Assembly: GCF_964036635.1 (NCBI RefSeq) | Contig: NZ_OZ038524.1 | Span: forward strand, 411,001-475,000 | Reading direction: 5' to 3' | DNA length: 64,000 nt | DNA from: Tenacibaculum dicentrarchi | Lineage (GTDB): Bacteria > Bacteroidota > Bacteroidia > Flavobacteriales > Flavobacteriaceae | Part shown: positions 1 to 64,000 of the stretch, one piece after another | Numbering within the stretch: the first letter of the stretch is position 1 | Layout: the number at the start of each line of letters is the position of its first letter | The notes under the pieces: model-generated | What the model was told of the DNA's origin: nothing | Databases searched by the model: none | What the model saw: the letters and a program-made list of their open reading frames with translations, nothing else | Program-made: the position numbers and the translations under genes

Positions 1-588
1 TTAAATTTAATCAGCGCTTTTCCACCACCACAACATTATAGTGAATCGCCATATGGAGTAGGGTTTACCAAGAAAAGTACCGCATTAGTTTCAATGGGAA
101 AGGTTGAAAAAACACCTACAGGTTTACCAGAAGGAGCACATATAATGCCTCCACACGATATTATTTCTTTTCACGATTACGACAAAGGATTGGCTTATGC
201 TAAAAAAGTAGGAAAGCCCGTAATGATAGATTTTACAGGACATGCCTGCGTAAATTGCCGTAAAATGGAACAGAATGTTTGGGTAAAACCGAATGTTTTA
301 GATGTCTTAAAAAATAAGGTAGTTTTAATTTCTTTATATGTTGATGATAAAAGAAAGTTGAAAGAGGATGAAATTATAGATTCGAGGTTAAACCCTGGTA
401 AAAAATTAAAATATATTGGGCAAAAATGGAGCGAATTACAAACCATAAAATACAAAGCAAATACGCAACCTTTTTATGTATTAATGGGGCATGATGAAGC
501 TAATTTAATCGATCCAGCTTCTTATACACCCGATGCTACTGAGTATTACAATTGGTTACAAAAAGGGATTTCAAACTTTAAAAAATAG
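1..588 (+). CDS. dsbD: Thiol:disulfide interchange protein DsbD, C-terminal fragment
   Basis: The reading frame is open from the first base, so the gene begins before the window; the internal ATG at 94 is not its start. The visible 195 residues hold the C-terminal thioredoxin-like domain, with a CVNC redox pair inside the motif [11 protein letters not shown]. In the DsbD family this domain receives electrons from the membrane-embedded domain and passes them to periplasmic partners that reduce disulfides or assemble cytochrome c. The upstream membrane helices cannot be seen. A strong hairpin terminator follows 43 bases after the stop. Identification rests on the CxxC motif and the family-typical lead-in segment with [10 protein letters not shown]. 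Confidence 0.85.
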
Positions 589-630
589 TAAAACCCGTAG
601 TTTATAATTTTAAAAATAGTATAAAATCAA

Positions 631-665
631 AAAACACTTTAGAAATATCTAAAGTGTTTTTTTTG
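631..665 (+). terminator. Rho-independent terminator after dsbD
   Basis: An 11-bp stem AACACTTTAGA / TCTAAAGTGTT with an AATA loop is followed by a run of T. It lies 43 bases after the dsbD stop codon. Confidence 0.85.
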
Positions 666-697
666 TGATAATTTTATTTATCAATATGAAAATAAAA

Positions 698-985
698 GCC
701 TGTTTAAATTTCATCTAAAAAAGTTTTGTAACATAAAAATAAGAAATCGAATTCGTCAAACTGAATTTAGTTCAGTTTCGCATCTTGATTTACCGTAGTT
801 ATTCCCTTTTTTTTTGATGATTCTTGTCAATTCGAGTGATTTTAATGACTAAAAGGAATTAAAATTGTATCGAGAATTTGAATTATTTTATGTTGATGAA
901 TTTTATACAAAAAAGTTCTCGATACAATTTTTTTGAAGGAAAAAAATCACTCGAACTGACAGTTTATTTAATTTTTAAACAGGCT
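698..985. repeat. R1 dispersed repeat, copy A (MITE-like, 288 bp)
   Basis: The element starts AGCCTGTTTAAA and ends with its exact inverse TTTAAACAGGCT. Inside is a long imperfect inverted repeat: ATTGTATCGAGAA ... TTCTCGATACAAT, flanked further out by TCGAGTG and CACTCGA. A second near-complete copy in the opposite orientation lies at 33823-34109, and fragments lie near 62.5-62.7 kb. It has no coding capacity. It fills most of the 411-base gap between dsbD and the S37 peptidase; the rest of the gap is the dsbD terminator and short AT-rich flanks. Confidence 0.85.
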
Positions 986-999
986 CTAAGCTTATTTTA

Positions 1000-2310
1000 T
1001 TATTTCAAAGGATATAATTTAACATCCTTTCCTAACCAAGCTTGTAATTTTGCGTAAATTTTTTGTTGATCTTTATCAGAAAAACTTTTAATTCTCGTTA
1101 AGTGTGAACCTCCTTCTAAAACCATTTTCAAAGCATCAACGCCTTCTTTTGGTGTTGGTCCACAAGCCGCCCAAGGGTCGTAAGCTCCCTGAATATATAA
1201 AATATTATTTCCTTTAGTTTCTACATAATTACGTACTTCTTTAATATATGTAGGGTTGTAAGTTAAATCTACATTTTTAGGTGCAAACCTACTATTTGTA
1301 CTGCTTTTAACTACTTTTAATAAATCTTTTACAGGCGCTAAATCAAAACCGTAATAGCCTAATTCTCTCATATGTTGATAAAAAGAAGGTAAGTAATTTT
1401 TAAATCCTGCATCGTTGTAAACATGAACACCAGAAATTTTAATTAAATACTTAAATAATTCTTCTGATGATGCCTCTTTTGTAGGTACATCGGCACATTT
1501 TCCGCTGCCCCATTGCCAGAAAGAAAAAGGAAATTCTAACACGGCATATTCTAAGGTTTCTTCTAAAGGAACTTGGGTAAAACTCATCTTGTTTTTAGCC
1601 GCATAAGTCGCTAATATTTTTAAGATATCCGCTCTGTTTTCTAAAACAGTTCTTTGAAAAGTTTTAATACTCGCTCTACAAGCATCACTACCAACCGAGT
1701 TGATTAAATCATTGGTTCTAGGGTCTTCTAAGGTATTTATTAATGGAGCAACATAAGGCACAGCAACATCAATATCTTTCGGATATTTAGCCTTGTAAAT
1801 TAAGGTAGTTTCTCCTCCTTTACTAATTCCTGATGACAACCATTTACCACTATAAACATTTTTTAATTTGGTAACAATAGTATGATAATCTTCAATAGCG
1901 TTATCGTTTGTTAAATGTTTCCAAGGAATAGAATCGGGTCTTGATTTTCCGTACATTCTGTATTCTACAATTACCTGATTCGATTTGAATACTTTACTTA
2001 ATTCCGTGGTTCTATTTCTAGAAGAATATCCATCGGTAATTAAAACTGTTGGGCTGTTGTAATTGGCATGTGAAACATACATATAATGATCAAAAGTTCC
2101 TTCGGATGGATTTTTAGGATCTAAATTTTGCTTTAAAACCACTTTGTAAGCCTCAGTGAAATGATCTTTGGCTTCAATAGAATCTATCTGGGCTTTAGGA
2201 AAAGTAGCTTGTAATTTTTCTTTAAATGATACGATTTTGTTCTCTTTAGTTGTTTTACACGATGCAAAAACGGCTAAAGATACAAGAATAAATAACTGTA
2301 AATTTTTCAC
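1000..2310 (-). CDS. S37 family prolyl tri/tetrapeptidyl aminopeptidase, lipoprotein
   Basis: A 436-residue secreted serine peptidase. The N-terminus is a lipoprotein signal ending in the lipobox VFASC with Cys18. The nucleophile elbow is GISKGG (Ser163); the likely acid and His lie in GAYDPWAA and GGSHLTRI near the C-terminus, as in the alpha/beta-hydrolase S37 (PS-10) family. Characterised Streptomyces members release tri- or tetrapeptides from N-termini, preferring Pro at the cleavage site. Such an enzyme would suit Gly-X-Pro or Gly-X-Hyp peptides from collagen, which matches the hydroxyproline genes beside it. That role is inferred from context. The gene is divergent from the reductase at 2445, with 134 bases between them. 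Confidence 0.8.
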   Translation of the reverse strand: MKNLQLFILVSLAVFASCKTTKENKIVSFKEKLQATFPKAQIDSIEAKDHFTEAYKVVLKQNLDPKNPSEGTFDHYMYVSHANYNSPTVLITDGYSSRNRTTELSKVFKSNQVIVEYRMYGKSRPDSIPWKHLTNDNAIEDYHTIVTKLKNVYSGKWLSSGISKGGETTLIYKAKYPKDIDVAVPYVAPLINTLEDPRTNDLINSVGSDACRASIKTFQRTVLENRADILKILATYAAKNKMSFTQVPLEETLEYAVLEFPFSFWQWGSGKCADVPTKEASSEELFKYLIKISGVHVYNDAGFKNYLPSFYQHMRELGYYGFDLAPVKDLLKVVKSSTNSRFAPKNVDLTYNPTYIKEVRNYVETKGNNILYIQGAYDPWAACGPTPKEGVDALKMVLEGGSHLTRIKSFSDKDQQKIYAKLQAWLGKDVKLYPLK

Positions 2311-2444
2311 TTTATATATGTTTTTTGCTAAAAATACAGGCTTTATGGTATTTGTTGTGGTATTATTTTAACAAGTTTACGGCTTATATTAGTCTGTATA
2401 TAGATAAAATATGTAAAAGTTTTTATAAATAGTTATTTTAGAGC

Positions 2445-3416
2445 ATGGAAAAAATTATTCAAATAGATAGCGATTATATAGAAAATAACACTAATTTTTC
2501 AGCACTTATTACTGAATTAAAAGCTGCTTTTTCTTCGCAAGAAACCCTTGTTCCGATGCGTCATCATCACGATTTTGCAAACCCAGCAGTTAATGCAGAT
2601 TCTACCTTATTATTGATGCCAGCATGGAATCCTAGTAAAAATGCGGGAGTAAAAATAGTAACAGTAAGCCCCGAGAATCAGCAATTCGATTTGCCTTCAA
2701 TCAACGGAACGTATATTTATTTAGATGCTGTTAAAGGAACAATTAAAGCCATTTTAGAAGCCAAAAGTTTAACGGTAAAACGTACGGCATCGGCATCGGC
2801 ATTGGCATCTACTTTTTTATCCAAAGAAAATTCGTCGTCATTATTAATGATAGGAACAGGCGCTTTATCGGTTAATTTAATCAAAGCACACGCCTCGGTT
2901 CGTCCGATTAAAAACGTATTTATTTGGGGGCGTAATTTTTCTAAAGCACAAGCAATTTGCAAAACATTAAAAGAAGAAGATTTTACAATTACAGCCGTTC
3001 AAACTATCGAAGAAAAAATATCGGAAGTCGATATTATTTCGTGTGCAACGCTGTCAAAAACGCCGTTAGTTTTAGGGAAATATTTAAAAGCAGGACAACA
3101 TGTCGATTTAGTTGGAGCGTATAAAAAAGATATGCGTGAAGCGGATAATGAAGTTATCAAAAAAGGGGCAGTTTATATTGATACTTATCAAGGTGGATTA
3201 AAAGAAAGTGGCGATATTTTAATACCGTTACAAACAGGTATTTTAAAACAAGAAGATATTAACGCTGATTTATTTGAATTGTGTTCATCTAAAGAAATAG
3301 CAGAAGAAAAAGGACGTAAAAATGATGATGAAATTACTGTTTTTAAATCGGTAGGACACGCTTTAGAAGATTTAGCCGCCGCTAATTATTTCTATCATAA
3401 ATATATAAATCAGTAA
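2445..3416 (+). CDS. Delta1-pyrroline-2-carboxylate reductase (ornithine cyclodeaminase/mu-crystallin family)
   Basis: A 323-residue member of the ornithine cyclodeaminase/mu-crystallin family, with a Rossmann NAD(P)-binding motif MIGTGALS near residue 135 and an N-terminal substrate region. Family members either cyclise ornithine to proline or reduce delta1-pyrroline-2-carboxylate to L-proline (the LhpI role). The stop is only 4 bases before a trans-3-hydroxyproline dehydratase, whose product is exactly delta1-pyrroline-2-carboxylate, so the reductase role is strongly preferred here. Together the pair would turn trans-3-hydroxy-L-proline into L-proline. Ornithine cyclodeaminase remains possible from sequence alone. 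Confidence 0.8.
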   Translation: MEKIIQIDSDYIENNTNFSALITELKAAFSSQETLVPMRHHHDFANPAVNADSTLLLMPAWNPSKNAGVKIVTVSPENQQFDLPSINGTYIYLDAVKGTIKAILEAKSLTVKRTASASALASTFLSKENSSSLLMIGTGALSVNLIKAHASVRPIKNVFIWGRNFSKAQAICKTLKEEDFTITAVQTIEEKISEVDIISCATLSKTPLVLGKYLKAGQHVDLVGAYKKDMREADNEVIKKGAVYIDTYQGGLKESGDILIPLQTGILKQEDINADLFELCSSKEIAEEKGRKNDDEITVFKSVGHALEDLAAANYFYHKYINQ

Positions 3417-3420
3417 AAAA

Positions 3421-4512
3421 ATGAGTAAAACATATCAAAATATACTTTCAAAAACTGATTTTAAACCAAATGAAAATTGGTTGCAAATTAAAACAATCGA
3501 CATGCACACAGGCGGAGAACCTTTGCGTGTAATTGTTGATGGATTTCCTGAATTAAAAGGAAATTCAGTTTTAGAATATCGACGTTATTGCAAAGAAAAT
3601 TTCGATAATTTACGAACCGCTTTAATGTTTGAACCTCGTGGACATCCTGATATGTACGGCTGTATTTTATTGCCTCCAAATCCTAAAGAAAACAATCAAA
3701 ATAACGAAGAAATAGGCGATTTTGGTATTATATTTCTTCATAATGAAGGATATTCGACCATGTGTGGTCATGCGATTATTGCTATTTCTACATTGGCTGT
3801 CGAAATGAATTGGATTGATGTTAAAGAAGGTGAAAATATTTTAAAAATTGATGCTCCTTGCGGACGAATTACCTCGTTTGCGAATGTGAAAAATGGTAAA
3901 GTAACAGGCGTTCGTTTTCATTGTGTGCCGAGTTTTGTGGTTGGTTTAGACAGAACTGTGGAGGTCGAAAATTTAGGAACTGTAACCTACGATTTGGCTT
4001 ACGGAGGTGCTTTTTACGCTTATGTCGATATGGCAAAAAATAATTTTAATTTTGATTTAAGCAGTAATTCGTATCGTGATTTAATTGCCAACGGAATGAA
4101 AATAAAACATGCCGTAATGCAAAATGATTCTGAAATTATTCATCCTTTAGAAGCCGATTTGAGCTTTTTATACGGAACTATTTTTGTTGATAATAACAAA
4201 CAACCTTCAGGAAACGATAGCAGAAATGTCTGTATTTTTGCCGAAGGAGAAGTCGATAGATGCCCAACAGGTTCGGGTGTTTCTGGAAGAATGGCAATTC
4301 ATAAAAAAAGAAATGAAATTGATTTTAATCAAACCATGAGCATTGAAAGTATTACCGATTCGGTATTTATTGGTGCTGTTATCTCTGAAGAAAAATATGG
4401 TCAATTTAATGCCGTAATTCCGCAGGTATCAGGAACGGCGTATATTACAGGAATGAATACCTTTGTAATCGACCCAAATGACCCGATGAAAGATGGATTT
4501 ATTCTTCGGTAA
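3421..4512 (+). CDS. trans-L-3-hydroxyproline dehydratase (proline racemase family)
   Basis: A 363-residue proline racemase-fold protein. The first catalytic Cys is present (STMCGHA, Cys115). The second catalytic position, where racemases and epimerases carry Cys in the motif DRSPCGTG, reads DRCPTGSG with Thr283. The Cys/Thr pair is the hallmark of trans-3-hydroxy-L-proline dehydratases (EC 4.2.1.77), which eliminate water to give delta1-pyrroline-2-carboxylate. The gene is coupled to the upstream pyrroline-2-carboxylate reductase (4-base gap). Compare the paralogue at 12050-13057, which has the Cys/Cys pair. Cys281, two residues before the Thr, is not in the catalytic slot. Confidence 0.85.
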   Translation: MSKTYQNILSKTDFKPNENWLQIKTIDMHTGGEPLRVIVDGFPELKGNSVLEYRRYCKENFDNLRTALMFEPRGHPDMYGCILLPPNPKENNQNNEEIGDFGIIFLHNEGYSTMCGHAIIAISTLAVEMNWIDVKEGENILKIDAPCGRITSFANVKNGKVTGVRFHCVPSFVVGLDRTVEVENLGTVTYDLAYGGAFYAYVDMAKNNFNFDLSSNSYRDLIANGMKIKHAVMQNDSEIIHPLEADLSFLYGTIFVDNNKQPSGNDSRNVCIFAEGEVDRCPTGSGVSGRMAIHKKRNEIDFNQTMSIESITDSVFIGAVISEEKYGQFNAVIPQVSGTAYITGMNTFVIDPNDPMKDGFILR

Positions 4513-4625
4513 TTCTTAGGTAATTTTAAATGATTTTGGCTGATTTCGGCTAATCTTTAAAAATAAAATATTTTTTCTTCGGATAAAAAAACAGCATTTC
4601 TCATTATAGTTTTATAAAAAATAAG

Positions 4626-7600
4626 ATGGACTACAATCAAATAAAAATAGCAAATCAACAAGCGGAAGAAATTCTTTTAAAAACCTATAATATTAAAGGA
4701 ACTGCAACTGAATTACCTGGCGAATTAGATTTTAATTTCCGAATAAAAACACTCAGTTCAGAAGGGTATATTTTAAAAATTTCTCGTCCGAAGGAAGACG
4801 AAAATTATTTAGATTTTCAACAAAAATTATTGCAATATGTTGCTAAAAATAATGCTGAAATTATTGCTCCGAAAGTTATAAAAGATACTGAAGGAAATGT
4901 AATTTCTACTATAATTGACGCTTTTGGAAATGTTCGAAAAGTACGATTATTAACGTGGATTTCTGGGCGTGTTTGGTCGTCTGTAAATCCGCAATTAGAT
5001 AGTTTGCGTTTTAGTTTGGGCGAGCAATGCGGACTTTTAACCAAGGCGTTACAAGGTTTTAATCATGAAGAGGCAAAAAGAGAATTTGTTTGGGACGTAG
5101 CACAATCTCTTTGGACAAAAAAACATATCAATTTATTTGAAAATGAGCAAAAAGAAATTATAACTTATTATCAAACACAATTTGAAAATAATAAAATAAA
5201 CTATGATTCTTTAAGAAAATCAGTAGTTCATAATGATGCCAATGATAATAATGTTATTGTATCGAAAGAGCTTGTAAACCCAACAGTAAAAGCAGCGATT
5301 GATTACGGTGATGCCATTTATACGCAAGTAATTAATGATGTGGCAATTGCCTGTGCTTATGCAATTATGAATCATAATGAGCCGTTGGAATCGGCGTTAC
5401 ATATTGTAAAAGGCTATCATCAGAATTTTCCTTTACAAGAAAAAGAATTGGCACATTTATACGATGCTATTGCTATGCGATTGGTTATTTCCGTAACAAA
5501 ATCGGCAATTAATAAAATTGAAGAACCGAACAATAAATATTTACTGATAAGCGAAAAACCAGCTTGGGAAGTACTTAAAAAATGGCGTGAAATTCACCCT
5601 GATTTTGCGGAATATAATTTTAGAATTGCTTGTGGTTTTTCGGCACATCCGAATGAAAAAAAGTTTGAAAATTGGAGTTTAAAACATACTTTTTCTTTAG
5701 AAAATCTATTTCCAACAGTTCAAAAAAATAGTATTTTTCCTATTGATTTAAGTATTTCAAGCAAATGGATTGGGCATGAAAAAGAAGCAAATAATTTAGC
5801 ACTTTTTCAATTTAAAATTGATGAATTACAAAAAGAAAATCCTACAAAAATTATTGGTGGCGGTTATTTAGAACCTCGTGTTTTTTATACTGCTGATGCG
5901 TATCAAAAAATAGGAAATAACGGAAAAGAAAACCGAACAATTCATTTAGGAACCGATTTCTGGTTGCCAAAAAACACGTCTGTTCACGCTATTTTAGATG
6001 GGGAAGTTGTTATTTCTTCGGATAATCAAGGCGATAAAAATTACGGTGGATTATTAGTATTAAAACATCAAGCCGATAATTTTGAATTTTATACTTTATA
6101 CGGACATAATACGCCCGAAAGTGTACAAAAACATCAAGTAGGCGACCGAATTTTAAAAGGTGAAAAAATTGCAGAACTTGGCGATATTTCAGAAAACGGA
6201 AATTGGGTTCCTCATTTACATTTTCAAGTTTTATTATCATTATTTGATTTGAAAACAGATTTTCCAGGCGTAGCATATTTAAACGAAATGGAGGTTTGGA
6301 AAAGTGTTTGCCCAAACCCGAATTTACTTTTTAAATCGAAAGAATTAAACCAAAATAACAGCATTTCAAACAACGATTTAATCAAGTATCGAAAACAACA
6401 TTTAGGGAAAAGTTTAAGTTTGCAATACAAAACGCCCATAAAAATGGTGCGTGGTTCAGGCGTTTATTTAATCGACCAATTTGGAAATAAATATTTAGAT
6501 ACCGTAAATAATGTTGCACACGTTGGGCATGAAAATTACAATGTTGTAAAAGCAGGACAGCAACAAATGAGTTTAATTAACACAAACTCACGCTATTTAC
6601 ACGAAAATATCAATGAATTAGCCAAAGAACTCATTGAAACTTTACCGCCAGAATTAAATGTGTTACATTTTGTAAACTCTGGAAGTGAGGCAAATGAATT
6701 GGCAATTCGAATGGCAAAAGCCGTTACAGGCGAAAAAGATATTATCGCAAGTGAAATCGGTTATCACGGAAATGCGAATATGTGTATTGATATTTCTTCG
6801 TATAAATTTGATGGAAAAGGAGGAAATGGCGCACCAGAACACACGCAAATATTTCCGTTAGTCGATAGTTTTAGAGGGAAATATAGAGGTGAAAATACCG
6901 CAAAAAAATACGCTGATGAAGTTCAAAAATGTATCGATACCATTCAAAATAAAGGACGAAATGTAGGTGCATTTATTATAGAACCAATTATTAGTTGTGG
7001 CGGTCAGGTAGAATTACCAACAGGTTTTTTATCCGAAGCATATCAAAAAATTAGAAAAGTTGGTGGCGTTTGTATTTCTGATGAAGTACAAACTGGTTGC
7101 GGACGAATGGGAAAAACTTTTTGGGGTTTTCAATTGCACGATGTTGTTCCTGATATCATAACTATTGGAAAACCTTTAGGAAATGGGCATCCAATTGCGG
7201 CGGTTGCCTGTACTCAAAAAGTTGCCGAGGCATTTGCAAACGGTATGGAATATTTTAACACTTTTGGCGGAAATCCTGTTTCCTGTGCCATTGCAACCGA
7301 AGTAATTCGAACTGTAAAAAGAGATAAATTGCAAGAAAATGCGTTAGAAGTTGGGAATTATTTAAAATCATCATTAAAAGAACTTTCTAAAGAATTTCCA
7401 ATTATTGGCGATGTAAGAGGGCAGGGGCTTTTCTTAGGAATTGAGTTCGTTGATTCTCAATTAAATCCACTCGCTTCTCATGCCGATTATATCGCAAACA
7501 GAATGAAAAATTACGGAATTTTAATGAGTACCGATGGAGCAGACCATAATGTGTTAAAAATAAAACCACCAATTGTTTTCACCAAAGAAAATGCCGAAGA

Positions 7601-7655
7601 AGTACTTTTTTATCTAAAGAAAATATTAAAAGAGGATTTTATGAAGGTTGTTTAA
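4626..7655 (+). CDS. APH-type kinase / M23 domain / class III aminotransferase fusion (probable hydroxylysine kinase and phospho-lyase)
   Basis: A 1009-residue fusion of three domains. Residues 1-330: aminoglycoside-phosphotransferase/homoserine-kinase-II-like kinase with catalytic HNDANDNN (202-209) and metal-binding DYGD (about 226). Residues about 400-550: M23/LytM-like domain with metal ligands His440, Asp444 and the HLH pair His530/His532 intact. Residues about 580-1005: class III PLP enzyme with DEVQTGCGRMG and Schiff-base Lys849 in GKPLGNGHP. The kinase resembles hydroxylysine kinase and the PLP domain resembles the AGXT2L ammonio-phospholyases, which act on 5-phosphohydroxy-L-lysine or phosphoethanolamine. 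Beside hydroxyproline genes, hydroxylysine is the likelier substrate (inference). No signal peptide is seen, so the M23 domain is probably cytosolic and its role is unclear. Confidence 0.8.
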   Translation: MDYNQIKIANQQAEEILLKTYNIKGTATELPGELDFNFRIKTLSSEGYILKISRPKEDENYLDFQQKLLQYVAKNNAEIIAPKVIKDTEGNVISTIIDAFGNVRKVRLLTWISGRVWSSVNPQLDSLRFSLGEQCGLLTKALQGFNHEEAKREFVWDVAQSLWTKKHINLFENEQKEIITYYQTQFENNKINYDSLRKSVVHNDANDNNVIVSKELVNPTVKAAIDYGDAIYTQVINDVAIACAYAIMNHNEPLESALHIVKGYHQNFPLQEKELAHLYDAIAMRLVISVTKSAINKIEEPNNKYLLISEKPAWEVLKKWREIHPDFAEYNFRIACGFSAHPNEKKFENWSLKHTFSLENLFPTVQKNSIFPIDLSISSKWIGHEKEANNLALFQFKIDELQKENPTKIIGGGYLEPRVFYTADAYQKIGNNGKENRTIHLGTDFWLPKNTSVHAILDGEVVISSDNQGDKNYGGLLVLKHQADNFEFYTLYGHNTPESVQKHQVGDRILKGEKIAELGDISENGNWVPHLHFQVLLSLFDLKTDFPGVAYLNEMEVWKSVCPNPNLLFKSKELNQNNSISNNDLIKYRKQHLGKSLSLQYKTPIKMVRGSGVYLIDQFGNKYLDTVNNVAHVGHENYNVVKAGQQQMSLINTNSRYLHENINELAKELIETLPPELNVLHFVNSGSEANELAIRMAKAVTGEKDIIASEIGYHGNANMCIDISSYKFDGKGGNGAPEHTQIFPLVDSFRGKYRGENTAKKYADEVQKCIDTIQNKGRNVGAFIIEPIISCGGQVELPTGFLSEAYQKIRKVGGVCISDEVQTGCGRMGKTFWGFQLHDVVPDIITIGKPLGNGHPIAAVACTQKVAEAFANGMEYFNTFGGNPVSCAIATEVIRTVKRDKLQENALEVGNYLKSSLKELSKEFPIIGDVRGQGLFLGIEFVDSQLNPLASHADYIANRMKNYGILMSTDGADHNVLKIKPPIVFTKENAEEVLFYLKKILKEDFMKVV

Positions 7656-7676
7656 TGTTATAAAAATAAGAATCAT

Positions 7677-7765
7677 TTGAAGCAATTTCCCGCTTTCCGC
7701 ACTCGCTTTTTTTTGAAGAAAAATCAAAAAAAGAGCTCAAACAAATGCTACAATCGGGGCTAGGT
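7677..7765 (+). repeat. R2 dispersed structured repeat, copy 1
   Basis: An 89-bp element running from TTGAAGCAATTTCCCGC to CAATCGGGGCTAGG, with a central inverted repeat CTTTTTTTTGA / TCAAAAAAAG. It lies 21 bases after the stop of the kinase-aminotransferase gene, in the same orientation. Copy 4 shares its short apex; copies 2 and 3 have a longer one. Confidence 0.85.
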
Positions 7766-7830
7766 ATTTTAGTTTGTTTTTTACTTATTTTTTTATAATA
7801 ATATTTTTTTTAATAAACTATAAAAAAGAA

Positions 7831-7868
7831 AAAACGCAACTCTTAAAAGATAAAGAGTTGCGTTTTTT
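7831..7868. terminator. Bidirectional terminator between convergent genes
   Basis: A 12-bp perfect stem AACGCAACTCTT / AAGAGTTGCGTT, flanked by A and T runs, between the converging fusion gene (+) and M24 peptidase gene (-). Confidence 0.85.
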
Positions 7869-7895
7869 TATGAATTTACTGTAATTTTTTAAAAT

Positions 7896-9116
7896 TTATT
7901 TTGAAATTCCAAAAGGGTCTTCAATGCTATACATTGGTTCCGTAAACCATTTCGGGCCATTTTCGGTCATATAAATATGGTCTTCATGACGGATTCCAAA
8001 TTTATTAGGAACACAAATCATTGGCTCATTACTGAAAGTCATTTTTTCGACTAAAACAGTATTGTCATTTTTAACAATATATGGCCATTCATGAATATTT
8101 AAACCAATTCCATGCCCTGTTCTGTGTGGTAAACCAGGTAAATCATATTTTGGTCCAAGCTGATGACTTTCTAATGTTTTTCTAGCGGCAGCATCAATAT
8201 CGGCACAAACATTGCCTAATTGAGCGGCATCAAAAGCGGCTTGTTGGGTTTCTTTTTCAATATTCCAAATTGACCTTTGTAAATCATCCGCTTCACCAAA
8301 AACATAGGTTCTTGTAATATCAGAAATATAATCGTGTAAAACACAACCTGTATCTATTAAAACAACTTCGTTTAATGCTAAATTTTTAGGTTTTTTTACA
8401 CCGTGTGGAAATGATGAATCGACCCCAAAGAGTACGATACAAAAATAAGAACCAGCAGTTGCACCATAACGAATATGTGCTTCGTGGATAAAATCTTCGA
8501 CTTCTTTAGCTGAAATTCCAACCCTTAAAATACGAGCTGCGGCTTTTTGAACCTCTAAAGTGATGTTCATTGCGTGTTGCATAATGGCAATTTCAGCATC
8601 CGATTTTATCATTCTACAACCTGCGGTAATTGGCGTTGCACTTTCTAGGGTAAATATTTCGTTACATTTATTAATCCCATCGACAATGAAAAAAGGTGTT
8701 GCTTCATCCATCAAAATAACGCCTTTATTTACCTTGTTTTTTGTCAAGATTTTGGTAAATAATTTATAAGGACTTTTGTGTTCTTCCCAACAATTAACTT
8801 CGCCTTTTATTAGCATGAAATCTAAAATTGTTCCTTTTTCAAATTTTGGTGCGATAAAATGCAAATCACCATTTTGAAATAAAATTGCACCGACCATTCG
8901 TTCGCTCGAACTCCATTTCATTCCTGTAAAATAGAATAAATTTGTTCCAGCGTGTAGATACATTGCCTGTTTATTTTGATTTTTCATCAATTGGCAAGCT
9001 TTGTTTATTCTTTGTTGAAACTCTTCTTTTTGAATCGGTTCAACTAAGTGAGCCGTTGGAGTTATGGCATTTAATTCTGCTTCTATGGTAGAACCTCCGA
9101 TTCCAAATGTATTCAT
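7896..9116 (-). CDS. M24 family Xaa-Pro dipeptidase/aminopeptidase (prolidase-like)
   Basis: A 406-residue creatinase/prolidase-type protein: N-terminal creatinase-like domain to about residue 170, then the pita-bread M24 catalytic domain. Metal ligands can be seen in order: DTGCVLHDYISDITR (two Asp), HRTGHGIGLNIHE (His), FSNEPM (Glu) and IRHEDH (Glu). M24 peptidases of this kind split X-Pro or X-Hyp bonds in di- or oligopeptides in the cytosol. It is the last gene of the hydroxyproline operon, 31 bases after the pepP-like gene, and would supply free Pro/Hyp from collagen peptides. Whether it takes dipeptides or longer peptides cannot be told from sequence. Confidence 0.85.
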   Translation of the reverse strand: MNTFGIGGSTIEAELNAITPTAHLVEPIQKEEFQQRINKACQLMKNQNKQAMYLHAGTNLFYFTGMKWSSSERMVGAILFQNGDLHFIAPKFEKGTILDFMLIKGEVNCWEEHKSPYKLFTKILTKNKVNKGVILMDEATPFFIVDGINKCNEIFTLESATPITAGCRMIKSDAEIAIMQHAMNITLEVQKAAARILRVGISAKEVEDFIHEAHIRYGATAGSYFCIVLFGVDSSFPHGVKKPKNLALNEVVLIDTGCVLHDYISDITRTYVFGEADDLQRSIWNIEKETQQAAFDAAQLGNVCADIDAAARKTLESHQLGPKYDLPGLPHRTGHGIGLNIHEWPYIVKNDNTVLVEKMTFSNEPMICVPNKFGIRHEDHIYMTENGPKWFTEPMYSIEDPFGISK

Positions 9117-9147
9117 TCTAATTTTTTTTTAATTTTTTTTAATGCTT

Positions 9148-10440
9148 TTAACTGTTCATTAATGCTTCAATATCCTTAATTTCGATAGGCATTTTGGCAG
9201 TTAAATTGATATTTCCATTTTCTGTAATTAGATAATCATCTTCTAAACGACAACCAATTCCTTCTTCGGCGATATAAATTCCAGGTTCACAAGTAAGTAT
9301 CATTCCCGCTTCAAAAGGACGAGAATATAAACCAACATCATGCACATCTAACCCTAAATAATGGGCAGTTCCGTGCATAAAATATTTTTTATATAAAGGC
9401 TTTTCAGGGTCTTGATTAGCCACTTCATCGGCATCTAATAAGTTTAATTTTATCAGTTCAGCTTCGACTAAACTTGCCATATTTTTTTCATAATCAGCAG
9501 GTAAAATTCCTGCTTTTAAAAGTTTACTACCTTCTTTCAAACAATGTAAAACCGAGGTATAAACAGCAGCTTGTCTTTCAGAAAATTTCCCATTTACAGG
9601 AAAACAACGAGTAGTATCGCTATTGTAATTTGCATAGCAAACGCCGAAATCAAGTAAAATCATTTCACCGTCTTTACAAACCGAATCGTTAGTATTATAA
9701 TGCAAAGCACAAGCGTTTTGTCCTGAAGCAACAATCGGTTGAAAAGCGTGATGTGAAGCTCCAGATTTGACTAAATTATAGGTTAATTCTGCCTCTAATT
9801 CGTATTCATTTTTGCCAGGTTTACATGCCTTTAAAATACGAGAAAAAGATTCTACGCTAATATCGGTTGCTTTTTGTGTTAATTCGTGTTCAATTGTTAA
9901 TTTTACAGGACGTAAATCACGGGTGATTTTTGCCGCACGATAATATTGATGTAACGGATATTTTTGTTTACACCATTTTATCATTCTATCTTGTTGGGTT
10001 TCTTGATTATTGGTAGCACGTTTATAGTGTTCGTTATGCCCTAAATAAAAACTATCAGCTTCAAAAGCCATTGCTTGTAAAACGCTTTCAAAATCTTTGT
10101 TCCAAATTACTCTTGAAATCCCTGAAATTTCAGTAGCTTTTTCTTGGGTTAATTTTTCACCGTCCCAAATTTTGATGAGTTCACTAGTTTCTTTTATGAA
10201 TAAAATCGCGCGATTTTCTTTTTTATAAGCATCAGGATACAGCACTAAAATAGTTTCTTCTTGGTCAATTCCCGAAAGGTAAAAAAGGTCATTATTTTGT
10301 GTAAATCCCATTACATCATCGGCATTGTTGTGTTTCACATCGTTTGATGTTAAAATAGCGATGCTGTTGGGTTGCATTTTGGCTGTAAAACGCTTTCTAT
10401 TTTCTATAAATAACGAGTTATTAATTTGTTCGTAACGCAT
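9148..10440 (-). CDS. pepP: Xaa-Pro aminopeptidase (M24B, PepP type)
   Basis: A 430-residue protein with an N-terminal aminopeptidase P domain (about 1-130, including FYLSGIDQEET) followed by the M24 catalytic domain. Metal ligands occur in LLDFGVCYANYNSDTTR, HGTAHYLGLDVHD, TCEPGIY and CRLEDDYL. PepP removes the N-terminal residue when proline or hydroxyproline follows. It lies in the operon between the D-hydroxyproline dehydrogenase (44-base gap) and the second M24 peptidase (31-base gap). Two M24 peptidases side by side with imino-acid catabolic genes suggest processing of imported proline/hydroxyproline-rich peptides. Confidence 0.88.
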   Translation of the reverse strand: MRYEQINNSLFIENRKRFTAKMQPNSIAILTSNDVKHNNADDVMGFTQNNDLFYLSGIDQEETILVLYPDAYKKENRAILFIKETSELIKIWDGEKLTQEKATEISGISRVIWNKDFESVLQAMAFEADSFYLGHNEHYKRATNNQETQQDRMIKWCKQKYPLHQYYRAAKITRDLRPVKLTIEHELTQKATDISVESFSRILKACKPGKNEYELEAELTYNLVKSGASHHAFQPIVASGQNACALHYNTNDSVCKDGEMILLDFGVCYANYNSDTTRCFPVNGKFSERQAAVYTSVLHCLKEGSKLLKAGILPADYEKNMASLVEAELIKLNLLDADEVANQDPEKPLYKKYFMHGTAHYLGLDVHDVGLYSRPFEAGMILTCEPGIYIAEEGIGCRLEDDYLITENGNINLTAKMPIEIKDIEALMNS

Positions 10441-10484
10441 AGTATTATTGATTCAGGTGCTGTTAATTTATTGTGTAGCGTATT

Positions 10485-11732
10485 TTACGCGTATCTTTCT
10501 GTATGAAACGGGCTTAAATCGAGGCTTGTTTTTTTATCAGAAATTACTTCGGATATTAATTTTCCTGTTGCGGGTCCTAAACTCCATCCCATCATGGCGT
10601 GTCCTGTTGCTACGGTTACGTTTTTCACTTTTGATAAACGTCCGATATATGGCAATCCATCAGGCGAACAGGGTCTTAATCCAGAGGCTACATCGTCAAT
10701 TTCTTTCTGGCTAATTTTTAAATTTTGATAAAAGCGTTCACTTGCTTTTGCGATGGCATTTACACGTACTTTATTGATATTGGTATTAATTTTATCAACT
10801 TCCATAGTTCCTGCAAAACGAGTAAAACCGTTCATTGGCGTTACAGCAACTTTTGCTTCCATTAAAATGGCAGGAATGGTAATTCCTGTTTCTTGAGATA
10901 CATTAATTCGGTATCCTTTTCCAGCTTGAATAGGAATTGTAGTATTCAATTTTTTCATTAGAATTTGCGACCAAGAGCCAGTTGCCACGACTATTTCATC
11001 AGGAGTAAATTCTTGTTTGTTTGTTTTCAGAGAAGTTACTTTATTGCCAGTTACGTTAATGTCAAGCACTTCTTCATTGGCTAAAATTGTAACGCCATTT
11101 TTTTCTAAATATCGTTTTAATTGTGGCATAAATTCACTTGGAGTCATGTGTGAATCGGTGTGATAATAAATGGCACCTTTAATATTTAAACCTGCATTTG
11201 GTTCTAATTTCAGTACTTGTTCTTTTGATAAATTCTCAACATTTAAGCCTTCTTGAATGGCACGTTTTCCTGTATTCCATTCTTCTTCACCAGTTTTATC
11301 GGTTTGATAACACATTAACAATCCTTTATGCTGATAAAAGAAATCAAAATCGTTGGAAGCTTTAATATCTTCGTATAATTCTCTACTTAAAAGGTTGATA
11401 TCTTTGATAGGTTTAATTGAGCTTTCTACTTTTTGTTTGGTAGAAGCTTTTTTAAAGAGCCATGACCATTTCACAAAATCATAATCCAATCGAGGTTTCA
11501 CAGAAAATGGACTTTTTGAATCGAACATCCATTTAATACCTTTGTTTATCATCCCTGGGGCTGCCAAAGAAATAATATGACTTGGCGTAATATATCCTGC
11601 ATTTACATAAGATGCACCACTTGAGAAATCAGATTTATCAATAACGGTAACTTTGTGTCCTTCTTTTTGAAGGTAATACGCTGAACATAAGCCTATAATT
11701 CCTCCACCAATAATTACTACTTCTTTTGACAT
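10485..11732 (-). CDS. FAD-dependent D-hydroxyproline dehydrogenase (DadA-like D-amino acid oxidoreductase)
   Basis: A 415-residue DAO-family flavoprotein with an N-terminal dinucleotide-binding motif IGGGIIGLCSAYYL and a C-terminal FAD contact region GLRPCSPDGLPYIGR ... GHAMMGWSLGPATG. In the trans-4-hydroxyproline pathway this step oxidises cis-4-hydroxy-D-proline to delta1-pyrroline-4-hydroxy-2-carboxylate, acting directly after the 2-epimerase encoded two genes upstream. The substrate is assigned from the operon; sequence alone supports only a D-amino acid (or glycine/sarcosine-like) oxidoreductase. No partner Fe-S or second flavin subunit is encoded nearby, so it is probably a single-subunit dehydrogenase. 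Confidence 0.82.
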   Translation of the reverse strand: MSKEVVIIGGGIIGLCSAYYLQKEGHKVTVIDKSDFSSGASYVNAGYITPSHIISLAAPGMINKGIKWMFDSKSPFSVKPRLDYDFVKWSWLFKKASTKQKVESSIKPIKDINLLSRELYEDIKASNDFDFFYQHKGLLMCYQTDKTGEEEWNTGKRAIQEGLNVENLSKEQVLKLEPNAGLNIKGAIYYHTDSHMTPSEFMPQLKRYLEKNGVTILANEEVLDINVTGNKVTSLKTNKQEFTPDEIVVATGSWSQILMKKLNTTIPIQAGKGYRINVSQETGITIPAILMEAKVAVTPMNGFTRFAGTMEVDKINTNINKVRVNAIAKASERFYQNLKISQKEIDDVASGLRPCSPDGLPYIGRLSKVKNVTVATGHAMMGWSLGPATGKLISEVISDKKTSLDLSPFHTERYA

Positions 11733-11740
11733 TTAATATA

Positions 11741-12043
11741 TTATTTTAAACTTACGCTTTTAATTATTTGATTAACGGTAATAATTCTAAAAGTACTAGT
11801 ATTAACTGTAATAGTAATATTATGTTTTTTGTTAGTAATGTAGAAGTTTTTACCTATTTTTTCGTAGTCATCTAAAGCGGTATCTTCCAATACCTTTTGA
11901 ATAAGTGTTTCTATTTCAAATTTAGAAAAAGCTATACCGAGCTTTTTATTTATCCGTTGATAAACAAGCTCGGTATAGCAATGATTTTTGAGTATTTTAT
12001 GTTTTATTGTTTCCAATTTTGTTTTTAAATTGAAAGATAACAT
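11741..12043 (-). CDS. DUF3781-like small protein inside the hydroxyproline operon
   Basis: A 100-residue protein that resembles the DUF3781 family by its CYTELVYQRINKKLG segment and FYITNKKHNITITVN core; function unknown. There is no signal peptide or membrane helix, and one Cys (Cys22) only, so it is not an Fe-S subunit for the adjacent flavoenzyme. It is tightly packed: 6 bases after the epimerase stop and 8 bases before the dehydrogenase start, so it is almost certainly co-transcribed with and possibly functionally tied to hydroxyproline breakdown. The family assignment is from memory. Confidence 0.65.
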   Translation of the reverse strand: MLSFNLKTKLETIKHKILKNHCYTELVYQRINKKLGIAFSKFEIETLIQKVLEDTALDDYEKIGKNFYITNKKHNITITVNTSTFRIITVNQIIKSVSLK

Positions 12044-12049
12044 TTTTTT

Positions 12050-13057
12050 TTAGATAACTTGAAAACCGTGTGCATAAGGATCATCTTGGTCATCAATAAT
12101 AATATTATTGTAACCAAAAACCTTAGCCCAACCTTGAATACTAGGTATAATTGCAGGTTTTCCGTTTAAAGAAGTTTCTTCTTCTACACGCCCAATAAAC
12201 TTACTTCCGATAAAACTTTCGTGGATAAATTCTTCTTTTAATTGAAGTTTTCCTTTGGCGTGTAACTGTGCTAACCTAGCAGATGTTCCTGTTCCACAAG
12301 GGCTTCTATCGATGGCTTTATCACCATAAAAAACAGCATTTCTACCTGATGAAGTAGGGTCAATAGGATTTCCTGTCCATAACATATGGGTTACATCTCT
12401 AATGGTATCATTTTCAGGATGAATAAACATATCAGGATATTTCTCATTGATACGATCTCTTACAACCTGCGAATATTGGATGATTTTACTAGCAGTAAAA
12501 TCGTGTACTCCAGAAAAGTTTTTCTGTGGATCTACAATGGCGTAATAATTTCCTCCGTAAGAAACGTCAAAGGTAATTTCGCCTAATTCAGGGCAATCAA
12601 TCGTTAAATTCTCAGCAGCTAAATAACTTTTTACGTTTGTTAAACGAACCCAGTCCACTTTTTTACCTGTTTGTCCGTATTCGATATTTACTAAACCTGC
12701 GGGTGCTTCCATTTTAATTTTACCAGGAATTTTTGGCGTAATTAAACCTTCTTCAATCGCAATAGTAATAGTTCCGATAGTTCCGTGTCCGCACATTGGC
12801 AAACATCCAGAAGTTTCGATAAATAAGATTCCAAAATCGTTTTCAGGATTGTGAGGTGGAAATAAAATACTTCCACTCATCATATCGTGTCCTCTTGGTT
12901 CGAACATTAATCCTTTACGAATCCAGTCATATTCTTTTAAAAAATGCTGACGTTTTTCGCTCATATTTGCTCCAATTAAGTTTGGACCACCACCAGCAAC
13001 AACTCTTACAGGATTTCCGCAAGTGTGTGCATCAACGCAAAAAAATGTTTTTCTCAT
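12050..13057 (-). CDS. 4-hydroxyproline 2-epimerase (proline racemase family)
   Basis: A 335-residue proline racemase-fold enzyme with both catalytic Cys: Cys89 in LPMCGHGTIG and Cys254 in DRSPCGTGTSARLA. The MCGHG form is typical of hydroxyproline 2-epimerases rather than proline racemases. It converts trans-4-hydroxy-L-proline to cis-4-hydroxy-D-proline (EC 5.1.1.8), the first step of the bacterial pathway. Its neighbours encode the next three enzymes. A 13-bp inverted repeat lies just upstream of the start (13072-13137) and may be regulatory. Confidence 0.9.
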   Translation of the reverse strand: MRKTFFCVDAHTCGNPVRVVAGGGPNLIGANMSEKRQHFLKEYDWIRKGLMFEPRGHDMMSGSILFPPHNPENDFGILFIETSGCLPMCGHGTIGTITIAIEEGLITPKIPGKIKMEAPAGLVNIEYGQTGKKVDWVRLTNVKSYLAAENLTIDCPELGEITFDVSYGGNYYAIVDPQKNFSGVHDFTASKIIQYSQVVRDRINEKYPDMFIHPENDTIRDVTHMLWTGNPIDPTSSGRNAVFYGDKAIDRSPCGTGTSARLAQLHAKGKLQLKEEFIHESFIGSKFIGRVEEETSLNGKPAIIPSIQGWAKVFGYNNIIIDDQDDPYAHGFQVI

Positions 13058-13071
13058 AGTAAAATTGAATA

Positions 13072-13137
13072 GCCAGCTTGTATTATTTCTTAGAAAAAAC
13101 CCTTCAAAATTTCTTTAATAAAAAATACGAAGCTGGC
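13072..13137 (-). promoter_or_regulatory. Inverted repeat upstream of hydroxyproline epimerase
   Basis: Arms GCCAGCTTGTATT and AATACGAAGCTGGC pair over 13 bp with one bulged base, separated by a 39-base AT-rich loop. It sits 15 bases before the epimerase start codon, so it may be an operator or a 5'-UTR hairpin. The rest of the 203-base gap is AT-rich with no ORF. Confidence 0.45.
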
Positions 13138-13260
13138 ATAGTTTTCAATTTCTTTATATTGCCCAAAAGTACTATATAAGTGATTAGATAATTTAAAGAA
13201 AATGTTAATATTTATTAATTTATTTTTTTTTATAAGTAATTAATTAACAGTGTTTACCTG

Positions 13261-14787
13261 TTAATTTCTTAATTCAGTAGGTAGTAATTCGGTTGGCCAA
13301 TCTTGAAAACTAAAAGGACGCACCCATCTTTTAATAGCTCCTAAACCTACGGCTGTAAATCTAGAATCTGAAGAAGCAGGGTAAGGGCCTCCATGTGTCA
13401 TTGATTCGCAAACTTCAACACCTGTTGGAACACCGTTAAAAATAATTCTTCCAACCTTTGCCTGTAAAGCATCTGCTACTGCAGGTAAAGCGTCAAAATC
13501 TTCTTTTTCCGCTAAAACCGTACCTGTTAATTGCCCTTCTAAATGGTCAATAACATTTAATAATTCTGCTTGATCTTTTGCTTTTACAACTAATGAAAAA
13601 GGACCAAAAACTTCGGTGTGCATTTTAGGATTTGCTAAAAATTCAGTACCTGATACAGCACAAATTGTTGATGCAGCAAAATTTGCTTCAACAGTTTCTG
13701 TAATTTGACCAACAACCTGAACACCTGGTTGAGAGGTTACAATTTCAGCATTTGAAACAAAACCGTTTTTAATATTTGGGTGTAACATACACTGTGGTGC
13801 AATTGCTACAGTTTTTTCGGCTAAATCTTTTACAAAAGCATCTGTTTGATCTCCTTCAATGGTTAGTAATAAACCAGGGTTTGTACAAAACTGCCCTGTT
13901 CCAACAGTAATTGAACCAGCGTATGTACTAGCCGTTTCTGCTGCTTTATTTTTGATAACATTTGGTAATACAACTACAGGGTTGATACTTCCCATTTCAG
14001 CAAATACTGGAATTGGTTGGTCTCTTTGTGCTCCTAAATTGTAAAGTGCTCTACCACCTGCAATACTTCCTGTAAAACCAACTGCTTTTACCTTTGGATG
14101 TTTTACTAAGGCGCTACCAACAACTCTTCCGCTACCTGTAATGTTTGAAAATACACCGTTTGGCATTCCTGTTTTTTCGGCTGCTTTTATAATTGCTGAT
14201 GCGACTAATTCACCCGTTCCTGAGTGCATTGCATGCGATTTTACAATTACAGGACATCCTGAAGCTAAGGCACTAGCAGTATCTCCACCTGCGGTAGAAA
14301 ATGCCAATGGAAAATTACTTGCTGCAAATACCACAACAGGTCCTAAAGGAATTGATGTTTTTCTAAGGTCAGATTTTGGTAAAGGCTGTCTTGTAGGGAT
14401 AGCTTGGTCAATTGTTACATTTCTCCATTGATCTTTAGCAACGAAATCAGCAAAAGCTCTTAACTGCCCAACCGTTCTACCTCTTTCTCCTTGAGCTCTT
14501 CCTTCTGGTAAACCAGATTCTGACATATACATATCAGTAAGTTCAGTATCTAAGGCTAAAATTTCATCTGCGATAGCATTTAAAAATTCGGCTCTTTTTT
14601 CTCCTGAAACTTTACGATATACTTTAAAAGCCTTATCTGCTAACTCAACAGCTTCGTTTACCTCTTCTAAAGTTGCTTGATAAAAATCTGTTGGGTTTTG
14701 TATATTTAACTTCGGATTTACGGTTTTATGCGTTGTTGTTCCTGATGCTTTTAATTGATTTCCTATATAATTTTTTCCTGTAATCAT
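13261..14787 (-). CDS. 2-oxoglutarate semialdehyde (2,5-dioxovalerate) dehydrogenase
   Basis: A 508-residue aldehyde dehydrogenase family protein. Catalytic residues can be seen: Glu264 in VFAEMGSINP and Cys301 in GTGQFCTNPG; the cofactor-binding region includes VGFTGSIAGGRAL. It matches the NADP-type alpha-ketoglutarate semialdehyde dehydrogenases used in hydroxyproline and sugar-acid degradation, giving 2-oxoglutarate for the TCA cycle. Here it is the last step of the trans-4-hydroxyproline pathway. It is separated from the deaminase gene by 317 bases that contain a strong hairpin, and from the epimerase gene by 203 bases, so the pathway is probably read from several transcripts. Confidence 0.9.
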   Translation of the reverse strand: MITGKNYIGNQLKASGTTTHKTVNPKLNIQNPTDFYQATLEEVNEAVELADKAFKVYRKVSGEKRAEFLNAIADEILALDTELTDMYMSESGLPEGRAQGERGRTVGQLRAFADFVAKDQWRNVTIDQAIPTRQPLPKSDLRKTSIPLGPVVVFAASNFPLAFSTAGGDTASALASGCPVIVKSHAMHSGTGELVASAIIKAAEKTGMPNGVFSNITGSGRVVGSALVKHPKVKAVGFTGSIAGGRALYNLGAQRDQPIPVFAEMGSINPVVVLPNVIKNKAAETASTYAGSITVGTGQFCTNPGLLLTIEGDQTDAFVKDLAEKTVAIAPQCMLHPNIKNGFVSNAEIVTSQPGVQVVGQITETVEANFAASTICAVSGTEFLANPKMHTEVFGPFSLVVKAKDQAELLNVIDHLEGQLTGTVLAEKEDFDALPAVADALQAKVGRIIFNGVPTGVEVCESMTHGGPYPASSDSRFTAVGLGAIKRWVRPFSFQDWPTELLPTELRN

Positions 14788-14992
14788 TTGATTTTATAGA
14801 TTTTGTTATTTTAAATGTAAGTAGTTTTTACAGTAACATTTAAATAGTTTTAATATAATTTTTAAGAGCTTACTTATGCTTAAATAAATAATTATTTGTT
14901 GTTGTTGTTAACAAAGTTAAATTAACTATTTAAAGGTACTAAAGTATTTTAATTTTAAAGGCTCTTTTAATGTTAAAAAATAGATTTAAAAC

Positions 14993-15031
14993 AACAAATC
15001 ATTGTCTTATAAATTAAGACAATGATTTGTT
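14993..15031. terminator. Strong hairpin in the 317-base gap between dehydrogenase and deaminase genes
   Basis: Perfect 17-bp arms AACAAATCATTGTCTTA and TAAGACAATGATTTGTT with a 5-base loop, 74 bases past the deaminase stop. It is a likely terminator for that gene, although the T-run is interrupted. The rest of the gap (14788-15104) holds a TTG-repeat stretch near 14897-14911 and AT-rich DNA that probably includes the dehydrogenase promoter; no ORF is seen. Confidence 0.65.
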
Positions 15032-15104
15032 AAATTGTATGGCAAATTATCTAACATTCTATAATCTTAAAATTAAAGATTAAAACGATAAATTTCACTT
15101 AAAA

Positions 15105-16034
15105 TTAAGCTAAAACCGCTAATTCTTTATATTCAGGTAATGTAGGTCTTGTTTTTAAACCATTTTCAATAATAGCTAAAACGTTTGCTCTTTCTTCACC
15201 GATTAATGGTAAACGAGGCTCACGCACATTTTCAGTACCAATACCTGTAGCAACTTCTGCTAGTTTAATATTTTGTACTAATTTAGAGTTGATGTCTAAT
15301 TCTAATAAAGGTAAGAACCAACGGTAAATTTCTCTAGCTTCGTTACCTCTTCCTGCGTTTGCTAAGTTAAAAATAGCAACAGTTTCAGCAGGGAAAGCAC
15401 ATACTAAACCAGCAACCCAACCGTCAGCACCCATAAAGATACTTTCTAAAGCTAAGGTATCAACTCCTGATAATATTTGTAATCTATCACCAAAACGATT
15501 TTTAATACGTGTAATATTTGATAAATCTCTAGTCGATTCTTTTACAGCTTCGATATTTGGGCAGTCACGTAATAACTCTTCAAACATATCTAAAGTAACT
15601 TCGATACCATAATCAACAGGGTTATTATACACCATAATTGGTAAAGAGGTACTGTTTGCTACTTTTTTAAAGTAAGTTACAGTTTCTCTGCTATCAGCTT
15701 TATAACGCATTGGAGGCAACATCATTAATGCAGATGCTCCATCTTCTTTAGCTTTTCTAGCAGCGTCGATTGCAGCAGTAGTAGTTTGTTCTGCAACATT
15801 CATTATAACAGGTACTTGACCATCTACAACTTCGACTGCTTTTCTTACAATGACTCTTTTTTCGTCATCTGTAAGCGTGCTAGCTTCTCCTAAAGTTCCC
15901 CCTAAAATAATTCCAACAACACCTGCGTTTAATTGTGCTTTAATATTTAGTTCAAAATTAACTAAATCTAACGTGTCTTCATTTGTAAATTTAGTAGTAA
16001 CAGCTGGCATTACGCCTTTCCAGTTTATGTTCAT
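15105..16034 (-). CDS. Delta1-pyrroline-4-hydroxy-2-carboxylate deaminase (DHDPS/NAL family)
   Basis: A 309-residue class I aldolase-fold protein of the dihydrodipicolinate synthase/N-acetylneuraminate lyase family. The Schiff-base Lys is Lys165 in IEAVKEST and the family Tyr is Tyr136 in IMVYNNPVDYG. The usual GTTGE motif reads GGTLGEAST. In this operon context the reaction is conversion of pyrroline-4-hydroxy-2-carboxylate to 2-oxoglutarate semialdehyde plus ammonia. Other DHDPS-family roles (true lysine biosynthesis, keto-deoxy sugar acids) are less likely beside these neighbours. It is divergent from the AraC regulator at 16184. Confidence 0.85.
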   Translation of the reverse strand: MNINWKGVMPAVTTKFTNEDTLDLVNFELNIKAQLNAGVVGIILGGTLGEASTLTDDEKRVIVRKAVEVVDGQVPVIMNVAEQTTTAAIDAARKAKEDGASALMMLPPMRYKADSRETVTYFKKVANSTSLPIMVYNNPVDYGIEVTLDMFEELLRDCPNIEAVKESTRDLSNITRIKNRFGDRLQILSGVDTLALESIFMGADGWVAGLVCAFPAETVAIFNLANAGRGNEAREIYRWFLPLLELDINSKLVQNIKLAEVATGIGTENVREPRLPLIGEERANVLAIIENGLKTRPTLPEYKELAVLA

Positions 16035-16091
16035 GTGTTTTTTTAGGCAAATTTATAATTGATTTTTAAAGCTTAATGCTTAATTTTTAAC

Positions 16092-16114
16092 AAGATAGTA
16101 TATTATATTATCTT
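16092..16114. promoter_or_regulatory. Near-palindrome between divergent deaminase and AraC genes
   Basis: A 23-base sequence AAGATAGTATATTATATTATCTT, symmetric except for one pair, lies midway in the 149-base divergent intergenic region. It is a candidate binding site for a regulator or part of overlapping promoters. AT-richness makes chance symmetry possible. Confidence 0.35.
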
Positions 16115-16183
16115 TTTATGAAGTTTTAGTTCTTTTTTAGGTGAATATTTTATAGATTTATACAAAATATTTTACTCGCAATT

Positions 16184-17023
16184 ATGAAGGTTTTACCATT
16201 TAAAATACCAAAAACTAAGAATTTAGGTTTAATTTATGAAGAGGATAAAGGTCCTTTTTTTTATGATAAGTTTCATCAACATGAAGAAATTCAAATGTGT
16301 TATGTTGTTAAGGGTGAAGGAACTTTAATTGTTGGAGATACTGTTAATGAGTATAAGGCTAATGATATTTTAGTGATTGCAGGTAATCAACCTCATGTTT
16401 TTAAAAGTGATAATTCAAAAATAAAAGAATCATTTATGATTTCACTTTTTTTTACTAAAAAATCATTTGGTGACAATTTTTTTGAATTAGATGATTTTAA
16501 AGAAATTGCAGGTTTTTTTAATACCGTTAAAAATAGTTTTAGGGTGAAATCTAATCAAAATAAAATTAAAAAATTATTTTTAAAACTTCAAGGAGAAAAA
16601 GATTTAATGAAGTTTATTATTTTTTTAAAAATTATAAAACTTATATTAAAATCAGAAATCACATCGTTATCAACATTTGTATATGAAAAAAAATACACAG
16701 ATAATGAAGGAAAACGTATGCGTGATATTATGGATTATACCTTGAGTAATTTTAATAAAAAAATAGAATTAGATGATATTGCAGCTGTAGCAAATATGAC
16801 TTCAAATGCTTTTTGCAGGTATTTTAAACAAAGAACTAATAAAACATTTTTTACTTTTTTAAATGAATTACGTATTGAAACTGCATGTAAGTTATTACAA
16901 AATAGAGATTATTCAATTATTGAAGTTTCCGAAAAAGCGGGTTTTAAAAATATTTCAAATTTTAATAGAAAATTTAAAGAGTTAAAACATAAAACGCCTT
17001 CAAATTATAGGTTAAATTATTAA
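16184..17023 (+). CDS. AraC family transcriptional regulator with N-terminal cupin domain
   Basis: A 279-residue protein. Residues about 15-90 form a cupin-like sensor (HQHEEIQMCYVVKGEGTLIVGD, then NQPHVFK), and the last 100 residues hold two helix-turn-helix motifs typical of AraC (DDIAAVANMTSNAFCRYFKQ and VSEKAGFKNISNFNRKFKE). It is divergent from the pyrroline-hydroxycarboxylate deaminase gene and closes the island, so it is the probable controller of the hydroxyproline genes. The ligand is unknown; hydroxyproline or a pathway intermediate is an inference. Confidence 0.87.
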   Translation: MKVLPFKIPKTKNLGLIYEEDKGPFFYDKFHQHEEIQMCYVVKGEGTLIVGDTVNEYKANDILVIAGNQPHVFKSDNSKIKESFMISLFFTKKSFGDNFFELDDFKEIAGFFNTVKNSFRVKSNQNKIKKLFLKLQGEKDLMKFIIFLKIIKLILKSEITSLSTFVYEKKYTDNEGKRMRDIMDYTLSNFNKKIELDDIAAVANMTSNAFCRYFKQRTNKTFFTFLNELRIETACKLLQNRDYSIIEVSEKAGFKNISNFNRKFKELKHKTPSNYRLNY

Positions 17024-17077
17024 AATGAAGTTTTACACATTGTAAAAAAAGATTTTAAATATAACTTTTGTTTGTTT

Positions 17078-17866
17078 TTAAAAGTCTAAAAAGGTTATGC
17101 TTGCGTTGTTATATTCTTTTAAAATAATATCTAGAACACTTTTATTTTTATTAATGTAAAAAGTATTGTAGGTATTATTTTTTGATTTATTAATAAGATT
17201 ATTTTTTACTAATATTTTTTTTGTTTGTTTCGCTACGGCTTCTCCAGAGTCAATAATACGAACGGTATTTCCTACAATTTTTTTTATCTGAGGAATTAAA
17301 TAGGGGTAATGTGTGCAACCTAAAACAATGCAATCACATTTAGAAGAAAGCATTAAACTTAAATGTTTCTTTAGTAATTTGGTCATTTCGGCAGAATACA
17401 TTTTACCATTCTCAATAAGTTCCACCAAGCCATTACCAACCTGTTCCATTATAACAATATCACTATTAATACTGGCGGATGTTTTTTCAAATAAACGACT
17501 ATTGAGTGTTCCTTGGGTAGCTAATATTCCTATAGTACCTGTTTTAGTTTGAATGGATGCTGTTTTAATTGCAGGCTCAATTCCAATAATAGGAATAGGG
17601 TAGTTGCGTCTTAAATATTCAATGGAATTTGTGGTAGCAGTATTGCAAGCAACCACGATTATTTTGCATCCTTTGCTAATTAAAAATTCGGTATTTTTAA
17701 TAGATAGCGCTAAAATTTCTTCTGTTGATTTTTGCCCATAAGGCGCATTTTTACTATCGGATAAATAAATAGTGTTTTCGTTAGCAAGCAATGTATGTAT
17801 TTCTTTCCAGATAGATGTGCCACCAATTCCTGAGTCAAAAATACCGATAGGTTGTTGTGTTATCAT
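17078..17866 (-). CDS. murI: Glutamate racemase
   Basis: A 262-residue Asp/Glu racemase with the two catalytic Cys in VVACNTATTN (Cys74) and VLGCTHYPYL (Cys184), and the N-terminal signature IGIFDSGIGGTSIW. It makes D-glutamate for peptidoglycan in the cytosol. It is convergent with the AraC gene and follows the OmpH operon, separated from it by a strong terminator, so it probably has its own promoter. Confidence 0.95.
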   Translation of the reverse strand: MITQQPIGIFDSGIGGTSIWKEIHTLLANENTIYLSDSKNAPYGQKSTEEILALSIKNTEFLISKGCKIIVVACNTATTNSIEYLRRNYPIPIIGIEPAIKTASIQTKTGTIGILATQGTLNSRLFEKTSASINSDIVIMEQVGNGLVELIENGKMYSAEMTKLLKKHLSLMLSSKCDCIVLGCTHYPYLIPQIKKIVGNTVRIIDSGEAVAKQTKKILVKNNLINKSKNNTYNTFYINKNKSVLDIILKEYNNASITFLDF

Positions 17867-17879
17867 ATATTACAAAAAT

Positions 17880-17909
17880 AAAAATCCTGCTGAATTCAGC
17901 AGGATTTTT
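17880..17909. terminator. Perfect-palindrome terminator after ompH
   Basis: AAAAATCCTGCTGAA followed by its exact inverse TTCAGCAGGATTTTT, 22 bases past the OmpH stop. It ends the uppS-bamA-ompH-ompH transcript. Confidence 0.85.
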
Positions 17910-17931
17910 ATAAAATATTTTAAAGTTTTAT

Positions 17932-18441
17932 TTAGAAACCTAATTTTGCTTTTACAGCACCATAAATATCTTCACCTTTTTCGTAAACGATTAATCCTTT
18001 ACCAGGAGCAGCATCATATACGTAAATAATTCCTTTAGCAGCAGCAACATCTTTAATTGCTTGTTCTGCTTTCTTTAAAATAGGAAGTGTTTTTTCTTGG
18101 TATTTTTTTTGCATTTCTTGCCCAGCAGATTGTTCTGCTTTGCTAATACGTTGTCTATCTTGTTGAACTTCGATAGCTCTTTTTTGATTTACTTCTTGTG
18201 TTTGACTTTTTCCTTCCGCTTCGTATTTTTTAATTTTAGCTTCTAGTCTTTTGTACATCGCTTCAATATCATCACGATATGTTTTATTTAGCTTTTCTAG
18301 CTCAGCTTTCATAGACTTGGTAGCTGGCATTTCAGATAATAATTTATCAGTATTTATATGTGCAGTTTTTTGTGCATTAGCTATACTACCGAATCCAATT
18401 GTAAAAATTGCAACTAATAATAAGGTTTTAAAATGTTTCAT
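17932..18441 (-). CDS. OmpH/Skp family periplasmic chaperone (169 aa)
   Basis: A 169-residue protein with a cleavable signal peptide (ending IANAQ) and a long charged coiled coil (about residues 40-120), the Skp/OmpH pattern. Skp holds unfolded outer-membrane proteins on their way to BamA. It is the second of two OmpH paralogues directly downstream of bamA, as is usual in Flavobacteriia. The neighbouring palindrome ends the transcript. Confidence 0.9.
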   Translation of the reverse strand: MKHFKTLLLVAIFTIGFGSIANAQKTAHINTDKLLSEMPATKSMKAELEKLNKTYRDDIEAMYKRLEAKIKKYEAEGKSQTQEVNQKRAIEVQQDRQRISKAEQSAGQEMQKKYQEKTLPILKKAEQAIKDVAAAKGIIYVYDAAPGKGLIVYEKGEDIYGAVKAKLGF

Positions 18442-18500
18442 CTTTGTTTTTTAATTTAATTTACGTTCTCTATTCTTAATTTATATATTCTTTTTTGTCA

Positions 18501-19283
18501 CTACTTTTTTTTAGCTTCTTCTAGTAATTTTTTAGCGGCGGCTTTCTTTTCTTTTAATAGAGCTTTTGTTTGTGCTCTTTTTTTTAATTTAGCGGCTCTT
18601 TTTTCTTCGATACGCTTAATTTTCGCTAATAAATCTGCTTGTTTTTTCTTTTTCTGTGCTTCTTTTTTTGTTATTTTTTCCTTTTGCGCATCGCTTAAAC
18701 TTTCATTTTTAAGCAATTCTTTTTTAGCAGCAACTTTATCTCTTTTTACTTGTTTTTTTTGATCAATATTAATCATTTTAATAACAAGCTCGCTAATATC
18801 GTGTTTTTTATTGGAATAAAGCATAACTAAGTCACCTGATTTATCAAAAACAAAATCATATTTCTTTCTAGAAGCAATTGTTTGTACTGCACTGTAAACT
18901 TGGTCTTGAATTGGTTTTATTAATTGCTTTCTTAAATTATACATATCTCCTTTAGGACCAAAGTATAACGATTCTAATCGGCGTAAAGCTTCTTGTTTTA
19001 ACGTAATATCTTCTTCACGTTCTAAAACCAAGTCTTTTGTTAAAATAACTTTTTCGTTGGTTAAGTCAGTTTTTAGTATTTCGATAGCTCTTGCTTGTTT
19101 GTCTAGTGTTGTTTTCCATTGTTCAACTTTAGCATCTAAAGAATTTTGAGCTGTTAAATACGCAGGGATATTTTGAAGAATATATGCGGTATCAATATAG
19201 GCTAAACGTTGGCTTTTCTGGGCAATAATACTACTTGTAGTAATAAGTAAAAGAACGATAAATAGAATGTTTTTTTTCATCAT
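18501..19283 (-). CDS. OmpH/Skp family protein with extended basic coiled-coil tail (260 aa)
   Basis: A 260-residue secreted OmpH/Skp-like protein: signal peptide (residues 1-21), an OmpH core starting RLAYIDTAYILQNIPAY, then a Lys/Glu/Ala-rich tail from about residue 175 that is predicted to be coiled coil and strongly basic. It lies between bamA and the shorter ompH, so it probably acts in outer-membrane protein delivery. The second codon is also ATG, so the start could be one residue later. The tail makes it about 90 residues longer than the paralogue. Confidence 0.87.
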   Translation of the reverse strand: MMKKNILFIVLLLITTSSIIAQKSQRLAYIDTAYILQNIPAYLTAQNSLDAKVEQWKTTLDKQARAIEILKTDLTNEKVILTKDLVLEREEDITLKQEALRRLESLYFGPKGDMYNLRKQLIKPIQDQVYSAVQTIASRKKYDFVFDKSGDLVMLYSNKKHDISELVIKMINIDQKKQVKRDKVAAKKELLKNESLSDAQKEKITKKEAQKKKKQADLLAKIKRIEEKRAAKLKKRAQTKALLKEKKAAAKKLLEEAKKK

Positions 19284-19341
19284 GCTATAATGTATTTAGA
19301 AAAAACCGTGCCAAAAGTGAACATTTTTAAAATGCCTATTT

Positions 19342-21906
19342 TTAGAACTGTCTTCCGATAATAAAATGTGTTTGCCAACCCGATTTTTGAGTTTGTCCAG
19401 GCAACGGATCAAATCCATGTGCAAAATCAATACCTAATAAACCAAATGCTGGCATAAATATACGAACTCCAACTCCTGCAGAACGCTTTAATTTAAATGG
19501 GCTAAATTCACTAAAATTTTGATAAGAATTACCTGCCTCTAAAAATCCTAAGGTATAAATTGATGCCGATGGTTTGTCTGTTATAGAATAACGGATTTCC
19601 ATTTGAAATTTATTGTAAATAGTTCCACCTTCATTCTGCCCATCAGGACCAATAGAAAGCGTGTTGTTTTCATATCCACGAACACCAATAGTTTCTCTAC
19701 CGTCTAATTGCCCTTGTGCAATTCCGTCACCTCCAACAAAAAATCGTTCTACCGGAGTAGCGCCTAATTTGTCGTTGTAAGAACCTAAATACCCCATTTC
19801 AAAATTAGACATTAAAACCAATTTATTTGCCAATGATGTGTACCATTTTCCTTTAGCAGAAATTTTATAATATTCTAGCCATTTGTATTTATCGGCTAAA
19901 TAATCTTGTCTTTCGGCTGTTGTAGGGTATAAAGGTTCGCTATAATCTTTCCCGTTAATTAAAGAATAAGGTAAGGTCGCTTTTGCTTTAATTGTAAATT
20001 CTGAACCGTAGGTAGGAAATATTAAACTTGGTCCGGTAGAGTTACGGCTAAAGGCAACTGTATAAGCTAAATTATTTAAACTACCTTTATTAATAACATC
20101 AGTTGATGAACCAACACGGTATCCGTAGTTTTTAAGTTCAATTTGCTGATAGCTAATATTTTGTGATAAAGAGAAATAATCATCAGGCCATTGTAAACGT
20201 TTTCCTAAACCGATAGAAGCTCCTAAAATGCTTAAATTTTGATCTTTATCAACTTTATTGGTGTTATAATCGTATCGGTATTGATTCGATAAATACACAG
20301 AAAAAGATAATGATTGCGGTTTTTTACCACCTAACCATGGTTCTGAGAAAGAAAAACTGTACGTATTGTAAGTTCTACTTGCTTGTAAACGCAATGAAAG
20401 TTTTTGTCCATCACCCATTGGTAGTGGTTTGTAGGCTTGCTTATTAAATATGTTTCTTAACGAAAAATTATTAAAAGATAAACCTAAAGTACCAATAAAT
20501 GATCCTCCACCATAACCACCTTGTAGTTCAATTTGACTACCACCTTTTTCAACGACAGAAAAATCAATATCGGCTGTTTTATTTTGATAATCAGGTTTTA
20601 CATCGGGCGTTACATTGGCATCAAAGAATCCTAATTGACCAATTTCACGAATAGATCTAATAATGTTTTCACGGCTGAATAAATCACCTGGCTTTACACG
20701 TAATTCTCTGTAAATAACATGGTCATTTGTTTTTTCATTACCTGTTACAGTTACTTTTTTAATGGTTGCTTGTTCGTCTTCACGAATACGAACCTCAACA
20801 GTAATAGAATCGTTTTGTACGCTAGTTTCTATGGCGTTAATTTGTGAAAATAAGTATCCGTTGTTATGGTATAAGGTTTGAATATCTTGCGAATTAGGTG
20901 TTCCATCACCAGAAATACGTTCTTTTAAAACCTTTCCATTATAAATATCTCCTTTATCGATACGTAAAAAACGATTTAAAAAATCATCAGAATAATTTTT
21001 ATTACCGATAAACTTAATATCATCAAAACGATACTGACGTCCTTCTTCAATAGCAATATCAAGGTTAATAGTATTGTCATTATTCCAAGTAAGTTGGTCT
21101 GATAAAATACGTGCATCACGGTATCCGTTTTCGCTATATTTTTCAAGAATACTTTCTAAATCTTTTTTATAATCATCTAAAATATATTTTGATGATTTCC
21201 AGAAACGCCCTAAAAACTTACGTTTTGTATTTTTCATAGCGCTACGCAAGGTTTTACCTGCTAGTGCTTTGTTACCTGTAAAGTTAATTTCTTTTATTTT
21301 GACACGCTGTCCTTTATCAACAAAAATATTCATACTAACAGTATTGATGTCAGTGCTGTCTTTTTTGGTATTTAAAGATACTTTGGTTTTTAAAAATCCC
21401 TTATCGGTATATTTCTTTTTAATGTAATTTCTGGTGGTTGTGACTAAGTTGTCGGTAACCATCATTCCTTTTTTAAGCTCAGTTTCTTTTTTTATCTCTT
21501 TTGTTTTAGATTTGCTTAAACCTGAAATAGAAATATTGGTTAATTGTGGTAATTCTGTCACATCAAATACTAAATAAACGGTTTCCCCATCTTTTTTAGA
21601 AAGGTACACATCTACTTGGCTAAATTGCTTGCTTTCGTAAAGCTTTTTAATAGCGCTTGTAAGTTTATCACCTGGTAATTTAATAGGTTGCCCATCAACT
21701 AAACCAGTATAAACACGAATTGTTTGTTCGCTAAATTTTTGCAAACCAGTAACGGTAATTCCTCCAAGAATATATTGATTTCCTTTGATATAAGGAATAA
21801 TATTTTGGGTGGTAGTTGTACGGTTGTTATTTACGGTTTTTTGAGCTTGTACACTCGCCGATAAAAAGGCGATTAAAAATACGGCTACATAAGAATATTT
21901 ATTCAT
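19342..21906 (-). CDS. bamA: Outer membrane protein assembly factor BamA
   Basis: About 854 residues: signal peptide MNKYSYVAVFLIAFLSASVQAQ, a run of POTRA domains to about residue 480 (for example the ITVTGLQKFSEQTIR and VTVTGNEKTNDHVIYRELR types), then a C-terminal 16-strand barrel ending in FIIGRQF. It inserts beta-barrel proteins into the outer membrane. The start is placed at 21906 because a signal peptide begins there and its ATG overlaps the uppS stop by 8 bases; the longer frame from 21936 adds ten residues that spoil the signal. The order uppS-bamA-ompH-ompH is the usual one in Bacteroidota. Confidence 0.95.
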   Translation of the reverse strand: MNKYSYVAVFLIAFLSASVQAQKTVNNNRTTTTQNIIPYIKGNQYILGGITVTGLQKFSEQTIRVYTGLVDGQPIKLPGDKLTSAIKKLYESKQFSQVDVYLSKKDGETVYLVFDVTELPQLTNISISGLSKSKTKEIKKETELKKGMMVTDNLVTTTRNYIKKKYTDKGFLKTKVSLNTKKDSTDINTVSMNIFVDKGQRVKIKEINFTGNKALAGKTLRSAMKNTKRKFLGRFWKSSKYILDDYKKDLESILEKYSENGYRDARILSDQLTWNNDNTINLDIAIEEGRQYRFDDIKFIGNKNYSDDFLNRFLRIDKGDIYNGKVLKERISGDGTPNSQDIQTLYHNNGYLFSQINAIETSVQNDSITVEVRIREDEQATIKKVTVTGNEKTNDHVIYRELRVKPGDLFSRENIIRSIREIGQLGFFDANVTPDVKPDYQNKTADIDFSVVEKGGSQIELQGGYGGGSFIGTLGLSFNNFSLRNIFNKQAYKPLPMGDGQKLSLRLQASRTYNTYSFSFSEPWLGGKKPQSLSFSVYLSNQYRYDYNTNKVDKDQNLSILGASIGLGKRLQWPDDYFSLSQNISYQQIELKNYGYRVGSSTDVINKGSLNNLAYTVAFSRNSTGPSLIFPTYGSEFTIKAKATLPYSLINGKDYSEPLYPTTAERQDYLADKYKWLEYYKISAKGKWYTSLANKLVLMSNFEMGYLGSYNDKLGATPVERFFVGGDGIAQGQLDGRETIGVRGYENNTLSIGPDGQNEGGTIYNKFQMEIRYSITDKPSASIYTLGFLEAGNSYQNFSEFSPFKLKRSAGVGVRIFMPAFGLLGIDFAHGFDPLPGQTQKSGWQTHFIIGRQF

Positions 21907-22651
21907 TGATCTCAATCTGTTCGCTTGTTTTTCCAAATCTTCTCTCTCTGTTTTGATAATCTATTATAGCATTAAAAAGGTGTTCTCTTCTAAAGTCGGG
22001 CCATAATATATCTGTAAAATATAATTCAGCATAGGCTATTTGCCAAAGTAAAAAATTACTAATTCGCTGCTCACCGCTTGTACGTATCATTAAATCAACG
22101 TCGGGCAAATTAAATGTATATAAATGGTTATTTATAATTTTTTCGTCTATATTTTCAATATCTAGCTCGTTATTAACAACTTTTTTAGATATCTTTTTAA
22201 TTGTGTTAACAATTTCTTCTCTAGAACCATAGCTTAAAGCAAAGGTTAAGGTAATTTTAGTGTTATTTTTAGTTTGATCAATAACATGGGCTAGTATTTT
22301 CTGCGCATTTTTTGGTAAACTAACAATATTTCCAATCGCATTTATTTTTACATTTTTACGTTGAAATTCAGGTAGCTCTTTTTTTAAGGTACTAACCAAT
22401 AGGCTCATTAAGGCATCAACTTCTAGTTTTGGTCTGTTCCAGTTTTCGGTAGAAAAAGCATACAGTGTTATAAATTTAACACCAGCATCACTTGCTGCGT
22501 CAGCTGTTTCTCTAATAGCGGTTAAGGCATTTCTGTGCCCAAAAATACGCTGCATTCCTTTTCCTTTTGCCCATCGTCCATTACCGTCCATAATAACGGC
22601 AATATGATTCGGTACTTTTTGCACATTAATGCGTTGTAATTTTTCTTCCAT
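21899..22651 (-). CDS. uppS: Isoprenyl (undecaprenyl diphosphate) synthase
   Basis: A 250-residue cis-prenyltransferase with the catalytic Asp22 in IAVIMDGNGRWAKGKG and the C-terminal signature DLMIRTSGEQRISNFLLWQIAYAELYF. It makes the C55 lipid carrier for cell-wall and surface polysaccharide synthesis. The stop overlaps the bamA start by 8 bases, which points to translational coupling. Confidence 0.95.
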   Translation of the reverse strand: MEEKLQRINVQKVPNHIAVIMDGNGRWAKGKGMQRIFGHRNALTAIRETADAASDAGVKFITLYAFSTENWNRPKLEVDALMSLLVSTLKKELPEFQRKNVKINAIGNIVSLPKNAQKILAHVIDQTKNNTKITLTFALSYGSREEIVNTIKKISKKVVNNELDIENIDEKIINNHLYTFNLPDVDLMIRTSGEQRISNFLLWQIAYAELYFTDILWPDFRREHLFNAIIDYQNRERRFGKTSEQIEINE

Positions 22652-22653
22652 AG

Positions 22654-23334
22654 TTATTCTGCCAATCCGTTATAACAGGGTGGTCTTCCAAAGCTATAAA
22701 CAATCGATAGTCCTGTAAACATATATACATCGTTTCCAGTTCCACCAAAGTTTAAACTGTTTATTTTATCTGTTGTTAAATCGATATCATCTACCAATGT
22801 AAAGCGAGCGCCTATTTCAAAAGCAGCTGCAAAATTTTTAAACAAGCGTCCTTTAACACCAACACCTACAGGTAAAGAATATGAAATTTTATTTTTTAAA
22901 CGAATGGTATTTGCATCGATTCTTTTAGAAGGGATCACGTAGTTAAACGCTGCTATTTCTGCTAAAATATATGGGGTGAAATTTGTTTTATAATTGCTGA
23001 TATTATAATTGAAAAAATTAAATTCGATACCCGCAGCAAACTCGTGTAAGGTGTTTGAGAATTTGAAGCCTCTATTTTTTCGAAATAAATTATTTGATTT
23101 TTCATCATTCCCTTCAATAGGAATATACGAATAGGTCGCTCGTAAGGCAATTCGAGGGTTTAGATTGTGTTTATAAATTAAACCACCGCCAATTTTATTA
23201 GGATAGATGTAATTAGTACGACCAATATCTCCTACGTAATTAGAACCCCCAACGAAAAAACCTACTTCGTGAGTTTGTGATTGTGTTGTTATTGCCGTAA
23301 AAGCAAATAATATGAATAGGTAAATTATCTTCAT
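22654..23334 (-). CDS. DUF6089 family outer-membrane beta-barrel protein
   Basis: About 226 residues with a signal peptide (MKIIYLFILFAFTAITTQSQ) and alternating amphipathic strands (EVGFFVGGSNYVGDIG, ARFTLVDDIDLTTDK), matching the small DUF6089 barrels found next to uppS-bamA in flavobacteria. The true start is the ATG at 23334; the frame upstream to 23352 adds residues before the signal. The gene ends 2 bases before uppS, so it is in the same operon. Function is unknown; a role in envelope assembly is possible from context. Confidence 0.8.
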   Translation of the reverse strand: MKIIYLFILFAFTAITTQSQTHEVGFFVGGSNYVGDIGRTNYIYPNKIGGGLIYKHNLNPRIALRATYSYIPIEGNDEKSNNLFRKNRGFKFSNTLHEFAAGIEFNFFNYNISNYKTNFTPYILAEIAAFNYVIPSKRIDANTIRLKNKISYSLPVGVGVKGRLFKNFAAAFEIGARFTLVDDIDLTTDKINSLNFGGTGNDVYMFTGLSIVYSFGRPPCYNGLAE

Positions 23335-23438
23335 TGTAAGAATAGCACGCAAATATAGGAAATTGAATTTGCTTTAAAAAGTTAATAATCTGTATTTGGT
23401 TAACTTTTTTTTGATAAAATTATTGTATTGTAATTATT

Positions 23439-24335
23439 TTATAAAGATTCATTTCGAGTATCTTCACCCCATAAAAGCTTGCCTCTGAGTGTTTTTAAAT
23501 GCGATTGCTGTTCTAATAAAATACTTTTTATAGTAAAAGAAGCTTTTTGTATTTTAATTTTAGTTCCTTCGCTAACAGTTGTTATGCGAGAGTCTAAGGA
23601 AATTAAAAAATCCTTTTCACGAGCACTTACCTCTAGTTCAATAATAGTATCGTCAGGAATGACCATAGGCCTAGCATTTAAATTATGCGGGGCTATTGGC
23701 GTAATTACAAAGCTTTTCGAATTGGGTAATATTACCGGGCCGTTACAACTTAAAGAGTAGCCCGTAGAACCTGTTGGGGTTGCTATAATTAAACCATCTG
23801 CCCAATAATTTGTTAAGTATTCATTATTCAAAAAGGTTTTTACACCAATCATTGAAGTAGTATTTCTACGGGCAATAGTAACTTCATTTAAGGCAAAATC
23901 TAGTTCGTTAAATTCGTTTACTTTAGGGGTAGTGGTTATTTGTAGTAAAGTTCGTTCTTGTATGCTATATTTTTTATTTAATAATAAATTTACAGCCTCT
24001 TGAATTTGGTTTTTTTGAACGGTTGCTAAAAACCCCAATCGCCCAGTGTTGATTCCTAAAACAGGAATGTTTAAATCACGAATATACGTTGCCGCTCTTA
24101 ATATAGTACCGTCACCGCCAATAGAAAATAATAGGTCAAAAGTGTTTGACAAATCGTTAAAATGTGCGTAGGTAGGATATTTTTTTGATAAAGAATTATT
24201 TTTAATTAAAAGCGAGTAAAACGCTTCTTCAAAAAAAATAACGATATTGTTTTGTTCTAATGTTGCTACTAATAATTTAATTTCTTTTTCAGCTGAAATA
24301 TTATAAGCTTGTCCGTAAATGGCTACTTTTTTCAA
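23439..24335 (-). CDS. nadK: NAD kinase
   Basis: A 298-residue diacylglycerol kinase-fold protein with the diagnostic GGDGT motif (SIGGDGTILRA, Asp75), the NE-type region (ALNEVTIARR) and TPTGSTGYSLSCNGP. It phosphorylates NAD to NADP in the cytosol. It sits between the CBS protein (33-base gap) and the DUF6089-uppS-bamA group (about 100-base gap). Confidence 0.95.
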   Translation of the reverse strand: MKKVAIYGQAYNISAEKEIKLLVATLEQNNIVIFFEEAFYSLLIKNNSLSKKYPTYAHFNDLSNTFDLLFSIGGDGTILRAATYIRDLNIPVLGINTGRLGFLATVQKNQIQEAVNLLLNKKYSIQERTLLQITTTPKVNEFNELDFALNEVTIARRNTTSMIGVKTFLNNEYLTNYWADGLIIATPTGSTGYSLSCNGPVILPNSKSFVITPIAPHNLNARPMVIPDDTIIELEVSAREKDFLISLDSRITTVSEGTKIKIQKASFTIKSILLEQQSHLKTLRGKLLWGEDTRNESL

Positions 24336-24368
24336 TGGTTATAATGTTTGTTTGCTCAGGTATGTAAA

Positions 24369-25025
24369 TTACATATCTAAATATTTTTTTAAATATGCCG
24401 CCCTGTCTTTTAATTCTTCCAAATAAAAATCATCTTCATGTTGTGTAAGCACGGCGTAGTCATACCTACGAAAAGTTTGAATAATTTCATTGATGTCATT
24501 TGTAATTACTTTTAAAGTAACCTGAATAGTATCTTGATTTTCCGAAGAAATATACAGCCCTAATAATTTACCGCCACTAGCTTCAACTATTTGAGAAATT
24601 TGACTCATTGAGTAATCATTTTTAGCTACAATTAACGTTTCACTTTGGTTGTGTAAAAAAGGACTATCGGCAAAAGTATCTAAAATATCACTCAACTCAT
24701 AATAACCGATATAATTCATTTCCTGATTTAAAACAGGAATTAAATTACAATCATTATCTGCAAATAAAACAATTAAGTCAAGTAGTGTCGCTTTTTCATT
24801 ACAATGAAAATTATCTAATAGATAAGAATACTCACTTAATTTATCGTCTTTATTCTCTATTGTTTGAATGTCACTTTCAGGCAAACAACCAATTAATTTT
24901 CCATTTTCAACAATAGGAATATGCGTTATTGGTAAATTTTCACATACCTTTTGAGCGCTTTTTACAGTGCTTTTTAAGCTAAGTGCTTTAATTTCGTCTA
25001 ATATAAAGTCATTGATATTCATCAC
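24369..25025 (-). CDS. CBS domain-containing protein
   Basis: A 218-residue cytosolic protein with a pair of CBS repeats in residues about 1-130 (ITHIPIVENGKLIGCLPESDI and CNLIPVLNQEMNYIGYYELSDIL) and an ACT-like C-terminal region (about 140-200, SQIVEASGGKLLGLYIS). It probably senses adenylate nucleotides or a similar ligand. It is divergent from pdxJ and directly upstream of nadK, an arrangement common in flavobacteria. The target is unknown. Confidence 0.82.
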   Translation of the reverse strand: MMNINDFILDEIKALSLKSTVKSAQKVCENLPITHIPIVENGKLIGCLPESDIQTIENKDDKLSEYSYLLDNFHCNEKATLLDLIVLFADNDCNLIPVLNQEMNYIGYYELSDILDTFADSPFLHNQSETLIVAKNDYSMSQISQIVEASGGKLLGLYISSENQDTIQVTLKVITNDINEIIQTFRRYDYAVLTQHEDDFYLEELKDRAAYLKKYLDM

Positions 25026-25056
25026 TACGAATATAGTTTAAAAAGTTTTAATGATT

Positions 25057-25064
25057 TATCTTTG
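25057..25064 (+). promoter_or_regulatory. -7 element of the pdxJ promoter
   Basis: TATCTTTG matches the Bacteroidetes -7 consensus TAnnTTTG, 18 bases before the pdxJ start codon. No clear TTTG -33 element is seen. Confidence 0.55.
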
Positions 25065-25081
25065 TAGCTTAATTTTATGAG

Positions 25082-25795
25082 ATGACAAAGTTAAGTGTAA
25101 ATATAAATAAAATAGCAACATTACGTAATTCTAGAGGTGGAAATACACCTAATTTATTATGCGTTGCTACCGATATAGAAAATTTTGGAGCGCAAGGAAT
25201 TACCATTCACCCAAGACCTGACGAGCGTCATATTCGTTATCAAGATGCCTACGATTTAAAATCAATAGTTACTACCGAATATAATATTGAAGGAAACCCG
25301 ATAGATAAATTCATGAAAATGGTGTTGGAAATAAAGCCAACGCAAGTAACTTTAGTGCCTGATGCTATTGATAATTTAACTTCTAATGCAGGTTGGGATA
25401 CAGTTGCTAATCAATCGTATTTGAAAGAAGTAATTACCGAGTTTAAAAACAACGGAATAAGAACCTCTATTTTTATTGATACCGATTTAAAACTGATTGA
25501 AGCTGCAGCAAAAACAGGTGCCGATAGAATTGAATTATACACCGAAGAATTTGCAACCCAATACGCTTTAGGAAATAAAGAGGTAATAAAACCTTATGCC
25601 GATGCGGCAATTTTAGCTCATAAATTAGGCTTAGGAATTAATGCAGGGCATGATTTGAGCTTAGAAAATATCCAGTTTTTTAAAGAGAATATCCCTAATT
25701 TAGCAGAAGTTTCTATTGGGCATGCGCTTATTTCTGAATCATTATATTTAGGATTAGAAAATGTAGTAAATATGTATCTTGATAGATTAAAATAA
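25082..25795 (+). CDS. pdxJ: Pyridoxine 5'-phosphate synthase
   Basis: A 237-residue TIM-barrel protein with the PdxJ signatures [30 protein letters not shown] and [13 protein letters not shown] ... [13 protein letters not shown]. It condenses 1-deoxyxylulose 5-phosphate with 3-amino-2-oxopropyl phosphate to give pyridoxine phosphate. It is followed after one base by an alpha/beta-hydrolase gene, so the two are co-transcribed. Confidence 0.96.
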
Positions 25796-25796
25796 T

Positions 25797-26561
25797 ATGC
25801 AAATTTTACATTCTAAAATACTAGGAGCGGGCAAGCCGTTTTTAATTTTACACGGTTATTTTGGTATGGGCGATAACTGGAAAACCCACGCTAATAAATT
25901 TGCCGAAGATGGTTTTGAAGTTCATTTAATTGACCAACGAAACCACGGACGAAGTTTTCATTCTGATGCTTTTGACTATGAATTAATGGTCGATGACTTA
26001 CACCATTATATTACACATTATCATTTAGAAAATATTGTTTTATTAGGGCATTCAATGGGCGGAAAAACAGCCATGTTATTTGCTACCCAATATCCAGAAT
26101 TGATACATAAATTAATTGTAGCCGATATTTCACCAAAAATGTATCCGCCACATCATCACGATATTTTATCGGCTTTAAATTCTGTTAATTTTACCGTGCA
26201 AAATTCACGAAAATTAATTGATGATAAACTAGCTGAATTAATTCCTGAACTAGGTATTCGACAATTTTTATTAAAAAGTGTGTACCGAAAAACAAAAGAC
26301 GAACTTGCTTTTCGTTTTAACTTACTATCATTAACAGAAAATAATAATGAAGTAGGCGAAGCATTACCATCGTTTAGTATTTTTGAAGGCGATACCTTAT
26401 TTTTAAAAGGTGAAAATTCGGGCTATATTTCTGAAGATGAAGTGCCACTTATTGAAGCACATTTTTCAAAAGCGATTATCAAAACAATAGCAAAAGCAGG
26501 GCATTGGTTGCATGCCGAAAATCCGACAGATTTTTATACTCAGGTAATTGGGTTTGTATAA
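25797..26561 (+). CDS. Alpha/beta-hydrolase (YbfF-like esterase)
   Basis: A 254-residue alpha/beta hydrolase: oxyanion region LHGYFGMGDNW, nucleophile elbow GHSMGGK (Ser86), and His in AGHWLHAENP near the C-terminus. It resembles the YbfF acyl-CoA/carboxyl esterases. No signal peptide, so cytosolic. It is directly coupled to pdxJ; the substrate is unknown. Confidence 0.85.
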   Translation: MQILHSKILGAGKPFLILHGYFGMGDNWKTHANKFAEDGFEVHLIDQRNHGRSFHSDAFDYELMVDDLHHYITHYHLENIVLLGHSMGGKTAMLFATQYPELIHKLIVADISPKMYPPHHHDILSALNSVNFTVQNSRKLIDDKLAELIPELGIRQFLLKSVYRKTKDELAFRFNLLSLTENNNEVGEALPSFSIFEGDTLFLKGENSGYISEDEVPLIEAHFSKAIIKTIAKAGHWLHAENPTDFYTQVIGFV

Positions 26562-26660
26562 AGTAAGTAAACCTGTCAAAATAGCAGTTTTTTATATTTG
26601 GTATAATTATCGCATTGCATAAAATGACATGGTAACTATAGCCAATTAAAATCAAAATAA

Positions 26661-27008
26661 ATGAATACATTTTTAAAAATACTATTAACAGCAGTAGCCG
26701 TTATTTTATTAGCCGAAATTTTACCAGGAGTAGTGGTAACAAGTTATACTACGGCAATAATTGTAGCAATTGTAATAGCGTTATTAAATATGTTTGTACG
26801 TCCAATATTAGTGATTTTTACCTTACCAGCAACTCTTTTAACATTGGGCTTATTTTTGTTTGTAATTAATGCAATTATTATATTATTAGCAGGAAACCTT
26901 ATTGCAGGATTTGCCGTAAACGGATTTTTTACAGCACTTTTATTTAGTATATTGTTATCGATATTTAGGTCGTTTTTATTTTCATTATTAAAAGAAGATA
27001 AAAAATAA
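26661..27008 (+). CDS. Phage-holin-family (YvlD-like) small membrane protein
   Basis: A 115-residue very hydrophobic protein with about four membrane helices and the family motif VRPILVIFTLPATLLTLGLFLFVINA. The family (Pfam Phage_holin_4_2, YvlD) is widespread on chromosomes and despite its name is not usually a phage gene; no phage genes lie nearby. It stands 99 bases after the hydrolase and 73 bases before tig. Function unknown. Confidence 0.8.
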   Translation: MNTFLKILLTAVAVILLAEILPGVVVTSYTTAIIVAIVIALLNMFVRPILVIFTLPATLLTLGLFLFVINAIIILLAGNLIAGFAVNGFFTALLFSILLSIFRSFLFSLLKEDKK

Positions 27009-27081
27009 TTAAAAAATTTAAGCCTTTTGAAAAAAGGCGAAAAATAATCACACACCCAATTTTAAAGAAATACAATTAAAG

Positions 27082-28404
27082 ATGAATATTACAAAACAAA
27101 ATGTAGATGCGTTAAACGCAGTTGTGAAAATAGATATCGTTGCTGAAGATTATCAAGCAAAGGTAAATGCAGAATTAGAAGCACGTCGTAAAAAAGCGAC
27201 ACATCCTGGTTTTAGAAAAGGAGAAGCGCCTATGGATCTTATCAAAAAGCAACACGAAATAGAAATCGTAATAGAAGAGGTAAACAAAGTAGTACAAGAT
27301 TCTTTAAATAAATTTTTAACAGAAGAAAAGTTAGATCTTTTAGGAAATCCGTTACCTGTAGAAAACAAAGATTTCAGATGGGATGCTAAAGACTATTCTT
27401 TTGAATTCGAATTAGGATTAGCTCCTGAATTTGATGTAGATTTAGCGCCAGCAAAAAATGTTACTAAATATAGTATTTTTGCTACCGATGAATTATTAGA
27501 CAAAGAAATTGAAAATATCCAAACTCGTTTTGGTAGTCAATTACCTGTTGATACCGCAAATGAAGAGGCAAACATAACTGGAACTTTTGTAAACGAAGAA
27601 AAAGAAATTAACAAAAAAGCAACGCTTTCTGTAAAAGAAATTAACGGAAAAGCAAACTTAGAAAAGTTTGTAGGTGCTAAAGCTGGTGATGTTTTAGAAT
27701 TAGGAACAAAAGGTTTATTTGAAGACGCTCACAAATTACAAGAAGTTTTAGGTGTACCTCATGAAGGTGTTCACGATTTAGACGTAAACGTATCTTTTAC
27801 AATTGACCAAGTTACAAAAACAGAACCTGCTCCTTTAGAAAAAGAATTATTTGAAAAATTATTCGCTGACGGAAGTGTAACTACTACTGCTCAATTAAAA
27901 GATAAAATAAAAGAAGATGCTGAATTACAATTCGAGCAGCATGCCGATCAGCAATTATTAAACGCAATTACTGAAGAGTTAGTTCAAAATACAAAGTTCG
28001 ATTTACCAGCAACATTTTTACAAAAATGGTTACAAACTGCAGGAGGAAAAGAATTAACTATTGAACAGGCTGCTGCTGAATATAGCAAATCTGAAAAAGG
28101 TTTACGTTACCAATTAATCGAAGGAAAGGTTATGAGAGATAACGATATCAAATTAGAATATGCTGAATTGGTAGATTATGCAAAAGGATTTATCCGTTCG
28201 CAAATGGCACAAATGGGTAATATGAACCCTGAGGAAAAAGAATTAAACGATATTGCTGGTAGAGTTTTACAAAATCAGCAAGAAGCGCATAAATTACAAT
28301 CTCAATTAATTAGCCATAAATTATTAGCTTTTTATAAAGAAAAAATGACTTTTGATACCAAAGAGGTATCTTATGAAGACTTTGTTCAAGAAGTTTACAA
28401 ATAA
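27082..28404 (+). CDS. tig: Trigger factor (ribosome-associated chaperone)
   Basis: A 440-residue protein with the N-terminal ribosome-binding region (HPGFRKGEAPMDLIKKQ, the GFRxGxxP signature), a divergent central PPIase-like region and the helical C-terminal chaperone arms. It shields nascent chains at the exit tunnel. It precedes clpP and clpX in the classical tig-clpP-clpX order, but a terminator after tig suggests separate transcription. Confidence 0.95.
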   Translation: MNITKQNVDALNAVVKIDIVAEDYQAKVNAELEARRKKATHPGFRKGEAPMDLIKKQHEIEIVIEEVNKVVQDSLNKFLTEEKLDLLGNPLPVENKDFRWDAKDYSFEFELGLAPEFDVDLAPAKNVTKYSIFATDELLDKEIENIQTRFGSQLPVDTANEEANITGTFVNEEKEINKKATLSVKEINGKANLEKFVGAKAGDVLELGTKGLFEDAHKLQEVLGVPHEGVHDLDVNVSFTIDQVTKTEPAPLEKELFEKLFADGSVTTTAQLKDKIKEDAELQFEQHADQQLLNAITEELVQNTKFDLPATFLQKWLQTAGGKELTIEQAAAEYSKSEKGLRYQLIEGKVMRDNDIKLEYAELVDYAKGFIRSQMAQMGNMNPEEKELNDIAGRVLQNQQEAHKLQSQLISHKLLAFYKEKMTFDTKEVSYEDFVQEVYK

Positions 28405-28429
28405 GAATAATTACTATTATTTATATTTT

Positions 28430-28457
28430 AAAAACCTGAATGAAAATTCAGGTTTTT
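28430..28457 (+). terminator. Terminator after tig
   Basis: Stem AAAAACCTGAA / TTCAGGTTTTT with a 6-base loop, then a T-run, 26 bases after the tig stop. Confidence 0.85.
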
Positions 28458-28535
28458 TTAGGTATAAACAGTATTGAAATACTAACTAAATAGTTCTTAT
28501 ATTTACACCATTATAACCCAAAAAACATTTTCAAA

Positions 28536-29195
28536 ATGGATTACGGAAAAGAATTCGAAAAATACGCAACAAAAGAGCACGGAATAAATAGCACATATTT
28601 AGGGAAAATAACCAGTAGTTTAACGCCATATATTATGGAAGAACGTCAAATGAACATTACCCAAATGGATGTTTTCTCTCGTTTAATGATGGACAGAATT
28701 ATCTTTTTAGGTACAGGAGTTAATGACCAAGTAGCTAATGTAATTCAAGCACAATTATTATTTTTAGAAAGTGTTGATGCAAATAAAGATATTTCAATTT
28801 ATATCAACTCGCCAGGAGGAGGTGTGTACGCAGGTTTAGGTATTTACGATACCATGCAATTCATCAAGCCAGATGTAGCAACAATTTGTACAGGAATGGC
28901 AGCTTCAATGGGAGCTGTATTAATGTGTGCAGGAGCAAAAGGAAAACGCTCGGCATTACCACACTCACGTATTATGATTCACCAACCAATGGGTGGCGCT
29001 CAAGGGCAGGCTTCTGATATGGAAATTACCGTAAAAGAAATTGGAAAGTTAAAAACTGAATTATATGATATTATTGCAGATCATTCAGGGCAAACTTTTG
29101 AAAAAGTACAACAAGATTCGGATAGAGATTATTGGATGAAAGCTGAAGAAGCGAAAGCGTACGGAATGGTAGATGAAATATTAAAAAGAAAATAA
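28536..29195 (+). CDS. clpP: ATP-dependent Clp protease proteolytic subunit
   Basis: A 219-residue ClpP with catalytic Ser124 (TGMAASMGAVL) and His149 (RIMIHQPMGG). It forms the 14-mer proteolytic chamber that works with ClpX, encoded 112 bases downstream. The full N-terminal propeptide region is present. Confidence 0.96.
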   Translation: MDYGKEFEKYATKEHGINSTYLGKITSSLTPYIMEERQMNITQMDVFSRLMMDRIIFLGTGVNDQVANVIQAQLLFLESVDANKDISIYINSPGGGVYAGLGIYDTMQFIKPDVATICTGMAASMGAVLMCAGAKGKRSALPHSRIMIHQPMGGAQGQASDMEITVKEIGKLKTELYDIIADHSGQTFEKVQQDSDRDYWMKAEEAKAYGMVDEILKRK

Positions 29196-29218
29196 TACTT
29201 CAGAATTACCGATAAAAT

Positions 29219-29281
29219 AAATGACTCTTTTTATGTTTTTTTAATAGATAAAGAAAGCATTAAAAGAGTTTCATTTTTTTA
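29219..29281 (+). terminator. Possible hairpin terminator between clpP and clpX
   Basis: AAATGACTCTTTT and AAAAGAGTTTCATTT can pair imperfectly around a loop of about 30 bases, followed by a run of T. It may cause partial termination between clpP and clpX. Confidence 0.5.
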
Positions 29282-29307
29282 ATAATTAAGAATAACAAGT
29301 TAGTCAA

Positions 29308-30546
29308 ATGTCGAAAGAAGAAAACTTACAATGTTCCTTTTGTGGGCGTAAAAAACCAGAAACCGATTTATTAATCGCTGGTATGGATGCTCATATTTGT
29401 GATAAATGTATAGAACAAGCGCACGGAATTGTAGCTGAAGAAGTAGCTGAAGCAATAGAATCAAGCTTACCAAAAGATTTAACCTTAAAAAAGCCAAAAG
29501 AAATTAAAGCTTTTTTAGATGAATATATTATTGGGCAAGATGAAACGAAAAGAGGAATGTCGGTTGCGGTATATAATCACTATAAACGATTATTACAAGC
29601 TAAAGATGATCAGGATGAGGTAGAAATTGAAAAATCTAACATTGTTTTAGTAGGAGAAACAGGAACTGGTAAAACATTAATAGCACGTACAATTGCTAGA
29701 ATGTTAAACGTGCCATTTTCTATTGTTGATGCTACTGTTTTAACACAAGCAGGATATGTTGGTGAAGATGTTGAAAGCATTTTAAGTCGTTTATTACAAG
29801 CGGCAGATTATGATGTAGACAAAGCCGAGCGAGGAATTGTTTTTATTGATGAAATTGATAAAATTGCTCGTAAAGGCGATAATCCATCAATTACTCGTGA
29901 TGTTTCTGGTGAAGGTGTGCAACAAGCCTTGTTAAAATTATTAGAAGGTTCTGTAGTAAATGTAGCGCCTAAAGGCGGAAGAAAACACCCAGACCAAAAA
30001 TTTATTGAAGTAAATACCAAAGATATTTTATTTATCGCAGGTGGTGCTTTTGCAGGAATTGAAAGAATAATCAGTAAGCGTTTAAATATGCAAGCGGTAG
30101 GGTATAGCGCTTCAATTGATGAAGACAAAGTAGATGAAACTAATTTATTACAATATATTATTCCTTCAGATTTAAAATCGTTTGGATTAATTCCTGAAAT
30201 TATTGGACGTTTACCTGTATTAAGTTACATGAATCCTTTAGATGCAAAAACATTGCGTGCTATTTTAACAGCGCCTAAAAATTCATTAGTTAAGCAATAC
30301 ACAAAGTTGTTTGCAATGGATGATATTGCCTTTTCTTTATCAGAAGAAGCGATGGAATATATTGTAGAAAAAGCAATAGAATACAAGTTAGGAGCTCGTG
30401 GATTACGTTCATTATGTGAAGCTATTTTAACCGATGCAATGTTCGAAATGCCTAGTTCTGATGACAAAGAATTAATAATTACCAGAGAATATGCCGAATC
30501 GAAAATAACAAAATCAGGTATTAAAAAATTAAAAGCAGTTTCATAA
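29308..30546 (+). CDS. clpX: ATP-dependent Clp protease ATP-binding subunit
   Basis: A 412-residue AAA+ unfoldase. The N-terminal zinc-binding domain is intact (CSFCGRKKP ... CDKC), followed by Walker A GETGTGKT, Walker B IVFIDEIDKIA and the C-terminal sensor-2 region (LGARGLRSLCE). It unfolds tagged substrates and feeds them to ClpP. Confidence 0.97.
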   Translation: MSKEENLQCSFCGRKKPETDLLIAGMDAHICDKCIEQAHGIVAEEVAEAIESSLPKDLTLKKPKEIKAFLDEYIIGQDETKRGMSVAVYNHYKRLLQAKDDQDEVEIEKSNIVLVGETGTGKTLIARTIARMLNVPFSIVDATVLTQAGYVGEDVESILSRLLQAADYDVDKAERGIVFIDEIDKIARKGDNPSITRDVSGEGVQQALLKLLEGSVVNVAPKGGRKHPDQKFIEVNTKDILFIAGGAFAGIERIISKRLNMQAVGYSASIDEDKVDETNLLQYIIPSDLKSFGLIPEIIGRLPVLSYMNPLDAKTLRAILTAPKNSLVKQYTKLFAMDDIAFSLSEEAMEYIVEKAIEYKLGARGLRSLCEAILTDAMFEMPSSDDKELIITREYAESKITKSGIKKLKAVS

Positions 30547-30564
30547 TTTTTTAAAACTATTTAT

Positions 30565-30594
30565 AAAAAAACCATCAATATTTGATGGTTTTTT
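30565..30594 (+). terminator. Terminator after clpX
   Basis: AACCATCAA / TTGATGGTT stem bordered by A and T runs, 20 bases after the clpX stop. Confidence 0.85.
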
Positions 30595-30658
30595 CTGTTT
30601 TATATATCTAGTACTTTTATTAATTACTGCTTGAAAATATCAAAAAAACTGAAATTTA

Positions 30659-30755
30659 TAGCCCTGATTGAAGCATTTGTTTGAGCTCTTTTTTATTTTT
30701 TCTTTTCGAAAAAAAATAAAAAAAGCGAGTGCGGAAAGCAGGAAATTGCTTCAAA
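30659..30755 (-). repeat. R2 dispersed structured repeat, copy 2
   Basis: Inverse-orientation copy of the R2 element, 8 bases after the stop of the LRR gene and in its sense. It has the long apex (ATTTTTT...AAAAAAT). Relative to the other copies CCCGC reads CCTGC and TCGGGG reads TCAGGG, a compensating pair of changes. Confidence 0.85.
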
Positions 30756-30763
30756 TTATTTTT

Positions 30764-31627
30764 TTAATAATTAATTCGTTTGTTATATTTTTTTATCCAA
30801 GATGCTATTTCATCAGGTTTTAAATTATAGGTTTTTATTAATTTGTTTTTGATGTTTTGTAAATGTGTTTCGTTTAATACTTCCGATTCAAAGGCTGTAA
30901 TAACTTTTTGTTTAAATTCTTCGGAATGAGTTTTTACAGGAATTGATATAATTTTTTTAGGAGTTGTAACAGGCGCTTTTTGCACAGTATTTATCGTTGT
31001 TGTGTAATTTGCCGTGGCATCTTTATACCATCCTTCAGGGGTATTGTTAAGCTGTGTATCGTTTACCAAAATATTTTTTAATCTATTTGTAGTGATGTCT
31101 AAGGTTTCTAATTTTGTACAGGCTTTAACATCTAAATTTGTTAATTTATTATAACTAGCGTACAAAGTTTCAAGGTTTGGATTATCGCCTAAAATTAAAC
31201 TTTCTAAATTATTGCTATCACAACTTACATAAACTAATTGATTATTGTTACTAAGGTCAAGGCTTTTAATTTTGTTTTCACTACAATTTAAAAAAGTAAT
31301 AGAGGTACTTTTTGATAAATCTATCTTAGTAATATTATTACCAAAACAATCTAATCGTTTTAAATTAGGGAAGCTTTCAAGCCCTGTTAAATCTTTAATT
31401 TTAGAGTGTACGTTGGGTAATAATTTGTTGGTTATTGGGTCGTTTATATTCAAATTAACCACATATTTTGCATCGCTAACCAAAATATTTCCATTTAAAC
31501 CATTCGAATCAATATCTAAATCAATTAAACATTCTTCTAAACCAATATCAGGAATTATAATGGTTTCTTGCGCCGTTGTATTTAAAGCGATAAAAAGTAA
31601 AAAATAGAAGGGTATTGTTATTTTCAT
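30764..31627 (-). CDS. Secreted leucine-rich-repeat protein
   Basis: A 287-residue protein with a signal peptide (residues 1-19, ending NTTAQ) and about five leucine-rich repeats at residues 70-190 of the short Bacteroidota type (LKRLDCFGNNITKIDLSKS, ITFLNCSENKIKSLDLSNN). A Thr/Pro linker leads to a charged helical C-terminus of about 65 residues (about 220-287). No T9SS sorting tail is evident. The repeats suggest protein binding at the cell surface or in the periplasm; the ligand is unknown. The R2 repeat directly follows the stop codon. Confidence 0.75.
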   Translation of the reverse strand: MKITIPFYFLLFIALNTTAQETIIIPDIGLEECLIDLDIDSNGLNGNILVSDAKYVVNLNINDPITNKLLPNVHSKIKDLTGLESFPNLKRLDCFGNNITKIDLSKSTSITFLNCSENKIKSLDLSNNNQLVYVSCDSNNLESLILGDNPNLETLYASYNKLTNLDVKACTKLETLDITTNRLKNILVNDTQLNNTPEGWYKDATANYTTTINTVQKAPVTTPKKIISIPVKTHSEEFKQKVITAFESEVLNETHLQNIKNKLIKTYNLKPDEIASWIKKYNKRINY

Positions 31628-31737
31628 AATTGGGGATTTATTGCAAAATTATCTATTTATATGCTTTTATCAACTAAAATTTAGAAGATATTTATTTAAG
31701 TAAAACAAGGGTTAAAATCTGGTATATTTTAAAATTG

Positions 31738-31745
31738 TACCTTTG
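31738..31745 (+). promoter_or_regulatory. -7 element of the dnaG promoter
   Basis: TACCTTTG fits TAnnTTTG and lies 22 bases before the ATG at 31767. It overlaps the upstream in-frame TTG at 31743, which argues that translation begins at 31767. Confidence 0.6.
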
Positions 31746-31766
31746 CGAGTTGTATTTTATACGATT

Positions 31767-33761
31767 ATGATAACCCAACAAACAATAGATAAAGTTTTTG
31801 AAGCTGCCCAAGTTGCTGAGGTAATTGGCGAATTTGTGCAATTGAAAAAATCAGGAAGTAGCTTTAAAGGATTGAGCCCATTTACTGATGAGCGAACCCC
31901 CTCGTTTATGGTATCGCCAGTAAAGCAAATCTGGAAAGATTTTAGTACTGGGAAAGGTGGAAATGCAGTGTCGTTTTTAATGGAACATGAACATTATTCT
32001 TATCCTGAGGCTATTAAATGGTTGGCTAAAAAATATAATATTGAGGTAGAAGAAACCGAGCAATCTGACCAGCAAAAAGAACAACTTAATGAACGAGAAA
32101 GTATGTTTTTGGCATCTAAATTTGCGAAAGATTATTTTCACGATTTATTAATGAATAGCCAACAAGGGCGTGCAATTGGTTTATCTTACTTTAAAGAAAG
32201 AGGTTTTAGAGAAGATATTATTGAAAAATTTGAATTAGGATATTGTAAAGACGAGTGGGATAATTTTACCAATGCCGCGCTAAAAAAAGGCTACGATTTA
32301 AAATATTTAAAATCGACAGGATTAACCATTGTAAAAGAAGGTGGTACGCAAGACCGAAAATTTGACCGTTTTAAAGGACGTGTAATGTTTCCGATTCATA
32401 GTATGTCGGGGCGAATTTTAGGTTTTGGAGGACGAATTTTAACCAATGATAAAAAGGCAGCAAAATATTTAAATTCACCAGAAAGTGATATTTACCATAA
32501 AAGTAAAATTTTATATGGACTTTATCAGGCAAAAAAAGAAATTGCAAAGCTTGACAATTGTTATTTGGTAGAAGGATATACTGATGTTGTTTCTTTTTAT
32601 CAATCAGGAATTGAAAATGTGGTAGCCTCTTCAGGAACAGCATTAACACCCGACCAAATCCGATTGGTAAACCGTTTGACAAAAAATATTACGGTTTTAT
32701 TTGATGGCGATGCCGCAGGAATTAGAGCCTCTATGAGAGGTATCGACTTGATTTTAGAGCAAGGAATGAATGTAAAAGTAATTTCTTTTCCTGAAGGAGA
32801 AGACCCTGATAGTTTTGCAAAATCACATTCAACAACTGAATTAAAACAGTTTTTAGAAGATAAATCGCAAGATTTTATTGAATTTAAAGTTTCTTTATTA
32901 ATGAGAGAAGCAAAGAATGATCCTGTAAAAAAAGCAGGATTAATTCGTGATATTGTAACGAGTATTTCAAAAATTCCTGACGGTATTCAGCGAGAAGTTT
33001 ATGTGCAAGAATGTGCGCGTATTATGGATATTTCAGAGCAAGTTTTATTTAGTGAATTAGCGCAGTTGTTAAATAAAAGTGTTGCAAATTCGAATAAACG
33101 AAGTGCAAATCAGCCAACAGCATCTTATACTGAAACGGCATCGCAAGCTTCTATGGGGGTTGTAAAAGGCGGCGCAAAAGGACGCAAAGAAATTAATCAA
33201 TTAGAGATTTTAGAAAAAGAAATTATCAGAATATTATTATTGTATGGTAATGAAACGGTCGATTTTGTAAATTGGGTGGCTACAGTTGATGAAAAAGGGC
33301 AGCCTGTTTTAGAAAAAGAAGAATATCAAAATACGGTTTCAAACGAGTTGTATTTAAATTTACAGGAAGATGAAATTGAGTTTGCCAATGAGCTTTTTAA
33401 ATTAACCTATTATCAGTTAGTGCATCAATTAAATCAAGATGAAAAAATTTCTATTGATCGATTGATAATGCACGAAAATCAAGAAATAGCAAGCTTGGTA
33501 ACCAATATTTTAATGGATGAAGAAAAATATTCGTTAAGCGATTGGGAGCGCAAAGAAATTGTTGTTACAACGGCTATAAAAGTATTACCGAAATTAGTTT
33601 CTGATGCTGTTTTAAACCTGCGAAGAATTTTAATAGAAGAAAAAATTAAAGAAATAATGAAGGAAGTTCAAGCGCAAAAAATAACGCTTGATTTAGAAGA
33701 AATAGTAAACTACACCGACTTAAAAAAACGTCTTTTTGATAAGTTAAACAGAGTGGTTTAG
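31767..33761 (+). CDS. dnaG: DNA primase
   Basis: About 664 residues: CHC2-like N-terminal domain (1-100), TOPRIM catalytic core (LVEGYTDVVSFYQSG and LFDGDAAGIRA), and a C-terminal helicase-binding region. It makes RNA primers for replication. The four zinc ligands of the standard CHC2 finger are all replaced: the CPFH position reads SPFT (Ser37, Thr40) and the CFGC position reads DFST (Asp58, Thr61). The start is set at the ATG 31767 because the frame extension begins with TTG inside the -7 promoter box. Convergent with nadE across an R1 repeat. Confidence 0.95.
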   Translation: MITQQTIDKVFEAAQVAEVIGEFVQLKKSGSSFKGLSPFTDERTPSFMVSPVKQIWKDFSTGKGGNAVSFLMEHEHYSYPEAIKWLAKKYNIEVEETEQSDQQKEQLNERESMFLASKFAKDYFHDLLMNSQQGRAIGLSYFKERGFREDIIEKFELGYCKDEWDNFTNAALKKGYDLKYLKSTGLTIVKEGGTQDRKFDRFKGRVMFPIHSMSGRILGFGGRILTNDKKAAKYLNSPESDIYHKSKILYGLYQAKKEIAKLDNCYLVEGYTDVVSFYQSGIENVVASSGTALTPDQIRLVNRLTKNITVLFDGDAAGIRASMRGIDLILEQGMNVKVISFPEGEDPDSFAKSHSTTELKQFLEDKSQDFIEFKVSLLMREAKNDPVKKAGLIRDIVTSISKIPDGIQREVYVQECARIMDISEQVLFSELAQLLNKSVANSNKRSANQPTASYTETASQASMGVVKGGAKGRKEINQLEILEKEIIRILLLYGNETVDFVNWVATVDEKGQPVLEKEEYQNTVSNELYLNLQEDEIEFANELFKLTYYQLVHQLNQDEKISIDRLIMHENQEIASLVTNILMDEEKYSLSDWERKEIVVTTAIKVLPKLVSDAVLNLRRILIEEKIKEIMKEVQAQKITLDLEEIVNYTDLKKRLFDKLNRVV

Positions 33762-33822
33762 GCGCTTTGTTTTTAAAATATTTAGTGTAAAAAAAGTCTT
33801 CCGAAGTTTTAATACTTTTTAG

Positions 33823-34109
33823 AGCCTGTTTAAAAATTAAAGAAACTGTCAGTTCGAGTGATTTTTTTCCTTCAAAAAAATTGTATCGAGAACTTTTTTG
33901 TATAAAGTTCATCAACATAAAAGAACTCAAATTCTCGATACAATTTTAATTCCTTTTAGTCATTAAAACCACTCGAATTGACAAGGGTAATCAAAAAAAG
34001 GGAATAACTACGGAAAATCAGGATGCGAAACTGAACTAAATTCAGTTTGACGGATTCGATTTCTTATTTTTATGTTACAAAACGTTTTTAAATGAAATTT
34101 AAATAGGCT
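33823..34109. repeat. R1 dispersed repeat, copy B (MITE-like, 287 bp)
   Basis: Reverse-orientation counterpart of copy A, nearly identical over its length, with terminal inverse repeats AGCCTGTTTAAA and TTTAAATAGGCT (one mismatch). It is flanked on both sides by TTTTAG (33817-33822 and 34110-34115), a possible target-site duplication. It occupies most of the 400-base gap between dnaG and nadE; nothing else is seen in that gap. Confidence 0.85.
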
Positions 34110-34161
34110 TTTTAGTTTTTATAAAAGATGATTTACTTTCATCTCTGTTTTCAAGTTCAAT

Positions 34162-34950
34162 TTACTTCAATTCACTAGGAATTTCACAAACAGGAATCGG
34201 AATCATCTTATGTTGATTGATACGATTTAATCGAGTATAAATTTTAAAAACTTCTAGTTCTCTGTTTTCAAAATCACCTTCCGTTTTTCCTGAATCTAGC
34301 ATTTTCATTGCCCATTCTAATTCATCATAAGAAGCACCAATTTGATCTTCATCTGTTCTGCTATCGCCAAAAAGTCCATCGGTAGGTTGGGCATTTTGTA
34401 TTGAATCAGGTACTTTTAAATGTGCTGCCAAGGCATAAACTTCCGATTTTACTAAATCGGCAATTGGGCTTAAATCTACACCGCCATCGCCATATTTTGT
34501 ATAAAAACCTACGCCAAAATCTTCTACTTTATTTCCTGTTCCTGCAACTAATAAACCGTGTAATCCTGCAAAATAATACAGCGTAGTCATACGTAAACGA
34601 GCACGAGTGTTTGCTAAGGCTAAATCGGTTTTTGCAGATGTTTCTACTTCAGGAACAACGGTTTTAAAACCTTCAAAAACACTTGTTAAATCTACTTCAG
34701 CTTCATTAACATTGCTAAAACGCGCTTTTAACTGTTTAATATGTTCATTTGCTCTGTTTACTTGGCTTTTAGCTTGATGAATCGGCAATTCAACACATAA
34801 AACTTTTAAGCCAGTTTGGGCACATAAGGTTGAAGTAACAGCGCTATCGATACCGCCAGAAATACCTACCACAAAACCATTTACTCCCGCTTTATTGGCG
34901 TATTCTTTTAACCATTTTACAATATGTTCAGAAACTTTTGGTGTATTCAT
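34162..34950 (-). CDS. nadE: NAD synthetase (ammonia-dependent)
   Basis: About 262 residues with the N-type ATP pyrophosphatase motif VVGISGGIDSAVTS and the NAD synthase signatures GTGNKVEDFGVGFYTKYGDGGVDLSPIADL and DGLFGDSRTDEDQIGASYDELEWAM. It lacks the glutaminase domain, so it uses ammonia. The ATG at 34950 is chosen over the upstream TTG. It is divergent from gldB, the arrangement I recall from Flavobacterium johnsoniae. Confidence 0.95.
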   Translation of the reverse strand: MNTPKVSEHIVKWLKEYANKAGVNGFVVGISGGIDSAVTSTLCAQTGLKVLCVELPIHQAKSQVNRANEHIKQLKARFSNVNEAEVDLTSVFEGFKTVVPEVETSAKTDLALANTRARLRMTTLYYFAGLHGLLVAGTGNKVEDFGVGFYTKYGDGGVDLSPIADLVKSEVYALAAHLKVPDSIQNAQPTDGLFGDSRTDEDQIGASYDELEWAMKMLDSGKTEGDFENRELEVFKIYTRLNRINQHKMIPIPVCEIPSELK

Positions 34951-35046
34951 AATCAACTATATTTTATAAGGGTTTATATAAAAATGATATAAACTATTTT
35001 AGTAATTTCGACGTTGTAATATTAAATGTAAATATACTATAAGTTC

Positions 35047-36009
35047 ATGAGAAAATTTTTAGCACTTTGTGTTTTAGCTTTAGCGATAATATCTTGCAAA
35101 AAAGAAATTAATTCTAAATTAAAAGTAGATGTTTCTGATATTAAAATTAATCTCAAGATAGATAGATTTGATGTTGATTTTTATAAAACAACTTCTGCCG
35201 ATTTAGGTAAAACAAAACTGAAATATCCATTTTTATTTCCGCAAGAACCCGACAGTGTTTGGATTAATAAAATAAACAATAAAGATGAACGTGAATTGTA
35301 TAATGAAACACAAAAAGTATTTTCTAATATAGCTGGTTTAACGGCTGATTTAAGTTCATTTTTTAAGCATTTAAAATATTATAATCCGAAGGCTAAAACG
35401 CCAAGAGTAATTACGATGCTTACCAATATTGATTATGATAATCGCATTGTTTTTGCCGATAGTTTATTGCTTATTTCTTTGGATGCTTATTTGGGTAAAA
35501 AACATCCTTTTTACAGTGAATATCCTGCGTATATAAAACAAAATAATGAAAAAGAACAGGTTATTGTCGATGTAGCAAAAGCCATTTTAAATGCGCATAA
35601 GTTTTCTAAAAAACCACGAAGTTTTGTTGATAAAATGATTTATAAAGGTAAAAAAATGTATCTATTAGACGCGTATTTACCAGCAGTTTCTGATTCGTTA
35701 AAAATAGGATATTCACAAAATAAAATGCGTTGGGCAGAAAGTAATGAAGCGCAAATTTGGAAATATTTTATCGAAAAAAACATGCTATATAATACTGATA
35801 AAGAGCTAGATATTCGCTTTTTAGATATTGCGCCTTTTTCAAAGTTTTATCTGGAAAAAGATAGGCAATCTCCAGGAAGAATAGGGGAGTTTATTGGTTG
35901 GCAAATAGTGCGTTCGTACATGCAAAAGAATGATGTATCTTTGCCAGAATTATTACGTAAAAATGAAGCGGAAATCTTCATAAAATCAAACTATAAACCA
36001 AAGAAATAA
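35047..36009 (+). CDS. gldB: Gliding motility lipoprotein GldB
   Basis: A 320-residue lipoprotein (lipobox AIISC, Cys18) that matches GldB, with the YPFLFPQEPDSVWINKI segment and the C-terminal FIGWQIVRSYM. GldB is needed for gliding and for stability of the gliding/T9SS machinery in Flavobacterium. Its stop overlaps the gldC start by one base (TAATG), so the two are translationally coupled. Confidence 0.93.
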   Translation: MRKFLALCVLALAIISCKKEINSKLKVDVSDIKINLKIDRFDVDFYKTTSADLGKTKLKYPFLFPQEPDSVWINKINNKDERELYNETQKVFSNIAGLTADLSSFFKHLKYYNPKAKTPRVITMLTNIDYDNRIVFADSLLLISLDAYLGKKHPFYSEYPAYIKQNNEKEQVIVDVAKAILNAHKFSKKPRSFVDKMIYKGKKMYLLDAYLPAVSDSLKIGYSQNKMRWAESNEAQIWKYFIEKNMLYNTDKELDIRFLDIAPFSKFYLEKDRQSPGRIGEFIGWQIVRSYMQKNDVSLPELLRKNEAEIFIKSNYKPKK

Positions 36010-36344
36010 TGGCGATAGAGCACACTTCTAAAGTAACATTTACAATAGGCTTAGACGAAAATAAAATTCCTGAAGAAATTTCATGGAATGCCGAAGATGG
36101 AGGCATTAATAATGAATCATCAAAAGCGATTATGTTATCGGTTTGGGATCATAAGAAAAAAGATACTTTACGTATGGATCTATGGACCAAAGATATGCCT
36201 GTTGATGAAATGAAGCAATTTTATCATCAAACATTATTGTCAATGGCAAGTTCATTTGAAAGAGCTACTGATGATAAAAAAATGGGTGACACAATGCGTG
36301 ATTTTTGTGAGTATTTTGCTGAGAAATTAGAATTGAAAAAATAG
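36009..36344 (+). CDS. gldC: Gliding motility protein GldC
   Basis: A 111-residue cytosolic protein without signal peptide, matching GldC (KVTFTIGLDENKIPEEISWNAEDGG, IMLSVWDHKKKDTLRMDLWT). It is coupled to gldB. It aids gliding, but its exact role is not settled. Confidence 0.93.
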   Translation: MAIEHTSKVTFTIGLDENKIPEEISWNAEDGGINNESSKAIMLSVWDHKKKDTLRMDLWTKDMPVDEMKQFYHQTLLSMASSFERATDDKKMGDTMRDFCEYFAEKLELKK

Positions 36345-36355
36345 TTTTAAAACCT

Positions 36356-36384
36356 AAAAAAGCAGCTTAAAAAGCTGCTTTTTT
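36356..36384. terminator. Bidirectional terminator between gldC and folK fusion
   Basis: Stem AAGCAGCTT / AAGCTGCTT with A and T runs outside, 11 bases past gldC and just before the converging folK-kinase stop. Confidence 0.85.
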
Positions 36385-36386
36385 AG

Positions 36387-37523
36387 TTATTTTAATCTTT
36401 TATGATTATTAATTTTATTAATAATATATAAATAATCTTCTCTATTATTAACAAAATCTAAATCAGAAACATCGATTACTAAAATATTTAATTCAGGTAC
36501 TTTTTTTATGAAATTACTATAGCCATCTTCTATTTTTTGTAAATAAGTTGCTGCTATATTTTGCTCGTAAGCTCTTCCTCTATGTTTTATATTTTCAAGT
36601 AAACGTTCGGTGTTTTGATATAAATACACATATAAATCGGGTTTTTTAACTTCTTTATAAAGTAAATCGAACATTTTTTGATACAAGGTATATTCTTCTT
36701 TTGGCAAGGTTACTTGTGCAAAAATTAAGGATTTAAAAATATAATAATCAGAAATAATACAGTTTTTAAGTGTATTAAACTGTGCCAAATCATCGGTTAA
36801 TTGCTGATATCTATCTGCTAAAAAACTCATTTCTAAAGGAAGGGCATAACGCTCTTTGTCTTGATAAAATTTAGGTAAAAAAGGATTATCGGCAAAACGT
36901 TCTAAAACAATTTTAGCCTTAAATTGCTCAGACATTATATTGGTTAGTGACGTTTTTCCTGCACCAATATTTCCTTCAATAGCAATGTATTTGTAAGTAC
37001 TTGATATTGTATCGGGTGTTTTTAAAGTTGTTTCTATTTTTGAAATTTTAGAGGTATCGGTACAATTTTTTAAGCAATCGTATAATGGTTTTTTAACTGT
37101 TGGATGAAGTGTTTTTTTGGCAATTTCAACCAATGGTACTAATACAAATTTACGTTGTAACATTCTAGGGTGTGGTACAATTACATTTTCTGAAAAAATA
37201 ATTTCATCATTATATAATAAAATATCTAAATCGATAATTCTATCAGTATAACCACCTTTGTTTTTTCGAGTTCTACCTAATTCATCTTCTAAATAAAGAA
37301 GGTTTTTAATCAATTTTTCAGGTGATAAGCAGGTACTAACTTTAATACAGGTATTGTAAAAATCGGCACCTTTAAAACCTAAAGAAGGTGTTTCATATAC
37401 CGAAGCAATTTGTTGAACAGTACCAATATTTTTACCAATTAAATTAATTGCATTTTGCAAGTTTTTTAGCCGATTACCTTGGTTAGTTCCTATTGATAAA
37501 TATGTAATTTGTTGTATCTTCAT
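36387..37523 (-). CDS. folK: FolK (HPPK) fused to a deoxynucleoside kinase
   Basis: A 378-residue fusion. Residues 1-165: 6-hydroxymethyl-7,8-dihydropterin pyrophosphokinase (YLSIGTNQGNRLKNL, LGRTRKNKGGYTDRIIDLDILLYND, VPHPRMLQRKFVLVPL), a folate enzyme. Residues about 172-378: deoxynucleoside kinase with P-loop EGNIGAGKTSL and the HRGRAYEQNI lid. The two activities lie in different pathways (folate and nucleotide salvage), both feeding DNA precursor supply. A separate, shorter dNK gene lies at 46366-46980. The coding frame is continuous with no sign of a sequencing fusion. Confidence 0.92.
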   Translation of the reverse strand: MKIQQITYLSIGTNQGNRLKNLQNAINLIGKNIGTVQQIASVYETPSLGFKGADFYNTCIKVSTCLSPEKLIKNLLYLEDELGRTRKNKGGYTDRIIDLDILLYNDEIIFSENVIVPHPRMLQRKFVLVPLVEIAKKTLHPTVKKPLYDCLKNCTDTSKISKIETTLKTPDTISSTYKYIAIEGNIGAGKTSLTNIMSEQFKAKIVLERFADNPFLPKFYQDKERYALPLEMSFLADRYQQLTDDLAQFNTLKNCIISDYYIFKSLIFAQVTLPKEEYTLYQKMFDLLYKEVKKPDLYVYLYQNTERLLENIKHRGRAYEQNIAATYLQKIEDGYSNFIKKVPELNILVIDVSDLDFVNNREDYLYIINKINNHKRLK

Positions 37524-37555
37524 AAAAAGACTACAAAGAAACTAAAAAAGAGTTA

Positions 37556-37996
37556 TTATTTAGCTATTCCTTTTAATTCTTTTAGTTTTTCTTCAGCGTC
37601 AATTTTATCGTTAAAGAATAAGTTTTTAGAATTAATAATAATATATTTTTCAAATACACTCGCTGTTTTACTCATTTTTACAGTAGTGTATTTCGTTGTT
37701 TTTAGTCTAAAGCTACTAATATCTCCAATTTTATCAAAAGTATAGGTTTGGGGTGTGCGAAATTGTTTCTTTAAAATTAAAGTGTTGTTTTCTGTTTTTG
37801 CAGTGCAAACAAATAAAAATAAGTAGCCTAAAAAACTAATAAGTGCTAAAATAATAATACTTCCAAAAATTATTTTACCGTTAATTCCTTGTTTTACAAC
37901 TGTATTTAAAATACTAGGAATTAATAGTATCGGAATAAATAAACTAAGGTATAAGCTTAAATTTGTGAATTTTGATGATAATTTAATAGTTTTCAT
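37556..37996 (-). CDS. Small membrane protein with PH-like C-terminal domain
   Basis: A 146-residue protein with two membrane helices (about residues 12-32 and 42-64) followed by a soluble beta-rich region (LILKKQFRTPQTYTFDKIGDIS) that resembles bacterial PH-like domains. I do not recognise a specific family. It starts upstream of the folK fusion (32-base gap) and may be co-transcribed with it. Confidence 0.6.
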   Translation of the reverse strand: MKTIKLSSKFTNLSLYLSLFIPILLIPSILNTVVKQGINGKIIFGSIIILALISFLGYLFLFVCTAKTENNTLILKKQFRTPQTYTFDKIGDISSFRLKTTKYTTVKMSKTASVFEKYIIINSKNLFFNDKIDAEEKLKELKGIAK

Positions 37997-38020
37997 ACAG
38001 TGTGATTTTTGCGAATATAA

Positions 38021-38049
38021 AAAAACCGCTAAATAAATTAGCGGTTTTT
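38021..38049 (-). terminator. Terminator after pnp
   Basis: Stem AAAAACCGCTAA / TTAGCGGTTTTT with a 5-base loop, 23 bases after the pnp stop. Confidence 0.85.
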
Positions 38050-38072
38050 AATATGATTTTAAAACGAGATGA

Positions 38073-40298
38073 TTAATCTTTTTTTACTTCTCTAGGCTCT
38101 CTTGGAGTTCTAGGTTTTCTATCATCACGATTTCTGTTATCTCTAGGCTTATTTTCTCTTGGTGGTCTTGCTACATAACCTTCTGGTTTTGGTAACAATG
38201 CTTTACGAGAAACTTTTTCTTTACGAGTTCTTGGGTCAAGTCCGAAATATTTTACTTCAAATACATCACCCATTTTAACTACGTCAGAAACATTTTCTGT
38301 ACGTTCCCAAGCTAATTCACTAACGTGTAATAAAACTTCGTTTCCTGGAGCTTCTGCATATTCTACAACAGCACCAAAATCTAACATTTTAATTACTTTT
38401 ACTTGATAAGAATTACCAACTTGAGGTTTAAAAAGCATAGACTCAATACGAGTAACAACTTTTTCAATTCCTTCAGGATTCGTTCCTAAAATTTCAATAA
38501 TTCCTTCTTCAGTTACAGCATCTTCAGTAATTACGATTGTAGTTTCTGTTTCTTTCTGTAATTCTTGAATATGTTTTCCACCTGGACCAATAAACGCTCC
38601 AATCATTTCATTAGGAATACGTCTGTTAATCATTTTAGGAGCATGTGCTTTTACTTCTTGATTTGCAGATTCAATAGTATCAGTTAATTTTCCTAAAATA
38701 TGTAAACGACCTGCACGAGCTTGTTTTAGTGCATTTACTAAAATTTCGTAACCTAATCCTTTAACTTTAATATCCATTTGACAAGCAGTAATTCCTTCAG
38801 AAGTACCAGTTACTTTAAAGTCCATATCACCTAAATGATCTTCATCCCCTAAAATATCAGATAAAACTGCGTAACGGTCACCATCAGAAATTAATCCCAT
38901 AGCAATACCAGAAACTGGTCTTGTCATTTTAACACCTGCATCCATTAAAGCCATTGTACCAGCACAAACAGTTGCCATTGAAGAAGAACCATTAGATTCT
39001 AATACTTCAGATACAACTCTTACTGTATAAGGACAATCAGCAGGAATCATTCCTTTTAAACCACGTTGTGCTAAGTTACCATGACCAACCTCTCTACGAG
39101 AAGTTCCTCTTAATGGACGAGCTTCACCTGTACAAAAAGGAGGGAAGTTATAATGTAAATAGAAATTTTCTTCACCTTCGTAAGATGGCATATCTATTTT
39201 GTTAGCATCTCTTGATGTTCCTAAAGTTACTGTTGCTAATGCTTGAGTTTCTCCACGAGTAAAAATTGATGAACCATGTGTTGATGGTAAATAATCTACT
39301 TCACACCAAATTGGTCTGATTTCATCAGTTTTACGTCCATCTAAACGTAATCCTTCCGCTAAAGTTAATTCTCTAACAGCATTTTTTTGAGATTTATTGA
39401 AATATTTTCCAACTAAATCACCATAATCAGCTAATTCTTCTTCAGTAAATGTAGCTTTTAACTCTTCTTTTACTTCAGCAAAAGCATTACTACGTTCTAC
39501 TTTAGAAGTACCTTTTTTAGCAATAGCATAACACTTATCGTAAGTAAATTCGTTTATTTTAGTTGCTAATTCTTCATCTTCTCTTTCTCCTTCGTATTCT
39601 CTTGTTTCTTTCTTTCCGAAAGCCTCCGCTAAACGAGTTTGAGCAGCACATTGTATTTTAATAGACTCGTGAGCAAATTTAATTGCCTCAGCCATTTCTT
39701 CTTCAGAAATTTCATCCATTTCACCTTCCACCATCATTACAGATTCTTCAGAAGCTCCAATCATCATATCAATGTCAGATGCTTCTAATTGCGCTCTAGT
39801 TGGGTTGATAACAAATTCTCCATTTACTCTAGCAACACGTGCTTCAGAAATAGGGCATTCGAAAGGGAAATCAGATAATTGAATAGCTGCAGAAGCTGCT
39901 AAACCTGCTAAAGCATCTGGCATCACATCTTCATCATGCGACATTAATTGAATCATTACCTGTACTTCCGAATGATAATCTTTTGGAAATAATGGACGTA
40001 AAACACGGTCTACTAAACGCATAGTTAATATTTCACCATCACTTGGTCTTGCTTCTCTTTTAAAGAAACCACCAGGGTAACGACCTGCGGCAGCAAACTT
40101 TTCTCTATAATCTACTGTTAAAGGTAAAAAATCTACTGTTCCTGCTTTGTAGCTAGATACAACAGTACATAACAACATTGCTTTTCCCATTTGAACAACA
40201 ACAGAACCATGGGCTTGTTTTGCTAGTTTACCCGTTTCTAATGAAATGGTTCTTCCATCTCCTAGGTCAATGACCTCTCTAAATACTTTTGGAATCAT
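38073..40298 (-). CDS. pnp: Polyribonucleotide nucleotidyltransferase
   Basis: A 741-residue PNPase: two RNase PH domains (for example [23 protein letters not shown] and [22 protein letters not shown]), a KH domain ([20 protein letters not shown]), an S1 domain ([13 protein letters not shown]) and a basic Arg/Asp/Lys-rich tail from about residue 690. It degrades RNA from the 3' end using phosphate. It follows rpsO, the common rpsO-pnp order, but with a terminator and 184 bases between them. Confidence 0.96.
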
Positions 40299-40444
40299 AA
40301 ATTTTAATTCTAAATTTTTAAATTGTTTGTTGTTGTTGTGTTGTTATTTTGTTGTTGCAATGGAAATTCAAAATTGTTGTTAAAAATTTTGAGTTTTTTA
40401 TATAAATTTCTATTAGTTAGACAGAAATGAATTTTTAGGTATAA

Positions 40445-40475
40445 AAAAAGAGGCACGTTTATAGAGCCTCTTTTT
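40445..40475 (-). terminator. Terminator after rpsO
   Basis: Stem AAAAAGAGGC / GCCTCTTTTT just past the rpsO stop. The rest of the rpsO-pnp gap (40299-40444) is AT-rich with several TTG repeats and no ORF. Confidence 0.75.
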
Positions 40476-40482
40476 GTGAGAA

Positions 40483-40752
40483 TTATTTTCTAATTCCTAA
40501 TTCTTTGATAATAGCACGATATCTTGTAATATCTTTTTTCTTTAAGTAATCAAGTAAGCTTCTACGTTTTCCTACCATTTTCACTAATGAACGCTCTGTG
40601 TTAAAATCTTTACGATTTTTCTTTAAGTGCTCCGTTAAGTGGTTAATTCTAAAAGTGAACAAAGCAATTTGTCCTTCCGAAGTTCCAGTATCAGCTTTAC
40701 TTTTACCGTGTTTTTCGAATAATCCTTCTTTTACTTCTTTTGTTAAATACAT
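40483..40752 (-). CDS. rpsO: 30S ribosomal protein S15
   Basis: An 89-residue S15 with all hallmark segments (DTGTSEGQIALFTFRINHLTEHLKKN, RSLVKMVGKRRSLLDYLKKKD). It binds 16S rRNA early in 30S assembly. Length is normal. Confidence 0.97.
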   Translation of the reverse strand: MYLTKEVKEGLFEKHGKSKADTGTSEGQIALFTFRINHLTEHLKKNRKDFNTERSLVKMVGKRRSLLDYLKKKDITRYRAIIKELGIRK

Positions 40753-40871
40753 TCCAATATTATTTAAATGATTTTTATGTACATCAATGAGTTATTCATT
40801 GAAGTTGCAAATGTACAAATAAAATTTTAGTTGAATTGAGAGAATCGTTGTTTTTGTGTAGATAAAAAACA

Positions 40872-40898
40872 AAAAAGTCAGCAATTTCTGACTTTTAA
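40872..40898 (-). terminator. Terminator after accD
   Basis: Stem AAAAGTCAG / CTGACTTTT with an A/T border, directly after the accD stop. Confidence 0.75.
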
Positions 40899-40900
40899 TT

Positions 40901-41758
40901 TTACGCTCTAATAGGTTGATTTTGTATCAAGTCTATATATAAATTCACTTGTTTTTTTAATTCTTTACGTTCGTAAATTGCGTCTAAGAATCCATGTTCT
41001 AGTACAAATTCAGAACGTTGAAATCCTTCGGGTAAATCTTTTCCTGTGGTATCTTTTACTACACGAGGTCCTGCAAAAGCAATTAAAGCATTTGGTTCAG
41101 CAATATTAATATCACCTAACATAGCAAATGAAGCTGTTGTACCTCCTGTTGTAGGATCGGTACATAATGAAATGTACGGAAGTTTAGCTTCGGCTAATTG
41201 TGCTAATTTTGCAGAAGTTTTTACTAATTGCATTAAAGATAAAGAAGCTTCCATCATACGTGCTCCTCCTGATTTTGAGACCATTAAGAAAGGAAGTTGA
41301 TTTTTAATAGCATAATCAATTGCTCTGGCTATTTTTTCTCCTACTACAGATCCCATTGATCCTCCAATAAAAGCGAAATCCATTGCGGCAATCACAATAT
41401 CTTTTCCGTTTGATTTACCTACTGCTGTACGAACAGCATCTTTTAACCCCGTTTTCTTTTGTGCCGCTTTTAAACGGTCGGGATAATTTTTAGTATCTTC
41501 AAAATTTAAAGGATCTTTAGAGGTTAGTGCTGAATTTAATTCTTTAAATTTATTGTTATCAAAAAATAATTCAAAATATTCATTACTTCCAATACGAACA
41601 TGGTAGCCGTCTTCAGGGCTTACATATAAGTTTTTCTTTAATTCTTCTGTATCAATAACCTTACCACTTGGAGTTTTATACCACAAGCCTTTAGGCGTAT
41701 CTTTTTTTTGTTCGGTAGGGGTTTGAATCCCTTTGTCTTTACGTTTAAACCAAGCCAT
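40901..41758 (-). CDS. accD: Acetyl-CoA carboxylase carboxyltransferase subunit beta
   Basis: A 285-residue crotonase-fold carboxyltransferase ([46 protein letters not shown]). It transfers the carboxyl group from biotin to acetyl-CoA. The N-terminal four-Cys zinc ribbon of the E. coli enzyme is missing: the first pair falls at TPSG (29-32) and the second at SPED (47-50), with no Cys at either. In E. coli the ribbon binds nucleic acid and substrate, so regulation may differ here. This form is probably common in Flavobacteriaceae. Confidence 0.95.
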
Positions 41759-41869
41759 AGTTTAGTTTATGTTTTGTTGTTTGTTAGTAATTAACTCATT
41801 CATTTTAAGAAAAGAGCCGACGACAAATGTAAATTATTTTTGCGAACTTTACTTTTTATAAATTAAAAA

Positions 41870-41895
41870 AAGCACTTAGAGGGTTCTAAGTGCTT
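41870..41895 (-). terminator. Terminator after fbaA
   Basis: Stem AAGCACTTAGA / TCTAAGTGCTT, 52 bases past the fbaA stop. Confidence 0.8.
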
Positions 41896-41946
41896 ATTTA
41901 TAGTTTGTTATAACAGTATGTAATCAGTTATAATTTATTTTAATTC

Positions 41947-43014
41947 TTATAAAGTGTTTACGTTGTTTAAGTCTTCAAAAGCTTTTTTTAGACGGGTTTT
42001 GAAAGTTAATTCTCCTTCACGTAGCCATTTACGTGGGTCGTAATATTTTTTATTTGGTTGTTCCGAATCGTCAGGGTTACCAATTTGACTTGCTATATAG
42101 TCTTTTTTAGCTAAGATATAATCACGAGCTCCTTCAGTAAAAGCGTATTGTAAATCAGTATCAATATTCATTTTAATTGTACCATAACCAATAGCTTCTC
42201 TAATTTCTTCTAAGGTAGAACCTGATCCTCCGTGAAAAACAAAATCGATAGTATTATGAGGTACATTGTACTTTTCAGAAATATATTCTTGAGAATTTTT
42301 TAAAATTTTTGGTGTTAATTTTACATTTCCAGGCTTGTAAACTCCGTGAACATTACCAAAAGCAGCAGCAATGGTAAACTGATTGCTTACTTTCATTAAT
42401 TCTTCATAAGCATAAGCAACTTCTTCGGGTTGTGTGTATAATTTAGAAACATCAACGTCAGAATTGTCAACACCATCTTCTTCACCACCTGTAATTCCTA
42501 ATTCAATTTCTAAAGTCATCCCTATTTTACTCATACGAGCTAGGTATTTCTTACAGATTTCGATATTTTCTTCTAACGGTTCTTCAGATAAATCAATCAT
42601 ATGAGAACTGTATAATGATTTTCCTGTTTCTTTATAAAACTGTTCACTTGCATCAAGTAAACCATCAATCCAAGGTAATAATTTTTTAGCAGCGTGGTCG
42701 GTATGTAAAATTACTGGAATATCATAAGCTTCGGCTAATAAATGCACGTGTTTTGCACCTGCAACAGCACCTGCAATAGCTGCTTTTTCATCTTTGTTTG
42801 ATAACCCTTTACCAGCATTAAATTGTGCACCACCATTAGAAAATTGAATAATTACGGGTGAATTTAATTCTTTTGCGGTTTCTAAAACGGTATTTACGGA
42901 GCTAGAACCTACAACATTTACAGCAGGTAAGGCAAATTTTTTATCTTTTGCTAATTGAAATATTGCTTGGACTTCTTTTCCGGTGGCAACTCCAGCTTTA
43001 ATAGTATGAGACAT
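41947..43014 (-). CDS. fbaA: Class II fructose-bisphosphate aldolase
   Basis: About 355 residues with class II signatures: zinc His in VILHTDHAAKK and the FAFGNVHGVY-type loop (AAFGNVHGVYKPGN), GGSGSTLEEIREAI, and the active-site region MNIDTDLQYAFTEG. It interconverts fructose 1,6-bisphosphate with the two triose phosphates. The ATG at 43014 (MSHTIKAG) is preferred; the 15-residue extension to 43059 is not family-like. Confidence 0.95.
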   Translation of the reverse strand: MSHTIKAGVATGKEVQAIFQLAKDKKFALPAVNVVGSSSVNTVLETAKELNSPVIIQFSNGGAQFNAGKGLSNKDEKAAIAGAVAGAKHVHLLAEAYDIPVILHTDHAAKKLLPWIDGLLDASEQFYKETGKSLYSSHMIDLSEEPLEENIEICKKYLARMSKIGMTLEIELGITGGEEDGVDNSDVDVSKLYTQPEEVAYAYEELMKVSNQFTIAAAFGNVHGVYKPGNVKLTPKILKNSQEYISEKYNVPHNTIDFVFHGGSGSTLEEIREAIGYGTIKMNIDTDLQYAFTEGARDYILAKKDYIASQIGNPDDSEQPNKKYYDPRKWLREGELTFKTRLKKAFEDLNNVNTL

Positions 43015-43116
43015 TGTGTTATGTTTTTTAGTTGTGTTAAGTTGTTTTAGGCGTGTCAAAAATAAGAAATTTTAAATGCTTTTGTTTACAATAACTGCTT
43101 GCTACTTGTTAAATTT

Positions 43117-45567
43117 TTAAAAAGGATAATTAATTCCGATATTTAATATAGAATTTGAAAAATTATGATTTTTAAACCATCGGTCATTTTTTAAATAAGG
43201 TTCGTGCATTTTAAAGCCTAAATCTAATCTTGCAATTAAAAAGCTAAAATCGTATCGAAGCCCAAAACCTGAGCCAACAGCAATATCTGTTATTGATTTT
43301 AGTTGATTAAATTTAGCAACATCATCTATATATTTAGAATTGGTGATATCCCAAATATTTCCTGTATCAAAAAATAAAGCGCCTTTTAAAGCGCCAATAA
43401 CGTTAAATCGATATTCAAAACTCGATAAAAATTTTAAACTTCCTATATTATATTCTAATCCTGGTTGTCGTGTTCCAGGTCCTAAAGAGTAGGTTATCCA
43501 GGCTCTAACATCATTAGAACCACCTGTAAAATAACTGCGTGAAAAAGGAATACTAGCATTATTATAGGTTATAATTGCTCCTAAAAATGTACGATGTGCT
43601 AAAACGGTATTATTTCCTAAATTCCAATATTTTTTATATTCAACATCTGCTTTAAAATATTGAGCGATAGGAATTTTTAAAACTGTTTTTTGATTTCGAT
43701 TATTTGTTTTTTTAGATATAACTCCCATTAAGTTTCCAGCATTAGCAACTCGAAATTTAAGGAAAGAAAAATTAGTATCTTTGCTATTTAGTTGATTATT
43801 ATACGTGTAGGTAAAAGCAATTTCAGGGATTAAAAAATCGGAAGTAATAATATTGTATCTGTTAAAAATATTAAGGTTATTCTGATATTTTAAAGGTTGG
43901 GTGTTTTTAAACGAACCATCGGTAGCAATATTTTGCATAAATTGTAAAATATCGGTTGAGTTACCAGGCTGATTTGTAGGTAATTTATATTTAGAAGAGG
44001 CAGTTGCTACTTGTTTCAGCTTAAAATATTCTGAATTATAAATGCTAAAGTAATTATTAACATTTAAGTTTCTAATATATTGTACATTGAGTAATTCTAG
44101 TTGTAATGATTTTTGCTTGTTGTAAACCCATTTATAATCTAAGCCAATGGTAATATTCTGATTATCTAATCCAATATTTTTTTGATTACCCAATCCAATT
44201 AAAAATTTTGTTTTAGGAAACATTTTCTTCGGAATAAGTCTTTTTAGTCCAAAAGGTGCTACAAAACGAGGAATTCCTAAAGTAAGGTCAGCGCCAATTT
44301 CCCACCCAAGCCCGTTGTTAGAATTAAAGTAAGAGCCAAAAGTAGAGAATTTAAATATTTCAGCACCTTTAAAAGCATTTCGGTTAATTAACGAATATTT
44401 TAAAGAAATATCAAAATTTCTAATATTAGAACGAGACAATTCAGCATCAAAACCTAAAGTGTATTTTTCAATAGGTGTTAAAAAAATATTTGCATTTAAT
44501 TCGGTATCATTTAATTCATCATATCGAATAGAGGTTGTTTTAAAGTTTTTTAATCCTCTTAAATGTTTTCTAGTTAATTTTTTAGAAAAATCACTATAAA
44601 CCGTATTTGGTTTTATAAATAATGATTGTGCAAGTATTTTAGGATTGTATTTTAATTTTTTATGTGCATAAAAAGTAATTCCTTTGTATAAAACAGTGTC
44701 TTTGTAAACGTTGTTTCGTTTATTATAGGTATAATCGGTATATACATTGATTTTCTTTATGTTTTGAACTTTAAAAGGAATAACTCTATCAGAAATATTA
44801 ATGTTTACTTTTGTTTTCTGATAATTTTGAAGTGTATCATTTTCAAACGAAATATAATTTTCATTAAAATGATAAATTCCTTTATTTCTAAAAAAAGTAA
44901 CTAGCCTATTTGCTTCTTTAACAAAATGTTCATCTTTATATTGATTTCCTGCTTGAAGAAAACTGTTTTCTTTTGATTTTTTGTACAAAGAATCAAGGGC
45001 TGGAGAAGCTATTTTAGTTTTAATTAAACTTAAAAACGAAGGTTTTCCTTTTGTTATTTGATAAGAAATACTACCTTTTTTAGTATCAATAGTATCTTTT
45101 TTAAAGGAAACTTTAGCCCTAAAATATCCTTCTGTTTGAAAGTAGGCATTTAAATTATCCGCAGTTTTTTTTGTTTTTTTATCATCAATAATAATAGGAG
45201 CTTCACCACTGTTTAAAAACCAGCGATTGATTCCTATAAAAGATTTAGCTACAGATATACTTTGTTTTTCAGAAAATCCTTTCTTAAAAAACGAATATAT
45301 TTTTGGGTTTTTAAAACCCCATTTCGCGGGTGATTTTGCTCCCTTCGGATTTCCTAAATTATAAAAATACAGTGATAATGGAACTCCTAAGGCTTTTGCA
45401 TTAGGACGTTGCATTAGTAATTCTGTAATATTTTGATTTGTATTTTTTACACTGTCAATATAAACTGTATTTTTTGTTAGTAATAATTCGTTTTTTTTAA
45501 CAAATTTTATGGTACTACAAGCACTGAATAAGATGACTAATAAAAAGAAGAAAGAAAGTTTTTTCAT
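43117..45567 (-). CDS. tamL: TamL, BamA/TamA-family outer-membrane lipoprotein
   Basis: An 816-residue lipoprotein (lipobox LFSACS, Cys17) with N-terminal POTRA-like repeats and a C-terminal Omp85 barrel (RSYFTGGSNDVRAW, a form of the VRGF/Y motif, then DTGNIWDI). Bacteroidota use this lipidated TamA relative together with TamB to move lipids or proteins through the envelope. It is divergent from the rRNA methyltransferase gene. Length and the lipid anchor distinguish it from bamA at 19342. Confidence 0.9.
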   Translation of the reverse strand: MKKLSFFFLLVILFSACSTIKFVKKNELLLTKNTVYIDSVKNTNQNITELLMQRPNAKALGVPLSLYFYNLGNPKGAKSPAKWGFKNPKIYSFFKKGFSEKQSISVAKSFIGINRWFLNSGEAPIIIDDKKTKKTADNLNAYFQTEGYFRAKVSFKKDTIDTKKGSISYQITKGKPSFLSLIKTKIASPALDSLYKKSKENSFLQAGNQYKDEHFVKEANRLVTFFRNKGIYHFNENYISFENDTLQNYQKTKVNINISDRVIPFKVQNIKKINVYTDYTYNKRNNVYKDTVLYKGITFYAHKKLKYNPKILAQSLFIKPNTVYSDFSKKLTRKHLRGLKNFKTTSIRYDELNDTELNANIFLTPIEKYTLGFDAELSRSNIRNFDISLKYSLINRNAFKGAEIFKFSTFGSYFNSNNGLGWEIGADLTLGIPRFVAPFGLKRLIPKKMFPKTKFLIGLGNQKNIGLDNQNITIGLDYKWVYNKQKSLQLELLNVQYIRNLNVNNYFSIYNSEYFKLKQVATASSKYKLPTNQPGNSTDILQFMQNIATDGSFKNTQPLKYQNNLNIFNRYNIITSDFLIPEIAFTYTYNNQLNSKDTNFSFLKFRVANAGNLMGVISKKTNNRNQKTVLKIPIAQYFKADVEYKKYWNLGNNTVLAHRTFLGAIITYNNASIPFSRSYFTGGSNDVRAWITYSLGPGTRQPGLEYNIGSLKFLSSFEYRFNVIGALKGALFFDTGNIWDITNSKYIDDVAKFNQLKSITDIAVGSGFGLRYDFSFLIARLDLGFKMHEPYLKNDRWFKNHNFSNSILNIGINYPF

Positions 45568-45639
45568 TAACTTTACGGCTGGTATTTGAGTATCAAAAAT
45601 ACTGTTTTTTAGTGATTATAATATGTTAAAAAAATAATA

Positions 45640-46374
45640 ATGAGTTTATCTAAAAACAATTTAAAGTTAATAACGAGTTTACAGCAAAAAAAGTATCGAC
45701 AAAAACATCAATTATTTGTTGCTGAAGGGGTAAAGGTTGTTACCGAATTATTAAAGTCATCAGTAGAGGTAGCGCATATATTTACGGTAGACGCTTCTTT
45801 CGAAATGGCTAATAATGTTCAAAGTACGCTTATTTCAGAAGTTGAATTAAAGAAAATAAGTACGTTAAAAAAACCAAATAAAGTTTTAGGGTTGTTTAAA
45901 ATTCCTGAAGAAAAGGAGCAAGATAGCGCTAATTTTACACTTGCTTTAGATGAGGTAAATGACCCAGGTAATTTAGGAACTATTATTCGGTTGTGTGATT
46001 GGTTTGGTATTACCGAGTTGGTTTGCTCTAAAAATACGGTAGATTGTTATAATCAAAAAGTAGTGCAATCAACCATGGGATCTTTAACGAGGGTAAATAT
46101 TTCGTACGTTGATTTACCAAGTTTTTTAACAGAAACACCATTAGCCATTTATACTGCCGATATGGATGGCGAAAATATTTATAAAGCAAACCTTCCTGAA
46201 AAAGCAGTTTTAGTAATGGGAAATGAGGCAAATGGAATTTCAAATAAAATAGCAGCTATTGTAAAACATAAATTAACGATTCCTAGATTTGGTGATATTC
46301 AAAAAACAGAAAGTTTAAATGTAGCTACAGCAACTGCTATTTTATTAAGTGAATTTAAAAGAAGTTTAGTTTAA
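45640..46374 (+). CDS. TrmH/SpoU family RNA 2'-O-methyltransferase
   Basis: A 244-residue SPOUT methyltransferase: N-terminal substrate-binding domain (FVAEGVKVVTELLKSS) and the three family motifs DEVNDPGNLGTIIRLCDWFG, VMGNEANGIS and TESLNVATATAILL. It methylates ribose in rRNA or tRNA; the target base is not decided by sequence. Its stop overlaps the convergent dNK gene by 9 bases. Confidence 0.88.
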   Translation: MSLSKNNLKLITSLQQKKYRQKHQLFVAEGVKVVTELLKSSVEVAHIFTVDASFEMANNVQSTLISEVELKKISTLKKPNKVLGLFKIPEEKEQDSANFTLALDEVNDPGNLGTIIRLCDWFGITELVCSKNTVDCYNQKVVQSTMGSLTRVNISYVDLPSFLTETPLAIYTADMDGENIYKANLPEKAVLVMGNEANGISNKIAAIVKHKLTIPRFGDIQKTESLNVATATAILLSEFKRSLV

Positions 46375-46980
46375 CTTCTTAATTTGAGCATCTATTTTAT
46401 CAATAATAAATTTTAAATCTTTTTTATTATTGATAAAATCTAAATTATCGACATCAATAATTAGTAGTTTTCCTTTAGTGTACTCACTAATCCAAGCTTC
46501 GTAACGTTCGTTTAATCTGGTTAAATACTCAACGCTAATAGCGTTTTCATAGTCTCTACCACGTTTGTGAATTTGCCCAAGAAGGGTAGCTGTATCTGCA
46601 CGTAAATAAATTAATAAGTCGGGAGGGGTAACTAAGTTTTCCATTAATTCGAATAATGAAGAGTAGTTACTAAAATCACGATTAGTCATTAATCCCATAG
46701 CGTGTAGGTTGGGTGCAAAAATATGAGCGTCTTCATAAATAGTTCTATCTTGAATTATTTTTTTTCCAGACTCTCTTAATTCTAAAACCTGACGAAAACG
46801 GCTGTTTAAAAAGTATACTTGCAAATTAAAAGACCAACGTTCCATTTCACCATAAAAATCATCCAAATAAGGATTTTCGTCTACTGATTCATAATGAGGC
46901 TCCCAATCGTAATGTTTGGCTAATAGATTCGTTAACGTGGTTTTTCCTGCGCCTATATTTCCGGCAATTGCTATATGCAT
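46366..46980 (-). CDS. Deoxynucleoside kinase
   Basis: A 204-residue deoxynucleoside kinase: P-loop AGNIGAGKTTL, the DRTIYEDAHIFA motif and the lid HKRGRDYENAI. It phosphorylates deoxyribonucleosides for salvage. A second copy of the fold is fused to FolK at 36387-37523, so this genome holds at least two. Specificity (dA, dG, dC or dT) is not evident. Confidence 0.9.
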   Translation of the reverse strand: MHIAIAGNIGAGKTTLTNLLAKHYDWEPHYESVDENPYLDDFYGEMERWSFNLQVYFLNSRFRQVLELRESGKKIIQDRTIYEDAHIFAPNLHAMGLMTNRDFSNYSSLFELMENLVTPPDLLIYLRADTATLLGQIHKRGRDYENAISVEYLTRLNERYEAWISEYTKGKLLIIDVDNLDFINNKKDLKFIIDKIDAQIKKLN

Positions 46981-47120
46981 ATATTTTGAATTTCAATACG
47001 GTAAAATTACATAAAAAAAGTATTGCCAGCCAAAAATTAATGAATCAATTTATGCTGCTAGCTAGTTGTACTTATAGTGTTCTTAGCGTGTTGTTTGAAG
47101 TTGTTATTTAAAGTTTGTGT

Positions 47121-47155
47121 AAAAAAAAACGAGCTGTTAAGCTCGCTTTTTTTTG
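47121..47155 (-). terminator. Terminator after the T9SS metalloprotease
   Basis: CGAGCT / AGCTCG stem with long A and T runs, just past the protease stop. Confidence 0.8.
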
Positions 47156-47168
47156 ATGTAATTTTTTT

Positions 47169-50100
47169 TTATTTCATCATAATTTTACGGGTACTTAGTT
47201 TACCGTCATTTTGAATTTGTATAAAGTAAATTCCGCGGCTTACTTTTTTAAATTTAATTTCTTTATTAAAATTACTAGATATTGTTGAAAATGTTTGTGT
47301 TTCTAATAATTGCCCTCTTGCATCAATTAATTTAATAATGGTTAGGTTTTTTTCTTTCACCTTAAAGTTTACGGTTAATGTTCCGTATGAAGGTACAGGG
47401 TATATTTTTAAATCGGTAAATAAATTTGCAGATGTCGCAAAACTTTCATCAATATTAATAGTATAATCTTCTACTTCACCATCAAAATTAAACTCACAAG
47501 AATTTTCTTTGTCGGTAGTTTCTTTTCTGGTTAAAATACGTAAGATTGTTGCGCCTAGTTTTGCATCCTCAGGAATGGTTATCGTAGTGTTATTTGTTGT
47601 TAAATTAAATGATTCATTTTCTTCAAATATCAAATTTTGATTCCAATCAATCCATCCGAAGGTTTTTAGTGCGTTATTTCCATCGCTATCAACTTCAATA
47701 TTTAAATCATATTGCTCACCTCTAACAACAGGTGTTGTAACCGAAGTAAAATTAGAATAACCAGTTGTTTTTGTTGAACTATTATTAATCCCTGCAAAAC
47801 TAACGTTGGTTAGGCTTATTTTTGAAGTGCTATTTCCTTTTGATTTGCAATAACGGTCATTAACAACAAGTGTTAAGTTAATTGATTTTTTTAGTAAACC
47901 AGCAGTTGCTATTACTTTAACGGTATAATTTCCAATAGGGGCATTGTTTAAATTATTAATATGTACTGTAAAGGCTCCTGTTTTGTTAATTGTTGTAGGA
48001 TTAAAAGTTACAACAGCATTTTCAGGGGCGTTTTCTGCTAAGAAAGTAACGTTTTCATTAAAGTCATTTAATGATTTAAAATCAATTTTATAAGCTACTT
48101 TATTCACTGCTTTATTACAAATAGATATTGCTGGTTTTTGGCTTTTTAATGTAAAATCGGGTGTGATTTTAATGGTATAATCTTCTACTTCACCATTAAA
48201 ACCTAATTGACATTCGTTTGAGTTTTGAGAACCTTCTTTTTGAGTTACAATTCTTAAAATGGTTGTTCCTAATAAAGCATCCGAAGGAACAGCAATTTTT
48301 AATCCACTATTTTTAGTTGCTGTATTTGCGTTGCTTGTTGTTCCTAAATCATATTTTTCATTAGCATCAAACAAACAATTTTGATTCCAGTCAACCCAAG
48401 CAAATGTTTGTACCGTTTGATTTCCTGCCGAATTTGCATTAACCACTAACGGATACGCTTCACCTTTTATAACCTGAGTATCGATTGCTGTGTAGTTGGT
48501 ATATCCTGTTGTTTTTGTAGAGGTATTATCAATACTTCCAAAACGAACAAGCGTTGTGCTAATTTGAGAGCTCATACTCCCTGCTGATTTACAAAGCGTA
48601 TTGTTTACATTAAAAGGAATATTTACTGATTTTTTAATAGAAGATGCTGTAGCGGTAACCACCATTTGGTAATCGCCAATAGCTGCATTTTTTAAGTTAG
48701 AAACAGTTAATTTTACGGTGTCATTTTCTTTAAAAGGATTCGGCGAAAAGGTAGCCGTAGCATTTGCAGGAAGCCCTGTAACTGAAAAAACAATGTTTTC
48801 GTTGAATTTTACCAATGCTTTATAAGCCATGGTAAAAACTTGCTGATTAGTCGCTTTATTACAAATAGAAAAATTACCTGAAGTATTTGTTAGTGTAAAG
48901 TCTGGCTGAGGTTTTTCTGTTACAATTAAGGTATAATCTTCTGTTTCACCCCATTCTTCTTTGTGGTTTGAATCGCAAGCGCCATCACCATAGCCATTAG
49001 TAGGGTCATCATATTCTGAAACTACTCTAATTCGAGTGCTTCCTAAAGCGGCATTTTTAGGAATATTAATGGTATATGTTGAATTTACTTTATCTCCTGA
49101 TTTGGTACCTAAATCATATCTTTCATCAGTAGTATTAAAGATAAAATCTTGATTCCAGTCGATAAATACATAACAATGATCTTGGTATCCATCGGTATTT
49201 AAAGTAACGCTTATTTGATGAGATTCTGTTCTTTTTACAGTGGTGCTTTTTGAAGTAAAATCTTCATAACCATCTACCTTATCGTTCCCTGAATTATTAT
49301 TGATGCTATTAAAAGTTACATTGCTAATGTGGTTGGCACCTCCAGCTTCATCGGTAAATGTTGAAGCACAATAAGAAGGTACTTGGGTTGTAAATTTATA
49401 AACCTTAGAAAAAGTTCCTTCAGCACAGGAGTTTTTAGGCTTTATACGCCAGTAATAGGTAGTGCTACCAACTAATGAAGTGGTTGAGGTATATGCGTTG
49501 GTGTTCGCTTGTTGGTCAATTACAATAGTTGAAAAATTAGCATCAGTAGCAACCTCTATTTGATATGCAGTAGCATTATCGTCTTGTGTCCACTTAAATT
49601 CGGGAGCTATACTAGTATCTGTATCGGCATCTATTGGAAAGATAGGATTAACAGTTGTTAAAACATCTTGAATTACTTGTAATTCTCCTTGAGTTGTTTG
49701 GGTAACACTTGCTGATTTCCCTTGAATATTAAAGATGTAATCTTGAGCTATACTGTTGCTGAAATTTTTAAGCATTAGGGTAGCATCGCCATTGGAGTTT
49801 ATAGTTGCTGGAGTAAAACTAGCGGTAACACCAGTAGGTAAATTAGTAGCACTTAAAGTTACTGTTTCTTTAAGACCATTTAAAAAACTAAAATTAACAG
49901 TATAATTTACGGCATTAGTTCCTGATTTACAGGTTGTTTGTTTGGCTGTTTTATTGGTTATTAAAAAAGTAGGATCTGTTGAATTAATAGTGAAATTAGT
50001 AGGGTTCACATTATAAAAGACGTTATCGGCAGCCTCTACAAGTATTCTAGCCTGTGTTGTGATATTATTTGGTATGGTAATTTCTTCAGATCCATCATTA

Positions 50101-51926
50101 GGAGTATTCTCTTTTAAAATAATTGGAAAGGTAATACCTCCATCAACAGAAAGTTTAATAGTTACTTTTGCACAGTTTATTGGTGCGCTGTCTGTTGTTC
50201 CTTTATTCCATGAAATTGTTTGCTGATCTCCTGTAATCCAAGTAACATTTGTGTTGGGTACTGTTACAGTAAAAGGCGCTGCATCGGTTACTGTAATTTT
50301 CATGTCATCTCTTGCCGAATTCCCACCACCTGCATTGTTGTCTCTAACGGTTAATGAAAAATTTAATTCTCTAGCTACCGTAGGAAGAACAATCCATTGG
50401 TTAGAAGTTCCGTTTATAACATCTTCAAAAATAGGGAAATATCTTTTAGGTGATTTTGTAGGATTTAAAGACCTAAAAGTAGGGCCTGCTGTACTTGTTG
50501 AAACAGGAGGCATTGTTGCTTTTTGAGTATCAATTTGCTCCCAGTTATAGGTAAGACTGTTAAGTCCTTGCGCATCGGTAGCTATTCCTTCTAAAACAAA
50601 AGGAGTTCCTTTAGGAATACTTACATTTTTACCTGCATTAGCTGTAGGAGCATCGTTATTAGTGCTTGATTGTGTTGCACAACTTCCACTATTTTGCATA
50701 TGCGCCCACATTTGAGCCATACTTACTGCATGAAAATACGGATCACTATTTCCTTGAACATTAGGTGAACAAATACCTGCATACCCCATAATTGTCGAAC
50801 CACTTCCTGGTTCGACAGAGGTTGATGATTTGTTACAGTCGTTATTTTGTGTGTGTGTACCTCCAAATTGATGCCCTATTTCATGGCACACATAGTCAAT
50901 ATCATAAGGATCATTGATGGGTTGTGAACTACCTGTTATACCACTAGCTTTATAGCCGGTAACACATACCGAACGAACTTGTGCTAAACCACCACCACCG
51001 GTGCTAAATGTGTGACCTATATCATAATTTGCATCTCCAATAATTGCATCACACTTTGCTTGACTTTCATCAATTAAAGCATCTGCATTATCATCGGTTA
51101 AACCATCATCACCGTTACTTTCTAAAAATATTAACTCATCGTTATTATTTACAAGTACCATTCTAACGGCTAAATCTCTTTCATAAACTTCGTTTACACG
51201 AGTCATTGTCGTATTAATTGCCGATAAAACAACTGCTTTTTTTACAGCATCGGTAGCTGAACTGGCAATATTTTGTCTGTTTAAATGAAATGATGAATAC
51301 TCATTAGTACAGGCAATAGCAATTCTAAAAGTTCTTAAAATACCATCATTGGCATTTCTTTTTTGAATTGATGAAGTCATTGTTTTTTTAGCCGTGCTTT
51401 CAACTTGACATCTAAAATCATTCTCTTTAGCTTTTAAAGCTGATTTTTTATAGATGATATATTGTTTTTTATCAACCGTATAAGGGTCGATATATACAAT
51501 GCTTTTATTAGCTGAATAAATAAGTGCATGTACACCATTGGCACCTAAACTAATTTTAGCAATAGCCGTAGGATCATCAATTCCTTGCCCAGAATAAGAC
51601 TTAATCATCGGGAATTTAGCCGCTAATTCAGGAGCTAAATAAGAAGTTTCTTTAATAGAAAATCGTTGTAATTTACCTTCAGAATCAGGTAATGTTATAA
51701 TATGTTGACTTCTTTTTGATTTAAAACCTGTTAAATGATTTTGAAGACCATTTAAATTTAGTGTTGCTAAACGGTATTTTTCAGGCGTATTTTTTCTGCT
51801 TAAAGGTTTAACTTGTTGACTAGAAGTCTCTTTTTTTACAGCTGTATTCCAAAAATTTTGAGAGAAGGAATTTGTTGCTAAAAAAATAAAAAAGAAAAAG
51901 AGTATTGAAGGATTTTTTTTTATCAT
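47169..51926 (-). CDS. Large secreted reprolysin-type metalloprotease with GEVED domains and T9SS sorting tail
   Basis: A 1585-residue exported protein: signal peptide (1-22, ending NSFSQ), propeptide, and a zincin domain with HExxHxxGxxH at 348-358 (HEIGHQFGGTH) followed by the Met-turn region STIMGYAGIC. Downstream come Ig-like domains, a fibronectin type III-like domain (FKWTQDDNATAYQIEVATD) and three GEVED domains (each with a DWNQ motif and a GEVEDYT or GETEDYT end). The last 80 residues are a type A T9SS sorting domain (IYPVPSYGTLTVNF ... RGIYFIQIQNDGK ... TRKIMMK). The protease is therefore secreted through the outer membrane by T9SS. The substrate is unknown; given the collagen-type island it could contribute to host protein breakdown. 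Confidence 0.92.
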   Translation of the reverse strand: MIKKNPSILFFFFIFLATNSFSQNFWNTAVKKETSSQQVKPLSRKNTPEKYRLATLNLNGLQNHLTGFKSKRSQHIITLPDSEGKLQRFSIKETSYLAPELAAKFPMIKSYSGQGIDDPTAIAKISLGANGVHALIYSANKSIVYIDPYTVDKKQYIIYKKSALKAKENDFRCQVESTAKKTMTSSIQKRNANDGILRTFRIAIACTNEYSSFHLNRQNIASSATDAVKKAVVLSAINTTMTRVNEVYERDLAVRMVLVNNNDELIFLESNGDDGLTDDNADALIDESQAKCDAIIGDANYDIGHTFSTGGGGLAQVRSVCVTGYKASGITGSSQPINDPYDIDYVCHEIGHQFGGTHTQNNDCNKSSTSVEPGSGSTIMGYAGICSPNVQGNSDPYFHAVSMAQMWAHMQNSGSCATQSSTNNDAPTANAGKNVSIPKGTPFVLEGIATDAQGLNSLTYNWEQIDTQKATMPPVSTSTAGPTFRSLNPTKSPKRYFPIFEDVINGTSNQWIVLPTVARELNFSLTVRDNNAGGGNSARDDMKITVTDAAPFTVTVPNTNVTWITGDQQTISWNKGTTDSAPINCAKVTIKLSVDGGITFPIILKENTPNDGSEEITIPNNITTQARILVEAADNVFYNVNPTNFTINSTDPTFLITNKTAKQTTCKSGTNAVNYTVNFSFLNGLKETVTLSATNLPTGVTASFTPATINSNGDATLMLKNFSNSIAQDYIFNIQGKSASVTQTTQGELQVIQDVLTTVNPIFPIDADTDTSIAPEFKWTQDDNATAYQIEVATDANFSTIVIDQQANTNAYTSTTSLVGSTTYYWRIKPKNSCAEGTFSKVYKFTTQVPSYCASTFTDEAGGANHISNVTFNSINNNSGNDKVDGYEDFTSKSTTVKRTESHQISVTLNTDGYQDHCYVFIDWNQDFIFNTTDERYDLGTKSGDKVNSTYTINIPKNAALGSTRIRVVSEYDDPTNGYGDGACDSNHKEEWGETEDYTLIVTEKPQPDFTLTNTSGNFSICNKATNQQVFTMAYKALVKFNENIVFSVTGLPANATATFSPNPFKENDTVKLTVSNLKNAAIGDYQMVVTATASSIKKSVNIPFNVNNTLCKSAGSMSSQISTTLVRFGSIDNTSTKTTGYTNYTAIDTQVIKGEAYPLVVNANSAGNQTVQTFAWVDWNQNCLFDANEKYDLGTTSNANTATKNSGLKIAVPSDALLGTTILRIVTQKEGSQNSNECQLGFNGEVEDYTIKITPDFTLKSQKPAISICNKAVNKVAYKIDFKSLNDFNENVTFLAENAPENAVVTFNPTTINKTGAFTVHINNLNNAPIGNYTVKVIATAGLLKKSINLTLVVNDRYCKSKGNSTSKISLTNVSFAGINNSSTKTTGYSNFTSVTTPVVRGEQYDLNIEVDSDGNNALKTFGWIDWNQNLIFEENESFNLTTNNTTITIPEDAKLGATILRILTRKETTDKENSCEFNFDGEVEDYTINIDESFATSANLFTDLKIYPVPSYGTLTVNFKVKEKNLTIIKLIDARGQLLETQTFSTISSNFNKEIKFKKVSRGIYFIQIQNDGKLSTRKIMMK

Positions 51927-51977
51927 AATTATGAATTGTTAATAGGCATTGTTATAACAGCTTGGTGTTAATTTTAG

Positions 51978-51985
51978 TACCTTTG
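51978..51985 (+). promoter_or_regulatory. -7 element of the lipB promoter
   Basis: TACCTTTG fits TAnnTTTG, 25 bases before the lipB start codon, within the divergent gap to the metalloprotease gene. Confidence 0.55.
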
Positions 51986-52010
51986 GGGGATTGTTTTAGG
52001 ATACAAATTT

Positions 52011-52715
52011 ATGAATAAAAATATAACAGTTAGTGATTTAGGTCAAAAAGATTATAAATACACTTGGGATTATCAAGCTAAATTATTAGAAAAAATCGTT
52101 TCTTTAAAACGAGAAAACAGAAATAAATCCTTGAAAATTAGCACGCCCAATCATTTTCTATTTGTTGAACATCCACATGTTTACACCCTTGGTAAATCAG
52201 GAGATTTAAGTAATTTATTATTAAATGAAGCACAATTAAAAGAAAAAGGAGCTACTTTTTATAAAATAAATAGAGGAGGAGATATTACCTATCATGGTCC
52301 AGGGCAAATAGTAGGCTATCCGATACTTGATTTAGAAAATTTTTTCACAGACATCCATAAATACTTACGTTTCTTAGAAGAAGCAATTATATTAACAATT
52401 GCCGAATACGGCTTAGAAGCAGGTCGTAGCGATGGCGAAACAGGTGTTTGGCTAGGAGTAGGAACACCGTTTCCTCGAAAAATTTGCGCTATGGGAATTC
52501 GTGCAAGTAGATGGGTAACTATGCATGGTTTTGCTTTAAATGTAAATGTAAATTTAGGTTATTTTGATAATATTATTCCTTGCGGAATTAGAGGCAAAGC
52601 AGTTACTTCTATGCAGGCTGAATTAGGTTATGAAATTTCAGAAGCTGAGGTAAAACAAAAAATATTAAAACATTTTAAAACACTTTTTGAAGTAGAATCT
52701 TATATCAAAGTATAA
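52011..52715 (+). CDS. lipB: Octanoyl-[acyl-carrier-protein]:protein N-octanoyltransferase
   Basis: A 234-residue LipB with signature RGGDITYHGPGQIVGYPILDL and active-site Cys in PCGIRGKAVTSM with the nearby Lys. It attaches octanoate from ACP to lipoyl domains, the first step in lipoic acid biosynthesis. It is divergent from the metalloprotease gene; the shared 84-base gap holds a -7 box. Confidence 0.95.
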   Translation: MNKNITVSDLGQKDYKYTWDYQAKLLEKIVSLKRENRNKSLKISTPNHFLFVEHPHVYTLGKSGDLSNLLLNEAQLKEKGATFYKINRGGDITYHGPGQIVGYPILDLENFFTDIHKYLRFLEEAIILTIAEYGLEAGRSDGETGVWLGVGTPFPRKICAMGIRASRWVTMHGFALNVNVNLGYFDNIIPCGIRGKAVTSMQAELGYEISEAEVKQKILKHFKTLFEVESYIKV

Positions 52716-52725
52716 AACTAAACAC

Positions 52726-52766
52726 AAAAAAAGGGCTGACATAATAAAATGTCAGCCCTTTTTTAT
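52726..52766. terminator. Bidirectional terminator between lipB and YceI gene
   Basis: A 16-bp stem AAAAAAGGGCTGACAT / ATGTCAGCCCTTTTTT with a 6-base loop between two convergent genes. Confidence 0.9.
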
Positions 52767-52776
52767 GTATCTAAAA

Positions 52777-53421
52777 TTATTTTTTAGCCTTAATATTAAA
52801 AGAAATCTCTAACAAATCGTTAATAAATTTATCTTTTAAAGCAGCATCAATTTTTTTAGATTTGTAAGTAACTCCAAAATCAGTTCTATCAATACTAAAA
52901 ATATCACTTTTAATACTAGCTACACCTTCACTTTGAGTAACCGTTGCAGGAATTGTAATACTCTTTGTAGTTCCTCTAAGTGTTAAATTACCTGTTATTT
53001 GTAATTTTCCATCTTTAACTTCAGAATTTGCTATTTCAAACTTAGCTGTAGGAAACTTTTTAACATCAAAAAAGTCAGAACCTTTCAAATGATTTTCTAA
53101 TTTTTCTTTACCATCAGCAACTTCTAAATCGGCACATAAAATTGAATTCATATCAATAACAAACTCACCAGATTTAAGTACGTTGTTTTCAATTTCAAAC
53201 AATCCTTTAGTAATACTAACAGTACCATTATGAGAACCTGTTGGTTTGTTTCCTTTCCAGGTAACTGTAGATTCTGCAATATTTGCTTTATAAGAGCTAA
53301 TTACATTTTCTACTTTTTTAATATCTTTAACTTCTTGGTTAGCTGTTACTTTATTTTTTTCTGATTTACAAGAAACGGCAGTAATTGCTATAAGTGCAAT
53401 AGCTAAAATTGATTTTTTCAT
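52777..53421 (-). CDS. YceI family lipoprotein
   Basis: A 214-residue lipoprotein (lipobox TAVSC, Cys18) with a YceI-like beta barrel, including the segments STVTWKGNKPTGSHNGTV, FDVKKFPTAKFEIA and SDIFSIDRTDFGVTYKSKKI. YceI proteins bind isoprenoid-type lipids in the periplasm; the role is loosely defined. A monocistronic unit between lipB (convergent) and tcdA. Confidence 0.88.
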   Translation of the reverse strand: MKKSILAIALIAITAVSCKSEKNKVTANQEVKDIKKVENVISSYKANIAESTVTWKGNKPTGSHNGTVSITKGLFEIENNVLKSGEFVIDMNSILCADLEVADGKEKLENHLKGSDFFDVKKFPTAKFEIANSEVKDGKLQITGNLTLRGTTKSITIPATVTQSEGVASIKSDIFSIDRTDFGVTYKSKKIDAALKDKFINDLLEISFNIKAKK

Positions 53422-53490
53422 GATTATTTGTATTTAATAATTGATTTTTATTTTAGAACAAATATACTTTAAAAATAGTTTCCTTGGAAA

Positions 53491-54207
53491 TTATTTTTTC
53501 GTTAAGATTTTGTTAATAACATAAGAACTAGCTTGTAAGCCAAAAGCGGCGGGCATATAGCTAATAGTTCCATAAAAAGATTTTTTAAAATTAGCTCCAT
53601 TTGTTAGTTGTAAGCTTTCGGCAATTTGAACTTCTTCAGAGTAAACAGCAGTAATACCTTTGTTTACTTTTCGTTCTTTTAATCGCTTTTTTAAAGCACG
53701 TGCCATTTTACAGTTTTTTGTTTTACTGATGTCTTTTACAACTACTTTACTAGCATCTAATTTTCCACCAGCACCCATTGAGCTAACTAATTTTACTTTT
53801 TTTCTTTTAGCGGCAACAATTAAATTGATTTTAGGAGTAATACTATCAATACAATCCATTACATAATCATATTCAGTACTAACTATTTCAAAAGCTCTTT
53901 CTGGTGATAAAAATTCTTCTATTGCTGTTAGTTCTATTTCAGGGTTTATATCTTTAATTCTGTCGGCAATTACGCTTACTTTTGTTTTTCCAACAGTACT
54001 ATCTAATGCGGGTAACTGTCTATTTTTATTAGTTTCATCAAAAGCATCACCATCAACAATTGTCATTTTTCCAACACCAGCTCTTGCTATAAATTCTGCT
54101 GCAAATGAGCCAACTCCACCTAAGCCAACAATTAATATGTTTGCTTTTTTTAGCTTTTTCATTCCTTCTTTCTGAACTAATAACTCTGTTCTTTCTAACC
54201 AACTCAT
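53491..54207 (-). CDS. tcdA: tRNA threonylcarbamoyladenosine dehydratase
   Basis: A 238-residue E1-like ThiF/HesA protein with ATP-binding motif VGLGGVGSFAAEFIARAG, DGDAFDETNKNRQ and DCIDSITPKINL. It cyclises t6A37 in tRNA to ct6A. The start overlaps the tatD stop by 4 bases (ATGA), so it is translated from the tatD operon. Confidence 0.9.
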   Translation of the reverse strand: MSWLERTELLVQKEGMKKLKKANILIVGLGGVGSFAAEFIARAGVGKMTIVDGDAFDETNKNRQLPALDSTVGKTKVSVIADRIKDINPEIELTAIEEFLSPERAFEIVSTEYDYVMDCIDSITPKINLIVAAKRKKVKLVSSMGAGGKLDASKVVVKDISKTKNCKMARALKKRLKERKVNKGITAVYSEEVQIAESLQLTNGANFKKSFYGTISYMPAAFGLQASSYVINKILTKK

Positions 54208-54842
54208 TTTGTAAATATTGTATTAAAATTTTGATGTATATTTTTTTGTAGCTTTTTCATGCTAATTTTTTTGATGTTACTTGCTTTTTCATAAACAGTG
54301 GAAATATCAATTTTTGCATCATCTGTTTCTAAGAAAATTTTATCCAACGGAATATTTAAAAATACCTCTTGTAATTTAGTTGATGTTAACAATGCTTTTC
54401 CGAAGGATAAAAAACAATCATTTTTGATAAAATCAGTAGCAATTTGATTATTTTTATTAAAACCGTGAATAATCCATTTTTGCGTAGGTTTTAATTCTTT
54501 TTTCAAACGGAGTATATCTTGAAAAGCTTTTACACAATGTATAATTAATGGTTTTTTTAATTCTTCTGATAACTTAATATGTTCTTTAAAAACAGGAATT
54601 TGAAGTCTGTAATTTACTTCAGATAATTTATCTAAACCACATTCGCCAATGGCATAACAATTTTTATGAAGTAGCTTTTTTTTGATAAATAGAACTTCAT
54701 CTTCAATTCTTTCTTCAAGGATAAACCACGGATGAATCCCGATAGAAAAAGGCGTATTAAAATCTGTTGAATTAGGATAACAATTTAAAATACTAAAATT
54801 TTCATCAGAATTAGTATGTGTATGAATATTTATAAATTTCAC
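54204..54842 (-). CDS. TatD family hydrolase (short form)
   Basis: A 212-residue TIM-barrel metal hydrolase with the TatD ligands HTHTNSD, GECGLDK, IHCVKA, IHGFN and LETDDAKID. It is about 40 residues shorter than E. coli TatD but all metal motifs are kept, so it is probably an active nuclease or phosphoesterase. It lies in a run of tRNA- and ribosome-related genes, which suggests RNA or D-amino acid quality control. Confidence 0.82.
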   Translation of the reverse strand: MKFINIHTHTNSDENFSILNCYPNSTDFNTPFSIGIHPWFILEERIEDEVLFIKKKLLHKNCYAIGECGLDKLSEVNYRLQIPVFKEHIKLSEELKKPLIIHCVKAFQDILRLKKELKPTQKWIIHGFNKNNQIATDFIKNDCFLSFGKALLTSTKLQEVFLNIPLDKIFLETDDAKIDISTVYEKASNIKKISMKKLQKNIHQNFNTIFTK

Positions 54843-54853
54843 AAAAAAGACAA

Positions 54854-55546
54854 CTAATTTTCTTGTTCAAAAATAATACTTCTTTCCATATTTTTTTTAT
54901 AAACATTCTTAGGGATAAGCTCTTTGTTATTTGTGTCTACCATACATTTAATTTGATGGTCAATCATTTTTTCAAAAGGAATAAGAAAATCCTTTGTATT
55001 ACATTGTTCTAAATTACTTTGATTAAGTAAATTTAAGACTGTATAAACTGATTCAATAGTGCTAAGACAAAGAGGTGCTGGTTGTTGTTTAATCGTAAAT
55101 TTCGATTTTATTTTATTATCAAAGCTTACTCTTTTTAGTTTTTGTAAGTTTTTACTTAATTTTAGCATTTTACGAGCGCAAGGCCATGTTCCATCAAGAA
55201 TAAAAATATGTGGATTATCACCCATAAATGAAATTATGTCTGAACTTTCTCTTATTGATAAATTAAAAGTATCTTCTCCAGGGTAAAGTAAAAAAGAAGA
55301 ATTTTTTTCTTCAGTCAGTATTTCATTTACACGTTTATTATTTGTGAAATCTACACCAACTATAATTTCAGAATTTTCAAGTTGAAGATTTGTCATACGT
55401 CCCGTTCCGTTTCTTTCTTTTTTGTACTCTTTTGGGTGCATAAGAATAATAAAACGAGTTTTGGTTTGGGAACGATTAATGTATTTACAAATACATGAAG
55501 ATGAAGGCATCATGCATTTGTAACATTTGCTTCTTGGTTTTTTCAT
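54854..55546 (-). CDS. DTW domain protein (probable tRNA-uridine aminocarboxypropyltransferase)
   Basis: A 230-residue protein with an N-terminal Cys cluster (CYKCMMPSSSCIC, residues 8-20) and the DTW hallmark DGTWPCARKM at about residue 120. DTW proteins transfer the 3-amino-3-carboxypropyl group from S-adenosylmethionine to tRNA U47 (TapT type). The gene lies 11 bases before tatD in the same direction, inside a tRNA-related operon with tcdA and dtd. Confidence 0.85.
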   Translation of the reverse strand: MKKPRSKCYKCMMPSSSCICKYINRSQTKTRFIILMHPKEYKKERNGTGRMTNLQLENSEIIVGVDFTNNKRVNEILTEEKNSSFLLYPGEDTFNLSIRESSDIISFMGDNPHIFILDGTWPCARKMLKLSKNLQKLKRVSFDNKIKSKFTIKQQPAPLCLSTIESVYTVLNLLNQSNLEQCNTKDFLIPFEKMIDHQIKCMVDTNNKELIPKNVYKKNMERSIIFEQEN

Positions 55547-55605
55547 TTATACTTTAAAAGTGAATATCTTTTTGTTGAATTGCTACTAACTATAAAACAG
55601 TAGTT

Positions 55606-56058
55606 TTAAACTTTATTTTTACTATCAATAATAATAGTAACAGGTCCATCATTTAAAAGTTCTACTTTCATATCTGCACCAAATTTACCAGTTTGTACTT
55701 TTTTACCTAAGTCGTTTTCTACCTGATTTATAAATTGATTATATAAAGGAATGGCGATTTCAGGTTTTGAAGCGTTCATGTAGCTTGGTCTGTTTCCTTT
55801 TTTTGTTGATGCTTGTAATGTAAATTGACTAACGATAATTGCATCTCCTTTAATATCAATTAAAGATTGATTCATCACCTGATTTTCATCATTAAAAATT
55901 CGAAGATTCGTTAATTTTTTAGATAACCAGTTAATATCTTCTGTATTATCATCATCAGTAATGCCTACTAAAATTAGCAAACCATTTTGAATATCAGCAA
56001 CTTTTTCTCCTTCAATAGTTACACTAGCTTTATTTACTCTTTGAACAACTGCTTTCAT
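55606..56058 (-). CDS. dtd: D-aminoacyl-tRNA deacylase
   Basis: A 150-residue DTD: MKAVVQRVNKASVTIEGE at the N-terminus, the SQFTLQAS catalytic motif, and the GPVTIIIDS cis-Pro loop near the C-terminus. It frees tRNAs wrongly charged with D-amino acids or glycine. It follows the rsgA stop with no gap. Confidence 0.96.
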   Translation of the reverse strand: MKAVVQRVNKASVTIEGEKVADIQNGLLILVGITDDDNTEDINWLSKKLTNLRIFNDENQVMNQSLIDIKGDAIIVSQFTLQASTKKGNRPSYMNASKPEIAIPLYNQFINQVENDLGKKVQTGKFGADMKVELLNDGPVTIIIDSKNKV

Positions 56059-57024
56059 TTACTCTTTATCTTTTTCCCAAATATCAGTACGATAATGTTC
56101 TTCTTCACCTTCTAAAATTTGCAAATAACTTTTATAACGTTCCCAAGAAATAGTATCTTCTTCTAAAGCATCTTTTACAGCGCATTTAGGTTCGTTAACA
56201 TGAATACAGTTATTGAATTTACAATGTTGTTTTAGTTCAAAAAATTCAGGAAAATAATCGCCTAATTCATATTTATCAATATCAACAACTCCAAAACCTT
56301 TAATACCTGGAGTATCAATAATTCGGGCATCTTTTGAGTTTTCGATGCTTAAATCGAACATTTCTGCAAAAGTTGTGGTGTGTTTTCCTTGATTATGTTG
56401 GTCTGAAATTTCCTTTGTTTTTAAGTTCAGATTTGTATCAATAGCATTTACCAAAGTAGTTTTTCCAACACCTGAATGTCCTACAAACATTGAGGTTTTT
56501 CCAAGCATCATTTCTTTAATTTTATCAACATTGGTGTTTTCCTTTGCAGATACTTCAATACATCGGTAACCGATAGTTTCATAAATATCTTTTAGGTATA
56601 AAATTTCACCACGTTCTTCAATTTCGTAAGAATCTATTTTATTAAAAACTAAAATAGTATCAATTCTGTAAGCTCTTGTAGAAACTAAAAATCTATCAAT
56701 AAAAGTGGTAAAAGTAGGCGGATTGTTAATAGTAACCAGCAAAAAAACTTGGTCAATATTAGATGCGATAATATGTGTTTGCTTAGATAAATTTACCGAT
56801 TTACGAACAATAAAATTATCACGTTCATGAATTTCGGTAATTAAACCTGTTTCTTCGTTATTCTTGGTTTCTAATTCAAAATTAACTTTGTCTCCAACGG
56901 CAATCGGATTGGTACTTTTAATACCTTTTAGTCGAAATTTTCCTTTAATACGGCATTTGTATAAAACGTCCTCACACTTTACCCAATACCAACTTCCTGT
57001 AGATTTATATACGATTCCTGTCAT
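56059..57024 (-). CDS. rsgA: Small ribosomal subunit biogenesis GTPase RsgA
   Basis: About 321 residues: N-terminal OB fold, circularly permuted GTPase (NKID before GHSGVGKTTLVNA, then DTPGIKGFG) and a C-terminal zinc knuckle (CKFNNCIHVNEPKCAV). It checks the decoding centre of maturing 30S subunits. The start is placed at 57024 (MTGIVYKSTG); the longer frame to 57189 reads 55 residues through the R2 repeat and is artefactual. It is transcribed with dtd. Confidence 0.95.
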   Translation of the reverse strand: MTGIVYKSTGSWYWVKCEDVLYKCRIKGKFRLKGIKSTNPIAVGDKVNFELETKNNEETGLITEIHERDNFIVRKSVNLSKQTHIIASNIDQVFLLVTINNPPTFTTFIDRFLVSTRAYRIDTILVFNKIDSYEIEERGEILYLKDIYETIGYRCIEVSAKENTNVDKIKEMMLGKTSMFVGHSGVGKTTLVNAIDTNLNLKTKEISDQHNQGKHTTTFAEMFDLSIENSKDARIIDTPGIKGFGVVDIDKYELGDYFPEFFELKQHCKFNNCIHVNEPKCAVKDALEEDTISWERYKSYLQILEGEEEHYRTDIWEKDKE

Positions 57025-57104
57025 GGCACAAAGATGCAGAAATTTATGTAAAATAATAATATCAAATAGAGTGATTTTTAATATTACTAATGATATAAAA
57101 ATGA

Positions 57105-57202
57105 TTTGAAGCAATTTCCCGCTTTCCGCACTCGCTTTTTTTATTTTTTCGAAAAGAAAAATAAAAAAGAGCTCAAACAAATGCTTCAATCGGGGCTAGG
57201 CA
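57105..57202 (+). repeat. R2 dispersed structured repeat, copy 3
   Basis: A 98-bp element with the long apex (CTTTTTTTATTTTTTCG / AAAAATAAAAAAG), starting TTGAAGCAATTTCCCGC and ending TGCTTCAATCGGGGCTAGGCA. It lies upstream of rsgA and before the small secreted gene. Spurious ORFs read across it on both strands. Confidence 0.85.
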
Positions 57203-57277
57203 TCTTATACAATTTGAATATTTTAAATTTAAAAAGATTATATTGTGCAATTATTAAAAAAAATAAAATAATTTTTT

Positions 57278-57736
57278 ATGAAAAAAGCATTATTACTAAT
57301 TGTATTTATTGCATTAGGTTTAACATCAGTAAACGCTCAAAAATTTGAGTACAAGGTTATTACAAGTGTAGAATCAACAATTCCTAATGGATTAGGTAGG
57401 TCAAGATTAATCTCATCTAATGAAGACAGAGATTATAAGAGTTTTACATCAACAAGGTCTAGTGAAAAAAAGAAAGACAAAAGAAATAAATCTAACCGTG
57501 CTGAGATTAGAGTAAAAAACTTCGATGAAACTAAATTATTAAACTTCTTTAATATAGGAGGAATTAGATTTCAGAATATTGTAGCAAACGATGCTGTAAT
57601 TAGCTCAAAAATAAATACCATGGTTGAAGAAGGATGGGATTTAGCTTTTGTAAATTCAGGAGTTGAGAGTTATGGAGGTAAAGGTGATAAAAATGGTATT
57701 TTTATTACAAGATATATTTTTAAAAGATTAAAATAA
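57278..57736 (+). CDS. Small secreted protein (DUF4177-like)
   Basis: A 152-residue protein with a signal peptide (MKKALLLIVFIALGLTSVNA) and a C-terminal region (about 90-150) with the EEGWDLAFVNSGV pattern seen in DUF4177-type small proteins. The middle (55-75) is Lys/Ser/Arg-rich and low complexity. It stands alone, with the R2 repeat upstream and a palindromic terminator downstream. Function is unknown; the family suggestion is weak. Confidence 0.6.
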   Translation: MKKALLLIVFIALGLTSVNAQKFEYKVITSVESTIPNGLGRSRLISSNEDRDYKSFTSTRSSEKKKDKRNKSNRAEIRVKNFDETKLLNFFNIGGIRFQNIVANDAVISSKINTMVEEGWDLAFVNSGVESYGGKGDKNGIFITRYIFKRLK

Positions 57737-57752
57737 TACCTTAATCTTTTAT

Positions 57753-57786
57753 AAAAAAAGGAGCTTCAATTGAAGCTCCTTTTTTT
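57753..57786. terminator. Bidirectional palindromic terminator
   Basis: An exact palindrome around AGGAGCTTCAATTGAAGCTCCT with A and T runs outside, between the convergent small secreted gene and the aroG fusion. Confidence 0.9.
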
Positions 57787-58868
57787 TATCCTTTAATAAT
57801 TTTTTCTTGATGATTAATAGATTCTTGGTGAATTGCTTTAAACATTTTTAAAACAAATTCTTCGCTTAATCCTTTGCTTTCACCTTCAAGAATCATGTTT
57901 CCAAGAATTTCATTCCAACGTCTAGACTGTAAAACAGCAACGTTCATATCTTTCTTTAAAGCACCAATTTTATCGGCAACTTTCATTCTTTTGCCCATCA
58001 TTTCTATTAGTTGTCCATCAACAATATTAATTTGAGCACGTAAATTATCTAAAGATTCTCTGTATTCAGAATCAGTTTCTGTTGCTTTTCTAATTTTTAA
58101 ATCAGTCATAATCTGCTTTAACTTAGTAGGAGTTACTTGTTGAGCAGCATCACTCCAAGCCTTTTCAGGGTCAAAATGAGTTTCAACCATTAAACCATCA
58201 AAGTTTAAATCTAAAGCAGTTTGACAAACATCAAAAATCATTTCTCTGTTTCCTGTAATATGTGAAGGGTCACAAATTAAAGGTAAATCAGGGAATCTAT
58301 TTTTAAACTCAATTGCAATTTGCCATTCAGGAACGTTTCTATATTTTGATTTTTCATAAGTTGAAAACCCTCTATGAATAGCTCCTAAGTTTTTAATATC
58401 TGCAGTGTATAATCTTTCAATTCCACCTAACCACAAAGCTAAATCTGGATTTATAGGGTTTTTTACCAATACAATTTTATCTGTACCATGTAAAGCGTCT
58501 GCTAATTCCTGCATAATAAACGGAGAGACTGCAGTTCTTGCACCAATCCATAATAAATCTATATCATGTTCTAAAGCTAATTTTACGTGGGCTGCATTGG
58601 CAACTTCAGTACAGGTTTTCATACCTGTTTCTTCTTTTACTTTTTGTAACCACTTTAAACCTAAAGAACCTACACCTTCAAAATTTCCAGGTCTAGTTCT
58701 TGGTTTCCAAATTCCTGCTCTAAAATAGTTTACATCAGAATCTTTTAATTCGTGTGCAATTTTTAAAACCTGCTCTTCGGTTTCTGCACTACAAGGCCCT
58801 GCTATTACTAGTGGATGTGCTAAATTCATATCATCCAACCATGTTCTTAATTCTTTTGTATTTTCCAT
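57786..58868 (-). CDS. Bifunctional DAHP synthase / chorismate mutase (type II)
   Basis: A 360-residue fusion. Residues 1-255: DAHP synthase of the KDO8PS-like type (PLVIAGPCSAETEEQ, FRAGIWKPRTRPGNFEG, DPSHITGNREM). Residues about 270-360: AroQ chorismate mutase (LRAQINIVDGQLIEMMGKRMKVADKIGALKK). It starts the shikimate pathway and also converts chorismate to prephenate. It is the fourth gene of the phe/tyr operon, 20 bases after tyrA, so its supply is tied to the leader attenuator upstream of pheA. Confidence 0.94.
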   Translation of the reverse strand: MENTKELRTWLDDMNLAHPLVIAGPCSAETEEQVLKIAHELKDSDVNYFRAGIWKPRTRPGNFEGVGSLGLKWLQKVKEETGMKTCTEVANAAHVKLALEHDIDLLWIGARTAVSPFIMQELADALHGTDKIVLVKNPINPDLALWLGGIERLYTADIKNLGAIHRGFSTYEKSKYRNVPEWQIAIEFKNRFPDLPLICDPSHITGNREMIFDVCQTALDLNFDGLMVETHFDPEKAWSDAAQQVTPTKLKQIMTDLKIRKATETDSEYRESLDNLRAQINIVDGQLIEMMGKRMKVADKIGALKKDMNVAVLQSRRWNEILGNMILEGESKGLSEEFVLKMFKAIHQESINHQEKIIKG

Positions 58869-58888
58869 TTTAATAATTATTATGGCCT

Positions 58889-59737
58889 TTATTTTATGCC
58901 GTTTAATATTTGTTTTATGTGATTTGTACTTTCCATTTCGTTATGGATTTCAGTAAAATCATCTTCTAGTATTAATTCTTTAAATTGTTGTAAATTATTG
59001 ATATACTCATCCAAAGTTTCTACAACATTGTCTTTATTTTGTTTAAAAATAGCTGTCCACATTGCTGGTGAACTTTTTGCTAAACGTACTGTTGAAGCAA
59101 AACCAGAACCTGCCATATCAAAAATATCACGTTCGTTTTTTTCTTTTTCGATAACAGTTTTTCCTAACATAAAAGAACTGATATGCGATAAATGAGATAC
59201 ATACGCAATGTGTTTATCGTGCGATTTTGCATCCATATAACGAATTCTCATTCCTAATTTTGAGAAAATATCTAAAGCTATTTCTTGTAATTTGAAAGCT
59301 GTTTTTTCTACTTCACAAATAATATTTGTTTTTTGTTTAAACAAATTCTCATGTGCTGCTGTTGGTCCTGAAAATTCAGTACCTGCAATAGGGTGTGTTG
59401 CTAAAAAATTTCTTCGCTTCGGATGATTTTTAATAGCTTCACAAATGTTTGCTTTTGTAGAACCTACATCTAAAACTAAACAATCATCAGCAATAATATC
59501 TAAAACTTTAGGTATTATTGCTATTTGAACATCAACAGGTATTGAAATAATTACAATACTTGCTTTTTCTAATTCGCTAAACGTTGATTTATGATGAATT
59601 ACGCCAATTTTTTTAGCTTCATCTAAATGATTTTCGCTGGCATCAATTCCATAAACAACAGCCTCAGGATATTCTCTTTGAATATCTAAAACCATGCTTC
59701 CACCAATTAAACCAACACCAATTACAAATACGTTCAT
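58889..59737 (-). CDS. tyrA: Prephenate dehydrogenase
   Basis: A 282-residue TyrA with a Rossmann motif VIGVGLIGGSMVLDI, the HPIAGTEFSGPTAA substrate loop and the SHLSHISSFML segment. It converts prephenate to 4-hydroxyphenylpyruvate for tyrosine. No ACT domain is visible. Third gene of the aromatic operon, 52 bases after the aminotransferase. Confidence 0.93.
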   Translation of the reverse strand: MNVFVIGVGLIGGSMVLDIQREYPEAVVYGIDASENHLDEAKKIGVIHHKSTFSELEKASIVIISIPVDVQIAIIPKVLDIIADDCLVLDVGSTKANICEAIKNHPKRRNFLATHPIAGTEFSGPTAAHENLFKQKTNIICEVEKTAFKLQEIALDIFSKLGMRIRYMDAKSHDKHIAYVSHLSHISSFMLGKTVIEKEKNERDIFDMAGSGFASTVRLAKSSPAMWTAIFKQNKDNVVETLDEYINNLQQFKELILEDDFTEIHNEMESTNHIKQILNGIK

Positions 59738-59789
59738 ATTATTATTTTACTGCATTTCTATTACAGAAATGATATTTTATTTTACCTAT

Positions 59790-60935
59790 TTAGGCAAATC
59801 TATTAATTGCTTCTTTAATTACTTCTTTTGTAATACATAATGAAAAACGAATATAACCTTCTCCTTGCGAACCAAAAACAGTTCCAGGAGTAATAAATAT
59901 ATCTTTTCCGTATAAAATTTCATCGGCAGTTTCTTCGGATGTTTTTCCTTCAGGGATTTTAGCCCAAACAAACAAACCTGTTGAGTTTTTATTATAAGTA
60001 CAGTTTAATTTATCAGCAAGTTTAAAAATTAAATTTCTACGCTCTTCATATATTTTATTCTGAGCGATAAACCATTCATCAGATAAATGTAAAGCTTCAA
60101 TAGCACCTTTTTGAATTCCGTAAAACATACCAGAATCCATATTACTTTTAACCTTTAATATTTGATTGATAAAGTTAGCATTACCCAAAACCATACCAAC
60201 ACGCCAGCCTGCCATGTTAAATGTTTTACTTAATGAATTTAATTCTAAAGCAATCTCTTTAGCACCATCCACTTGTAAAATACTGATAGGATTATCATTT
60301 AATATAAAACTATACGGATTATCATTAACAATTAATATTTGATGTTTTTTACCAAAAGCTACTAATTTTTCAAAAGTTTCTAAAGTTGCGTTTGTTCCCG
60401 TTGGCATATGCGGATAATTCACCCACATAATTTTTACGTTTTCTAAATCTAACTTTTCTAATTCTTCAAAGTTTGGTTGCCAGTTAGTTGTATCACTTAA
60501 GTTGTAAAAAAGTGGTGTTGCACCGACTAATTTAGTAACAGAAGTATAAGTCGGATAACCAGGGTTTGGAATTAATACTTTATCGCCTTCATTTAAAAAA
60601 GCCATAGAAATATGCATAATTCCTTCTTTACTACCCATTAAAGGTAATATTTCATTTTCAGGATTAGAGGCTACTCCAAATTTTTCATTATAGAACTTAG
60701 AAATTGCGTTTCTTAATTCAGGTAATCCTTGATAACTTTGATATTTATGAGCAGTTGCATCTCCAAAACTTTCTTGAATAGCATTAATTACATTAGTAGG
60801 AGGCAATAAATCAGGGCTACCAATTCCCATATTGATAATTGGTTTTCCTGCTGCTGCCAACTCTCTAACTTCTCTTAATTTTTTAGAGAAGTAGTATTCT
60901 TGTACGGTATCTAATCTTTTTGCTGGTTGAATCAT
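59790..60935 (-). CDS. Class I aminotransferase (probable aromatic aminotransferase)
   Basis: A 381-residue fold-type I PLP enzyme with the Lys-containing signature NSLSKTFNMAGWRVG, the PNPGYPTYTSV binding segment and a C-terminal Arg region (GSQGEGYIRFSLCI). Placed between pheA and tyrA with a 1-base overlap to pheA, it most likely makes phenylalanine and tyrosine from their keto acids. An aspartate or prephenate aminotransferase function cannot be excluded. Confidence 0.9.
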   Translation of the reverse strand: MIQPAKRLDTVQEYYFSKKLREVRELAAAGKPIINMGIGSPDLLPPTNVINAIQESFGDATAHKYQSYQGLPELRNAISKFYNEKFGVASNPENEILPLMGSKEGIMHISMAFLNEGDKVLIPNPGYPTYTSVTKLVGATPLFYNLSDTTNWQPNFEELEKLDLENVKIMWVNYPHMPTGTNATLETFEKLVAFGKKHQILIVNDNPYSFILNDNPISILQVDGAKEIALELNSLSKTFNMAGWRVGMVLGNANFINQILKVKSNMDSGMFYGIQKGAIEALHLSDEWFIAQNKIYEERRNLIFKLADKLNCTYNKNSTGLFVWAKIPEGKTSEETADEILYGKDIFITPGTVFGSQGEGYIRFSLCITKEVIKEAINRFA

Positions 60936-61762
60936 TATTTTCTTCCGTTTTTATATGCTCCTAATACTTTAAATTCTTCTGCCATTATTTTAATAATAGA
61001 AATTGCCTTTTCGTAATTTTTATATTCATTAAAGGTAACATCTACAAAAAACGAGTATTTCCAAGGAGCTTCAATTACTGGTAACGATTGTATTTTTGTT
61101 AAATTCATTTTGCAATCGCTTAATACATTTAAAAGAGTAGCTAAACTACCTCTTTTATGGTCTAGTACAAATTTCAAGGAAGCTTTATTTATCGTATCAA
61201 TTCCGTTACTAGATTCTTTAGTTTGTACAATAACAAATCGGGTTGAATTTTCTTTCATGGTTTGAATGTCATCTTCAATAACATTTAAACCAAAAATTTC
61301 CGCTGCAATTTTTGGTGCAATGGCAGCAACTCCTTTTAAGTTATTTTTAGCAATTCTTTTGGCTACTTCGGCAGTATCAACATCTTCTACTAATTTAATA
61401 TGTTTATGTTTTTTTAAAAACTCTTTACATTGTAGTAGTGCCATCGGATGCGAACATACTTCGGTAATATCTTCAATTTTTTGATTAGGAAGTGCCATTA
61501 AATGATGATGAATATTTAAATATTCTTCACCAATTATTTGTAAATTATTTTTATCAATTAAAGCATAATTAGGAATAATAGAGCCTGCAATAGTATTCTC
61601 TAACGCCATAATACCAACATCTGCTGTTTTATCAAGTAAGCTATCTACTAAAACATCAAAAGACATACATTCTTTTAATCCAATTGTAGTGCCATAAAAA
61701 TCACGAGCTACTTTATGATGGTTAGATCCTTCTGCTCCTTGAATTGCTATAATTTGTTTCAT
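60935..61762 (-). CDS. pheA: Prephenate dehydratase
   Basis: A 275-residue monofunctional prephenate dehydratase: periplasmic-binding-like catalytic domain (ENTIAGSIIPNYALI and the TRF motif in ENSTRFVIVQ), then an ACT domain (GSLATLLNVLSDCKMNLTKIQSLPV). The ESRP motif that binds phenylalanine in E. coli PheA reads QSLP, so feedback control may differ. First gene of the operon, behind a leader-peptide attenuator. The stop overlaps the aminotransferase start by one base. Confidence 0.93.
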   Translation of the reverse strand: MKQIIAIQGAEGSNHHKVARDFYGTTIGLKECMSFDVLVDSLLDKTADVGIMALENTIAGSIIPNYALIDKNNLQIIGEEYLNIHHHLMALPNQKIEDITEVCSHPMALLQCKEFLKKHKHIKLVEDVDTAEVAKRIAKNNLKGVAAIAPKIAAEIFGLNVIEDDIQTMKENSTRFVIVQTKESSNGIDTINKASLKFVLDHKRGSLATLLNVLSDCKMNLTKIQSLPVIEAPWKYSFFVDVTFNEYKNYEKAISIIKIMAEEFKVLGAYKNGRK

Positions 61763-61770
61763 TTTAAATC

Positions 61771-61800
61771 AAAAAAAAAGCCCCGATATATCGAGACTTT
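61771..61800 (-). terminator. Attenuator terminator in the pheA leader
   Basis: On the minus strand AAAGTCTCGATATATCGGGG continues with CTTT and a run of nine T. AAAGTCTCGAT pairs with ATCGGGGCTTT (with G-T pairs), a rho-independent terminator 9 bases before pheA. Its left arm AAAGTCTC can instead pair with GAGACTTT at 61834-61841, which abolishes the terminator. Confidence 0.85.
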
Positions 61801-61841
61801 ATAAGTTATATTTGTTAGTTAACAATACGATACAAAGTCTC
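61793..61841 (-). promoter_or_regulatory. Antiterminator of the aromatic operon leader
   Basis: GAGACTTT (61834-61841), which overlaps the leader stop codon, is an exact complement of AAAGTCTC (61793-61800). An inner stem around TTGTT / AACAA strengthens it. Formation is possible only if the ribosome stalls before the leader's end. Confidence 0.8.
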
Positions 61842-61902
61842 AGCCTTTATTAAAAAAATAAAAGTAAAAATAGAAACCTTGCCAGATGTTTTGTAACGTC
61901 AT
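61840..61902 (-). CDS. Aromatic leader peptide (attenuation)
   Basis: A 20-codon ORF reading ATG to TGA on the minus strand, 77 bases upstream of pheA: MTLQNIWQGFYFYFYFFNKG. It has five Phe, three Tyr and one Trp in residues 7-17. It follows a TAGATTTG promoter element by about 23 bases. The stop codon touches the antiterminator arm. The design matches pheL-type leaders: aromatic starvation stalls the ribosome in FYFYFYFF and lets pheA, aminotransferase, tyrA and aroG be transcribed. No Shine-Dalgarno is seen, as is usual in Bacteroidota. Confidence 0.85.
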   Translation of the reverse strand: MTLQNIWQGFYFYFYFFNKG

Positions 61903-61924
61903 TTTTGTATTTGTTGTACAAACA

Positions 61925-61932
61925 CAAATCTA
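61925..61932 (-). promoter_or_regulatory. Promoter -7 element of the aromatic operon
   Basis: TAGATTTG on the minus strand fits TAnnTTTG and lies 22 bases before the leader ATG. The -33 region shows only a T-rich tract. Confidence 0.6.
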
Positions 61933-62286
61933 AAGATTAATCTCAGATAAAAAAACTTGTTGCTGTATTTTTTTAAAAAAAAGGGAAATTTACTGAAATA
62001 ATAAATATATCTGTTAGTGCAAAGAGTATTTAATTGCTGTAAATCAATAGGTTGATTTTATTTAGATGATTAAACTCTATTTAAGCAAGTGTTTTACCCT
62101 AAATAAGAATAATAAAATACCTTAAAGTTTTATTTCAAACAAATAGACTTGTTTTGTTATTTTTTATAGAATAAATCTGAACAACATAAATAAAGAGGGG
62201 AGAAGCAGTAAAATAATTAGAAAATTTGACACCTATATATAATGACAAGAAAACCCCAAGAATATATATTAAAGGGATAATTTTCT

Positions 62287-62374
62287 AGAAGCAATTACCC
62301 GCTTTCCGCACTCGCTTTTTTTTGAAGAAAAATCAAAAAAAGAGCTCAAACAAAGCATCAATCGGGGCTAGGCA
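62287..62374 (+). repeat. R2 dispersed structured repeat, copy 4
   Basis: Short-apex copy like copy 1: GAAGCAATTACCCGC to ATCGGGGCTAGGCA. The right arm reads AAAGCATCAA rather than AAATGCTTCAA, so this copy is partly decayed. It lies in a gene-free stretch. Confidence 0.8.
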
Positions 62375-62453
62375 TTTGTACTTTTTTTAATAATTCGAGA
62401 ACTTAACTATAATTTAGGCAAAGTTTATACTATCATTTCGAGCAGTAAAACTT

Positions 62454-62486
62454 AAACCTCACAGGTTTTAAAAACCTGTGAGGTTT
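62454..62486. repeat. Perfect 33-base palindrome
   Basis: AAACCTCACAGGTTTT, one central A, then AAAACCTGTGAGGTTT: 16-base exact arms. No gene ends nearby. Confidence 0.8.
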
Positions 62487-62507
62487 GTTCTTGTTTGGAG
62501 CATTCAA

Positions 62508-62722
62508 AACGAAATTCCCATTAACGAACAACAATTGTCAGTTCTAATGATTTTCATCCTGTTTAGGTAATTCAAAACATCCTGCTAAATTTATTTCAGC
62601 ATCGCATCAAAATGAGAACCCCAGAAATCAACCTAAAAATCGGAAGCAAATTCCGATTAACGAAAATAAACTGTCAGTTCGAGTGATTTTTTTTCCTTCA
62701 AAAAAATAGTATCGAGAACTTT
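62508..62722 (+). repeat. Decayed tandem fragments of R1
   Basis: Two related stretches: 62508-62564 (ATTCCCATTAACGA ... TTGTCAGTTCTAATGATTTTCATCCTG) and 62642-62722 (ATTCCGATTAACGA ... CTGTCAGTTCGAGTGATTTT and then TATCGAGAACTTT). Both resemble the left arm of R1. The 61903-62960 stretch has no convincing gene apart from these repeats and the palindrome. Confidence 0.65.
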
Positions 62723-62969
62723 ATCAGTATTAAAATCAAAAAAACAAATAAAAATCTATTACTAAAATAGCAAAACAAAACATTCGAAGCTGTTTTTAAC
62801 CACTTTTAACAGGCCAAAAAACCATAATTTCAGATATTAATACGTGCTAATTTTAGCAGAATCCTACTTTTTAAAACTAATAGAACATAAAAGATAAAAA
62901 AACACACAAATCAATCTCCTAGTAATCAGCGATTAATAAAATACTTTTAAAATAAACAAATAAAACCCC

Positions 62970-62999
62970 TTGTCAGTCCAATAAAAGGACGTAGATTTG
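62970..62999 (+). promoter_or_regulatory. rRNA promoter P1
   Basis: A TTGT -33 element (62970-62973), 18-base spacer, then TAGATTTG (62992-62999) directly followed by CAACCGC. It fits the Bacteroidetes consensus and precedes the 16S gene by about 375 bases. Confidence 0.75.
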
Positions 63000-63101
63000 C
63001 AACCGCTAACAACAAAACGCAAGTTTAAAAGTTAACAACTGTTCCTTAAAATATCGTTAAGTATCATTTTAATAAAATGTAAAAAATAAGTTAAATTTTA
63101 C

Positions 63102-63133
63102 TTGTTTAAAACAAATAAAAGAATGTATATTTG
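63102..63133 (+). promoter_or_regulatory. rRNA promoter P2
   Basis: TTGT (63102-63105), 20-base spacer, then TATATTTG (63126-63133) followed by the same CAACCGC as P1. Two tandem strong promoters serve the rRNA operon. Confidence 0.75.
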
Positions 63134-63139
63134 CAACCG

Positions 63140-63375
63140 CTTTCATAAAGCGTAACGATTAAAGAAATTTGGAAATGACAATAGTATGTCAGTTAGTTCG
63201 ATTCTAACGTTTCTACAAAAAATGATAAGATTATTCTTATCTCTGGTTCTTTTAAAAAAGAACTAGGTTCATTGAAAATATTGAAATTGACAGCGTAAAT
63301 AAGAGTAGAATAACCACAACTTCTAAGGAAGTTAAATTCTTTTGAAACTTATTCATTAATATTATTTAAAATATA
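63140..63375 (+). other. rRNA leader region
   Basis: Transcribed leader between P2 and 16S. It includes TTCATTGAAAATATTGAAATTGACAGCG, a segment that I recall from flavobacterial rRNA leaders, and several hairpins such as GGTTCTTTTAAAAAAGAACT. It is probably used for antitermination and RNase III processing. Confidence 0.5.

Positions 63376-64000
<625 letters not shown>

Follow-up and report, generated by a model that had tools for sequence, protein, structure and literature searches.

The DNA between the promoter and the start of pheA in Tenacibaculum dicentrarchi very probably (probability about 0.9, judged from sequence comparison) encodes a ribosome-mediated transcription attenuator responsive to the supply of charged tRNA-Phe and tRNA-Tyr. 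The attenuator and the operon behind it lie on the minus strand of a 2.81 Mb genome assembled as one contig; the window, that is the whole stretch analysed, comprises 64,000 nt. An earlier sequence-only reading had proposed attenuation from a promoter box, a 20-codon ORF with the run FYFYFYFF, a pairing between segments 2 and 3 and a nine-T terminator. All of these were confirmed base by base, and the interpretation itself is supported by the anatomy of the leader, its conserved frame, its mutually exclusive pairings and the comparison with relatives. The features are listed below in the order of transcription.

61925..61932, minus strand: -7 box of a Bacteroidota sigma-A type promoter, TAGATTTG (TAnnTTTG), from base-by-base reading
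61840..61902, minus strand: leader peptide ORF MTLQNIWQGFYFYFYFFNKG, 20 codons plus TGA, without a Shine-Dalgarno sequence, from reading and comparison
61873..61882, minus strand: segment 1, GCAAGGTTTC, outer stem of the 1:2 hairpin, from the fold
61852..61875, minus strand: sensor codons 10-17, Phe-Tyr-Phe-Tyr-Phe-Tyr-Phe-Phe, from translation
61844..61864, minus strand: inner stem of the 1:2 hairpin, within the leader ORF, CTTTTATT (61864-61857) and AATAAAGG (61851-61844)
61832..61841, minus strand: segment 2, GAGACTTTGT, partner of segment 1 or segment 3, from fold and alignment
61791..61800, minus strand: segment 3, AAAGTCTCGA, common to antiterminator and terminator, pairing with TCGGGGCTTT
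61777..61786, minus strand: segment 4, TCGGGGCTTT, right arm of the terminator
61771..61779, minus strand: nine T of the intrinsic terminator, from reading and terminator scan
61762, minus strand: ATG start of pheA, from base-by-base reading
60935..61762, minus strand: pheA, prephenate dehydratase (PDT), 275 aa; PF00800 above its cut-off, top NCBIfam model at 187.3 bits, below its cut-off of 219
59790..60935, minus strand: class I aminotransferase; top match LL-DAP aminotransferase, the best 25 of 75 models all below their cut-offs
58889..59737, minus strand: tyrA, prephenate dehydrogenase, 383.7 bits against a cut-off of 295
57786..58868, minus strand: aroG/chorismate mutase (CM) fusion, DAHP synthase; matches DAHP synthase and chorismate mutase models, the best at 184.2 bits, below its cut-off of 335
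57753-57786, listed on the plus strand: self-complementary hairpin with a T run, 3' of aroG/CM, from the terminator scan

Transcription is predicted to start near 61920; the Bacteroidota promoter consensus TAnnTTTG is placed at -12 to -5 in the accessible part of PMC9723704. The 1:2 hairpin was not among the elements listed by the sequence-only reading: GCAAGGTTTC (61882-61873) pairs with GAGACTTTGT (61841-61832), and CTTTTATT pairs with AATAAAGG inside it. That reading had also given weight to an overlap between the leader stop codon and GAGACTTT. The overlap is real in the window, where the first two bases of GAGACTTT (61841-61834, minus strand) are the last two of the leader TGA, but it is not conserved, and it was discarded as a general rule because the ORF reads through in many relatives.

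The aroG/CM gene is the last in a run of four whose neighbours overlap or lie 20-52 nt apart. The order pheA-aminotransferase-tyrA-aroG is found in 77 of 80 related loci, the remaining three being interrupted by contig ends. The leader would control all four genes jointly, as the sequence-only reading had proposed. The class I aminotransferase at 59790..60935 is presumably an aromatic aminotransferase, to judge from its place in the operon. Among the contigs of relatives, the closest match to PheA comes from Tenacibaculum soleae (87%).

The helix energies in the window are -15.2 kcal/mol for 2:3, -12.3 for 1:2 and -10.3 for 3:4. According to sequence and energy, the antiterminator 2:3 excludes the terminator and is free when the ribosome stalls at a sensor codon and blocked when it stands at the stop. 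With an assumed footprint of 12 nt shielded beyond the A-site codon, a ribosome at any of codons 10-16 leaves all eight 2:3 pairs free, at codon 17 six, and at codons 18-21 none, so that stalling at Phe or at Tyr codons would be expected to induce the operon, and a ribosome at the stop to shut it off.

For this leader we infer translation, stalling, termination and a response to starvation along the following lines. RNA polymerase would synthesize a leader RNA of about 150 nt. A lead ribosome that passes the Phe and Tyr codons and reaches the stop would cover segment 2, upon which 3:4 would form and the transcript would end near 61771. A ribosome stalled at a Phe or Tyr codon would instead cover segment 1 and leave segment 2 exposed; 2:3 would then form first and prevent 3:4, and transcription would proceed into pheA and the three genes behind it. 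An untranslated leader would fold into 1:2 and 3:4 and terminate, which is the least certain step. In the nascent fold, where segment 4 is still missing, 2:3 beats 1:2 also with the ribosome at codons 2-9, where segment 1 is partly or wholly free (-19.5 kcal/mol with 2:3 at codons 2-8), and the off state would therefore depend on 1:2 and 3:4, as they stand together in the fold of the complete leader, and on the kinetics and order of folding.

Conservation was examined in the best 80 of 138 pheA relatives, which together with the window form a close set of 81 loci. An ATG-initiated ORF with at least seven Phe, Tyr or Trp per 10 residues is located upstream of pheA in all 81, as is a terminator of the form AG(T/C)CTCG...CG(A/G)G(A/G)(C/T) followed by at least five T. 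Counted over the best 10-residue windows of these ORFs, Phe occurs 365 times, Tyr 232 times and Trp 50 times, next to 163 other residues that include a single Leu (CTA) and neither TTA nor TTG. Of the 81 loci, 73 have a TAnnTTTG box no more than 80 nt upstream of the leader ATG, and in 66 of these 73 the box begins 26-32 nt before it. Shine-Dalgarno-like 4-mers precede the leader ATG at two of the 81 loci. The start context is A-rich, A being the commonest base at positions -3, -6, -7, -9 and -12 (each in at least 58 of 81). Such starts are in keeping with the report that ribosomes of Bacteroidia do not recognise Shine-Dalgarno sequences (accessible part of PMC9976891).

Pairing was counted in the 37 of 81 sequences that were aligned, and these counts are used descriptively, as related sequences can beat shuffles without any structure. 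Paired cells make up 99.7% for the terminator 3:4 and 70.1% for the outer 1:2 stem. For the inner 1:2 stem they make up 97.3%, and four of its eight pairs show changes on both sides. No covariation was found for 2:3 among the close relatives (94.1% of cells paired versus 94.2% in shuffles), where this helix hardly varies.

The range of the element was then determined in the family, taken as Flavobacteriaceae, and in the class, taken as Bacteroidia, both judged from named relatives. A covariance model of the 37-sequence alignment (R1) was searched against 120 family genomes under the stricter filters of Infernal, and a detector that looks for an aromatic leader ORF plus a terminator upstream of pheA was used alongside. 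R1 yielded 94 matches in 93 of the 120 genomes. Of these matches, 91 are located upstream of a PDT gene on the same strand, 88 of them within 132 nt and the rest at 344, 525 and 917 nt. The other three comprise a match at a contig end (G311), a genuine element (G241) and a false positive, the second match in G312, which is a plain terminator 3' of a gene and lacks a leader ORF. PDT is present in 107 of the 120 genomes; 16 of these have no upstream R1 match, and the detector finds leader and terminator in 14 of the 16 (13 plus G021). At the two remaining loci, L198 and L200, the detector found no leader with terminator, the upstream DNA of L200 amounting to just 385 nt. The element, of the kind that the sequence-only reading had suggested looking for in other Flavobacteriaceae, is thus found in 105 of 107 PDT genomes by R1 or detector and missed by both in two. 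Leader ORFs were read individually in seven family genomes (G000, G029, G103, G107, G320, G223 and G281). In G320, an ORF at about 320-925 of L213 lies between attenuator and pheA; we take it to resemble a REP-associated transposase.

PDT was sought in 118 genomes of the phylum (102 positive, 25 of them from the same class) and in 109 genomes of the class (31 positive, 78 without a match), which gave a class sample of 44 distinct PDT-bearing genomes, that of T. dicentrarchi included. The element was detected in 32 of the 44, as opposed to none of 2640 dinucleotide-shuffled versions of these upstream regions, and the other 12 contain no detectable element. Of the 77 PDT genomes outside the class, 28 were examined, namely those among the 30 best-scoring loci, and the element was found in none of these 28. 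Segment 2 begins 4-14 nt past the aromatic core in all 32 class cases. Segment 3 differs by lineage (for example GTCTCG, TCCTGAT, GTCCCGG, GTTCTC or CCCGCCTCC), and the complementarity of segment 2 to the local segment 3 exceeds that of 500 spacer shuffles at p<=0.05 in 24 of the 32 cases and at p<=0.01 in 21, eight missing the p<=0.05 level. Two class genomes have a pair of consecutive aromatic leader ORFs before pheA (L125:647-912 and L128:683-958). Each ORF of L125 is followed by a terminator, giving putative tandem attenuators; for L128, the second terminator alone was scored.

In the cores of the 32 class leaders Phe occurs 131 times, Tyr 106 times and Trp 8 times, so that Tyr accounts for 106 of 245 aromatic residues. 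Since at least two Phe and at least two Tyr codons are present in 31 of the 32, both amino acids are probably sensed. The main alternative is that Phe alone is sensed and that the Tyr codons are filler or structural. This would agree with the proteobacterial pheA leaders, which to our knowledge sense Phe only. The Tyr codons also help to build the inner 1:2 stem, where columns 71 and 79 covary (T-A in 25 sequences, C-G in 11), one of the two being the wobble position of a Tyr codon. Against it stand the large share of Tyr in the cores, the joint presence of both codons in 31 of 32 leaders despite a varying register, and the occurrence of tyrA alongside pheA in the operon, and sensing of Phe alone is accordingly considered unlikely.

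Sensing of Trp by the pheA leader, which the sequence-only reading had added with a "perhaps", was rejected. Trp occurs in 50 of the 81 close leaders, and two adjacent Trp are found in none of the 81 and in none of the 32 from the class. The genome also has a separate leader ORF, MMKQNNIWWWNSLRK (WWW; L163:2062-2109, minus strand), before a trpE-like gene; it is followed by a terminator and is likely to form a Trp attenuator of its own.

Adjacent Trp codons do appear in genomes that lack PDT. A PDT match is missing in 13 of the 120 family genomes. With the TyrA of the window as query, none of these 13 yielded a match, whereas all four PDT-bearing genomes searched alongside did; the aroG/CM fusion is kept in 12 of the 13. 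After omission of G262, which has no aroG/CM fusion, and of L227 of G311, where the frame was not found, 11 loci remained. G311 may merely seem to lack PDT, as its leader sits at a contig end. By a criterion chosen post hoc, after inspection of the sequences, a Trp-Trp leader plus terminator precedes aroG/CM at six of the 11 loci versus none of 2200 shuffles. The six are L211:269-420 (equivalent to L225, from G241), L216, L217, L218, L220 and L221. The element of G241 is still matched by R1 (E 6e-5), and its leader reads MTNNNTWWSNSKFYLKR. Among the other five loci, that of G297 combines a terminator with an ORF containing a single Trp, and four have no terminator.

The leader codons thus appear to follow the remaining product of the pathway, Trp-Trp being found at aroG/CM where PDT and TyrA are missing and never at pheA. 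The Trp-Trp leaders would then look like a natural codon-swap experiment, a possible reading of these sequences. The swap, or the PDT-less state, perhaps arose once; an aroG tree that includes few PDT-bearing genera is compatible with a single origin of the PDT-less state. Taken together, it seems somewhat more plausible than its negation that Bacteroidia own a widespread family of attenuators for Phe plus Tyr, in which the choice of sensor codons tracks the pathway and shifted to Trp-Trp where pheA and tyrA were lost and only the DAHP synthase was kept.

These leaders also bear on a second alternative, in which the aromatic peptide itself stalls the ribosome from within the exit tunnel on free Phe or Tyr. 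TnaC is a known case of nascent-peptide arrest in response to free Trp. The F-Y-F-Y order is strongly kept among the close relatives, which speaks for it, but the arrangement of Phe and Tyr varies in register, order and spacing between lineages of the class, and Trp-Trp replaces Phe/Tyr at the six aroG/CM loci. Codon counting fits this variable order and replacement better than one specific peptide, and peptide arrest is regarded as very improbable.

A riboswitch, a T-box or a protein-bound leader with an incidental short ORF would agree with the structured 5' region and the terminator hairpin. No Rfam family, T-box or other leader, reaches its gathering score over 61771-61932, and pairing and codons persist across the class though segments 2-4 change in sequence; this explanation is scarcely credible. 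The sole Rfam match to the leader is Phe_leader (RF01859) at 27.7 bits (E 0.021), below the gathering score of 55, and Rfam was set aside as a means of identifying it. Elsewhere in the window, the Rfam search gave four Flavo-1 RNA matches (7682-7765, 30656-30749, 57111-57201 and 62291-62373), the last of which scores exactly the gathering score and is located some 360 nt upstream of the promoter box of pheA, and an S15-Flavobacteria ribosomal protein leader (RF03161) at 40750-40815 on the minus strand.

That a plain terminator insulates pheA or yields a small RNA, with no part for translation, is held to be just as improbable: terminator-like hairpins are common locally (seven in 7 kb versus 3.1 expected), but this would leave the conserved frame, the 2:3 pairing and the regular spacing between box and ORF unexplained.

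The attenuator exceeds chance as a whole and not part by part. The minimum-energy fold of the full leader consists of 1:2 plus the terminator (z -3.03), and one of 200 dinucleotide shuffles folds equally well. Runs of seven Phe or Tyr codons give 26 matches (20 sites) in the 2.8 Mb genome versus 29 in a reversed control, and the run was therefore rejected as stand-alone evidence. Among the 26 matches, only the one at pheA combines an in-frame start codon with a terminator within reach.

The proteobacterial pheL leader encodes a peptide rich in Phe codons, forms alternative 1:2, 2:3 and 3:4 pairings and ends in a terminator before pheA. The leader in the window resembles it (RF01859) in all of these respects, but differs in its mixture of Phe and Tyr codons, in the lack of a Shine-Dalgarno sequence and in its low RF01859 score. 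It further differs in an operon that also contains tyrA and aroG/CM, and in its occurrence in the class Bacteroidia. Leaders of the trpL and his type follow the same logic with different codons and genes. A 2004 study by Vitreschak et al. is said to have predicted attenuators of amino-acid operons comparatively, some of them in Bacteroidetes/Chlorobi.

Few relevant items were among the literature matches listed for attenuation in Bacteroidetes or Bacteroides, including PMC4833913, one review and PMC9723704. The accessible part of PMC4833913 mentions neither pheA nor phenylalanine. For Flavobacterium psychrophilum, pheA and hisG were described in 2021 as preceded by structured 5' elements; these also occur in other genera of Flavobacteriaceae, have no Rfam hits, and were accompanied by strong clues for leader-peptide attenuation at amino-acid biosynthesis operons (PMC9723704, accessible part). 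The pheA element of that study shares gene and family with the one in the window. Neither a peptide nor a pairing scheme is given in the accessible text, nor does it mention Phe/Tyr codons, a range across the class or a swap of codons; the supplement may contain them. The pheA 5' element as such is already reported and is not claimed as unreported here, and this kind of attenuator is known; what the present comparison would add is how widely the element occurs, that it likely senses two amino acids, and a possible swap of its codons. In Bacteroides, small ORFs in 5' UTRs have been called reminiscent of leader peptides (PMC7366714, accessible part).

If the proposed mechanism holds, Phe and Tyr synthesis is probably controlled across the class by leaders of this type, a single leader serving both amino acids. 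Ribosome-mediated attenuation requires a ribosome close behind RNA polymerase. Transcription and translation would then be coupled at transcript starts in Bacteroidota despite the absence of Shine-Dalgarno pairing, a subject that no title addressed among the literature matches listed. As these leaders start without Shine-Dalgarno sequences, they would be ready probes of such coupling in Bacteroidota.

Further amino-acid genes of the T. dicentrarchi genome were inspected as well. At the starts examined, ilvD and two homoserine dehydrogenase genes have no leader ORF with a terminator. A GTG-start ORF rich in Ile and Thr, VLNNRTNIISLPIVAPTINSVGLIISTIIISIIIITL (L169:835-948, plus strand), precedes a homoserine dehydrogenase (thrA-like) gene, and no terminator was found after it. 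Before hisG, which like the trpE-like gene was named from Pfam matches, a leader ORF with five consecutive His codons, MNFNQLHHHHHICTQAN (HHHHH; L162:2235-2288, minus strand), is followed by the terminator CCGTTTGAGTAAATCAAACGG with seven T, and the two likely constitute a His attenuator.
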